Assembly: GCA_013002535.1 (NCBI GenBank)
Contig: JABDJK010000087.1
Location: 1 to 39,472 of the forward strand
DNA from: Hyphococcus sp.
Lineage (GTDB): Bacteria > Pseudomonadota > Alphaproteobacteria > Caulobacterales > Parvularculaceae
Direction of reading: 5' to 3'
Length of the DNA stretch: 39,472 nt
Below the pieces are notes generated by a model. That model was not told the origin of the DNA. It ran no database searches and saw nothing but the letters and a program-made list of their open reading frames with translations. Of the stretch, positions 1 to 39,472 are shown one piece after another. Within the stretch, counting starts at the first letter, position 1. Each line of letters begins with the position of its first letter. Both the position numbers and the translations under genes were made by a program.

Positions 1-162
1 CCGCTATACGGCCTCTTCAAGCCATGAGAATTACTATCCACCAATTTGTTACACGGACGTATCGAGACGGCGCCCAAACGGCGCAAACAAACAAGGCTCG
101 CGATGGTGCGTTTCTTCTGAGAGGCGACAGCTGAGATGAAGTTTCGTGTCTTGGTTGAGTAG

Positions 163-181
163 TGTTGCGTTACACGCAACA
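163..181. repeat. Perfect 8-bp inverted repeat
   Basis: TGTTGCGT and ACGCAACA flank a 3-base TAC loop. No T-run follows on either strand, so an operator-like or structural role is as likely as a terminator. The repeat lies in gene-free DNA. Confidence 0.5.
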
Positions 182-222
182 TCTCACGAAATATTTCTGA
201 AATTGTGCGCCATTTTCATGAG

Positions 223-383
223 ATCCCAGCCTTCGCCGGGATGAGCAGACAGAGATCGTTTGAATCCCTTTTGGTTAATTCAACCGAAACCAAGCGTCAT
301 CGTCGGGCTTGCCCCGACGATCTCTGGAAGCAATTTGCCGCGTTACGCCGACTGCCAGCGATGCTCGGAACAAGTCCGAGCAT
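223..383. repeat. Composite REP-like cluster of three hairpins
   Basis: There are three separate hairpins. At 223-242 an 8-bp stem with one mismatch has a CTTC loop. At 299-321 a perfect 9-bp stem (ATCGTCGGG/CCCGACGAT) has a 5-base loop. At 361-383 a perfect 9-bp stem (ATGCTCGGA/TCCGAGCAT) has a 5-base loop. Short GC-rich palindromes with the core ccttcgcc or ctcgga-acaag-tccgag are typical of dispersed intergenic repeats in alphaproteobacteria. They need a genome-wide count to confirm that they are dispersed. Confidence 0.7.
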
Positions 384-437
384 GACGATCAGGAAAGATT
401 CCAACAAGGCAATTAGCAACCGTTGGTCGCCGCGACC

Positions 438-647
438 CTAGCCTTCCGACTTCATTTCTCGCTGCACTTCGGCAATTACCGCGTCGAGATCAAGGTCACC
501 GCGGAGGCGCCCTTTAATCCGTTCACGAATTTTTGAGGGCGAAAGCGAGGGATCGTCCGGACCCACTGCGCGGATGGTGTCGCGGATCAATGCTTTCAGC
601 GTTTCCTCGTCATATTCGGGTGTCCAGTCGGATTTTTTATTTGTCAT
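438..647 (-). CDS. Small conserved hypothetical protein (69 aa)
   Basis: This is an acidic/basic, probably cytoplasmic, helical protein of 69 residues with no signal peptide or membrane helix. A good Shine-Dalgarno (AGGA, 6 bases before the ATG) supports both the start and the reality of the gene. The C-terminal half (IRERIKGRL..GDLDLDAVIAEV) resembles small uncharacterised alphaproteobacterial proteins that I know only by general appearance, so no function is assigned. It lies about 100 bases downstream of clpB on the same strand, separated by a hairpin repeat, so cotranscription from the clpB promoter is possible but not shown. Confidence 0.7.
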   Translation of the reverse strand: MTNKKSDWTPEYDEETLKALIRDTIRAVGPDDPSLSPSKIRERIKGRLRGDLDLDAVIAEVQREMKSEG

Positions 648-663
648 TTCAATCCTGCTTAGC

Positions 664-703
664 GAACTTCCGAAGTTCCGCTCATTCGCGCGAAGGCGGG
701 AAT
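664..703. repeat. Double hairpin between clpB and the 69-aa gene
   Basis: The first hairpin (664-678) is a perfect 6-bp stem GAACTT/AAGTTC with a CCG loop. The second (684-703) is an 8-bp stem with one mismatch and a GAAG loop. The second has the same architecture and core as the hairpin at 223-242, read on the other strand, so the two are probably copies of one REP-like family. It could also attenuate transcripts leaving clpB. Confidence 0.6.
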
Positions 704-744
704 AAGCGAAAAATAGATTAGCCTACGTCCGTTCAACTCCAAAC

Positions 745-3405
745 CTAGTTCAGCAACGCGCCGGCCGGCGGCGGCGATGCGCCGTCGGCGCCAAGTGTAA
801 AGTGATCGCGCGCCGTTACCGCCTCGCCATTGATGGTAAGCCGGCCATTTTCGGCGGAAATCGCCAGCGCTGCGCCATCTGCAATCTTGCCAGCAAGCAG
901 CAATTCCGCCAGCGGGTCCTGCAGCTTTTTCTGAATGACACGCTTTAACGGCCGTGCGCCATAGACCGGATCAAAACCCTGATCGCCAAGCCATTCGCGT
1001 GCCTTGTCGTCCAACTCCAATGTAATCTTTCGATCAATCAGAAGCTTTTGCAGGCGCGCAATCTGAATATCGACGATGGTATCCATGTGACCGCGCGACA
1101 AGCGATGAAATTGAATAATTTCATCAAGACGGTTCAGGAACTCCGGCCGGAATTTCGCGCGCACGGCGTCCATCACTTGCGGGCGCACGGCATCAGAGTC
1201 CTGGCCTTCCGGTTGGTTCGCGAGGAATTCAGCGCCGAGGTTTGACGTCATGATGATGAGCGTGTTCTTGAAATCCACTGTATGGCCCTGCCCGTCGGTG
1301 AGGCGGCCGTCATCGAGCACCTGCAAAAGCACATTGAAGACATCTGGATGCGCCTTTTCGACTTCGTCAAAAAGCACAACTTGATACGGGCGGCGCCGGA
1401 CGCGTTCGGTTAAAACGCCACCCTCTTCATAGCCGACATAGCCCGGCGGCGCGCCGATCAGCCGCGCAACGGAATGTTTCTCCATGAACTCCGACATATC
1501 GATGCGTGCGATTGCGGTTTCGTCATCGAAAAGATATTCGGCGAGCGCTTTCGTCAATTCGGTTTTTCCGACGCCCGTCGGTCCCAAAAACAAAAACGAA
1601 CCCATGGGTCGGTTCGGATCTTTCAGCCCCGCGCGGGCGCGGCGCACCGCGCTGGAAACGGCGGTGACCGCTTCGCCCTGCCCGACGACGCGCGCCGCCA
1701 GAACGTTCTCCATTTTGAGGAGTTTTTCGCGCTCGCCCTCAAGCATTTTTTCCACCGGCACACCGGTCCAACGCGCAACAATAGCGGCAACGTTCTCCGT
1801 ATCGACAACTTCCTTGACGAGAGATTTGCGCGCGGTTTCATCCTGCATCGCTTCGGCTTCGGAAAGCTGCTTTTCCAGCGCGGGAATTTCACCGTATTTC
1901 AATTCTGACGCGCGGCCGAGATCGCCGCGACGTTCTGCGTCCGCCAGTTGCTGGCGCGCCTGATCGAGTTTCTCCTTAATCTTGGTTGCTGACGCGAGGC
2001 TTTCTTTTTCCGCGCGCCAAGTCGCCGTTAGCGACGCCGACTTCTGTTCCAGATCGGAGAGTTCTATTTCAAGTTTTTCGAGGCGATCTTTTGACCCGTC
2101 ATCGTCCTCTTTCTTGAGCGCTTCGCGTTCGATCTTCATCTGTATGATACGGCGGTCGAGTTCGTCCAGCTCTTCCGGCTTGGAATCGACTTCCATGCGC
2201 AAGCGCGACGCCGCCTCGTCGATTAGGTCGATGGCTTTGTCCGGCAGGAACCGGTCTGTGATGTAGCGGTGCGAAAGCGTCGCCGCCGAGACAATAGCGC
2301 CGTCGGAAATGCGAATGCCGTGGTGGAGTTCGTATTTTTCCTTCAGGCCGCGCAAGATCGAGACCGTGTCTTCAACCGTCGGTTCATCGACGAAGATGGA
2401 TTGAAAACGCCGCGCGAGCGCCGCATCTTTTTCAACATATTTGCGATATTCATCGAGGGTCGTAGCGCCGACACAGTGAAGTTCACCGCGCGCCAGCGCC
2501 GGTTTTAACAGGTTCGATGCATCCATGGCGCCGTCGGTTTTACCGGCGCCGACAAGCGTGTGCATCTCATCAATGAATAGGATAATTTCGCCGCCGGCGT
2601 CGGTCACTTCCTGCAGAACCGCCTTCAGGCGTTCTTCAAATTCGCCGCGATATTTTGCGCCGGCGATAAGCGCGCCCATGTCGAGCGCGAGAAGCGCTTT
2701 GTCTTTAAGACTTTCCGGCACGTCGCCATTGACGATGCGCAGGGCAAGCCCTTCGGCGATGGCGGTTTTACCGACACCCGGCTCACCGATGAGAACCGGG
2801 TTATTCTTTGTACGGCGGGATAACACCTGCATCGTTCGGCGGATTTCTTCGTCGCGGCCGATAACGGGGTCTAGCTTGCCGTCGCGCGCTGCTTCTGTGA
2901 GGTCGCGAGCGTATCGTTTTAATGCGTCATAAGCCTGTTCAGCTGACGCAGTGTCTGCTGTGCGGCCTTTGCGCAGATCGTTGATGGCTTCGTTGAGTTT
3001 GACAGCGGTGACGCCGGCCTGTTTCAGGATCGCCGCGGTTCCGGCTTGCGCCTCTACCGCCAGCGCCGTCAACAGGCGTTCGGCGGAAACAAATTTGTCT
3101 CCGGCTTTTTTACCAATCTCTTCGGCTTGCCCAAATACTTTAGCCATCGGCGCGGCCATATAGATCTGGCCATTACCGCCCTCGACCTGCGGCAATTTCG
3201 ATAAGGCTTCTTCAGTGAGTTGAAGCGCCACTTCCGGCTTTCCGCCGGCGGCGCGGATCAAATTCGCGGCGAGACCTTCTTGGTCGTCGAGCAGCGCTTT
3301 CAATAAATGCTCCGGCGTGAATTGCTGGTGATTGTCTCGCAGCGCAATTGTTTGCGCAGACTGGATGAGACCGCGGGCGCGGTCCGTATAGTTTTCAAAA
3401 TTCAT
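745..3405 (-). CDS. clpB: ATP-dependent disaggregase ClpB
   Basis: This is the hexameric Hsp100 chaperone that extracts polypeptides from aggregates and passes them to DnaK in the cytoplasm. The 886 residues match the full-length family: an N-terminal Clp-N repeat domain (about 1-145), a first AAA+ module with Walker A GEPGVGKT and a DE-box in LFIDEMHTL, the long middle coiled coil (about 405-525, rich in E/K/L), and a second AAA+ module with GPTGVGKT and [11 protein letters not shown]-like Walker B. The start at 3405 is preferred over the in-frame ATG at 3417: GAGG sits 6 bases before 3405, and family members begin MNFE-YT. A heat-shock-type promoter lies upstream. No damage is seen. Confidence 0.98.
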
Positions 3406-3473
3406 CACCGACCTCATTGAGCGTCAAAATAATCCGGGCGTCCCTAAGCGGCAACGCCCTGTTCCTTGCCTAG

Positions 3474-3498
3474 ATGGGCGCAATTTGGCATATTTCAA
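3474..3498 (-). promoter_or_regulatory. Candidate sigma-32 (RpoH) promoter of clpB
   Basis: On the minus strand TTGAAA (3498-3493) is followed after 14 bases by CCCAT (3478-3474). This fits the heat-shock sigma pattern of a CTTGAAA-like -35 and a CCCCAT-like -10. The start of transcription would fall about 60 bases before the clpB ATG. Family knowledge (clpB is a classic RpoH target) agrees with the position. Confidence 0.65.
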
Positions 3499-3522
3499 TG
3501 GCCGTTTCCGACGTTTAGAACC

Positions 3523-3558
3523 AAAAAAACCGGCGAAGCACAAAGGCCTCGCCGGTTT
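3523..3558 (-). terminator. Intrinsic terminator of the EF-hand gene
   Basis: Read on the minus strand, an 11-bp stem (ACCGGCGAGGC with GCTTCGCCGGT, one G-U pair) closes a 6-base loop. It is followed by seven T residues. It begins about 25 bases after the stop codon at 3583. The A-run on the 5' side makes the stem slightly extensible. Confidence 0.88.
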
Positions 3559-3582
3559 GAAATTTCGCAATAAGCAGCGAGA

Positions 3583-3957
3583 TTATTCGCCGTCTTTTTT
3601 GCCTTCTTTCATCGCTTTATGCTTGGCTTTTTTCGCTTCCATCTTGGCTTTGTTGTACGCCATAACTTCTTCGAGGGACGCTTCGCCATCGTCGCCGAGA
3701 TAGTCAGCGCCGTCGGCCCATTCCGCTTCAGCTTCCGCCATGCGAGCCGCCATAAATTCATCTTTTGAAACAGTGCCGGAGCCGTCCGTGTCGGCAGCGG
3801 CGAATTTTTCAGCCATTTTGGCTTCCATTTTCGCCATATGTTCAGCGTGTTTTGCGGCTTTGTCGCCGTCCATTTTTTCGCCTTCATGATGGCCCGCAAA
3901 CGCGCTGGCAGCCAGTGCAACGGCGCCAGCGCCGATAACGAGAAGTGACTTTTTCAT
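3583..3957 (-). CDS. Exported EF-hand domain protein
   Basis: This is a small exported protein of 124 residues. It begins with a short signal peptide (MKKSLLVIGAGAVALAASAFA, probable cleavage after AFA) followed by a His/Glu/Lys-rich stretch. One canonical EF-hand loop (DTDGSGTVSKDE) should bind Ca2+. A second, shorter acidic loop near DYLGDDGEASLEE is degenerate. The tail is rich in K, A, E and M. The start at 3957 is chosen over the longer frame (4011) because it has AAGGA upstream and begins exactly at the signal peptide. It is monocistronic, with its own terminator at 3523-3558. A role in periplasmic Ca2+ binding or metal buffering is inferred, not shown. Confidence 0.85.
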   Translation of the reverse strand: MKKSLLVIGAGAVALAASAFAGHHEGEKMDGDKAAKHAEHMAKMEAKMAEKFAAADTDGSGTVSKDEFMAARMAEAEAEWADGADYLGDDGEASLEEVMAYNKAKMEAKKAKHKAMKEGKKDGE

Positions 3958-4070
3958 GGGAGAGTTTCCTTTGGTTGCTTTCCTAGAATTCAATGCGCCG
4001 TCCCGAATCAAACCGGGCGACGTAGCGGGTGATTACCATAGGAATACCGTTCGCGTTGATTTACGGTTCG

Positions 4071-4086
4071 GTTAACAGGCGTTAAC
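4071..4086. repeat. GTTAAC inverted repeat between thiG and the EF-hand gene
   Basis: GTTAAC-AGGC-GTTAAC forms a perfect 6-bp inverted repeat (each arm is also self-palindromic). It sits downstream of the thiG stop codon and about 115 bases upstream of the EF-hand start. There is no T-run. It could be an operator for the EF-hand gene or chance. Confidence 0.35.
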
Positions 4087-4123
4087 TATTGGTAAGACGG
4101 AGAGGAGCGGCGCAGCAAGATTT

Positions 4124-4894
4124 TTAAATCAGCCCCGCCAGCGGGCTGGACGGATCGGCGTAGCGTTTCTTTGGCATGCGGCCGGCGAGATAGGCTTCGC
4201 GACCGGCGATCACCGCGTGTTTCATCGCCGACGCCATTTTGATCGGGTCTTTGGCTTCGGCGATTGCCGTGTTCATCAATACGCCATCGCAACCAAGCTC
4301 CATCGCTGATGTTGCGTCAGACGCCGTGCCGACGCCAGCGTCAACAATGACGGGTACGGAGGATTGTTCGACGATCAGGCGAATATTGACCGGGTTCATG
4401 ATGCCGAGCCCAGATCCGATGAGCGAGCCAAGCGGCATGATCGCGCAGCATCCGGCGTCTTCCAGTTTACGCGCATAGACCGGATCGTCCGAGCAATAAA
4501 CCATGACGTCGAAGCCGTCCTCAATCAGGAGCTTCGCTGCGCGCAAGGTCTCTTCCATATCCGGGTAGAGCGTCTTCTGGTCGGCCAGCACTTCCAGCTT
4601 GACGAGGTTCCAGTCGCCGGCCTCGCGCGCCAGACGCAACGTCCGGATCGCATCGTCCGCTGTAAAACACCCGGCGGTGTTCGGCAGGTAGATGTATTTC
4701 TTGGGGTCGAGATAATCGACCAGCATGGGCTTGTCTTTGTCGGTGAGATTCACTCGACGCACCGCAACCGTCACCATCTCTGCACCAGCGGCTTCGGCGG
4801 CTTGCGCATTTTGCTCATAGGTCTCGTATTTACCGGTCCCGATAATGAGGCGCGATGACAATTCCCGGCCGGCAACTTTTAGTGCTTCACCCAA
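4124..4894 (-). CDS. thiG: Thiazole synthase ThiG
   Basis: ThiG builds the thiazole phosphate ring of thiamine from deoxyxylulose phosphate, dehydroglycine and the thiocarboxylated ThiS carrier, in the cytoplasm. The 256 residues match the family length. The TIM-barrel signatures are clear: N-terminal [21 protein letters not shown], the Schiff-base lysine region NLVKLEV (about K99), the phosphate-binding [12 protein letters not shown] and a late [10 protein letters not shown]. The gene starts 3 bases after the end of thiS and is surely cotranscribed with it. The glycine oxidase that would supply dehydroglycine (thiO) lies about 14 kb away in this window rather than in the operon. Confidence 0.97.
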
Positions 4895-4897
4895 AAC

Positions 4898-5098
4898 TTA
4901 TCCTCCGCCGACAAACTGAACGATCTCGATGCGGTCGCCGTCGGCCAGCGCCGTTGCATCATATTGCGATTTGGGAACAATCTCGCGATTACGCTCAACG
5001 GCGATCTTGCGCGGCTCCAGTTCCAGCGCCGCCAGAAGCGCCGCCACGCTCAAGCCCGCGACAAATCGTTTTTCTTCGCCGTTTACGACAATTTCCAT
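4898..5098 (-). CDS. thiS: Sulfur carrier protein ThiS
   Basis: This is a ubiquitin-fold sulfur carrier of 66 residues for thiazole synthesis. Its C-terminal glycine is adenylated by ThiF and then thiocarboxylated. The sequence begins MEIVVNGE and ends QFVGGG. The terminal diglycine required for activation is present, with one additional glycine before it. It is first in the thiS-thiG pair. No TPP riboswitch pattern is visible in the short leader. A sigma-70-like promoter lies at 5158-5186. Confidence 0.95.
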   Translation of the reverse strand: MEIVVNGEEKRFVAGLSVAALLAALELEPRKIAVERNREIVPKSQYDATALADGDRIEIVQFVGGG

Positions 5099-5120
5099 GC
5101 GAAATCAGTCGGTTCCTAAC

Positions 5121-5150
5121 TTGCGGACGCCATCCGGCGCCGCTTATACC
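5121..5150 (+). promoter_or_regulatory. Candidate promoter of aroQ
   Basis: TTGCGG (5121-5126) and TATACC (5145-5150) are spaced by 18 bases (17 if TTATAC is taken). The predicted start of transcription is near 5157, giving a leader of about 50 bases before the aroQ ATG at 5207. It overlaps the opposing thiS promoter region. Confidence 0.45.
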
Positions 5151-5157
5151 TTGCAGT

Positions 5158-5186
5158 CCTATATGGGCGCCAAAATTCCTGTGCAA
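5158..5186 (-). promoter_or_regulatory. Candidate promoter of thiS-thiG
   Basis: On the minus strand TTGCAC (5186-5181) and TATAGG (5163-5158) are separated by exactly 17 bases. The predicted start is near 5151, about 50 bases before the thiS ATG. The element lies inside the predicted aroQ leader. Confidence 0.5.
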
Positions 5187-5206
5187 CCGGCGTGAGGGCG
5201 AAAAAC

Positions 5207-5662
5207 ATGGGCGATAAGCCGATTTACATGCTGAATGGGCCGAATTTAAACCTTCTTGGTTCGCGCGAGCCGGAAATCTATGGATCAGATACCCTCGCCG
5301 ATATTGAAAAATCCTGCGCTGGCGCCGCAAAAGAAATCGGCGTCTCCATCGAGTTTCGCCAGTCGAACCACGAAGGCGAACTTGTCGATTGGGTGCAGGA
5401 GGCGGACAATAAGGCCGCTGGGCTGATCATCAATCCAGGCGGTTATACGCACACTTCGGTGGCGTTGCTGGACGCGCTGACAGCGGCGAGCCTTCCAATA
5501 ATCGAGTTGCATCTTTCAAATATTCATGCGCGCGAGGCGTTCCGGAAGCAATCTATAACGGCAAATGCGGCAGATGGCGTTATTATGGGCCTCGGGCCTA
5601 ACGGTTATCTCTTGGCGTTGGCGGCCCTAAAGCGCATAATGGATGCGCGCTCAGGCGGTTAG
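5207..5662 (+). CDS. aroQ: 3-dehydroquinate dehydratase, type II
   Basis: AroQ dehydrates 3-dehydroquinate to 3-dehydroshikimate in the shikimate pathway, as a cytoplasmic dodecamer. Its 151 residues match the type II family. Visible signatures are [18 protein letters not shown] near the N-terminus (with the catalytic Arg and Tyr of the lid loop), [13 protein letters not shown] and the ELHLSN segment with the catalytic His. The ATG at 5207 is chosen over the upstream GTG at 5192 because GAGGG lies 8 bases before it and the extra residues are not family-like. aroQ-accB-accC is a common order in alphaproteobacteria. Confidence 0.97.
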
Positions 5663-5723
5663 CGGCATTATTTGGAGTATCGTGCGGGGAATTTTTGGCG
5701 GCGTATTTTTAGGCGGGAATAGA

Positions 5724-6197
5724 ATGGCAAAAAACAACGAAAAAACCCGTGAGTTGGAATCGGCTTGGATTCGCGAACTCGCAGGCATTCTCGAAGAGAC
5801 GGGCCTTACAGAAATAGAGATCGAAAGAGATGAAATGCGGTTGCGCGTTTCACGACAAGGCGGCGGCATTGTCCAAGCCGCCGCGCCGGCGCCAGCCCTT
5901 GCGCCTACTGCCGCACCAGCAGCCCCCGCGCCCGCTGTGACCAACGGCGCCGGCGGCGACCACCCAGGCGCGGTGAAGTCGCCGATGGTCGGCACCGCAT
6001 ATTTATCGCCCTCGCCCGGCGCCGCGCCATTTATATCTGAGGGCGCAAGCGTCACCGAGGGTCAGACCGTGATGATTGTTGAGGCGATGAAAACCATGAA
6101 CCCGATTACCGCGCCGCGGTCGGGATCGGTTTCGAAAATTCTCGTCAGCGACGCCCAGCCTGTCGAATTTGATGAGCCGCTTATTATAATCGAGTAA
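5724..6197 (+). CDS. accB: Biotin carboxyl carrier protein of acetyl-CoA carboxylase
   Basis: AccB carries biotin between the carboxylase and carboxyltransferase of acetyl-CoA carboxylase, the first step of fatty acid synthesis. The 157 residues comprise a helical N-terminal domain, an Ala/Pro-rich linker (about 50-80) and a C-terminal biotinyl domain with [14 protein letters not shown] and the biotin-accepting lysine in EAMKTMN. The ATG at 5724 has a GGCGGGA upstream and gives the standard N-terminus. The longer frame from 5643 would overlap aroQ and add an unlike hydrophobic leader. It is 61 bases after aroQ and 43 before accC, so the three are probably one operon. Confidence 0.96.
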
Positions 6198-6240
6198 CGC
6201 CCGCGCCTCGCCTTTCATGACGACATTCAACGGATAAAAG

Positions 6241-7578
6241 ATGTTTGAAAAAGTCCTGATCGCTAATCGTGGGGAAATCGCCCTTCGCATCCACCGCGCC
6301 TGTAAGGAGATGGGGATCGCGACGGTCGCGGTGCATTCCACCGCCGACGCAGACGCCATGCATGTTCGTCTTGCTGATGAAAGCGTTTGCGTCGGACCGC
6401 CTGCGCCAAAGGACAGTTATCTCAATATCCCGGCAATCATTTCTGCGGCTGAGATTACCGGCGCTGACGCCATTCACCCCGGTTACGGATTTTTGTCGGA
6501 GAACGCGCGTTTCGCCGAGATCGTCAGCGCTCATGACATCACGTTCATCGGTCCGACTGCGGAGCATATTCGCGTCATGGGCGACAAGATCGCCGCCAAA
6601 GATGCGGTCGGGAAAGCCGGCATTCCGCTAGTGCCGGGTTCAGACGGTGAAATCCGCGATATGGACGAAGCGCGCAAATGGGCGAATGAAATCGGTTTTC
6701 CAGTCCTTGTGAAAGCTGCGTCCGGCGGCGGCGGGCGCGGTATGAAACTCGCGAAAACAGCGGCCGATCTCGAAGAGGCGGTCAGCACCGCGAAATCAGA
6801 ATCCAAAGCCGCCTTTGGCGACGATGCGGTTTATCTTGAAAAATATCTAACCATCCCGCGCCATATTGAGATACAAGTGATCGCCGACAGCCACGGCAAT
6901 GTCGTGCAGCTTGGCGAACGCGATTGCTCGCTTCAACGCCGCCACCAGAAAGTGTTGGAAGAAGCGCTCTCTCCGGCCCTCGACAGTGAAGCGCGCGCGA
7001 ATATCGGCGAGACCGTTCGCAGCGCCGTCGAAAAGCTCGGCTATCTCGGCGCGGGCACAGTCGAATTTCTTTATGAAAACAATGAGTTTTATTTCATAGA
7101 AATGAACACCCGCCTGCAGGTCGAACACCCGATTACCGAACAGGTGACCGACATCGATTTGGTGCGCGAACAAATTCGTGTCGCAGCCGGCATAGAACTC
7201 AGCGTTAAACAGGAAGACGTCACCTTCAAAGGTCACGCCATTGAGTGCCGCGTCAACGCAGAAGACCCGCGAACCTTTACGCCTTCCCCCGGCAAAATTC
7301 TGGATTTCCACGCGCCAGGCGGGCCGGGCGTGCGTTTCGACAGTGCTGTTTACACCGGATACACTATCCCGCCTTATTACGACTCAATGATTGGCAAACT
7401 GATTGTTTTTGCGGACAACCGCGAGCTTTGCATCTCACGCCTGAAACGCAGCCTCGAAGAATTCGCCATGACCGGCGTCAAAACCACCGTGCCCTTGTTC
7501 CAGGAACTCGTCGAGAACGAAGATTTCCTCGCCGGTGATTACAACATCCACTGGCTGGAGAATTGGCTGGCTGAGTAG
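6241..7578 (+). CDS. accC: Biotin carboxylase subunit of acetyl-CoA carboxylase
   Basis: AccC uses ATP and bicarbonate to carboxylate the biotin on AccB. At 445 residues it is full length. It has the N-terminal [14 protein letters not shown], the [11 protein letters not shown] motif, the glycine-rich ATP lid [10 protein letters not shown], the active-site segments [13 protein letters not shown] and [11 protein letters not shown](I)TE and the C-terminal biotin carboxylase domain ([11 protein letters not shown] onward). It directly follows accB, and the carboxyltransferase genes accA/accD are not in the window. Confidence 0.98.
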
Positions 7579-7630
7579 CGAAAGCAAGAACGACCCACGC
7601 GCGTCATTTTGGCTAACCGCAGATTGGCGC

Positions 7631-8071
7631 TCATTTTCTCAGCGTATATTTCAGAATTTCGACCACCTGATCTGGCGACTTCGCCCAGCCCACTGCTGCG
7701 GCGTCCACCTCTTTTAAAGCATGGACGATACTTGCATCATGCAGCGTAATGTACGGTTTTTGCAAAGCAGCGCATTGACCCGCATCAAACGCCGCATTCC
7801 ATTGTTTGTATTTTTCACCAAACCGAATGACTGCGATATCGCAATTTTTGATGAGGGTTCTGGTGCGGATTGAATTTATCTTGGCCGATTGGTGATCACG
7901 CCAGAAATCATCATCGGGGCGACCAAGAACATCACCGGCGGCATCGCTACTTTCATGATGAATATTTGCTGAGGTGAATTCAATGTCGAGATCATTCCCT
8001 ACCGCGCCGGTTACAATCTGGTCGCGCCAATCCGTATGAATTTCACCTGAGAGATATACGCGCCATCGCAT
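7631..8071 (-). CDS. ytoQ: YtoQ family protein (deoxyribosyltransferase-like fold)
   Basis: This protein has 146 residues. YtoQ proteins resemble nucleoside 2-deoxyribosyltransferases in fold, but their substrate is not established. Family signatures seen here are VYLSGEIHTDWRD at the N-terminus, EFTSANIHHESSD, the RTRTLIKNCDIAVIRFGEKYKQWNAAFDAG block and ALKEVDAAA. The start at 8071 is chosen because AAGGA lies 9 bases upstream; an in-frame ATG at 8080 directly abuts that motif and is less likely. It converges on accC with a 52-base gap and no obvious terminator. Confidence 0.88.
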   Translation of the reverse strand: MRWRVYLSGEIHTDWRDQIVTGAVGNDLDIEFTSANIHHESSDAAGDVLGRPDDDFWRDHQSAKINSIRTRTLIKNCDIAVIRFGEKYKQWNAAFDAGQCAALQKPYITLHDASIVHALKEVDAAAVGWAKSPDQVVEILKYTLRK

Positions 8072-8184
8072 ATAGAGCATTCCTTCATTTCTAAAACCGG
8101 GCAGCGCGTATTAGTCGAACAAATAGCAAACAACAATACGCAAAAAATATGCAGAATTTTTACAAAAGGCTGTTTTGCCCTCGC

Positions 8185-11040
8185 TTATTCAGCCTCCAAC
8201 ATCACCGGCGCGCCATAGCCAAGTTCGGATAGCCGTGCAGCTTGTGTCTCGGCGTCGCCAACGACAATCCAGTCCATCGCGTCCGGGCGGATATATTTTT
8301 CTGCGAGCCTTTTAAACTCGTCAAGTGTCATCGCTTCAATGCGGTTGGCGTTCTGCGCCAGGAAATCATTCGGATATCCATAGTCCGCGATGGATGAAAG
8401 AACACCGAGCTTTTCGCTGAGCGTTTCCGTTTGCAGCGCCTGATTGCGCAGGCGCGCGCTCTTCATGATCGCGAGGTCTTCTTCGGTAAAGTTCTGCCCG
8501 TAGTTGCGCATGATATCGCGAATGGTCTCCATCGATTCTTTCGTCACGTTTGAGCGAACGCTGGTGCGCACAGAGTAGATGCCGCGATCTTGCGCTGACG
8601 AAAAGCCTGAACGGATGGAATAGGTGTAACCCTTGTTGACGCGCAACTCCGTCATTAATTGCGATGTATATATACCGCCAAGTAGGAAATTCATCGCTTC
8701 CGCCATTGGCAGATCCGGATCAACCGCTGACAGCGACGGGCGTTGCACGCGGAGCACAGATTGTTTGGCGCCGGGCACATCGTAGAAATAGACGGCGGCG
8801 TTTTCGATTGGGCGCGCTTGCCCGACTGTTACCGGAGCCGGCGTCGGTGTTGTCCAGTTTTCTTCTATTCCTTCAAAGGCGCGCTTAACGTCCGCTTCGA
8901 CGGCCGCGCCAACAACCCGCAGCGTGGCGTTCCCGGGCGCAAAATTTTCCGCGTAAAACGCCTTCAGGTCATCAATGGTGACGCCTTCCAGCTTTTCCTT
9001 CGAGCCATAAGCCAGGTAGCTGAAAATGTTATCTTCCCGATAGAGCCGTTTTGCCGCCTCGCGGCTAGCGATGGCGTTTGGATCGCCTGCAGCCTGGTCG
9101 ATGTCGTTGTTGGTTGCGATCATCAGCAGTTCGAACTCATCTTCGTCCCAGCGCGGCTCAAGCAACATTTCCTGGGCAAGCGCGACAGTCTCGTCAAAGT
9201 TGCGCGCCAGCGTCGATCCGCTGACATAGGCGCCGAATTGCCCCGAAGAAATCGAGATATTTGAACCGAGCGACCGAATGGCGTCTTCGAGTTCAGCCGT
9301 TGTTTTGTTGGCTGTGCCTTTTTCCAGCATGTCCGCTGTCAGGGCGGCCACGGCTGGCTTGTCAATCGACCCGCGGTCACGTCCGGCGTCGATGCGCATG
9401 GAGAAATAGACCAGCGGCGTTTCGTTGCTTTCAATGCCGTAAATCTCAACGCCGTTGTCAAGCGATGCGCGCCAGACATCCTGCGTCGGCAAAGTATAAG
9501 GCTCACCGAAATCAGGCTCGACCGTGCGGTCGAATGATGACGGCGTCGGCTCAAAAGTACGCGCCGTCGGGTCGAACAAGACTTCAGTTTCGGCGCCCTG
9601 AACGATCGGCTCCTCGACAATTTCTGCTTTCGTCGCGCCCTCAAGCGTCAAATCAATCTGACCTTTTGGCACAAAACTCGTCGCCAAATAATTCTTGCCT
9701 TTGATATATTTATTATAGACCCGCATGACGTCATCGGTGGTGACGGCCTGCATGTTCTCGATGTCTTTGGTGAGATAGCCGGGATCGCCAGTGAATAAAT
9801 TATATTCACCGAGCTGAATGGCTTTTCCCAGAGCACTTTGAAGGTCGCCGTATACGCCGACTTCGAGGCCCGCTTTAATGCGATTGAGATCATCCTGGCT
9901 GATGCCGTTTTCCTCAAATCGCGTGAGCCCCTCGTCGATCGCTGTCTTGATATTGTCAAGGTCTTCGCCGGCGTTCGCTGTGGCGAAAATATAAAACTCG
10001 CCAGCCAGTTCCTTGCCGTATTGAAACGCCGCGACACTCGACGACAATTTCTTCTCGTCAACCAGCACTTCGTTTAATGGCGCACGCTTACCGCTTGTCA
10101 AATAGTCGGCGAGAATACCAAGTGCGTTTGCATCTTCGTGGTATTCCTCGACCGACGGCCAAATCATCGTCAGTTGCGGCACTGTCGCGAAATTGTCTTC
10201 ATGGTAAAGCGATTTGCTCTCATCAAGAACGCCGGGGCGTGGTTCACGGCGCTGAACCTCCGGACCACGCGGTATCTCGCCAAAATACTTCTCAACAAGT
10301 CGCTTTGCTTCGTGCGTATCGAAGTCTCCTGTAATCGTAACCGTTACGTTGTTCGGCACATACCAACGGCGATAAAAGTCTTTCACGTCCTGCAGCGTTG
10401 CAGCGTCAAGATCAGCAAGCGAACCGATCACTTGCCAGTTATACGGGTGGTCCTCGGGATAAATCGCTTTGTTGATGATGTAGAAATTGTGCCCAAAGGG
10501 CTGGTTATCGACGCGTTGGCGTTTTTCGTTTTTGACGACCTGCTTCTCATTGTCGACGACTTCCTGGGTCACCGTATTGATGAAAAACCCAAGCTTGTCC
10601 GCTTCCGCCCAGATAACTTTCTCTAGCGCGTCCGCCGGAACCGCCTGAAAATATTGGGTCATGTCGTGGGTCGTGAACCCGTTGGTGCCGTCGCCGCCTA
10701 TGCGGGTGTTCATCTCATCAAGGCCGCCATAGCCGAGATTTTCTGAATCTAGAAAAAGGAGGTGTTCGAACAAATGCGCAAAGCCTGTGCGGCCTTCGGT
10801 TTCGCGCGCCGATCCGACATGAGCCGCAAGATCGATAGCAACGACGGGATCGGATCGATCAACATGCAAAATGACATCAAGCCCATTGTCGAGTTCGTAT
10901 TTTTCGAAACTGACCGAAATGGCGCCGCCGGCGTCGTCAGACGCATCAACCGACGCGGTATTTTCTGTTTCATTTTGATTGGAACACGCCGCCAATAGCG
11001 CAACAACGGCGATCGCCGTCAGCCCCCGCATGAATTTCAT
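8185..11040 (-). CDS. M16 family zinc metalloprotease, lipoprotein
   Basis: This is a pitrilysin-type peptidase with two homologous M16 lobes in one chain (951 residues). The leader MKFMRGLTAIAVVALLAAC ends in a lipobox with Cys19, predicting a periplasmic lipoprotein. The first lobe has the inverted zinc motif HLFEH (H89, E92, H93) and a downstream NEKQVVKNEKR helix that should give the third ligand. The second lobe (from about residue 540) lacks the zinc motif, as is usual for the structural half. The start at 11040 has GGAG 6 bases upstream and begins at the signal peptide. It is likely to degrade peptides in the envelope, but the substrate is unknown. It is divergent from aat. Confidence 0.93.
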   Translation of the reverse strand: MKFMRGLTAIAVVALLAACSNQNETENTASVDASDDAGGAISVSFEKYELDNGLDVILHVDRSDPVVAIDLAAHVGSARETEGRTGFAHLFEHLLFLDSENLGYGGLDEMNTRIGGDGTNGFTTHDMTQYFQAVPADALEKVIWAEADKLGFFINTVTQEVVDNEKQVVKNEKRQRVDNQPFGHNFYIINKAIYPEDHPYNWQVIGSLADLDAATLQDVKDFYRRWYVPNNVTVTITGDFDTHEAKRLVEKYFGEIPRGPEVQRREPRPGVLDESKSLYHEDNFATVPQLTMIWPSVEEYHEDANALGILADYLTSGKRAPLNEVLVDEKKLSSSVAAFQYGKELAGEFYIFATANAGEDLDNIKTAIDEGLTRFEENGISQDDLNRIKAGLEVGVYGDLQSALGKAIQLGEYNLFTGDPGYLTKDIENMQAVTTDDVMRVYNKYIKGKNYLATSFVPKGQIDLTLEGATKAEIVEEPIVQGAETEVLFDPTARTFEPTPSSFDRTVEPDFGEPYTLPTQDVWRASLDNGVEIYGIESNETPLVYFSMRIDAGRDRGSIDKPAVAALTADMLEKGTANKTTAELEDAIRSLGSNISISSGQFGAYVSGSTLARNFDETVALAQEMLLEPRWDEDEFELLMIATNNDIDQAAGDPNAIASREAAKRLYREDNIFSYLAYGSKEKLEGVTIDDLKAFYAENFAPGNATLRVVGAAVEADVKRAFEGIEENWTTPTPAPVTVGQARPIENAAVYFYDVPGAKQSVLRVQRPSLSAVDPDLPMAEAMNFLLGGIYTSQLMTELRVNKGYTYSIRSGFSSAQDRGIYSVRTSVRSNVTKESMETIRDIMRNYGQNFTEEDLAIMKSARLRNQALQTETLSEKLGVLSSIADYGYPNDFLAQNANRIEAMTLDEFKRLAEKYIRPDAMDWIVVGDAETQAARLSELGYGAPVMLEAE

Positions 11041-11146
11041 TATATTCTCCAGAATCAACTCACGGTTTTTTTCGCAGCATGGTGAAATCGCTCTAATTTG
11101 TCCATTCGGCCTATCTTGCAGAGTAAACGGACCAGCGCGCATGGAT

Positions 11147-11176
11147 TTGCATAAGCTTTGGAAATCACGCGATACT
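11147..11176 (+). promoter_or_regulatory. Candidate promoter giving a leaderless aat mRNA
   Basis: TTGCAT (11147-11152) and GATACT (11171-11176) are spaced 18 bases apart. The -10 element ends only 5 bases before the aat ATG at 11182, so the transcript would start at or next to the start codon. This fits the missing Shine-Dalgarno of aat. The evidence is sequence pattern only. Confidence 0.3.
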
Positions 11177-11181
11177 TAGAA

Positions 11182-11850
11182 ATGCCGCGCGATTCGCACG
11201 AACCCATCACGCCCGACGAGATCATCCGCGCCTATTCGCTTGGCTATTTTCCCATGGCAAGAGCGCGTGACGACGCAGAGGTCGTCTGGGTTTTGCCGGA
11301 CGAACGCGGCGTTATTTTCCCGGCAGACGCGAAAATGCCAAAGCGTCTCGCCCGCACTGTTCGCCAGGAAATTTTTGAGATCAGGGTGAACACCGCTTTC
11401 GGCAAAGTCTTAGAGGCATGTGCCGAGCAGCAAAAATCGCGGCCGGACACATGGATCAATGACGCCATCATCGAGGTTTATAGCGAGTTGCATTACATGG
11501 GGCTCGCCCACAGCGTTGAATGCTGGCGCGGCGGAAAACTCGCGGGCGGTCTTTATGGCGTCGCGCTTGGCGGCGTCTTTTGCGGCGAAAGCATGTTTTC
11601 GCGCGAACGTGACGCCAGCAAAGTCGCGATGGCGCACTTGATGGCGCGGATCAAAGCCGGCGGCTTTAAGATGATCGATGCGCAATTCTACAACGAGCAT
11701 TTGGTGCAATTCGGCCTGATCGGGTTGCCTAATGAAGACTACCAAGCGCGTCTACAAGCAGCGCTATTAGAATCGCCGCTAGACGTTTTCGGACCTGATT
11801 ATCAATCGGATACAACTTCGGTCTTACAGTCGATCACCCAAACATCGTAA
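11182..11850 (+). CDS. aat: Leucyl/phenylalanyl-tRNA--protein transferase
   Basis: Aat transfers Leu or Phe from tRNA to N-terminal Lys/Arg of proteins, creating N-degrons for ClpS-ClpAP. The 222 residues fit the family. It has the N-terminal ITPDEIIRAYSLGYFPMA motif, then WVLPDERGVIF, the TWINDAIIEVYSELH segment and the GGLYGVALGGVFCGESMFS core, followed by KMIDAQFYNEHL. The ATG at 11182 is preferred to the TTG at 11158; neither has a clear ribosome site. Its last 49 bases overlap the end of the opposing DUF2155 gene. Confidence 0.96.
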   Translation: MPRDSHEPITPDEIIRAYSLGYFPMARARDDAEVVWVLPDERGVIFPADAKMPKRLARTVRQEIFEIRVNTAFGKVLEACAEQQKSRPDTWINDAIIEVYSELHYMGLAHSVECWRGGKLAGGLYGVALGGVFCGESMFSRERDASKVAMAHLMARIKAGGFKMIDAQFYNEHLVQFGLIGLPNEDYQARLQAALLESPLDVFGPDYQSDTTSVLQSITQTS

Positions 11851-12410
11851 ACCGGATGTTCCAATGCGTTGAGCGCCGGCGAAGATGCGAACATCCATCC
11901 GCGAAAGATGTTGATGCCTTCGGCTTTCGGGCCTTCCAAAACGACTTCAGGAATTTCGCCCTCGGGCACGGACGGCAAGTCGCTCGTCGGCTCAACAGGA
12001 AGTTCGCCAATCTCAATTGACGCGATTTCGTCTTCGATCACTTCTTCTTCCTGAGGTTTCAAATCGCTTTCGCGATTGCCGTAATCGAGATCGAATATTT
12101 CCAGAAACGCCGTTGTCTCCGGGAATTCTTCCGGCGGGCGCGTATCGCAGAACCGCGGCTGTATCTCCAGCGAGCCGAACCGCGCGATCTGGTTCATCTC
12201 AATTTCAATATCGGTATAGCGCGCGGTTATTTTGTCCAAAGCACGCAAGGTCACCGATACCGGTTCGCGTTCTTCGCGGTCAAGAACACCAGCAAAAGGA
12301 TCATCGGCGCCGCGCGATAGAATATCCAGCTCACTCAATCCCTCATCTTGTGCGAGGGCGGCGCTGAATATGAGGGAGATGAGAGACGCCGTAAGCAACA
12401 GGATACGCAT
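11802..12410 (-). CDS. DUF2155 domain-containing exported protein
   Basis: This is an alphaproteobacterial protein of 202 residues with a cleavable signal peptide (MRILLLTASLISLIFSAALAQ). A DUF2155 domain follows, recognisable from VTLRALDKITARYTDIEIEMNQIARFGSLEI, the RFCDTRPPEEFPETTAFLEI block and the closing GWMFASSPALNALEHPVYDVWVIDC. Two family cysteines are kept, one in each conserved block. An acidic insertion (about 115-155, rich in E) separates the blocks. The ATG follows the mlaD stop codon with no gap, so the gene is cotranscribed. Function in the family is unknown; its constant proximity to NDUFA12 and MCE genes suggests an envelope role. Confidence 0.92.
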   Translation of the reverse strand: MRILLLTASLISLIFSAALAQDEGLSELDILSRGADDPFAGVLDREEREPVSVTLRALDKITARYTDIEIEMNQIARFGSLEIQPRFCDTRPPEEFPETTAFLEIFDLDYGNRESDLKPQEEEVIEDEIASIEIGELPVEPTSDLPSVPEGEIPEVVLEGPKAEGINIFRGWMFASSPALNALEHPVYDVWVIDCKTEVVSD

Positions 12411-12905
12411 TTAAAAATCTCCGAGGGGATCGAGTTCTTTCTTCTCGTCATTTCCACCGCCGCGCGGGGCCGTGAACGCCTGAACGGCGAGCCCGACAAA
12501 ATCGACGGACCCTTGCGTGATCGTAATGCGATCACCGTCAGCGAGATATTCTTCAGATGCGCCAGGCTCAATCGCCACATAAGCGCCGCCCAAAAGCCCG
12601 TCGGCAGAAATTTTGGCGACCGAATCGTCCGGTATCGGAATATCGGCGTCGATGAGTAGATTAAGATCAGCTTCATAGGTTTGCGTGTTCAAGCCTTCGC
12701 CTGCGACCGAACCAATTTTTACGCCGGCTATCCGCACTTCAGAGCCAACAGAAATGCCGTCAACCTTGCCGAAGTTTGCACCAAGGCGGATTTGACCTTT
12801 GCCCACGGCCGCGTCGCTGACGCCATATGCGTAAAACATGAATGCCGCCGCAACCGCGACAACTATCAGTCCAACGATGGTCTCAAAAATTCCTGAGCGG
12901 TTCAT
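12411..12905 (-). CDS. mlaD: MlaD-like MCE domain protein
   Basis: MlaD is the substrate-binding MCE subunit of the Mla phospholipid transporter. It is anchored in the inner membrane with its MCE ring in the periplasm. The 164 residues begin with one membrane helix (about 7-29), then the MCE domain with GANFGKVDGISVGSEVRIAGVKIG, a pore-loop region and GLLGGAYVAIEPGASEEYL. It sits between NDUFA12 (18-base gap) and DUF2155 (no gap). The other Mla subunits are not adjacent; a second, complete MCE system with its own MCE protein lies at 29981-33440. Confidence 0.92.
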   Translation of the reverse strand: MNRSGIFETIVGLIVVAVAAAFMFYAYGVSDAAVGKGQIRLGANFGKVDGISVGSEVRIAGVKIGSVAGEGLNTQTYEADLNLLIDADIPIPDDSVAKISADGLLGGAYVAIEPGASEEYLADGDRITITQGSVDFVGLAVQAFTAPRGGGNDEKKELDPLGDF

Positions 12906-12923
12906 GAGGCTATTCCGATCAAC

Positions 12924-13331
12924 TTAAGTATCTGGCGTCCAGGCTTCATAATCCTGTCCAACAGAGGCGTCTGGTCCGCCGGGTCGCGCAAGGCTCCCTT
13001 TGGGGTGATAAGCCAGCGCGGTGCCTGTCATATTGGGCAGGTGATCTTTTTCCCAGGCGCGCGTCGCAAAAGGGGCCTCAGTTGGCGGTTCATCGAAAGT
13101 ATGATGCAACCAGCCATGCCAGTCCGGCGGCACTCGCGAGGCCTCTGAAACTCCATGATAGATAACCCAACGTCGCTTACGGTCTGAAGCGCCCGGCAGG
13201 CTTGGCTCTTTTTCTTCGAAGTAACGATTGCCCTGCTCATCTTCACCGACAAGACGCGCCCCGCGCCGCCAAAGCGTAAATGACGTCCCAAAAGTGGTGG
13301 AGTTCCACCAGGTGAAAAGCTGCGCGAACAT
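12924..13331 (-). CDS. Complex I supernumerary subunit, NDUFA12 family
   Basis: This 135-residue homologue of the mitochondrial B17.2 subunit peripherally stabilises NADH:ubiquinone oxidoreductase. Family signatures are TLWRRGARLVGEDEQGNRYFEEK, RRWVIYHGVSEASRVPPDWHGWLHHT and the final DYEAWTPD. Alphaproteobacteria share this subunit with mitochondria, which is the strongest taxonomic marker in the window. It is the first gene of the NDUFA12-mlaD-DUF2155 operon and is divergent from nrdJ across 218 bases. Confidence 0.97.
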   Translation of the reverse strand: MFAQLFTWWNSTTFGTSFTLWRRGARLVGEDEQGNRYFEEKEPSLPGASDRKRRWVIYHGVSEASRVPPDWHGWLHHTFDEPPTEAPFATRAWEKDHLPNMTGTALAYHPKGSLARPGGPDASVGQDYEAWTPDT

Positions 13332-13449
13332 TCACAGGTCCCTTAACAAATTCCGGCGCCGCAATCATCCCGGCGTTTCTAGGCGCGAATATGGCGCCGC
13401 CCGGCAAACCCCGCAATAGGCTCAAACCCGCCGAAAATTAAGGATTTGT

Positions 13450-13497
13450 TCGCCGAATCTGGTGGAGCCAGGCCCCTGGAAGTACTATATCTATGGA
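13450..13497. promoter_or_regulatory. Candidate pair of NrdR boxes upstream of nrdJ
   Basis: Two imperfect 16-base sites share an ATCT core: 13450-13465 (AATCTGGTG within it) and 13482-13497 (ACTATATCTATGG within it). Equivalent bases are 32 apart, about three helical turns, matching the usual spacing of paired NrdR boxes. Each site matches the familiar ACACTATATCTTGTGT-like pattern at only about 9-10 of 16 positions, so this is tentative. Confidence 0.33.
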
Positions 13498-13549
13498 CCG
13501 CGCGGAAATTCGCCAAATAAGGCCGATTTCCGGGAAATGAGAGTTTTTG

Positions 13550-16500
13550 ATGCAGATCGATCCGCGATTTTCAGAAAAGAAGAGCGCGCCCTATGGGCCC
13601 GGCGCGTTCCGACGCGCGGATTCTGAAATTCGCTCCATCACTGGCGATATCATTTTTGAGATGCGCGATATCGAGGTTCCCAAGGATTGGAGCCAGACGG
13701 CGATTGATATTCTGGCGCAAAAATATCTGCGTAAAGCCGGCGTGCCGGCGGCGACAAAAAAAGTGCGCGAAAAAGGCGTCCCGGATTTCATCCAGCGCTC
13801 CATGCCCGACATCGCAGCGCTCGCGAAAATGCCAAAAGACGATCGCTATGGCGCCGAGACATCCGCGCAACAAGCCTTTGATCGCATGGCCGGCGCCTGG
13901 ACATATTGGGGATGGAAAGGCGGATATTTTTCCAGCGAAGGCGACGCCAAAATTTACTTCAATGAAATGCGCGCAATGCTGGCGAAACAAATCGCCGCGC
14001 CAAACTCGCCTCAATGGTTCAACACTGGACTCTACTGGGCTTATGGTATCGACAGCGTCAGCCAGGGGCACTTCTACGTCGATGACGCAGGCGCATTGAC
14101 TGAATCCACAAGCGCCTATGAGCGCCCGCAACCCCACGCGTGTTTCATTCAATCGGTGGATGACAATCTAGCGGGCGACAATGGCGTCATGGATCTATGG
14201 CGGCGCGAAGCGCTGCTCTTTAAATACGGCTCCGGCACCGGCACCAATTTTTCCAATATTCGCGGCAACGGCGAACCACTATCGAGCGGCGGCAAAAGTT
14301 CAGGCCTGATGAGTTTCCTGAAGGTCGGCGACGCGGCTGCCGGCGCCGTCAAATCCGGCGGCACAACGCGGCGCGCCGCAAAGATGGTGATCGTCGATAT
14401 TGATCACCCGGATGTTGAAGAATTTATTCGCTGGAAAGCAACCGAGGAAGACAAGGTCGCCGCCCTTGTCGCCGGATCTCGCGCCCTTGCAAAACATTTA
14501 CCGCGGGTTCTTGACGCCTGTTGGGCGCTCGATGATGACGAGTTGCGCATTGATCCGAAGAAAAACAATGACCTGAAGCAAGCGATCAAAGACGCGAAAG
14601 CAGCATTTATCCCCGACGCCTCAATAAAACGGATTATTGAATATGCGCGCGAAGGCGTGCGTGCTGTCGAGGTCGATCAATACAATCTCGATTGGGACTC
14701 AGAAGCCTATCGCACTGTCGCAGGTCAAAATTCCAATAACTCCGTTCGGGTGACGGATGAATTTCTTCGCGCCGTCGCTGACGACACTGAATGGCGGTTA
14801 ACACCGCGCATTGATAAGGCGGCGCCGAAGACCGTAAAGGCGCGCGATTTATGGCGCGAAATTTGTTCGACCGCCTGGGCCTGCGCTGATCCGGGCGTTC
14901 AGTTTCACGACACAATTAACGCATGGCACACTTGCCCCGAAGGCGGCGACATCCGCGCTTCAAACCCATGTTCGGAATACATGTTCCTCGACGATACGGC
15001 CTGCAATCTTGCATCGCTCAATCTCGCCGCGTTTACAACGCCAAAAGGGTTTGACGTAGACGGATTTGAGCATGCCTGCCGGTTATGGACGCTCACCCTC
15101 GAGATTTCTGTAATGATGGCGCAATACCCGTCAGCCGAAATTGCCCGCCGCTCGCATGACTATCGGACACTGGGTTTAGGCTTTGCCAATCTCGGCGGAC
15201 TGTTGATGTCGTCGGGCTTTCCCTATGACAGCGCCGAAGCGCGCGCCGCCGGCGCTGCAATCACTGCGCTGATGACGGGCGCCGCCTATCGCGCGTCAGC
15301 CGAGATAGCTTCAGCGGTCGGGCCCTTCAAAACATTTATGGAAAATCGCGACGCTATGCTGCGCGTTTTACGCAATCACCGCCGGGCGATTGTCGGCACC
15401 GCGCAAGGCGGCGACTTTGAAGGGCTAAATGCTGCACCGACCATTTTCGAAGAAAAAGATTGTCCGTGGAAAGCGCTTGGCCAGCGGGCGCAGACCGTAT
15501 GGAACGAAGCCTATGAACTTGGCGCCATAAACGGATATCGTAACGCGCAAGTCTCGGTAATTGCGCCGACGGGCACCATCGGTCTCGTCATGGATTGCGA
15601 CACAACCGGCATTGAGCCGGATTTCGCCCTCGTCAAGTTCAAAAAACTTGCCGGCGGCGGCAATCTGAAGATCATAAACCAGTCTGTGCCGGCAGCGCTG
15701 AAAGCGTTGAAATACAAACAGAACGAGATCGACGACATAACTGCCTACGCCCTTGGGCGCGGCACGCTGGAAGATGCGCCGGGGGTCAACCTTGTCGCCT
15801 TGCGGGAAGAAGGCTTTGAAGACCGTCATATCAAGGCGCTTGAAGAACGCGTTAAGACCGCGTTCGATCTTACTTATGCGTTCACGCCCGCTGCTCTCGG
15901 TGAAGACTTTGTACTCAATGTCCTTGGGCTTCCGGAATCGATGTTGAGCGCTACCGGCTACGAAATTCTGCGCGATATCGGATTTACAGACGAAGAGATT
16001 CATCAGGCAAATCTTTATTGTTGCGGGGCGATGACGGTCGAGGGCGCGCCACATTTGGCGGAAGAACACTACAACGTCTTCGATTGCGCGACGCCTTGCG
16101 GTCGGATTGGCGAGCGGTCGCTTAGCCTTGAAGCGCATTTGTTGATGATGGCGTCGTGTCAGCCATTTATTTCCGGTGCGATATCAAAAACCGTAAACCT
16201 GCCCACACAAGCGAAAATCGGTGATTGCGCTCATGCCTATATGCTTGCGTGGCAGTTGGGATTGAAATCGATCGCGCTATATCGCGACGGATCGAAATTA
16301 TCGCAACCGCTCGCGGCTAGTCTTCTTGCAAGCGAGGACGACGACGCCGATGACATCGCCGAGGAAATGGCGGCTGCGCCAAACAACATCCAGAAGTCCA
16401 AAATCGTAGCAGAACGCATAGTCGAACGCGTTATTGAACGCACGCCCGGACGCCGTCGCCTACCCGATCGACGCAAAGGGTACATTCAAAAAGCGATTGT

Positions 16501-17278
16501 CGGCGGCCACAAAGTTTATCTTCACACTGGCGAGTTTGACGACGGCGAACTCGGCGAAGTCTTTATCGATATGCACAAAGAAGGCGCCGCCTTCCGAAGT
16601 TTGATGAACAATTTCGCCATCGCAGTTTCGCTCGGCCTTCAATATGGCGTGCCGCTGGATGAATTCGTCGACGCCTATGTATTTACGCGGTTCGATCCAT
16701 CCGGGCCCGTGCAAGGCAACGACCAGATAAAAAACGCGACGTCTATCCTTGACTATATTTTCCGCGAACTCGCGATATCCTATCTCGGCCGCGGCGATCT
16801 CGCCCATGTCCAGCCAGAAGAATCCGCCGTTGATGCAATTGGCCGCGGCGTTGATGAAGAAAAAACCCAAGCCGACGCGACAAAACTAATTTCCAAAGGC
16901 TTTAGTCGCTCAACCGTTACTGACAATCTGGTGATCTTGCGCGGCGGCGATTTCGACCGGTTGCGCGATAACGCTAATGAAGACAATGCGAGCGATGCAA
17001 CTGACGGCGACGTCGAAGAGATTGAAGTTGAAATCGAAAACGATGCACGCGCTGAAAGCCCGCCCGAAATCGAAGCGCAAATTGCAAAACTTGCAGACGC
17101 CGTCAATCAAAAGGCGCCGCGCGGCGTACTCGCAACGCCAAACGCATCGGCTCGCCGCGACGCCAGGATCAAAGGCTATGAAGGCGACGCCTGTCCCGAT
17201 TGTGGACAGTTCACACTCGTTCGAAACGGCGCCTGTTTAAAGTGCGAAAGCTGCGGCGCTTCAACGGGCTGCTCTTAA
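13550..17278 (+). CDS. nrdJ: Vitamin B12-dependent (class II) ribonucleotide reductase
   Basis: NrdJ reduces ribonucleotides to deoxyribonucleotides using adenosylcobalamin to make the thiyl radical, with or without oxygen. At 1242 residues it is the long alphaproteobacterial form. Visible parts are an N-terminal redox Cys in [11 protein letters not shown], the [14 protein letters not shown] segment, the active-site [21 protein letters not shown], the specificity-loop region [23 protein letters not shown] and a TSCPD-like domain (about 980-1080). The tail ends in a Cys-rich CPDCG...CLKCESCG zinc-ribbon-like motif. The ATG at 13550 is chosen over the TTG one codon earlier. No RNR small subunit lies beside it, as expected for class II. 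Confidence 0.97.
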
Positions 17279-17411
17279 CAGGCAGTTAAGTTTATACTGC
17301 GGGACGCTGCATCGACGTTCCCGGTTGTGCGCAATTTCGCCAACAGACTTAATCAATCCTTGACTAGGCCTGAGTGAAGATAATCCACGTTTAAGTGGAG
17401 CCCGCTCGGCA

Positions 17412-18242
17412 GTGAAAATTGTAGCGCTCATTGTTTTATTCATGATCATGGCGTTCTCGCTGGTGACAGCGATCGTGCCCGGCTCTCAAAGCCGCGGCAA
17501 CAATCCGGTGCAGGGTATCCAGAAAGAAATCTCGCGATCACTGAACAGCGTTGACGATGGGCTTGGCAGTGCGTTCGATCGCGTCGAAGCAAACCTGCCA
17601 CTGCCAGGCAAAAAAAACAAAGCGGGCGAAGTGCGGTTGCTGATGGATCACACTGGCGTCGATTTCAATGATCAGGATCTGCCGAAATCGAATTTCGCCA
17701 GTTCAATTATCTCCGACGCTCAGTTTGAACGCGCGCTTCTGGATGAAGCCATCCTTGAAGGCGCCGTGGGTGAAGAAACGCATTTCACCCGCGCACGTAT
17801 GGCTGGAGCGAATTTGACGGCCGGCGCATTCGCGAAGAGCGATTTCACCGGCGCTGAATTACGTGAGGCGGTTGCACGAGCAACAGACTTCGAAAAGGCT
17901 GTCTTCACGGATGGCGACATATCGTTTGCAGCACTATCAGGATCAAACTTTGACGGCGCAAAGATGAACGGCGCTTATGGCATTGGCGCGATCTTCGTTG
18001 ATGCGACGCTGACCAATGTAGATTTTCGCGGCGGTGATTTCACTGGCGCACGCTTTGAGATGGCAAAGCTTAGGGGCGCCGTATTCGAAGGCGCCGACTT
18101 GACCAAGGCAGTATTTGACGGAGCCAATATTTATGGAACGGATTTTCGGGGCGCTTTAAATCTCACCAGCGAACAGTTGTTGACGGCTTGCGCTAATACC
18201 GAAACCAAATTGCCAGAAGGTGTCGCAGCCGTTCGCTGCTAA
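17412..18242 (+). CDS. Membrane-anchored pentapeptide-repeat protein
   Basis: A protein of 276 residues with one N-terminal hydrophobic helix (about 3-22), a linker, then a long run of A(D/N)LxX-type pentapeptides (about 75-255; for example GANLT, KSDFT, GAELR, GSNFD, GADLT, GANIY). These form a right-handed quadrilateral beta-helix. The start is a GTG with GGAG 11 bases upstream. The anchor implies a periplasmic helix. Some pentapeptide proteins mimic DNA, but the predicted export argues against gyrase protection here, so function is open. It converges on the transglycosylase gene with the two stop codons overlapping. Confidence 0.85.
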   Translation: MKIVALIVLFMIMAFSLVTAIVPGSQSRGNNPVQGIQKEISRSLNSVDDGLGSAFDRVEANLPLPGKKNKAGEVRLLMDHTGVDFNDQDLPKSNFASSIISDAQFERALLDEAILEGAVGEETHFTRARMAGANLTAGAFAKSDFTGAELREAVARATDFEKAVFTDGDISFAALSGSNFDGAKMNGAYGIGAIFVDATLTNVDFRGGDFTGARFEMAKLRGAVFEGADLTKAVFDGANIYGTDFRGALNLTSEQLLTACANTETKLPEGVAAVRC

Positions 18243-19114
18243 TCGCGCTCTCTGGCGCGGCTGGCGAGACGTGTCGGATCAAGCGCCTGCAATACACTCA
18301 ATGCAATCGCAGAAAGATTAGAGGCCGGCGCCGGAGAAGCAAGTGCTGGCGCCAGCGACGAGCGCGATCTATCGTTTCGTATATTTTGTTCTGTATACGT
18401 ATTATGATCTACGCGCACAGACTGTTCCGAAATTACCGAAGACTGCACACTCGCAATCGCAGGCAATGCCGTGTGCGTCGCAACTGGGGCGTTTCCATTT
18501 GTTGGGGCCGCTCCCATGGACTTCGCAATCGACGCCATCACTTCGCCGACGGTTTTTGCGCGGGCGCCGTCATAAAAGACATGACGATTTGCTTTGGCGG
18601 CGGCCGGCAACAGATCGGCGGCCTTGGTTGAGGCGCCGGCCTTCAGCATTTTTGCCGCCCCTGCCGGTCCCAGGAAGTGGGCAAGATATAGATCAGCGCT
18701 GGAGGCGGCGCGGCCTATGCGCGATTTCAAAATCGCTGCGTTTTCATTGGCAAGCTCGCCCGCCAGCGCGGCCGACTTGTCGGCGTCAAAGCGCAAATTC
18801 AAAATTTCATCACGGCGCGCAGCACTCGCCACGGTAAAGCCGCCACCCGGTTTGGCGACAATATCATTGGCGAACTCACCGAGCCCATGGCGCTCGCCAT
18901 AGGCCTTCACCGCACTCAACCAGGTTTGCTCAATAAACTGGAACAATCCGGCGGCGCTGGAAGTTTTCGCCTTCGCGGCCGGGTTCATGCTCGACTCGCG
19001 CATCGCCATTTTCGCCAAAAAATCGAAATTGGCGCCTGTCGTTACGCTCGCCTTTTTAAGAGCGTTCGCGACGACGTTTGCGCCATTAGCGGATGCGGCG
19101 ATTTCGGTCGGCAT
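18239..19114 (-). CDS. SLT-domain lytic transglycosylase
   Basis: A 291-residue protein with a soluble lytic transglycosylase domain that cleaves peptidoglycan between MurNAc and GlcNAc. The catalytic Glu is in AMRESSMNPAAKA (E40), followed by the TSSAAGLFQFIEQTW core and a later LYLAHFLGPAGAAKML helix. There is no signal peptide, so export would need a holin or another route. The C-terminal third (about 210-291) is low-complexity and rich in Ala/Ser. The start at 19114 has AAGGA 6 bases upstream; the longer frame from 19198 would overlap thiO. It lies 50 bases downstream of thiO and close to a holin gene, suggesting a former or active lysis cassette. Confidence 0.88.
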   Translation of the reverse strand: MPTEIAASANGANVVANALKKASVTTGANFDFLAKMAMRESSMNPAAKAKTSSAAGLFQFIEQTWLSAVKAYGERHGLGEFANDIVAKPGGGFTVASAARRDEILNLRFDADKSAALAGELANENAAILKSRIGRAASSADLYLAHFLGPAGAAKMLKAGASTKAADLLPAAAKANRHVFYDGARAKTVGEVMASIAKSMGAAPTNGNAPVATHTALPAIASVQSSVISEQSVRVDHNTYTEQNIRNDRSRSSLAPALASPAPASNLSAIALSVLQALDPTRLASRARERD

Positions 19115-19163
19115 GACAATTCCTTTTCGTTGCCGATTTTCGCCAGTAACAGTCAAAAAAGAC

Positions 19164-20303
19164 CTAACCATGAACCGTTTGATCCTGATTTCGTCCAAAT
19201 CTATCCGGCCGGAACGGCGAAATCTCGCCGCTCGTCGCCGCGTTTTGTTCGATGAGCGCGGCGATCAGGTCCGCCGTTTTCGGGGCCAGCAGAATGCCAT
19301 TGCGATAGTGTCCCAAAGCGAGAATGATATCGTCGGGGCCGCGTATATCTGCTCCCAAAATGGGGGCGCCGTCGGGCGTTCCGGGCCGCAGACCCGCCCA
19401 TCGCTCAAGCTCCCGATAGCCGGACACCCCGGGAGCGAATGACGCGGCATTTTTTCGCAACGCGTCGATGGCGACATCATCAACGCCTAGATCGTCGCGG
19501 CCCGAGATCTCTGTAGCGCCGATTATCATGCGATCGCCGGCCTTTGGGCAAATGTAAGCGCCGGGACCGCGCACAACATGTTGGAACGCGCCGCGCGTCA
19601 TTTTTACCGAAAGCGCCTCGCCTTTTACCGGCTGGATTGGCGGCGCCGGCGAACCAGCCGGAAGCATCGCGGCGGCGGCGCCGCTGGCGAGGATCACTTT
19701 GTCGGCAAAAATTTTCTTGCCGCTCTTGAAGATTATCTCTCTTGGGCAAAAACTTTCTCCAAGCTCTTCAACGGTTTCACGCAAAAGTGGTCCGACATTT
19801 TTGGCGACGACTTTTTCGAGTGCGGCTTTCAGCTTTTGCGCATCGACCTGAGCGTCGTTGGCCGCAAACATTGCCGCATCAATCGTCTCTGATAAGCCGG
19901 GTTCAAGGGATCGCGCGGCGGCCCCGTCAAGCATCTCCACCTTGGCGCCCGCCATAGCGAGCCGGTCGTGAACCCCCTTCAATGCTGCCGATTGCGCATC
20001 GCTCAACGCAACACCGAGAATGCCATCATCGCGATAGTCAATGTCGTCGCCCGATTGCGCCTCAACTTCACTGGCGAATGACGGCCAGAGCGCCAGCGAA
20101 GCCGCGCTCAACTGGTATAATTCCTCGCCGCCTTTTTCAAATGACGGCGCCAGCATCCCTGCTGCCGCATCGCTCGCGCCGGGCTGCGCTTGGCCGGCGT
20201 CGATGACGCATATCCGCGCGCGCGTATCCGCCAAACGCAGCGCAATCGACAAGCCGATGACGCCGCCGCCAATGATCGCGATATCATATCCACGCGCCGT
20301 CAC
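19164..20303 (-). CDS. thiO: Glycine oxidase ThiO
   Basis: An FAD-dependent amine oxidase of 379 residues that oxidises glycine to iminoacetate (dehydroglycine), the nitrogen donor for ThiG. The N-terminal Rossmann motif IIGGGVIGLSIALRLAD binds FAD. The DAAAGMLAPSFE segment and the late WAGLRPGTPDGAPILG and GHYRNGILLAP blocks are typical of ThiO. It lies between a holin gene upstream (112 bases) and the transglycosylase downstream, far from thiSG at 4124-5098. A generic D-amino acid oxidase is the alternative, less likely because of the ThiO-type C-terminal blocks and the presence of thiG. Confidence 0.9.
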   Translation of the reverse strand: MTARGYDIAIIGGGVIGLSIALRLADTRARICVIDAGQAQPGASDAAAGMLAPSFEKGGEELYQLSAASLALWPSFASEVEAQSGDDIDYRDDGILGVALSDAQSAALKGVHDRLAMAGAKVEMLDGAAARSLEPGLSETIDAAMFAANDAQVDAQKLKAALEKVVAKNVGPLLRETVEELGESFCPREIIFKSGKKIFADKVILASGAAAAMLPAGSPAPPIQPVKGEALSVKMTRGAFQHVVRGPGAYICPKAGDRMIIGATEISGRDDLGVDDVAIDALRKNAASFAPGVSGYRELERWAGLRPGTPDGAPILGADIRGPDDIILALGHYRNGILLAPKTADLIAALIEQNAATSGEISPFRPDRFGRNQDQTVHG

Positions 20304-20415
20304 TGATATTTTGCCTTTCGTTCAACGCTGCGTGGACCATGGCGCCCGCACCGATAAAATCAACCGCGAAGCAATTCTTCCAACCGCACGTCTTTGTCTC
20401 GTTCATGGCGCGGTG

Positions 20416-20913
20416 TCATCGCCATGATCCGCTTTTTTCTTTCGAGCCGGACGACGAGCCAAAGATGGTATTGACAACCGCCGCCGACATTGTTGCAAGA
20501 GCGCCGAGCATAATGGAAAACTCTGTCTCCGCGGCAACCGGCAATTTGCGCGCCACCATAAATCCGAGAACGCCGAAGAACCCCAGGATAATGAGCGAGC
20601 CGAGCGCCGCCGGCGTCCAATCCTCCATAGCGATTTGTCGGGCTTGCGAATTGGCGCGACCTCCAGCGCCGATGCGTTTTTCTTCAACGTCCGCCTTGCG
20701 CAGGGCCAGCGCAAATTCCTGTTCAGCTTTTTTGAGCGCGATCAAATGTTCCGGCGAGGCAACCGCCAATGTTTCTGCGAGTTCGTCTTCATCGGCGTCC
20801 GGCGCGCCAAAAATCGCTTTTAAAATCTGCGCAACGGCGGCGCCGGCAAGCGGTCCGGCAAGAGCTGAGCGAGCATCAACTCGATGAAAATTTTTAAAAA
20901 AAATGCACCGCAT
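20416..20913 (-). CDS. Three-TM holin of the gene-transfer-agent type
   Basis: This is a 165-residue protein with a short hydrophobic N-terminal segment (about 17-34), a charged helical middle (about 40-95, ending in GRANSQARQIAMEDWTPAAL) and two further membrane helices (about 100-120 and 130-150). It ends in NTIFGSSSGSKEKSG. This layout and the FGSSSGS tail match the holins linked to release of gene transfer agents. It would make pores in the inner membrane so that a muralytic enzyme can reach the wall; the SLT gene two positions downstream is the obvious partner. The N-terminus is uncertain because the first codons are AT-rich and no good ribosome site is seen. Confidence 0.78.
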   Translation of the reverse strand: MRCIFFKNFHRVDARSALAGPLAGAAVAQILKAIFGAPDADEDELAETLAVASPEHLIALKKAEQEFALALRKADVEEKRIGAGGRANSQARQIAMEDWTPAALGSLIILGFFGVLGFMVARKLPVAAETEFSIMLGALATMSAAVVNTIFGSSSGSKEKSGSWR

Positions 20914-21286
20914 GTTACGCGGAAATTCTTTGATGAGGATAAGTTGCAGAAATTCGAAAATATTTTTTCGCGCAGAAAGCTAATCCAAAAGCAACGAAAT
21001 TTCTTTTTTAAGGCGCGTCAACGCGCGCAGGCGATTGTGGTCGAGGTCTAAATTGGGCCCGGGAATCAACTTGCGGGCGAGCAATGTTGCGTCGCACGTT
21101 AGGAATGAGAATAGAATTCGCGCGATTAAAAGAATCAAAATACAAGGGGTTAATTGAGATAGACCGCATGCGGTCGAATACTTAAACAAAATTCAATTTG
21201 CATTTGTAGGCGGATCAATCCAGATTCGCAGATTAATGATTCGCCGCCCAGGAATAGGGCGGAAACGCAACGGCGGTCTGAAATTT
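20914..21286. other. AT-rich intergenic region between holin and antiporter
   Basis: About 370 bases, noticeably AT-richer than the flanks, between divergent genes. It holds a perfect palindrome at 21162-21175 and no gene I trust. The minus-strand frame at 20980-21189 has no ribosome site and no recognisable sequence. Promoters for the holin (leftward) and antiporter (rightward) should lie here. Confidence 0.5.
21162..21175. promoter_or_regulatory. Perfect 14-base palindrome, possible operator
   Basis: GACCGCATGCGGTC is self-complementary over all 14 bases and sits in AT-rich DNA between two divergent genes. It is centred about 118 bases before the favoured antiporter start and about 255 before the holin start. 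A dimeric regulator site is the simplest reading. Confidence 0.4.
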
Positions 21287-22495
21287 ATGACACTTGCGAT
21301 CACGGCGGTAATTCTCGCCGCCTTTTTTTGGATTCTGACCAAGGCAAAGGCGCTCTCTGCGCCGTCGCGTACGCCCGCCATCCTTATCGCCCTCGGCGCC
21401 GTGGCCGCGATTATCTATCGCGCAACCGGAAACCCCTATTTGCCGTCTGAATGGGTTGCAGCCGGCGCCGATGTTCTTCTTGCCGCCCTCGCCTTTGGCG
21501 CCGCCAGCCAGTTCAAAATCTCTGAACTTGCAAAAGTCTGCCCGGCCTCCTTCCGGCTCACTATCGGCGGCGCCCCGGCATTTCTTGTCATTTGTGGTCT
21601 CGGCGCCTTTATATTGGTGCCGCAACTGCCCCTTGGCGCGGCATTTCTTGTCGCCGGCGCTCTTATGTTGAATGGCGCGGCGTTTGACCGTCGCGCCGTC
21701 GCCTCGGCGCCGGCGCCGTCCGTTATTAAGGCAGCCGTACGGCTTGAAAGCGCGGCGATCCTAGCCATCGGCGTACCCGTCGCCGTATTACTGGAAGCCG
21801 CCGCCACAGCAGCGCCAACGGCACTGCCCGCAATCACACCGATTTTTGAGGCCGCGCGGTCATTGTTCCTTGCCTTTGCGGTTGGCGGCGGGTTAGGACT
21901 CACCGCAGCTTTTCTTGATAAACGCTTGAAAAGCAGCAGATATCGCGCGGCGCCTGTAGCGTTGTCTGCGATTGTTGCCGCGGGGTTAGCGGGGTTTTTC
22001 GGATTCCATCCGGTAGTCGCGGCCGCCGCCGCCGGTCTTCTCTGGGGCGAGGATACGACTGTCCCTATCACAACCCGCGTTCGCTTGCGCCGGCGGATTG
22101 AGCGCCCGGTTGCGCCCATCGCCTATTTCGCTTTCGGAGCGCTTTTGGGCCCGCGCCTGTTCCAAGCGGATTTGCTTCTGGTCATTTTCGCCATCGCCGC
22201 CGTCACCATCATGCGCGCCCTGCCGCGTCTTCACGCATTGCGAAAATCGACGCTGCCAAAAGAGAGCCAGATGTTTCTCGCCTGGTTCGGCGGCGCGCCG
22301 GGCGCAGCCTCAGCCCTTTTCCTGATTTCACTTTTCGACGCCCCGTCGATTGTCGCGCAGGACGCGGTCCTGACTGTTGGCGCTGTCGCCGTCATCTTCG
22401 GCGTTGTGGCGGCGCGGGCGACGTCAAAACCACTCCTCAACGCCTTCCTCAAGCAGATCGTTGTGGCAAGGAAACGCAGGTTGTTTGCGGGGTAG
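21287..22495 (+). CDS. CPA-type cation:proton antiporter-like membrane protein
   Basis: A polytopic membrane protein of 402 residues with about 11-12 hydrophobic helices. The C-terminal block SQMFLAWFGGAPGAASALFLISL resembles the F-GW-GPRG-AS core of CPA1 Na+/H+ antiporters (NhaP/NhaK type). AVRLESAAILAIGVPVAVLLE aligns with their LE-ESLLND helix. The expected acidic ion-binding positions look changed: TDP is replaced by FDRR and the ND pair by AI. The protein may therefore be a variant transporter or inactive. The start is uncertain: 21236 (adding a basic 17-residue leader) is also open, and neither ATG has a strong ribosome site. Confidence 0.72.
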   Translation: MTLAITAVILAAFFWILTKAKALSAPSRTPAILIALGAVAAIIYRATGNPYLPSEWVAAGADVLLAALAFGAASQFKISELAKVCPASFRLTIGGAPAFLVICGLGAFILVPQLPLGAAFLVAGALMLNGAAFDRRAVASAPAPSVIKAAVRLESAAILAIGVPVAVLLEAAATAAPTALPAITPIFEAARSLFLAFAVGGGLGLTAAFLDKRLKSSRYRAAPVALSAIVAAGLAGFFGFHPVVAAAAAGLLWGEDTTVPITTRVRLRRRIERPVAPIAYFAFGALLGPRLFQADLLLVIFAIAAVTIMRALPRLHALRKSTLPKESQMFLAWFGGAPGAASALFLISLFDAPSIVAQDAVLTVGAVAVIFGVVAARATSKPLLNAFLKQIVVARKRRLFAG

Positions 22496-22514
22496 GCCCA
22501 GCGAAAATTACCAA

Positions 22515-22560
22515 GCCCTCACCGTGAGGTGCGAGCGCGCAGCGCGAGCCTCGAAGGGTC
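22515..22560. repeat. Intergenic REP-like repeat
   Basis: The sequence begins gccctcaccgtgaggtgcga and ends gcgcgagcctcgaagggtc. It is of the CCCTTCGAG...GAGGGTGAGGG type that is dispersed between genes in many alphaproteobacteria. It starts about 20 bases after the antiporter stop codon and sits between convergent transcripts. Confidence 0.6.
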
Positions 22561-22577
22561 ATTTGGATGGGAACCGG

Positions 22578-22757
22578 TCAAAGACAGACCGCTTCCCTGC
22601 CTGCTCCATCCGCAACGTATCTTTCAAATAGCTGGTTGTTGTAGAGATCGTCGCCAATTTTGTTCGGATAAACGTCTTGGATCACTGCTATCGGCTTTTT
22701 GCCGGCGAGCATCACCTCCAATTCATTGATAATCTGAATGACTTTCTTTGGCATCAT
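22578..22757 (-). CDS. Small hypothetical protein coupled to the kinase gene
   Basis: A 59-residue, probably soluble protein beginning MMPKKVIQIINELEVMLAG, rich in charged residues and with one Cys near the end. Its ATG at 22757 overlaps the kinase stop codon as ATGA, the usual mark of translational coupling; a second ATG follows immediately. I do not recognise a family. Its position suggests a partner or substrate of the kinase, by inference only. It could also be a chance frame, though its codon use and the overlap favour a gene. Confidence 0.55.
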   Translation of the reverse strand: MMPKKVIQIINELEVMLAGKKPIAVIQDVYPNKIGDDLYNNQLFERYVADGAGREAVCL

Positions 22758-23476
22758 TCCCAATCAAATGTCTCCAAATGCGCGCGCAGGTGAAACACTG
22801 TCGGGTAATTCGCGAGAACGAGGTCTGAACGATTGCCGAGACAGATGTCTTTGATCGCCTGCGGCTGTTTTTTGTAGTGCGCCTGCCCGCCAGTAATGTC
22901 GTAGAGGAGCCGCACAATTGACAACACGTCTGCGCGGCGTTCCTCAGCGCTGGACCGGCCCCAATCATGGAAATCGATGGTGCGCAGGGAAAAGAATACG
23001 CCGCGCCGGACTACAAAAATATTCCCGGAGTGAAGGTCGCCGTGAAATTCTTTTCGGGCGTGAATTTCTTCAATTCCGCTAGTCAAATCATAGATAAGGT
23101 GCAGCGCCTCAAACGCCGGCATACGCCCGCCGCGATAGGTCTTGAGAAAGTCTTCAAGGATTGCGCCCTCAAAATATTCAGAAATCAGGCAGAACACATA
23201 TTCATCGCCGATCCAGACTTCCTCGGCGTGTAGATATTTAACGACGATGTCGCAATCGCGCAGCGCATCAAGCTTGCGGGCGTAGCGGGCGAAACGTTTG
23301 GCGTTGGCGTTTTTTGATTTGTAATAGAGCTTCGCGGCCCGCGTGAGCCCCGTCGTCGTCTCGCGAATTTTGTAGACCTCGCCTTCCGTCCCGGCGCCGA
23401 CCTGTTCAATGACCTCATATTTCCAGGTCAGGTTATCGCCGGGCTTCAGACCGAATGATTTGCGCGGCTTCGCCAA
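22754..23476 (-). CDS. Serine/threonine protein kinase-like protein
   Basis: A compact Hanks-type kinase fold of 240 residues without membrane helix or sensor domain. It has the glycine loop GAGTEGEVY (G27-Y35), a lysine in AAKLYY (K49), the catalytic loop HGDLHSGN (H145, D147, N152) and a magnesium-loop DFH in place of DFG (D168). The core residues for phosphotransfer are therefore present, but the DFG glycine is replaced. The C-lobe is short. It starts 3 bases after the isovaleryl-CoA dehydrogenase gene and overlaps the 59-aa ORF, so the three look like one operon. Small-molecule phosphorylation is an alternative, since HGD is shared with aminoglycoside-type kinases. Confidence 0.85.
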   Translation of the reverse strand: MAKPRKSFGLKPGDNLTWKYEVIEQVGAGTEGEVYKIRETTTGLTRAAKLYYKSKNANAKRFARYARKLDALRDCDIVVKYLHAEEVWIGDEYVFCLISEYFEGAILEDFLKTYRGGRMPAFEALHLIYDLTSGIEEIHARKEFHGDLHSGNIFVVRRGVFFSLRTIDFHDWGRSSAEERRADVLSIVRLLYDITGGQAHYKKQPQAIKDICLGNRSDLVLANYPTVFHLRAHLETFDWE

Positions 23477-23479
23477 TGC

Positions 23480-24652
23480 TTAACCCGTCTTCTCGAATAA
23501 TTCCCGGCCAATCAGCATACGGCGAATTTCCGAGGTGCCGGCGCCGATCTCATAGAGTTTTGCGTCACGCAGCAGACGCCCCGTTGGGTATTCGTTGATA
23601 TAGCCGTTGCCGCCGAGGAGTTGGATGGCGTCGAGGGCGACCTGTGTTGCTTTTTCACCGGCGTAAAGAATGCAGCCAGCCGCATCCTGGCGCGTCGTCT
23701 CACCACGGTCGCAGGCCTTCGCCACTTGGTAGACATAGGATTTGCAAGCGTTGGTCGTCGTGTACATGTCGGCGATCTTGCCCTGCACCAGCTGAAATAG
23801 CCCAATGGGCTTGTTGAACTGCGTGCGCTCATGAACGTATGGCAACACTACATCCATACAAGCTTGCATGATGCCAAGCGGGCCGCCAGCGAGCACCGCA
23901 CGCTCATAATCAAGGCCCGACATCAGAACGCGGGTTCCTTCATTCAGACGGCCCAGAATATTTTCTTTCGGCACTTCGCAGTTTTCAAAGACAAGCTCGC
24001 AGGTGTCGGACCCGCGCATCCCCAGCTTGTCGAGTTTTTGCGCCGTTGAAAATCCATTAAAGTTCTTCTCAATTAGAAACGCCGTGATGCCGTGGGAGCC
24101 GGCGGTCGCGTCGGTCTTTGCATAGACAACCAGCGTATCTGCCTCCGGCCCGTTGGTGATCCACATCTTGTTGCCGTTGAGGAGATAATGATCGCCCTTG
24201 TCTTCCGCTTTCAGTTTCATCGAGACAACATCAGAGCCGGAACCCGGTTCCGACATGGCAAGCGCGCCGACATGTTCGCCGGAAACGAGTTTCGGCAAAT
24301 ATTTCTCTTTTTGTGCTTTGTTGCCATTCAGGTTGATCTGATTAACGCAAAGATTTGAATGTGCGCCATATGACAAACCAATGGCGCCGGACCCGCGCGA
24401 GATTTCCTCCATGGCGACAACATGGGCGGCATAGCCGAGGCCCGATCCGCCGTATTCTTCGTCGGCGGTGATGCCGAGCAGTCCCAGTTCGCCCAGTTCC
24501 GGCCATAGCTCGCGCGGAAATTTATTGGTCTCATCAATTTCGGCGGCGCGGGGGCTGAGCTTATCGGCGACCCAGCGCGAGACCATATCGCGCATCTCCT
24601 CAATCATCGGATCGAGATCGAATTTCATAAAGGCGTGTGAATTGGACCGCAT
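23480..24652 (-). CDS. Isovaleryl-CoA dehydrogenase
   Basis: This FAD enzyme oxidises isovaleryl-CoA to 3-methylcrotonyl-CoA in leucine degradation. The 390 residues show the acyl-CoA dehydrogenase fold: [19 protein letters not shown], the [17 protein letters not shown] flavin segment and [17 protein letters not shown]. The isovaleryl-specific catalytic Glu lies in [16 protein letters not shown] (in helix G, unlike the C-terminal Glu of most relatives). The C-terminus has [23 protein letters not shown]. Start codons at 24652 and 24628 are both possible; a GGGG lies 8 bases before 24652. The other leucine-pathway genes (carboxylase, hydratase) are not in the window; a kinase gene follows instead. 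Confidence 0.95.
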
Positions 24653-24728
24653 AACGGTTGCCCCATCTAACTACTGTTTTCGCTTATCGGGGACATGATT
24701 TACGCGCCGCGACGCGCGCCCGCAAGGG

Positions 24729-24956
24729 TTAGCCGAGACCAGAAAAAATTGCCGCCAAAGCAGCGGATAACATTGCTGCAATCCCGGCCGCTATGATTTC
24801 AGCAAAAATCCAGTTAGCGCTGGCGACACCATAAATAAGCGCGTATCCCCATTGCGTCCTGGCGGCAGCGTCGCCAGCGGCAATTACTGCGGCGACCAAA
24901 GCGAGCCGGAAAGCAAATTGTGGCGCATTGGGTAAGGCAAGGCAAAGATGAGCCAT
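24729..24956 (-). CDS. Small hydrophobic protein downstream of the channel gene
   Basis: A 75-residue frame that is almost entirely hydrophobic, with two likely membrane helices (about 14-30 and 43-72) rich in Ala/Ile. It has no clear ribosome site. In the neighbouring minus frame, the stretch just upstream (from about 25044) encodes a basic, coherent sequence (RRKEEIAARILREF...RRLAAAAITWLIFALPYP) that would join naturally onto this one with a single frameshift near 24930. It may therefore be the C-terminal half of a broken or frameshifted small membrane protein that follows the channel gene directly. Confidence 0.42.
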   Translation of the reverse strand: MAHLCLALPNAPQFAFRLALVAAVIAAGDAAARTQWGYALIYGVASANWIFAEIIAAGIAAMLSAALAAIFSGLG

Positions 24957-25049
24957 GTAATCGCGGCCGCCGCCAGCCGACGAAATGTCGGCGGCTCGTC
25001 GCGAAATTCACGCAATATTCTTGCCGCGATTTCTTCTTTTCGTCTTACA

Positions 25050-25838
25050 TTATTTGTCCGGCAGCCGTTTTGAAAGCTTCGTGATTTCGGCCCGTATCGC
25101 CGCCAATTCCCCTTCGACAGATTTCTGGCTTTCCGCCACGCCGTCGAGGATTTCATTGCTGTCTTCCTCAACCACGCGAACGACAATGGCGACAAAGAGA
25201 TTGAGCACGGTGAATGTCGCGATCAGAACGAACGTCATGAAGAATACCCAGGAGTTCGGATGCGTCGCCCTGACCTCAGCCGCGATGTCCGGCCAGCCTT
25301 CCAGTGTCATCACCTGAAACAGCGTGTACATGGACGCGAAGACGTCGCGGAACAGTTCAGGATGTTCCGGGCCGTACAATGTCGCCGCAATCACCGCAAA
25401 GACGTAAATGATGAGCGCCAGCACGACGCCGACGGACGCAATACCGGGAATGGAGTCCAACAGCGCCGAGACGACCACCCGCATGCGCGGTATAACGGTG
25501 ATCAACCGCAGGACCCGCAGCACCCGAAAGGCGCGCAAGGCGGCAAACCCGCTGGTCGCCGCCAACAGCGAAACCATGACGATGGTAAAGTCGAAGACGT
25601 TCCAGCCTTTTTTGAAATAGTTTTCGCGTTCGGCGAAAATCCGCAAACCGATTTCAAAGAGGAAGGCGTAAATGATCAATCGGTCAATCGTGCTGATGAA
25701 TTCGCCGTAATCAGCTTTGATCTTGGGGAAAGTTTCCGCGCCCAGCAAAATCGCATTCAATATGATCAGAATGAGAACGCCGCCCTGGAATCCGCGGCTT
25801 TCGATCAAATTTTCTGTTTTTTCGCGTGCAGACGCCAT
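25050..25838 (-). CDS. Bacterial voltage-gated cation channel (single-domain, six TM)
   Basis: A 262-residue member of the NaChBac-like family that works as a homotetramer in the inner membrane. Six helices are visible. S4 carries gating arginines every third residue (R102, R105, R108, R111 in LRAFRVLRVLRLI). The pore helix leads into the filter T178-LEGWPD, then S6 (about 197-222) and a short C-terminal coiled coil (about 226-258). Typical sodium channels have TLESW here; the Gly at position 181 resembles the filter of the native calcium-selective CavMr. Ion choice is thus uncertain and may be Ca2+. Confidence 0.93.
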   Translation of the reverse strand: MASAREKTENLIESRGFQGGVLILIILNAILLGAETFPKIKADYGEFISTIDRLIIYAFLFEIGLRIFAERENYFKKGWNVFDFTIVMVSLLAATSGFAALRAFRVLRVLRLITVIPRMRVVVSALLDSIPGIASVGVVLALIIYVFAVIAATLYGPEHPELFRDVFASMYTLFQVMTLEGWPDIAAEVRATHPNSWVFFMTFVLIATFTVLNLFVAIVVRVVEEDSNEILDGVAESQKSVEGELAAIRAEITKLSKRLPDK

Positions 25839-26023
25839 GAACGGGGAAAACTTTCGGCTATTCGTTAACGCTTGTAGCCATAAGCGGATTCTGGTTCCGG
25901 AAAAAAGGCGCTCCCCGCTCGTTTCTCGTTGGCCTAATCAATTGGCCTTCCGGCGAAAATCCGCTATTGCCATTCCGGTTGGCGGTTCCGTTTTGCGGGC
26001 TCGTTGGGCGAACAGGGAAAGAC

Positions 26024-28459
26024 GTGAGCAAACAACCCGACGAAATAGCGCTGGATTCCAGCGATATTGACGATAGGCATGCCGAGGCGGACAACGCCGG
26101 CGCCGTTGATGGCGACGGACAAAAGCCGCGCATGCGCTTCAAGGGTATTGTGGAGGCTGGCGCACACGAACCAACAACATCGACTGATTTTGGCATTCTG
26201 AAGATTGAGCCAAGCTCGCGGCGCTGGAATTCTTTAAGCCGGCAGGTCTGGCTCGCTGCACGTCTTGTAGCAATTCTGGTTTGCGTTTCGGTGTTGCTCG
26301 GCGTTCCGCTTGGCAATTACTGGGCCTATTACGAAATTAACGGCACTGGCGCCGGCTGGAATATCTTCGAAGCCTACGACTTTAATGTCCTGACGAGCGC
26401 CGTCATTATTCCGCTATCATTCCTTCTATTGGGCTACCTCCTCTCTCGTATGGCGACGATGTTACAGGCCGCTGAATCCATTGCCGTTGCGGCGCAACAA
26501 ATGACAACGCCAGATGTTACCGCCGCGCGCAACGCCGAACGCGTCGGCGATGTCATGCGCGGGCAAATGACAGCGTTGAACCAGGGTCTTGATGGCGCGC
26601 TGACGCGCCTCGCCTCGGTTGAATCTATTATTCGCCAGCATGTAGAAGCGATCGAGATCGCTGGCGACGCCATTGAGCACAAGGCCACTGGCGCGGTCGC
26701 GCGCGTCGCCGATGAACGTTCCCGATTGATGGAATTGACCGAGAGCCTCAACGCTCATGCGGACTCATTCGCAGCGGCGATCGCCGAGCGCGCCCAGGCG
26801 AGCATCGTTGCTCTCGAAAACGCAGAAAAAGCGCCGGCAAAATACGAACTGGAATTTGATGAGCGGCTGCAAAAACTTGAGGGCGCAGCGACGCGCGCCG
26901 TGACGAGTTTTGAGTCTCTTCGTGACGCCTTACGCAGTACTGACGAAAGCATGCGCGGCGCATCCCTGCTGATCGATCAGGCGGCCGAACACACCCTGAA
27001 GGCTTCCGAACGCGCGACCGCCGCATCCAACGCCGCCGCGGAGTCCGCTGCGATTAACGCAGCAAACGTCGCGGCGTCGGCAAACCGCGCAGCAGACGCC
27101 GCAAAAGAAGCTGCGGACAAAGCCATCGCCACTGTTCGCGATGAAACCGAACAGGTCGCGCAAGCCGCTATCGACGCTGCCGCCGAACGATCGGAGCAGG
27201 TCAAAAGCGCAGCAGTAAAAGCCGTCGGTGAAATGTCGAAAACGACGACAGATACGGTTGAAAAAGCGCGTAAGGACGCCTCCGAAGCCATGAAAGCAGC
27301 GGCGGAAGTTTCTGAAGCTGCGAAGGTTTCAAGCGACGCGGCAAAAGAAGCGTCGGCAAACGTCACGAAGGCGAGCGAAGACGCCCGTAAGAGTTCTGAT
27401 GACGCATTGAAATATACCGAGACCGCGGCCGCACGTATTGAAGAACGCAACAGGGCATTGTCTGAGGCGCGGGCTGCCCTTGAGAAGGAAAACGAACGCC
27501 TCGAGAACCTCATCGAGGAGCAACGCAAACGTGCTGACCGCCTCGCCGACGCGATCGCTTCGCAAACCCAGCGCCTGACCGCGCTCGCGGAAGCGCAACT
27601 GCGCGAACAGGAAGCTGTCGCCAGCCTAGCTGTCCAAACCGCTGCGGAAGCTAAAAAAGCCGAAGAACAAAAGGCGCGCATAGCAGCCGAACAAAAAGCT
27701 AAGGCGGAACGTCTGGAGGCAGAACGCAAAAAAGCGGAGCGCTTGCAGAAAGAACAAGCCGTCAACGAGAAAAAGGCCGCCGAAGAAGCCGCGCGGAAAG
27801 AAGCAGCTGAAAAGGAAAATGCCGCCAGAAAGGCCGCGAAATTAGAAGATTCAGGCAAAGCACAAAACACAAGCGCCGCGCGGCTGAACGAGCTTGCTGA
27901 AACCATGGCGTCACGCGGCTCGCGCAAACAAAACCGCAAGCGCACGGAACCGCCTGTCGAAGCAAAGTCCGGCGCGCATGGCGACAAAAAATTAAAAGGC
28001 GATGTTTCCTGGAAAGAAATCCTCGATGCAACAGACGTTGCAGAACCATTAGATCTCGGCCGGACCGATAAAAAAACGCCGGCGGCCGCCCGCGACGAAG
28101 CAGAAGACGCGATCCGCATTATCTCAAACCTTCAGCATTTCACTTACGATTTGGAAACGCGGCTCTATGGCGACCCGCCCCCGGCGCTGCAGGAACGTTT
28201 TGAACGCGGCGACCGGAACGTTTTCGCCAATCGGCTTTTGCGCCTGAATGAGTCAGACGTCAAACGCCGTATACGAACGGAATCGGCGCGCGACCGAAAG
28301 TTTGAAACTAGCGTTCACGACTTCCTGCAAAGCTTCGAAAAGCTTCTTGAAGATGCAACGACGTCAGACACCGCCGATGAGGAACTGGAGGAATATCTTT
28401 CTTCCCCGCTCGGCCGCGTTTATCTGCTGATTGGCGCAACGGTTGGCTATTTCGCCTAA
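26024..28459 (+). CDS. Large two-TM alanine-rich coiled-coil protein
   Basis: An 811-residue protein in four parts: an acidic cytoplasmic N-terminus (1-70), two membrane helices (about 76-97 and 121-141), a very long Ala/Glu/Lys-rich coiled coil (about 145-645), and a charged linker followed by a globular C-terminal domain (about 665-811) containing AIRIISNLQHFTYDLETRLYG, ERFERGDRNVFANRLLRL and FLQSFEKLLEDA. The GTG start at 26024 has AGGGAAA just upstream; the frame could begin at 25967 but lacks such a site. The layout recalls the Caulobacter polarity protein TipN (two N-terminal TM, long coiled coil), so a polarity or envelope scaffold is a reasonable inference. It is divergent from the channel gene. 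Confidence 0.8.
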   Translation: MSKQPDEIALDSSDIDDRHAEADNAGAVDGDGQKPRMRFKGIVEAGAHEPTTSTDFGILKIEPSSRRWNSLSRQVWLAARLVAILVCVSVLLGVPLGNYWAYYEINGTGAGWNIFEAYDFNVLTSAVIIPLSFLLLGYLLSRMATMLQAAESIAVAAQQMTTPDVTAARNAERVGDVMRGQMTALNQGLDGALTRLASVESIIRQHVEAIEIAGDAIEHKATGAVARVADERSRLMELTESLNAHADSFAAAIAERAQASIVALENAEKAPAKYELEFDERLQKLEGAATRAVTSFESLRDALRSTDESMRGASLLIDQAAEHTLKASERATAASNAAAESAAINAANVAASANRAADAAKEAADKAIATVRDETEQVAQAAIDAAAERSEQVKSAAVKAVGEMSKTTTDTVEKARKDASEAMKAAAEVSEAAKVSSDAAKEASANVTKASEDARKSSDDALKYTETAAARIEERNRALSEARAALEKENERLENLIEEQRKRADRLADAIASQTQRLTALAEAQLREQEAVASLAVQTAAEAKKAEEQKARIAAEQKAKAERLEAERKKAERLQKEQAVNEKKAAEEAARKEAAEKENAARKAAKLEDSGKAQNTSAARLNELAETMASRGSRKQNRKRTEPPVEAKSGAHGDKKLKGDVSWKEILDATDVAEPLDLGRTDKKTPAAARDEAEDAIRIISNLQHFTYDLETRLYGDPPPALQERFERGDRNVFANRLLRLNESDVKRRIRTESARDRKFETSVHDFLQSFEKLLEDATTSDTADEELEEYLSSPLGRVYLLIGATVGYFA

Positions 28460-28536
28460 ATTTTCGCAACTCGGCCACTTTGGATGCGATCAGCCGCCAC
28501 GTTGTCTGACGCGATGCCAGGGCCCAGCTTAGACGA

Positions 28537-28881
28537 ATGTTAGTCACCGCCGCCATACTCATAGCTCTTGTTTCAGCAACGCACTCATTGATCGGCGGCA
28601 AGCGCCTCATCCGCCCGATTTTAAAAACGGATGGCTTGCCGATAATTCTGGGTAGTCTGCAAAATACCAAATTGACCCTGTCGATCGGTTGGCGCATGCT
28701 TTCATTATGTTGGATCGGCGTGGCGGCGGCGCTTGTATCACTGCAAATTCATCAAAACATTTCTGGAACGAGGTTGTTTTGGATTGTGACTTTTCTTTTC
28801 GGCGTTAGCGCTGCACTTGCATTGATTGTCTCAAAAGGCGCCTATAAATCGTGGGTGTTTTTCCGCCAACAAGTGTCTTGA
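28537..28881 (+). CDS. Small integral membrane protein
   Basis: A 114-residue protein with about four hydrophobic stretches: 2-20, 45-65 and 75-100, plus a weak one between. It begins MLVTAAILIALVSATHSLIGGKRLIRPIL. The N-terminal HSLIGGKRLIRPI and the closing YKSW resemble small uncharacterised membrane proteins of proteobacteria; no function is known to me. It follows the coiled-coil gene by 77 bases on the same strand and converges on the esterase gene with a 36-base gap. The ribosome site is weak. Confidence 0.72.
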   Translation: MLVTAAILIALVSATHSLIGGKRLIRPILKTDGLPIILGSLQNTKLTLSIGWRMLSLCWIGVAAALVSLQIHQNISGTRLFWIVTFLFGVSAALALIVSKGAYKSWVFFRQQVS

Positions 28882-28917
28882 CCGGTTATTCTGCAAACAC
28901 GCATTGAACCACGCGAT

Positions 28918-29892
28918 TTACTTCCCGCTTGAATCTGCAAAAAATTTCCACGCGAGTGCTGCGCCGTTGGCGTCGCGGCAAGCAGGGCCTAGAAACTTTT
29001 TCAGGAACCGCCGTTGCCGCTTCGGATGAGACCGTGACGGAACAACATGCCCGCCGCCTTCCATAGTGACGATGACAACGTCGGCGCCGTCATCGGCGCC
29101 CGCATGCCGGGCGATTGAAATTCGGCAATCGTCGCCCTTATCGCGATCCGGAACCACCCGAACATTTGTCGGCTCGGCGTATGCATTGTTATGATCCAGC
29201 CACCATTTCCGCGTCGCATCAACGGAATAGACGACATCCTGTTGATCGCGGGCGCCGACCATGCCGCCGTCCCAGCGCATTAATGGATCGTCGGTTCCAT
29301 TGATGAGCATCACGGGCGTTGGGACCGCCGCGACGGGCGTCGGCGTTTTATGCGGCAGGTTGGCGATGAACGATGCGCCGGCGGCGAAAATCTCAGGCGC
29401 CTCTATCAACAATCGAAACGTCATCATGCCGCCATTCGATCCGCCGGCAACATAAACGCGGTCGCGATCAATCTTGTGGTTCACAGCAGCCCACTCAATA
29501 ACGTCGCGAATGAAGGCAACATCATCCAGTTTGGATGATTGCGCACCAGCCGGTTCACGATGATCATTCCAATGCAGACGACGCCCTTTCGTAGCGCCAG
29601 TCGATGTGTTCGAGCCGTTGGGTGCGATTAACAAAAACCCTTCGTCTTTAGCCAGGCGCAGCCAGTCTTTGCCGGCAGGCTGCGACAGAGTCTTTTGCAT
29701 ATTTTGCGTACCGCCATGAAGGAGCACAACAAGCGGTGAATTTTCAGCCAAACCCTCCGGGCGCTCAACAAGGAACCAACGCTCGACGCCATCAACCTCG
29801 ATGGTACGCTGTTCATCCGCCTTCGCAGCGCCAAGATTAAAAAAAGCCGTCAAAGACGCAATTAAACAAACGCCGGTTTTTGAATGCCGCAT
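28918..29892 (-). CDS. Secreted esterase, PHB depolymerase/LpqC-like
   Basis: An alpha/beta hydrolase of 324 residues with a signal peptide (MRHSKTGVCLIASLTAFFNLGAAKA). It has the HGG oxyanion motif in VVLLHGGTQN, a nucleophile elbow GGSNGG (Ser in VYVAGGSNGGMMTFRL), an acid in NGTDDPLM and the closing His in GGGHVVPSR. This set matches the polyhydroxybutyrate depolymerase/feruloyl esterase/LpqC group, which cleaves polyester or aryl ester bonds outside the cytoplasm. The actual substrate cannot be read from the sequence. It is probably a single gene: 88 bases separate it from the lipid transport operon upstream. Confidence 0.88.
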   Translation of the reverse strand: MRHSKTGVCLIASLTAFFNLGAAKADEQRTIEVDGVERWFLVERPEGLAENSPLVVLLHGGTQNMQKTLSQPAGKDWLRLAKDEGFLLIAPNGSNTSTGATKGRRLHWNDHREPAGAQSSKLDDVAFIRDVIEWAAVNHKIDRDRVYVAGGSNGGMMTFRLLIEAPEIFAAGASFIANLPHKTPTPVAAVPTPVMLINGTDDPLMRWDGGMVGARDQQDVVYSVDATRKWWLDHNNAYAEPTNVRVVPDRDKGDDCRISIARHAGADDGADVVIVTMEGGGHVVPSRSHPKRQRRFLKKFLGPACRDANGAALAWKFFADSSGK

Positions 29893-29980
29893 AAAAACGC
29901 CTCGCCGCTTTCCCTCAGATACTGCCGGATACGAAAATTATACGGGCAAAACAGAAAAATCTGTCGGCGTTTCGATATTT

Positions 29981-30604
29981 TTATGATTGGCTGCGCAAAG
30001 CCGTCTCGCCGGCTTCGAGGGTCCATGTCGACAAATCGCCAATGACGGCGTCAAAGGCCTCATTGAAAGCGGTCAGCACATTGTCAGCGGAATCGCTCGC
30101 TGCGGTGCGTGTGACAGAAAATTTTCTGGCATCGAAAATTCTACCCTTGCCATTGGTAAGGCGCACATAAGCAATGACATTGACGTCACGGGCGCCGTTG
30201 GCGGCGTTGAATTCCAGTTTGCGCAAATCGATTTGCAGGGTGGCGTCGGCTAGCGGCAAAGCGTTCGGATCGCCAACTGAAAGAATGCGGCCAGAGTCTT
30301 CAAACGTTTGTACGACCGCCGTCTGAAACAATCGCGGCGCACGATCCGCCCATTCGGCGCCGGCGTAATATTCAACCTTACCCGGCCCTGTTGCTACGGC
30401 AATTCGAATAGAGTCGTATACGCGCGTAGAACGCGGATCGTCGACAATTAGCGACCACTCTACTGGCGCGCCTGATGACGACAATTCAACGGCTTCGATA
30501 TGATATCGCGGCTTCGGCGGCGCCGTTTCCGGTAGGAGCGATACACAGCCCACGCAGAAAAATGCGAGCCCGAAAATAATAGATTGCAACGCGAGTTTTA
30601 TCAT
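29981..30604 (-). CDS. ABC-type transport auxiliary lipoprotein (PqiC-like)
   Basis: A 207-residue outer-membrane-type lipoprotein of the DUF330/ABC_trans_aux family. The lipobox is in LAFFCVGC with Cys20. The body has the family pattern of an early P(K)PRYHIEAVEL, RIAVATGPGKVEYYAGAEWADRAP and a late LRKLEFNA...VIAYVRLTN. Such proteins pair with MCE proteins to receive or pass lipid at the outer membrane. Its ATG overlaps the stop codon of the MCE gene (ATGA), so it is the last gene of the four-gene operon. Confidence 0.92.
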   Translation of the reverse strand: MIKLALQSIIFGLAFFCVGCVSLLPETAPPKPRYHIEAVELSSSGAPVEWSLIVDDPRSTRVYDSIRIAVATGPGKVEYYAGAEWADRAPRLFQTAVVQTFEDSGRILSVGDPNALPLADATLQIDLRKLEFNAANGARDVNVIAYVRLTNGKGRIFDARKFSVTRTAASDSADNVLTAFNEAFDAVIGDLSTWTLEAGETALRSQS

Positions 30605-31503
30605 TCTTCATCCGCCTCATATTCTGGCGCGTTTTCACCCAGGAAATACGCCTGGGGGTCGCGATCAATTTCACGCAGCATATAATCAAGGGTCTTCATG
30701 AGGCGCCGCAATTCTGCGAGCGCTGGCGCCACTTGCCCCAGCCCCCGGTCAGCAAATACATTGATCGACTCTCGATTATCACCGACGACACCGCGTAAAT
30801 CGACCAGCAGCCCTTCAAGTTCAGCAACAGCGTCCGACGCATCGCCATTGACGATACGTTCAAGACCTTCCGAGGCGCGTTCGAGACGTTCTGTAAGTGC
30901 AGCCAGATCTTCGGTCGCCTTGCTGGCGTTTTTCAGGATTGCAGCGATTTCCGCTTCGTTTTCGGCGACAGCGCCGGTCACGATCTCCACATTCGAAATG
31001 ATGTTCTGGAAATTCTGAATATTTTCATCAGACAGCAATTGACTGGCGCGTGCGATAACGTCGCCTGACCCCTCGAAGAGTGCGCCAAAGCTCGACATAT
31101 CGGCCGTGATCACAGGGATGCGTTGGTCACTCGCGTCATTTAAATATTCAGCGCTCGCGCTGCCGCCAACCAGCTGGATGATGGTTAATCCTGTAAAGCC
31201 AACGGGCTCAAGTTCCGCGCGGGTATCAGTTTTCACAGGCGTGTCTTTATCGACACGAATGCGCGCCACGACAATCTGTGGGTTGTCCGGATCGATTTTT
31301 AGCGTTTCGACTTCACCCTTTTGAATGCCGTTAAATCGCACCTGTGCGCCTACGGATAAACCCGAGACCCGTTCGGTAAAGATAATATCGTATTCGTCAA
31401 ATTCGGTTTGCTGACGGCTGAGCGTCAACACCGCAAGAAAGCCCGCCGCAGCGACGATCATCACGAATGCGCCAATCAGGATATAATGGCCGCGTGTTTC
31501 CAT
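30601..31503 (-). CDS. MCE/MlaD family lipid-binding protein
   Basis: A 300-residue periplasmic MCE protein held by one N-terminal helix (about 8-28). The MCE domain (about 38-115) is seen in YDIIFTERVSGLSVGAQVRFNGIQKGEV and GFTGLTIIQLVGG. Behind it lies a long helical region (about 140-260, heptad-like ENIQNFQNIISNVEIVTGAVAENEAEIAAIL) of the kind that forms a needle-like hexameric tunnel in longer MCE proteins. It is much longer than the MlaD-like protein at 12411-12905, so the two probably serve different systems. It follows the ATPase gene by 16 bases. Confidence 0.93.
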   Translation of the reverse strand: METRGHYILIGAFVMIVAAAGFLAVLTLSRQQTEFDEYDIIFTERVSGLSVGAQVRFNGIQKGEVETLKIDPDNPQIVVARIRVDKDTPVKTDTRAELEPVGFTGLTIIQLVGGSASAEYLNDASDQRIPVITADMSSFGALFEGSGDVIARASQLLSDENIQNFQNIISNVEIVTGAVAENEAEIAAILKNASKATEDLAALTERLERASEGLERIVNGDASDAVAELEGLLVDLRGVVGDNRESINVFADRGLGQVAPALAELRRLMKTLDYMLREIDRDPQAYFLGENAPEYEADEE

Positions 31504-31519
31504 CGAACGCTACTACCCC

Positions 31520-32302
31520 TTAACTCGCCTTTGCGACCAACGCCGCACGCCCCCGCGGGCCCGAGAAATATTCGTTGATCCAGGGATGGTCCGCCCGCCG
31601 AACCTCTTCCAATGGACCGCATTCAATCACATGCTTTTCCGCGAGCACGGCAACCCGGTCGCACGCCGCATGCAGCGTATCAAGATCGTGGGTTACCATA
31701 AACACTGTTAACCCTAAGGATTCCTTGAGATTTATGATCAGCTCATCGAATTTCGCGGCGCCAATGGGGTCCAGCCCCGCCGTTGGTTCATCCAGGAATA
31801 CGAGTTCCGGGTCCAGCGCCAGCGCCCGCGCAAGGCCGGCGCGCTTCTTCATGCCGCCGGAAAGCTCCGACGGATATTTCGCGCCCGCATCCGGCGGCAG
31901 CCCCACCATGGAGATTTTCAAGGCGGCCATATCCTGCGCCAGCTCGCCCTCAACGTGGAGATGCTCGCGGATCGGGGCCATGACATTTTGCGCAACGGTT
32001 AACGAAGAGAAAAGAGCGCCGCCCTGAAACAGAACGCCCCAGCGCCGCTCTATGGAAAGCCGCGTTTTCTCATCCGCTTCATAAAACTCGTCGCCAAAGA
32101 CCCGAACCGTTCCGTTCGACGGTCGTTTCAGGCCGATAATGGCGCGCATCAAGACCGACTTGCCGGTGCCTGAACCTCCAACAACACCCATGATCTCGCC
32201 TGAATGAACATCGAGATCGAGATCGTTGTGAACGACAACATCGTCGAACTGCGTACGCAGATCGCGGACTTCGATCACGTTCGGTTTTGCTGATTTGTCC
32301 AT
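31520..32302 (-). CDS. MlaF-like ABC transporter ATP-binding protein
   Basis: This is the 260-residue ATPase of an MCE-type lipid transporter. It has Walker A GGSGTGKS, a Q-loop in VLFQGGALFSSLTV, the signature LSGGMKKRAGLARALA, Walker B LVFLDEPTAGLDP and the H-loop in VTHDL. The GGALFSSL segment after the Q-loop and LSGGM are typical of MlaF. The ATG at 32302 lies 1 base beyond the permease stop codon, with GGAGA inside the permease end as ribosome site. A longer reading frame from 32452 would only duplicate the permease end in another frame. Confidence 0.95.
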   Translation of the reverse strand: MDKSAKPNVIEVRDLRTQFDDVVVHNDLDLDVHSGEIMGVVGGSGTGKSVLMRAIIGLKRPSNGTVRVFGDEFYEADEKTRLSIERRWGVLFQGGALFSSLTVAQNVMAPIREHLHVEGELAQDMAALKISMVGLPPDAGAKYPSELSGGMKKRAGLARALALDPELVFLDEPTAGLDPIGAAKFDELIINLKESLGLTVFMVTHDLDTLHAACDRVAVLAEKHVIECGPLEEVRRADHPWINEYFSGPRGRAALVAKAS

Positions 32303-32303
32303 T

Positions 32304-33440
32304 CTAGAAATCGATCTCCAGATAGAACATCGCAAAGAACGCATCGATGACGATGACCAGGAACAATGATTGAACCACGGAAAGCGTCGTACGCTGACCA
32401 AGAGACTCTGAGCTCCCCTCGACTTCCATGCCCTGAAAGCAGCCGATAACACCGATCACGAAGGCGAAGAATGGCGCCTTGATCAATCCCGCCCAAAAAT
32501 GATTGATGATAATCGTTTCTTGAAAACGCGCCGCAAACAATGCGAGCGATATATCCATGGCTCCGGCGGCAACCAGCGCACCGCCGGTAACGCCCAAAAC
32601 CGCTGCAATAAAAGCGATCGCTGGCAGCATAATAACCAATGCAACAACCCGTGGGAGAACCAGCGCCTCCATCGGATCAATGCCGAGAACGCGCATGGCG
32701 TCGATCTCTTCGCGGATTTTCATGGAGCCTATCTGCGCGGTAAAGGCGCTGCCCGAACGGCCTGCAATCAAAATTGCCGTCAGCAAAACACCGAATTCAC
32801 GCAAGACGGCGATACCGACAAGTTCGACGGTAAAAATATCGGCATTAAACAACCGCAGAATCTTCGCGCCCATGAACGCAACGACTGCGCCAATCAAAAA
32901 CGACATTAGGCCAATAATCGGAATCGCGTTGAGCCCCGCCTCTTCCATGTGATGGACCGTCGAGGTCCAGCGGAAGTGCGACGGCCTCGTAAGAACGCGC
33001 CACGCTGTAAATAATGTTTGACCGATGAAGCTCATCAATTCGAGCATGGCGTTGATCGCGTCCATGGTGCCGACGCCGAGACGGCGAAGCATTTCCATGA
33101 AGGCGTTCGGATGCACTGGCGAGACGTGACACGGCGCCAAATGATTTTCGACTTGCGCCAACAGCGCGCCATGGGCGTCATTAGCGCCGATAATTCGTGA
33201 ATTTTCTGTACGCTGCGTGCAGGCGAAGAACGTTCGCTGGAGAACCATGGCGCCCGCCGTATCGAGGCGTTCCACGCCGGATACGTCGATCACCAGATCG
33301 CGCCCAACCGAATCATCGGCGAAGTCGCGCAGACGATTGTCGATTTGCTTCAAAAAACGCGCGCGCCAGTCCCCTGACGCGACCAGTTTAAGGACGCCGC
33401 CATCCACATCGATATCGAAATGAGCCGCAGATTCAGCCAT
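32304..33440 (-). CDS. MlaE-like permease with N-terminal STAS domain
   Basis: This is the 378-residue permease subunit of the MCE transporter. Residues 1-100 form a STAS domain (VIDVSGVERLDTAGAMVLQRTF) and 120-378 the MlaE membrane domain with about five to six helices. Signatures are the MEEAGLNAIPIIGLMSFLIGAVVAF start, the conserved EFGVLLTAILIAGRSGSAFTAQIGSMKIREEIDAMRVLGIDP cytoplasmic coupling loop, and LPRVVALVIMLP. Fused STAS domains replace the separate MlaB seen in E. coli. The start at 33440 has AGAAGG 8 bases upstream. It is first in the permease-ATPase-MCE-lipoprotein operon. Confidence 0.94.
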   Translation of the reverse strand: MAESAAHFDIDVDGGVLKLVASGDWRARFLKQIDNRLRDFADDSVGRDLVIDVSGVERLDTAGAMVLQRTFFACTQRTENSRIIGANDAHGALLAQVENHLAPCHVSPVHPNAFMEMLRRLGVGTMDAINAMLELMSFIGQTLFTAWRVLTRPSHFRWTSTVHHMEEAGLNAIPIIGLMSFLIGAVVAFMGAKILRLFNADIFTVELVGIAVLREFGVLLTAILIAGRSGSAFTAQIGSMKIREEIDAMRVLGIDPMEALVLPRVVALVIMLPAIAFIAAVLGVTGGALVAAGAMDISLALFAARFQETIIINHFWAGLIKAPFFAFVIGVIGCFQGMEVEGSSESLGQRTTLSVVQSLFLVIVIDAFFAMFYLEIDF

Positions 33441-33603
33441 GGTTAACGCCTTCTTAACAAAGGACGCGCATCGGCGCGACGCTTGCAGTGTCATCATGGC
33501 GTACAGGATGTTAAAATGGTCCTGAAATCACCGAGAATCCTGCCAAATTGGGTGCTCGCGGGCGATTTTTTGAGTGTGGTGTGTCATTTTGGGAGCGGCT
33601 TTC

Positions 33604-35862
33604 GTGGCCAACAAGTTGTTTTCGGGTCAATTTGAGTGGTTGAAGGCGCTGCCGCTTTTGGTGGTGACCGGCGCATTAGTCGTGATCGCCCTTGGCGCGT
33701 TGGCGGGCGCGCAATCTCCGGACGCCCGATCGCGTGAGGCGCTTTTCAGCTTCTTCCAGCGTCTGTCGCCTGCGGACTACGACGTCTCCGAAAATTTTCA
33801 GATCGTGCTGATTGACCGAGAGAGCGTTGAACAGGTCGGTCCGTGGCCGTGGCCTCGTACAGTCCTCGCCGACATTGTCGAGAATGCGGGCGCCGCGGGC
33901 GCCAAAGCCGTCATCCTCGTTGAACCCATGGACGCGCCCGATCCACTATCGCCGGAAACCATCGGTGAGTTCTGGCTCGAAGGCGCCAGCGACGATGATC
34001 TCGCGACCCAGCTTGCGCGCTTACCGAAAACTGATGAGGTCCTCGCTAATGCTTTTACGCGGCTTCGCGGCGCAGTTGGCGTTGCTGCATCTTCGAGCGC
34101 AGCAACGAGTTCGCAAAATCAGTTTCAGCGCGCTGACGCAAGGCGGGCGCAGTGGCTGAATCTTGAAGAAGGCGGCGCAGAATTTCTCGCATTGCCCGGC
34201 GCACGATATTTTTATGGACTGAATTCGAACCTTGGACGCGCCGCGACGCCGGCCGTCGCCGCGCTTGTTCCCGATAGCGACGGCGTTGTTCGACGCACGC
34301 CATTATTGTGGACGCTTGATGAAACGCCAACGCCGTCAATTGCTTTGGAAGCCGCACGCCTTGCCGGCGCTGCCGATGACGCCTCGTCGATTAATGCGCG
34401 CGCTGACGCGTCGTCTGCAAACGCCGCTGGAAGGTTTGTGAGAGAAATTTCTGTCAATGGCGCGAACCTGCCGATCAACAGATCAACGACCATGCGTTTG
34501 CATTTGCCGAAGCGCCTTGACGCACCGAAGACGTCCGCATCGCGCCTGTTGGGCAATCGCGCCAACGAACAGCTTGACGGCGCCGTCGTTTTTATTGGTC
34601 TCGATACTGACCTCGGATCGTCGGTAGCGACGCCGCGCGGGTCCATGGCGCCAGTCGAGCTCCACGCCCTCACCGCGGCGCAAATTTCCAGCGGGCACGC
34701 GCCGGCGCGGCCCGGCTGGCTCGGCTACATCGAAGCGCTGGGCGTCATGATCTTTGGCGCCGCAGCGGTGATGACGGCGCAGCGCATGCAATTTTGGCAG
34801 GCGATTGGTTTTGCCGCCGCAGTGTCCGCCGCCTTGTTGCTCGGCGCCTTCATGACGTTCGCCTTCTCCAACATGCTTGTCAATCCACTGCCGCCAGCGA
34901 CCGCGATGTTCATCGGCGCGCTTTCCGTCGCCGGCGGGCGATCCATCGGCGGCGTCATGCGCGATGATAATTTCCGCGGATCGTTCCATGACACATTGCC
35001 CGAGCCGGCGATGAAAATGCTGCGCGAAGAAAACAGCGCCGATATTCTGCAGGGCGCGCGTCGCGATATTTCAGTGCTCGCCTGCGAGTTGCGTATCCTC
35101 GAAGAAGATTTGCGCACGATGCAAAACCTTCCCGACGACGTCACCAAACTGATGGCAGCGGCGTCGCTCGATTTGCGCCAGACGATCATTGATACGGGCG
35201 GCGTCGCCGATCAGGCCGAGGGCGGGCGGCTGTTCGCCTATTACAACGCGCCTATCGAGGCAGCGGACCATCAACAGGCGGCCTGCGCCGCAGCGCTGCG
35301 CCTCGTTGAGAGCATGGACAAGATAAACGAGGATTTGGAAGCGTCGAGCCGCACGCGGAACCTGCAAATCCATCTAGGCATCGGCATTGCGACGGGCGAA
35401 TGTTTCATCGGCCCCATGGGGCATGGCCGTAACAATCGCTATTCCGCCATTGGCCCGGCAGTTGATCGCGCCGCGTTCCTTCGTCAGCAATCGGAATTTT
35501 ACGGACCGGCTATGATTGTTGACGAGTCTATTCACCGGCAGACGCACCATCACTTTGCCTATCTTGAACTCGACAAACTGAAGACTCGCGAAACCGCGCG
35601 GCCGTTTTCGATCTACGCCCTTATCGGCAATCCGTTTATCAAATCGTCAAAAGGCTTCCGCGAGCTTGACGAACATCACCGCGGACTTCTCACCGCTTAT
35701 CGCGCCGGCGACGCCGCAGCGGCCCGCGAAATGCTCGCCCGCGCCAAACAATCCCCCGGCGCCAAGATCGCGTTATTTGATATCTATGAAGAACGCATTC
35801 GCACCCTCGCTGAACGCGGCGCGCCAGAAAACTGGGACGGCGCACATACGGTCGGGGTTTGA
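33604..35862 (+). CDS. CHASE2 sensor with degenerate class III cyclase domain
   Basis: A 752-residue membrane protein with an N-terminal helix (about 12-37), an extracytoplasmic CHASE2 sensor (about 45-370; VLIDRESVEQVGPWPWPR is the hallmark), three helices (about 375-450) and a cyclase-homology domain (about 490-690). The metal-binding aspartates of active cyclases seem lost: FADI is ACEL and the GDG turn before the FGAP-like segment is GGR. The IGDAVNLAARL motif reads IGPAVDRAAFL, losing the conserved Asn and Arg. It probably senses something and regulates partners without making a cyclic nucleotide. The GTG at 33604 with GGGAG 8 bases upstream is preferred to 33574. Confidence 0.85.
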   Translation: MANKLFSGQFEWLKALPLLVVTGALVVIALGALAGAQSPDARSREALFSFFQRLSPADYDVSENFQIVLIDRESVEQVGPWPWPRTVLADIVENAGAAGAKAVILVEPMDAPDPLSPETIGEFWLEGASDDDLATQLARLPKTDEVLANAFTRLRGAVGVAASSSAATSSQNQFQRADARRAQWLNLEEGGAEFLALPGARYFYGLNSNLGRAATPAVAALVPDSDGVVRRTPLLWTLDETPTPSIALEAARLAGAADDASSINARADASSANAAGRFVREISVNGANLPINRSTTMRLHLPKRLDAPKTSASRLLGNRANEQLDGAVVFIGLDTDLGSSVATPRGSMAPVELHALTAAQISSGHAPARPGWLGYIEALGVMIFGAAAVMTAQRMQFWQAIGFAAAVSAALLLGAFMTFAFSNMLVNPLPPATAMFIGALSVAGGRSIGGVMRDDNFRGSFHDTLPEPAMKMLREENSADILQGARRDISVLACELRILEEDLRTMQNLPDDVTKLMAAASLDLRQTIIDTGGVADQAEGGRLFAYYNAPIEAADHQQAACAAALRLVESMDKINEDLEASSRTRNLQIHLGIGIATGECFIGPMGHGRNNRYSAIGPAVDRAAFLRQQSEFYGPAMIVDESIHRQTHHHFAYLELDKLKTRETARPFSIYALIGNPFIKSSKGFRELDEHHRGLLTAYRAGDAAAAREMLARAKQSPGAKIALFDIYEERIRTLAERGAPENWDGAHTVGV

Positions 35863-36066
35863 GGGGTAGGCTTTCACAAAATTTGAACCATGCTTAGAAT
35901 GCAACCTGCCACGACATTCATTGGCTCTGAATGGACGGATTGAATTTCAGCCCATCAGGCAATTCATGGCCCTTAGCTGCCTGGTGGGCCTCCCACAATT
36001 ATTGGCTCTATAAAAGCCGTTCGAACATTCCTATAAACTTGAAATCGAAAATATTGCGGGAAACTC

Positions 36067-36828
36067 GTGCTTCTTCGTCGCATTACAGAACATGTCAAAG
36101 CGCAAAATTGGACTGCCGTCGCGCTCGATTTTGTTATCGTCGTTGTTGGCGTCTTTATTGGTATTCAGGTTTCGAATTGGAACGACTCACGGGCTGAGAG
36201 TGCTCTGGCAGATAGTTACCTCACGCGTCTTCAGGAAGATATTTCTACGGATGTGTCAGCAATAAATAAACGTGTAACTTTCTGGCAGGAAGTGATTGAT
36301 CATGGAGCTAATGCGATAAAGTTCATTGAAAGTGGCGATAAAGGTCAAAAATCTGACTGGGACGTAATCATTGACTTTTACCAAGCAAGCCAGATTTGGA
36401 AGTACGAACCCTCCGACCCAACCTATGGCGAGTTAAAAAGCGCGGGTCAGTTGGGGCTCATTAAAGATGGAGCACTGCGGGCTGACCTTGCGGGATATTA
36501 CGAGAATCTTGATAGGCGCGCAGCTGATTTATATTCTTTGAACCCAGAATATCGCCGTCTAATCCGCGCCAAAACGCCTTATACTATTCAAACCCACATA
36601 TGGGAAAACTGCCATGCCGGAGATGGCGTCGATCAGGAGCTTCTCGATTGCCCAGTTCCTGACGCAGAACTCGATTTCGAGAGCCTTCTCGAAGGATTTG
36701 CTGAAGATCCGCGAGTTATTGAGTCACTTCGATTTTGGATTGTAAATCTTTCTATTGCTACGGATCAGGGAATTATAGAGATCGAACGTTTGAAAACGCT
36801 TGCTGAGAAAGTACAGCAAAAAAAGTGA
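36067..36828 (+). CDS. Array gene 1: LRRIT-leader single-TM protein with Cys pair
   Basis: A 253-residue protein: cytoplasmic basic leader LLRRITEHVKAQNW, one membrane helix (about 17-36), then WND and a helical, probably periplasmic domain. It shares with the genes at 37152 and 38665 the pattern FYQASQ..YEP...YGELKSAGQLGLI...LR..LAGYYENL and a Cys pair (C-x12-C) near residue 185-198. It resembles DUF6090-type proteins of unknown function. The GTG start aligns with the paralogues, with a GGGAA just upstream. Its codon use is AT-richer than the neighbours, hinting at transfer or relaxed selection. It stands alone, 323 bases before gene 2. Confidence 0.75.
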   Translation: MLLRRITEHVKAQNWTAVALDFVIVVVGVFIGIQVSNWNDSRAESALADSYLTRLQEDISTDVSAINKRVTFWQEVIDHGANAIKFIESGDKGQKSDWDVIIDFYQASQIWKYEPSDPTYGELKSAGQLGLIKDGALRADLAGYYENLDRRAADLYSLNPEYRRLIRAKTPYTIQTHIWENCHAGDGVDQELLDCPVPDAELDFESLLEGFAEDPRVIESLRFWIVNLSIATDQGIIEIERLKTLAEKVQQKK

Positions 36829-37151
36829 TCCGCTGTCGTATTACAGCAGGCGCCAAGGCTCAGAACAGGACAGCCGGATCGGTACATAAAGCCGACATTC
36901 ATTTCTGACAGTATTGTGACCGTTCCTGGCGATGAATAGTCAGATTGAAAAACAGCCTGACAGGCGCGTAGTGGCCCTAAATTGCCGGTCGCAGAGACTC
37001 CGATGAACGTCTTTGATCGCGCAAAACGCGACTTAGTTTTCATCCTGTGAACGACTGCCTATTGGTTAGGAGCAAACCTAATCCCTAAGAACTCTTGCGC
37101 GATTATTGCACGCCGACCATAGTTGCGAAAAAAAGAGGGATAGCGGCCACG
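36829..37151. other. Unexplained spacer inside the paralogue array
   Basis: No gene is convincing. Small hairpins occur at 37017-37031 (TCGCG-CAAAA-CGCGA, followed by a weak T-run) and around 37066-37081 (TTAGG/CCTAA). The first might end transcription of array gene 1. The minus-strand frame at 36765-37043 overlaps array gene 1 and is not trusted. Whatever promoter drives array genes 2-4 should lie here. Confidence 0.45.
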
Positions 37152-37928
37152 GTGCTATTACGGCGAATCACTAAACACGTGCGTGACCAAAACTGGTTCG
37201 CGGTATTCCTCGACTTCATTATCGTCGTGGTTGGCGTCTTCATCGGTATTCAGGTCGCGAACTGGAATGACGGACGGCAGTTGCGTCAAACCACGCTGAC
37301 ATATTATGAGCGACTGATTGACGATCTTGAAGCGGAACGCACCACCCAACGGGAACTCACTGCCTATTACCGTCAGGTCAAACAGCATGGGCTGGCGACT
37401 TTAGGGCGCCTTCAGTCAGGTAAAGCTGCGCCGACAGAGCGATATTTCATCGATGCCTATCAGGCGTCGCAGGTGCGCACCTATACGCCCCAGAATGCGA
37501 CCTATAACGAACTGCTCAGTGCAGGAATAGCTAGCGCGATACCAGACGCTGATTTGCGCGGCCGGCTTGCGAATTATTATCTAACCCTCAAGAATTCCGA
37601 ACGAGTGCAAGCGGAAACAACGCCGTATCGGTCCAATCTGCGCACCTATATGCCCTATGATCTTCAGGCGCTAATTCGCGAACGCTGTAAGGAAGAGTTT
37701 TACGTGCAGGATGACGGAATGTTCTCCGTCGATCTGAGCGACGACTGCTCGCTGGACGCTGACTCAGAGTTGTTGGAACGGTCGCTTGCGGCGTTGGAAA
37801 CCTATGATGCGATGGAATTAGAGCTTGGTCGTCATCTTAGCGATATAGATTTAAAGCTGACGTCGCTGGCTATTTATGAGCGTGCGACGGTGAAAACGCT
37901 TAAGGCGTTAATCGAGGAATTAGACTGA
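37152..37928 (+). CDS. Array gene 2: LRRIT-leader single-TM protein with Cys pair
   Basis: A 258-residue paralogue: leader LLRRITKHVRDQNW, helix DFIIVVVGVFIGIQVANWND, then a helical domain with the array pattern AYQASQ..TYTP...YNELLSAGIASAI...LRGRLANYYLTL, YRSNLRTYMPYDLQALI and a Cys pair (C-x19-C, about 185-205). The GTG start at 37152 is fixed by alignment with the paralogues; an upstream ATG-like frame from 37095 adds an unlike leader. Its stop codon overlaps the next ATG (TGATG), so it is translationally coupled to gene 3. Function unknown; the membrane topology (basic leader inside) predicts that the domain faces the periplasm. Confidence 0.78.
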   Translation: MLLRRITKHVRDQNWFAVFLDFIIVVVGVFIGIQVANWNDGRQLRQTTLTYYERLIDDLEAERTTQRELTAYYRQVKQHGLATLGRLQSGKAAPTERYFIDAYQASQVRTYTPQNATYNELLSAGIASAIPDADLRGRLANYYLTLKNSERVQAETTPYRSNLRTYMPYDLQALIRERCKEEFYVQDDGMFSVDLSDDCSLDADSELLERSLAALETYDAMELELGRHLSDIDLKLTSLAIYERATVKTLKALIEELD

Positions 37929-38668
37929 TGCTCCTTCGCCGCATTACCGAGCACGTTAAAGCGCAGAACTGGACCGCTATCGCGCTAGATTTTTTCATCG
38001 TTATTGCTGGAATACTGATCGCCTTTCAAATTACCGCCTGGAATGAGGCGCGCGCCAACCGCGCCGCAGCTGACCGATATATCGCCAGCCTTGCGCAGGA
38101 TTTGCGCGCAGACATAGACGACCTCGAAGCCGTTCGCCAGAACAAAGCGTTCAACGCGGCGGTAATGGAAATCACACTTGTCGGTAGCGGCGCCGCCGAT
38201 CCGGCAAAGCTTTTGCCCGGACCGCCGGTTGACCGGTCTACCATCCCCGCATTTGACTCGCCAGCATGGGCCGCCTTCGCTGCTAAGGTGTTCAATACGC
38301 TTACGTTCGATCCCAGCACCCAGACTTTCGATATGCTGGTGGCGACCGGCGACGTTGCACTGATCGAAAATTATGAATTGGTGCAGACGCTGATGGCGTA
38401 TCGGCAGGCTGTTGTTGTGATGGAGGATTTTGAGGCCAATTCCGGTGCGTTGCAGATTTCAATGGTGCCGAATTTTATCGCCGCTGGAATCGCCGTTGGC
38501 TATCCTATTGAAACAGAAAAATATCGCGCGGCGATGGAAGACAATGAGGCTTTGAAGGCGACGTACATCTCTTTACGCACGCTCACACTTGCGAGCTATG
38601 CCCGCGCCAAGCGAACGCAGGCGTTGGCGAAGGAAACATTAGCGGCGCTAGAGGCGGCGCAACAATGA
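37928..38668 (+). CDS. Array gene 3: divergent LRRIT-leader single-TM protein
   Basis: A 246-residue paralogue with the same leader (LLRRITEHVKAQNW) but a different helix (FFIVIAGILIAFQITAWNEAR) and a clearly different outer domain. It has no YQAS motif and no cysteine at all. Instead it has PAFDSPAWAAFAAKVFNTLTF and TFDMLVATGDVALIENYELVQTLMAY, which resembles the xYxELxSAGxxxLIxDxxLR motif of the siblings. It is therefore the same family with a replaced or strongly diverged body. It overlaps gene 2 by one base and gene 4 by four (ATGA), so genes 2-4 form a tight operon. Confidence 0.78.
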   Translation: MLLRRITEHVKAQNWTAIALDFFIVIAGILIAFQITAWNEARANRAAADRYIASLAQDLRADIDDLEAVRQNKAFNAAVMEITLVGSGAADPAKLLPGPPVDRSTIPAFDSPAWAAFAAKVFNTLTFDPSTQTFDMLVATGDVALIENYELVQTLMAYRQAVVVMEDFEANSGALQISMVPNFIAAGIAVGYPIETEKYRAAMEDNEALKATYISLRTLTLASYARAKRTQALAKETLAALEAAQQ

Positions 38669-39426
38669 TCCTGCGCCGCATCACAGAACACGTCAAAGCG
38701 CAGAACTGGACCGCGGTTGGGCTCGACTTTGTTATCGTCGTTGTTGGTGTGTTCCTTGGTATTCAGGTTGCCAACTGGAATGCAACCCAGGCGAATAAAA
38801 GGACAGCTCAAAAAGCTGTTGAGAGTGTTCAGGCAGAACTGTCGAGCAATCAAGAGATGCTACGAATCTGGATTGACGCTTATGGGACGTATAGAGCACA
38901 CGCATTGGCCACACTTGATGGGCTGGAGCGCCCGGTGGAGGAGTGGGGCGAACAGTTTTTGGTCGATGCATATCAGGCCAGTGGTTACGTGCCCATCACA
39001 CTCCCTCGCGACGCCTATGATGATTTCCTGGCGCTGGGGCCGTCGAAGGTGCTCATCGATGAGGATATCCGGCAAAGTCTGGCAAGATATTACTTTTTTC
39101 TGGAAAGCCAGGAAATAAATCTGATACAAGTGCCTGCTTATCGCAGCCACCTGCGGAGCGTCATGCCTCATGATGTTGAAAACCGTATACGCACCAAATG
39201 CCCGGTACATGTAAACATCCTTGAGAATTCTGTCTCGCGGACGGATACCTGTCAGCCAGATTTAACAGCGGACCAGATAGAGCGAGCCGTGGCGGAATTG
39301 TCTGCCGCGGATCTCAAACCTGATTTCAATTTGGCTCTCTCTGACATGTATTTGAAAATCGGCATTTCCCGCTTATTCCTGAATACGACACAGGAGCTGG
39401 ATGATTTTATTGAAGACGCCACCTAA
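38665..39426 (+). CDS. Array gene 4: LRRIT-leader single-TM protein with Cys pair
   Basis: A 253-residue paralogue: leader ILRRITEHVKAQNW, helix DFVIVVVGVFLGIQVANWN, then AYQASGYVPITLPRDAYDDFLALGPSKVLIDEDIRQSLARYYFFL, YRSHLRSVMPHDVENRI and a Cys pair (C-x16-C, about 187-204). It starts within the stop codon of gene 3. Its 5' end is nearly identical in DNA to array gene 1 (a 20-base perfect match within the helix codons). Only 46 bases follow before the window ends, so the array may go on. Function unknown. Confidence 0.78.
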   Translation: MILRRITEHVKAQNWTAVGLDFVIVVVGVFLGIQVANWNATQANKRTAQKAVESVQAELSSNQEMLRIWIDAYGTYRAHALATLDGLERPVEEWGEQFLVDAYQASGYVPITLPRDAYDDFLALGPSKVLIDEDIRQSLARYYFFLESQEINLIQVPAYRSHLRSVMPHDVENRIRTKCPVHVNILENSVSRTDTCQPDLTADQIERAVAELSAADLKPDFNLALSDMYLKIGISRLFLNTTQELDDFIEDAT

Positions 39427-39472
39427 ACCTGAGCAAGCTATTTCGATACGCATCTTCAGCTGTGTCTCCCCT

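Follow-up and report, generated by a model that had tools for sequence, protein, structure and literature searches.

Tandem arrays of membrane-anchored proteins in Hyphococcus sp. look like a recombining repertoire

Introduction

Tandem paralogues that join a constant part to a variable one have precedents in antigenic variation and in immunity clusters. Closest to the genes described here are esaG, tipC and tsaI, the tandem T7SS immunity paralogues of Firmicutes, which form strings of non-identical paralogues in varying copy number (PMC9484751). Tandem esaG and tipC genes recombine at blocks of homology, whereas in tsaI, the nearest in layout with a conserved part of only about the first 75 residues, little recombination was found as far as that account goes (PMC9484751). 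The rAID arrays, which are orphan immunity arrays of Bacteroidales, bring together protective genes that have diverged and lie apart from a toxin locus (PMC12247911). The lpl cluster of Staphylococcus aureus is likewise built of tandem envelope paralogues of variable copy number with a conserved stretch for recombination (PMC4470592; PMC9484751).

The Hyphococcus arrays also consist of tandem, non-identical paralogues of varying copy number, and chimera, leader-identity and dN comparisons indicate recombination between paralogues at conserved blocks, as in esaG and tipC. Going by the published accounts at hand, they differ from the esaG, tipC and tsaI clusters in that their genes overlap at start and stop codons, their constant block is a genome-specific TM leader, and no toxin or secretion locus of the kind that adjoins those clusters was recognised (PMC9484751). 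Neither the recombinase association of rAID arrays nor the SUKH domains of their described members was found here (PMC12247911). The lpl proteins differ in fold and anchoring, their conserved stretch is central rather than a 5' leader, and the lpl descriptions drawn on here mention no cargo between leader remnants (PMC4470592; PMC9484751). Among protein families, DUF6090 (PF19578) has the same N-terminal TM segment and helical body; a literature search found no paper naming DUF6090 or PF19578.

Organization of the four-gene array

The window, which is the whole 39,472-nucleotide stretch analysed from the marine bacterium Hyphococcus sp., contains four consecutive genes of this family (Table 1). 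All four ORFs open with [MV][LI]LRRIT[EK]HV(K/R)xQNW and have a leader/TM segment of about 37 residues in common, after which the bodies diverge. This contrast, first noticed in the four genes, holds in an entropy profile of 76 copies from the genus, where mean entropy per column rises from 0.5-0.65 bit in residues 1-30 through about 1.0 bit in residues 31-40 to 2.4-3.6 bits in the body. Genes 2 to 4 overlap at start and stop codons as reported, by 1 nt (genes 2/3) and 4 nt (genes 3/4). The longest ORF of gene 2 begins at a TTG (37095) upstream of the chosen GTG. Gene 1 is separated from gene 2 by 323 nt that start with a decayed leader stub, whose PWM score of 8.4 compares with -9.1 at the control 99th percentile and whose local alignment score was reached by 0 of 100 shuffles.

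Table 1. Features of the array in the window.
Feature	Position	Strand	Remarks
Upstream element TTCGAACATTCCTATA	36020..36035	+	Shared element, about 46 nt upstream of gene 1; may serve array heads and singletons as a promoter
Gene 1	36067..36828	+	GTG start; leader/TM about 36067-36177, then body; core motif and cysteine pair present
Decayed leader stub GTGATCCGCTGTCGTATTACAGCAGGCGCC...	36825 to about 36875	+	Follows gene 1 in the position of a 4-nt overlap; does not form a gene
Gene 2	37152..37928	+	Start set at the internal GTG that opens the leader
Gene 3	37928..38668	+	Most divergent body of the four; core motif recognisable
Gene 4	38665..39426	+	Contig end 46 nt further on

The original prediction held that gene 3 had replaced most of its core. 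Instead, gene 3 keeps a divergent form of it (TFDMLVATGDVALIENYELVQTLMAYR, compared with TYGELKSAGQLGLIKDGALRADLAGYY in gene 1) and, in its predicted model, a similar helix order; on these grounds replacement of its body is rejected. For all four window genes the nearest body lies in another genome (67-79%): for gene 1 in G011 (72.6%), for gene 2 in G008 (67.1%) and G004 (66.4%), for gene 3 in the MAG OFTM115 (78.6%) and for gene 4 on another OFTM115 contig (70.9%). Between gene 1 and its array mates, whole-protein identity is 22-35%.

The right edge of the window is a contig end. An exact overlap of 127 nt suggests that the array continues on contig C67, with a fifth copy beginning 234 nt past the edge. 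Overall, the earlier observation is partly confirmed, and what it describes is larger than first reported. At its end, contig C102 repeats the leader and first body codons of gene 4 without mismatch over 122 nt, preceded there by another 5' flank.

Distribution and copy number

The genome itself gave 33 matches at E<=1, among them 24 full-length genes, one broken copy and three cut at contig ends. Of 120 genomes surveyed in the order, 50 have the family, with 0 to 23 copies scored per genome; those of the same genus have 23, 14, 3, 2, 1 and 0. A class-wide search found it in 4 of 144 genomes, including this one, so that at the cut-off of that search the family is sporadic outside the order. 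In the loci examined, the genes fall into 86 separate runs of between 1 and 12, of which 44 have at least two genes, and 130 of 136 neighbouring gene pairs in related loci overlap by exactly 4 nt (82 pairs) or 1 nt (48 pairs). One shared locus, the gatB-cysK hotspot, is empty in some genomes and occupied in others by 1, 2 or 4 copies or by different cargo.

Since arrays recur and vary in copy number and content, the family does not consist of scattered, unvarying singletons, the outcome that had been named as speaking against the original prediction; singletons do occur (42 of 86 runs), beside large arrays. All six strong matches of neighbour family B adjoin an array gene, a linkage seen in a subset of genomes, and clustering of the neighbours revealed no signalling gene that constantly accompanies the arrays.

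Topology, fold and database matches

The proteins sit N-in with the body facing outward, as anticipated, since the N-terminal leader is more positive in 121 of 122 aligned members and the body cysteine pair, present in 51, never occurs with only one of its two cysteines. AlphaFold2 modelled gene 1 with a mean pLDDT of 94.2 and pTM of 0.84, and gene 3 with 88.4 and 0.79. The gene 1 model contains an unbroken 75-residue helix that passes through the TM segment and on into the body, from which a long C-terminal helix runs back; compared by the order of their helices, the two models are similar. As far as modelled (genes 1 and 3), the bodies are predicted to share one fold, and dN/dS ratios of 0.08-0.33 in close body pairs indicate purifying rather than diversifying selection. 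With one shared fold, one shared sequence and uniform purifying selection named beforehand as a second adverse outcome, the models and ratios agree with it on fold and selection; the sequences are far from uniform.

DUF6090 scores of genes 1-4 (22.0, 21.8, 20.4 and 16.3 bits; E-values 1.6e-4 to 8.7e-3) do not reach the gathering cut-off of 23.5, and the window proteins are therefore filed as DUF6090-like rather than as members. Among the aligned members, 73 of 122 match DUF6090 at E<=0.01 (best 4.7e-8). Searched by sequence, the PDB gave nothing below E 0.11; NCBIfam and PHROGs gave the four window proteins only matches at E 0.02 or weaker. An Rfam search gave no match. PADLOC matched none of the four window proteins and none of five array-neighbour proteins. 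The phages, plasmids and viral contigs searched held no relative of the family, the T6SS sheath gene PF05591 was found in 0 of 20 relatives, and no toxin families were found among the scanned array neighbours. A TIR-TPR protein that adjoins one copy matches TIR models in PADLOC.

Separate histories of leaders and bodies

Leaders track the genome and bodies do not. Among 307 proteins that passed a length filter of 200 and a start-codon filter, pairs with unrelated bodies had a leader identity of 0.774 within genomes (1868 pairs) and 0.607 between them (44724 pairs), a difference of 0.166, compared with a maximum of 0.026 among 500 label permutations. Each genome has its own leader consensus, while bodies are common to different genomes and are 72-82% identical across GTDB families of the order. 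With the reservation, which extends to the leader/body comparisons, that MAGs may mix strains, a chimera was found in MAG G005: two bodies 95% identical carry leaders identical at only 14 of 30 positions, and one of these leaders has 98% DNA identity to that of an array neighbour whose body has no detectable similarity. Among cross-family pairs, G000 L011:6921 and G229 L110:3755 give an example: dN is 0.30 in the leader and 0.10 in the body.

When matched by gene, the leaders of array mates were closer than the leader of the body-ortholog in only 71 of 123 genes (identities 0.780 and 0.740; Wilcoxon p 0.018). Adjacent leaders were no more alike than shuffled ones (observed value reached in 246 of 2000 shuffles), which gives no support for general exchange between direct neighbours. 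Within genomes, identity at leader four-fold sites is only 0.37-0.82, and in G000 it is 0.50 within the genome against 0.43-0.56 with most relatives, no closer within. Recent gene conversion between neighbouring leaders was rejected as a general rule because of this divergence and the shuffled-order test.

Array ends and cargo

After duplicate loci were dropped, and with the control 99th percentile as cut-off, a decayed extra leader was found at 39 of 79 array ends compared with 6 of 515 control ends, three of these six being genes themselves within arrays; the other 40 array ends have no stub above the cut-off. Outside alphaproteobacterial-type loci, only 3 of 17 ends have one. Several singletons and heads share a 3' tail behind the stub, and unrelated cargo was found between leader remnants. 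Of 47 extra leader-like sites, five were duplicates or true genes in two unmasked loci, L097 and L100, and others were leaders truncated by contig ends; with these taken out, eight lie behind non-family genes. The leader-fused protein of G007 is an NHL-repeat protein and not, as first identified, an M20 peptidase; the M20 peptidase belongs to G005.

Biological interpretation

The arrays look like a recombining repertoire, because related genomes pair similar outer parts with different anchors. We give an even chance to the reading that they are recombining arrays of N-in, body-out membrane proteins with leader DNA as the joint and the bodies as a repertoire of periplasmic binders. Through the homology of their repeated leader DNA, arrays would gain, lose and rejoin bodies and at times adjacent genes, and incoming bodies would carry or acquire the resident leader. 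Recombination and purifying selection may together keep the leader nearly constant within a genome, probably because all copies contact one common TM partner or pair among themselves. Compared with the known systems, what is new is a genome-specific membrane anchor as the constant part, with bodies common to genera and families of the order. Leader remnants and cargo would record array turnover, offering a natural system for the study of recombination at a coding repeat.

As to function, we suggest tentatively, and with some doubt, that the bodies are periplasmic binders on a membrane anchor and that the array is an immunity or exclusion repertoire against agents acting in the periplasm or at the inner membrane. 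The lack of toxin, defence-model, phage, plasmid or T6SS matches in the searches above weakens this suggestion, as does the purifying selection on close bodies. The earlier interpretation is partly supported, by recurrent arrays, variable copy number and content, outward-facing bodies and a linked neighbour family; binding of different partners by the bodies in a receptor or immunity system is its conjectural part. A protein group without an assigned function gains a testable hypothesis, that of a swappable periplasmic repertoire.

Ordinary paralogue expansion of envelope proteins seems somewhat unlikely. It would make the genes old, diverged duplicates whose leader stays constant for the sake of a TM contact required in all of them, the stubs decayed last genes and recombination incidental. 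Such an origin agrees with the purifying selection on bodies, the diverged synonymous sites of leaders whose peptide is kept, the negative shuffled-order test and the existence of decaying broken copies (on C52), but it accounts poorly for genome-specific leaders over bodies common to several genomes and to GTDB families, for the chimera with a near-identical neighbour leader, and for unrelated cargo between leader remnants.

We regard as rather unlikely a further-reaching form of the recombining-array reading, in which the leader would be a translated recombination repeat (n bodies, n+1 leaders), with bodies, partner membrane genes and cargo exchanged as cassettes at the leader DNA, even across families of the order; the payload would be a repertoire for defence or immunity. 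If true, this would be bookkeeping of an integron-like or CRISPR-like kind, with the repeat serving both as DNA joint and as membrane anchor.

A periplasmic sensor repertoire, whose bodies would bind ligands and whose constant TM/N-terminal segment would signal to one inner-membrane or cytoplasmic partner, appears improbable. The fold search of PDB and BFVD found no match at E<=0.001, the proteins are without a second TM segment, their cytoplasmic leader is short, and a constant signalling gene is missing from the neighbour clusters; in its favour are the modelled 75-residue helix with its returning C-terminal helix, the NarQ sensor fragments among sub-threshold PDB fold matches (E 0.44 and 0.54) and a genome-specific leader that would fit a co-evolving partner.

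In the 90 nt upstream of the gene, 11 of 102 heads and singletons have the pattern TCRAAC-N2-5-YTATA, compared with none of 199 inner array genes and none of 530 other genes. That this element and the leader repeats are mainly selfish, dispersed cassettes that spread themselves to little host benefit is hardly credible: its presence at heads and singletons, their shared 3' tails and the cargo between remnants fit, but the element occurs at few places in G000 (5 matches genome-wide; reversed-pattern control 1), no recombinase or transposase gene is a recurrent neighbour in the 30 largest clusters viewed, and the bodies appear to be under purifying selection. The promoter and terminator scan gave 4 promoter-like sites against 3.3 expected and 8 terminator-like sites against 3.8 expected.

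Array genes and their copies in the genome

As originally noted, the four genes at the right end of the window, which encode DUF6090-like (PF19578) membrane proteins, share an N-terminal leader containing the transmembrane (TM) segment and then diverge (table below). Over the whole protein, gene 1 is 35% identical to gene 2, 22% to gene 3 and 26% to gene 4. Gene 1 has 33 matches at E<=1 in its own genome, G000 (116 contigs, 3.44 Mb); full-length family genes number 24 (contigs C57, C58, C67, C75, C78, C89 and C91), and there is one broken copy (C52) and three truncated by contig ends (C22, C42, C102). The last 127 nt of the window (39346-39472) are the reverse-complemented end of C67 (L014), and this rightward extension adds a fifth copy, beginning 234 nt past the window and with its own upstream element-like region. 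The ends of C22 and C42 (L017, L018) carry the same 127 nt of upstream region and leader, so the assembly breaks in the leader repeat. The C102 end (L016) has 122 nt identical to window 38693-38814, where gene 4 has its leader and the first codons of its body, but on C102 the 5' flank differs and includes an upstream element; this suggests a second arrangement of the gene 4 body in the genome or population.

Array genes and upstream features in the window
Feature	Position	Description
Mla-type lipid transport operon	29981-33497	other strand; MlaE, ATPase, MlaD, auxiliary lipoprotein
CHASE2 protein	33574-35862	weak cyclase match
gene 1	36067-36828	~37-residue leader, then divergent body
gene 2	37152-37928	~37-residue leader, then divergent body
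gene 3	37928-38668	~37-residue leader, then divergent body
gene 4	38665-39426	~37-residue leader, then divergent body

Protein orientation and fold

A constant anchor carries outward-facing bodies, as first proposed. Among 122 aligned members the mean net charge is +2.0 over the 14 residues before the TM segment and -2.0 over the 30 after it, and the N side is the more positive in 121. Cysteines at 180 and 193 (aligned gene 1 numbering) are both present in 51 of these members and never occur singly, a pattern that points to a disulfide bond and to a location in the oxidising periplasm. AlphaFold2 models of genes 1 and 3 (mean pLDDT 94.2 and 88.4), compared without superposition, have a similar helix order; gene 3 thus carries a diverged form of the body and not, as first proposed, a replacement. 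The gene 1 model had no fold match in PDB or BFVD at E<=0.001. The closest body pairs are under purifying selection, with dN/dS of 0.08-0.33 in 21 of 22 pairs (computable in 21).

Distribution and a variable shared locus

By profile search, 50 of 120 genomes in the order (16 of 28 genera) carry the family, the largest number of scored copies in one genome being 23; class-wide it is present in 4 of 144 genomes, G000 included. A scan of named genomes added loci in Wenzhouxiangella and Sinimarinibacterium, as well as in one MAG each carrying the labels Opitutales, Woeseiaceae and Deltaproteobacteria. The interval between gatB and cysK is a shared locus of variable content among relatives. In G000 its flanks are split between contigs C17 and C33, and the stretches read there contain no family copy.

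Content of the gatB-cysK locus in relatives (B, partner B; stub, decayed leader start)
Genome	Content
G002	0.7-kb gap, no copy
G003	120 nt between
G004	ORF like M20 peptidase, by eye
G005, gatB side (separate contig)	B, M20 peptidase (Pfam), one copy, stub, SnoaL-like ORF
G005, cysK side (separate contig)	six copies
G006	two copies, stub
G007	leader-fused NHL protein, SnoaL-like gene (Pfam), stub
G008, G011	164-165-residue ORF
G009	four copies
G010	B gene, one copy, stub

Separate histories of leaders and bodies

Leaders attached to unrelated bodies are more alike within genomes (identity 0.774) than between them (0.607); none of 500 label permutations exceeded 0.026, against an observed difference of 0.166. 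Consensus leaders are genome-specific, for example ILQRLATSIRKQDWFTVLIETLIVVLGVFLG in G211, ILRRIKAHVENENWFAVGIDFCIVVIGVFIG in G259 and LLRRITEHVKAQNWFAVALDFVIVVVGVFIG in G000. Two genes from different GTDB families (G000 L011:6921 and G229 L110:3755) have bodies 82% identical and leaders matching at 17/30 positions. Because GatB of G006 is 68-70% identical to GatB of members of G229's family other than G229, transfer is likely. The clearest chimera is in MAG G005, where two bodies are 95% identical and their leaders 14/30; one of these leaders has 98% DNA identity to that of its array neighbour, and the change-over falls at about nucleotides 100-120 of the gene.

Several results speak against a simple rule. 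In a matched test own-genome leaders were closer in only 71 of 123 genes (p 0.018), adjacent leaders were no more alike than in shuffled order, and four-fold sites in leaders, although they exceeded the codon-usage expectation in 26/26 genomes, had identities of 0.37-0.82, with little excess within G000 over relatives. Purifying selection on leaders must contribute to their constancy. At L112 (G178 C1), four copies have two leader types in alternation and the bodies of copies 1 and 3 are 95% identical, a pattern that duplication of a two-gene unit would produce.

Remnants at array ends

Of 136 pairs of adjacent genes, 130 have an overlap of 4 or 1 nt, and the last gene is often followed by a stub, one more leader start at the overlap position that soon decays. 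Array ends scored above the control 99th percentile in 39 of 79 cases (36/62 at alphaproteobacterial-type loci, 3/17 at others), against 6 of 515 control gene ends; three of these six belong to partner genes located within arrays. Stubs lie behind gene 1 in the window, behind the fifth copy on C67 and behind at least eight non-family genes (duplicates removed). Predicted fusions place the leader in frame with an NHL-repeat protein in G007 and with a 299-residue protein without Pfam match in G008. A common 3' tail, GAAAAGCAACC[AG]T[AG]A...ACATTCG..., lies downstream of several stubs (L009, L031/L081, L041, L049, L082, L084); its one strong match in G000 is behind the C89 array.

Proposed mechanism and function

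We propose that recombination at leader DNA would build and re-sort the arrays, and that a shared TM contact may keep the leader constant within a genome. Immunity or exclusion is a possible function, favoured tentatively because layout and dynamics resemble tandem immunity clusters (PMC9484751; PMC12247911); against it, no toxin, T6SS, phage or plasmid links to the arrays were found. In the literature searched, which omits most subscription journals, DUF6090 or PF19578 is mentioned by no paper, and among the papers listed for tandem arrays of paralogues sharing a constant N-terminus none is described as dealing with these arrays.

Neighbours and upstream element

Partner B (GANIGVVLGLIILIVEVRQN) matches nothing in Pfam. 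Among 20 relatives it gave six strong matches, each within ~1.6 kb of a family gene, and two weak ones away from family genes. At the same cut-off it is absent from G000. Family C (e.g. MTLENIYYIGQTIAVIAILASLGAIWVQMRQ) occurs within or next to arrays at 11 loci, and a DUF4956 protein does so at one. The upstream element precedes 11 of 102 first array genes and singletons, 0 of 199 inner genes and 0 of 530 other genes. At L015, L048, L053 and L076, family genes have TIR-TPR proteins no more than a few kb away; the one at L015:3995-6028, with a TIR_2 match, ends exactly at a leader stub.
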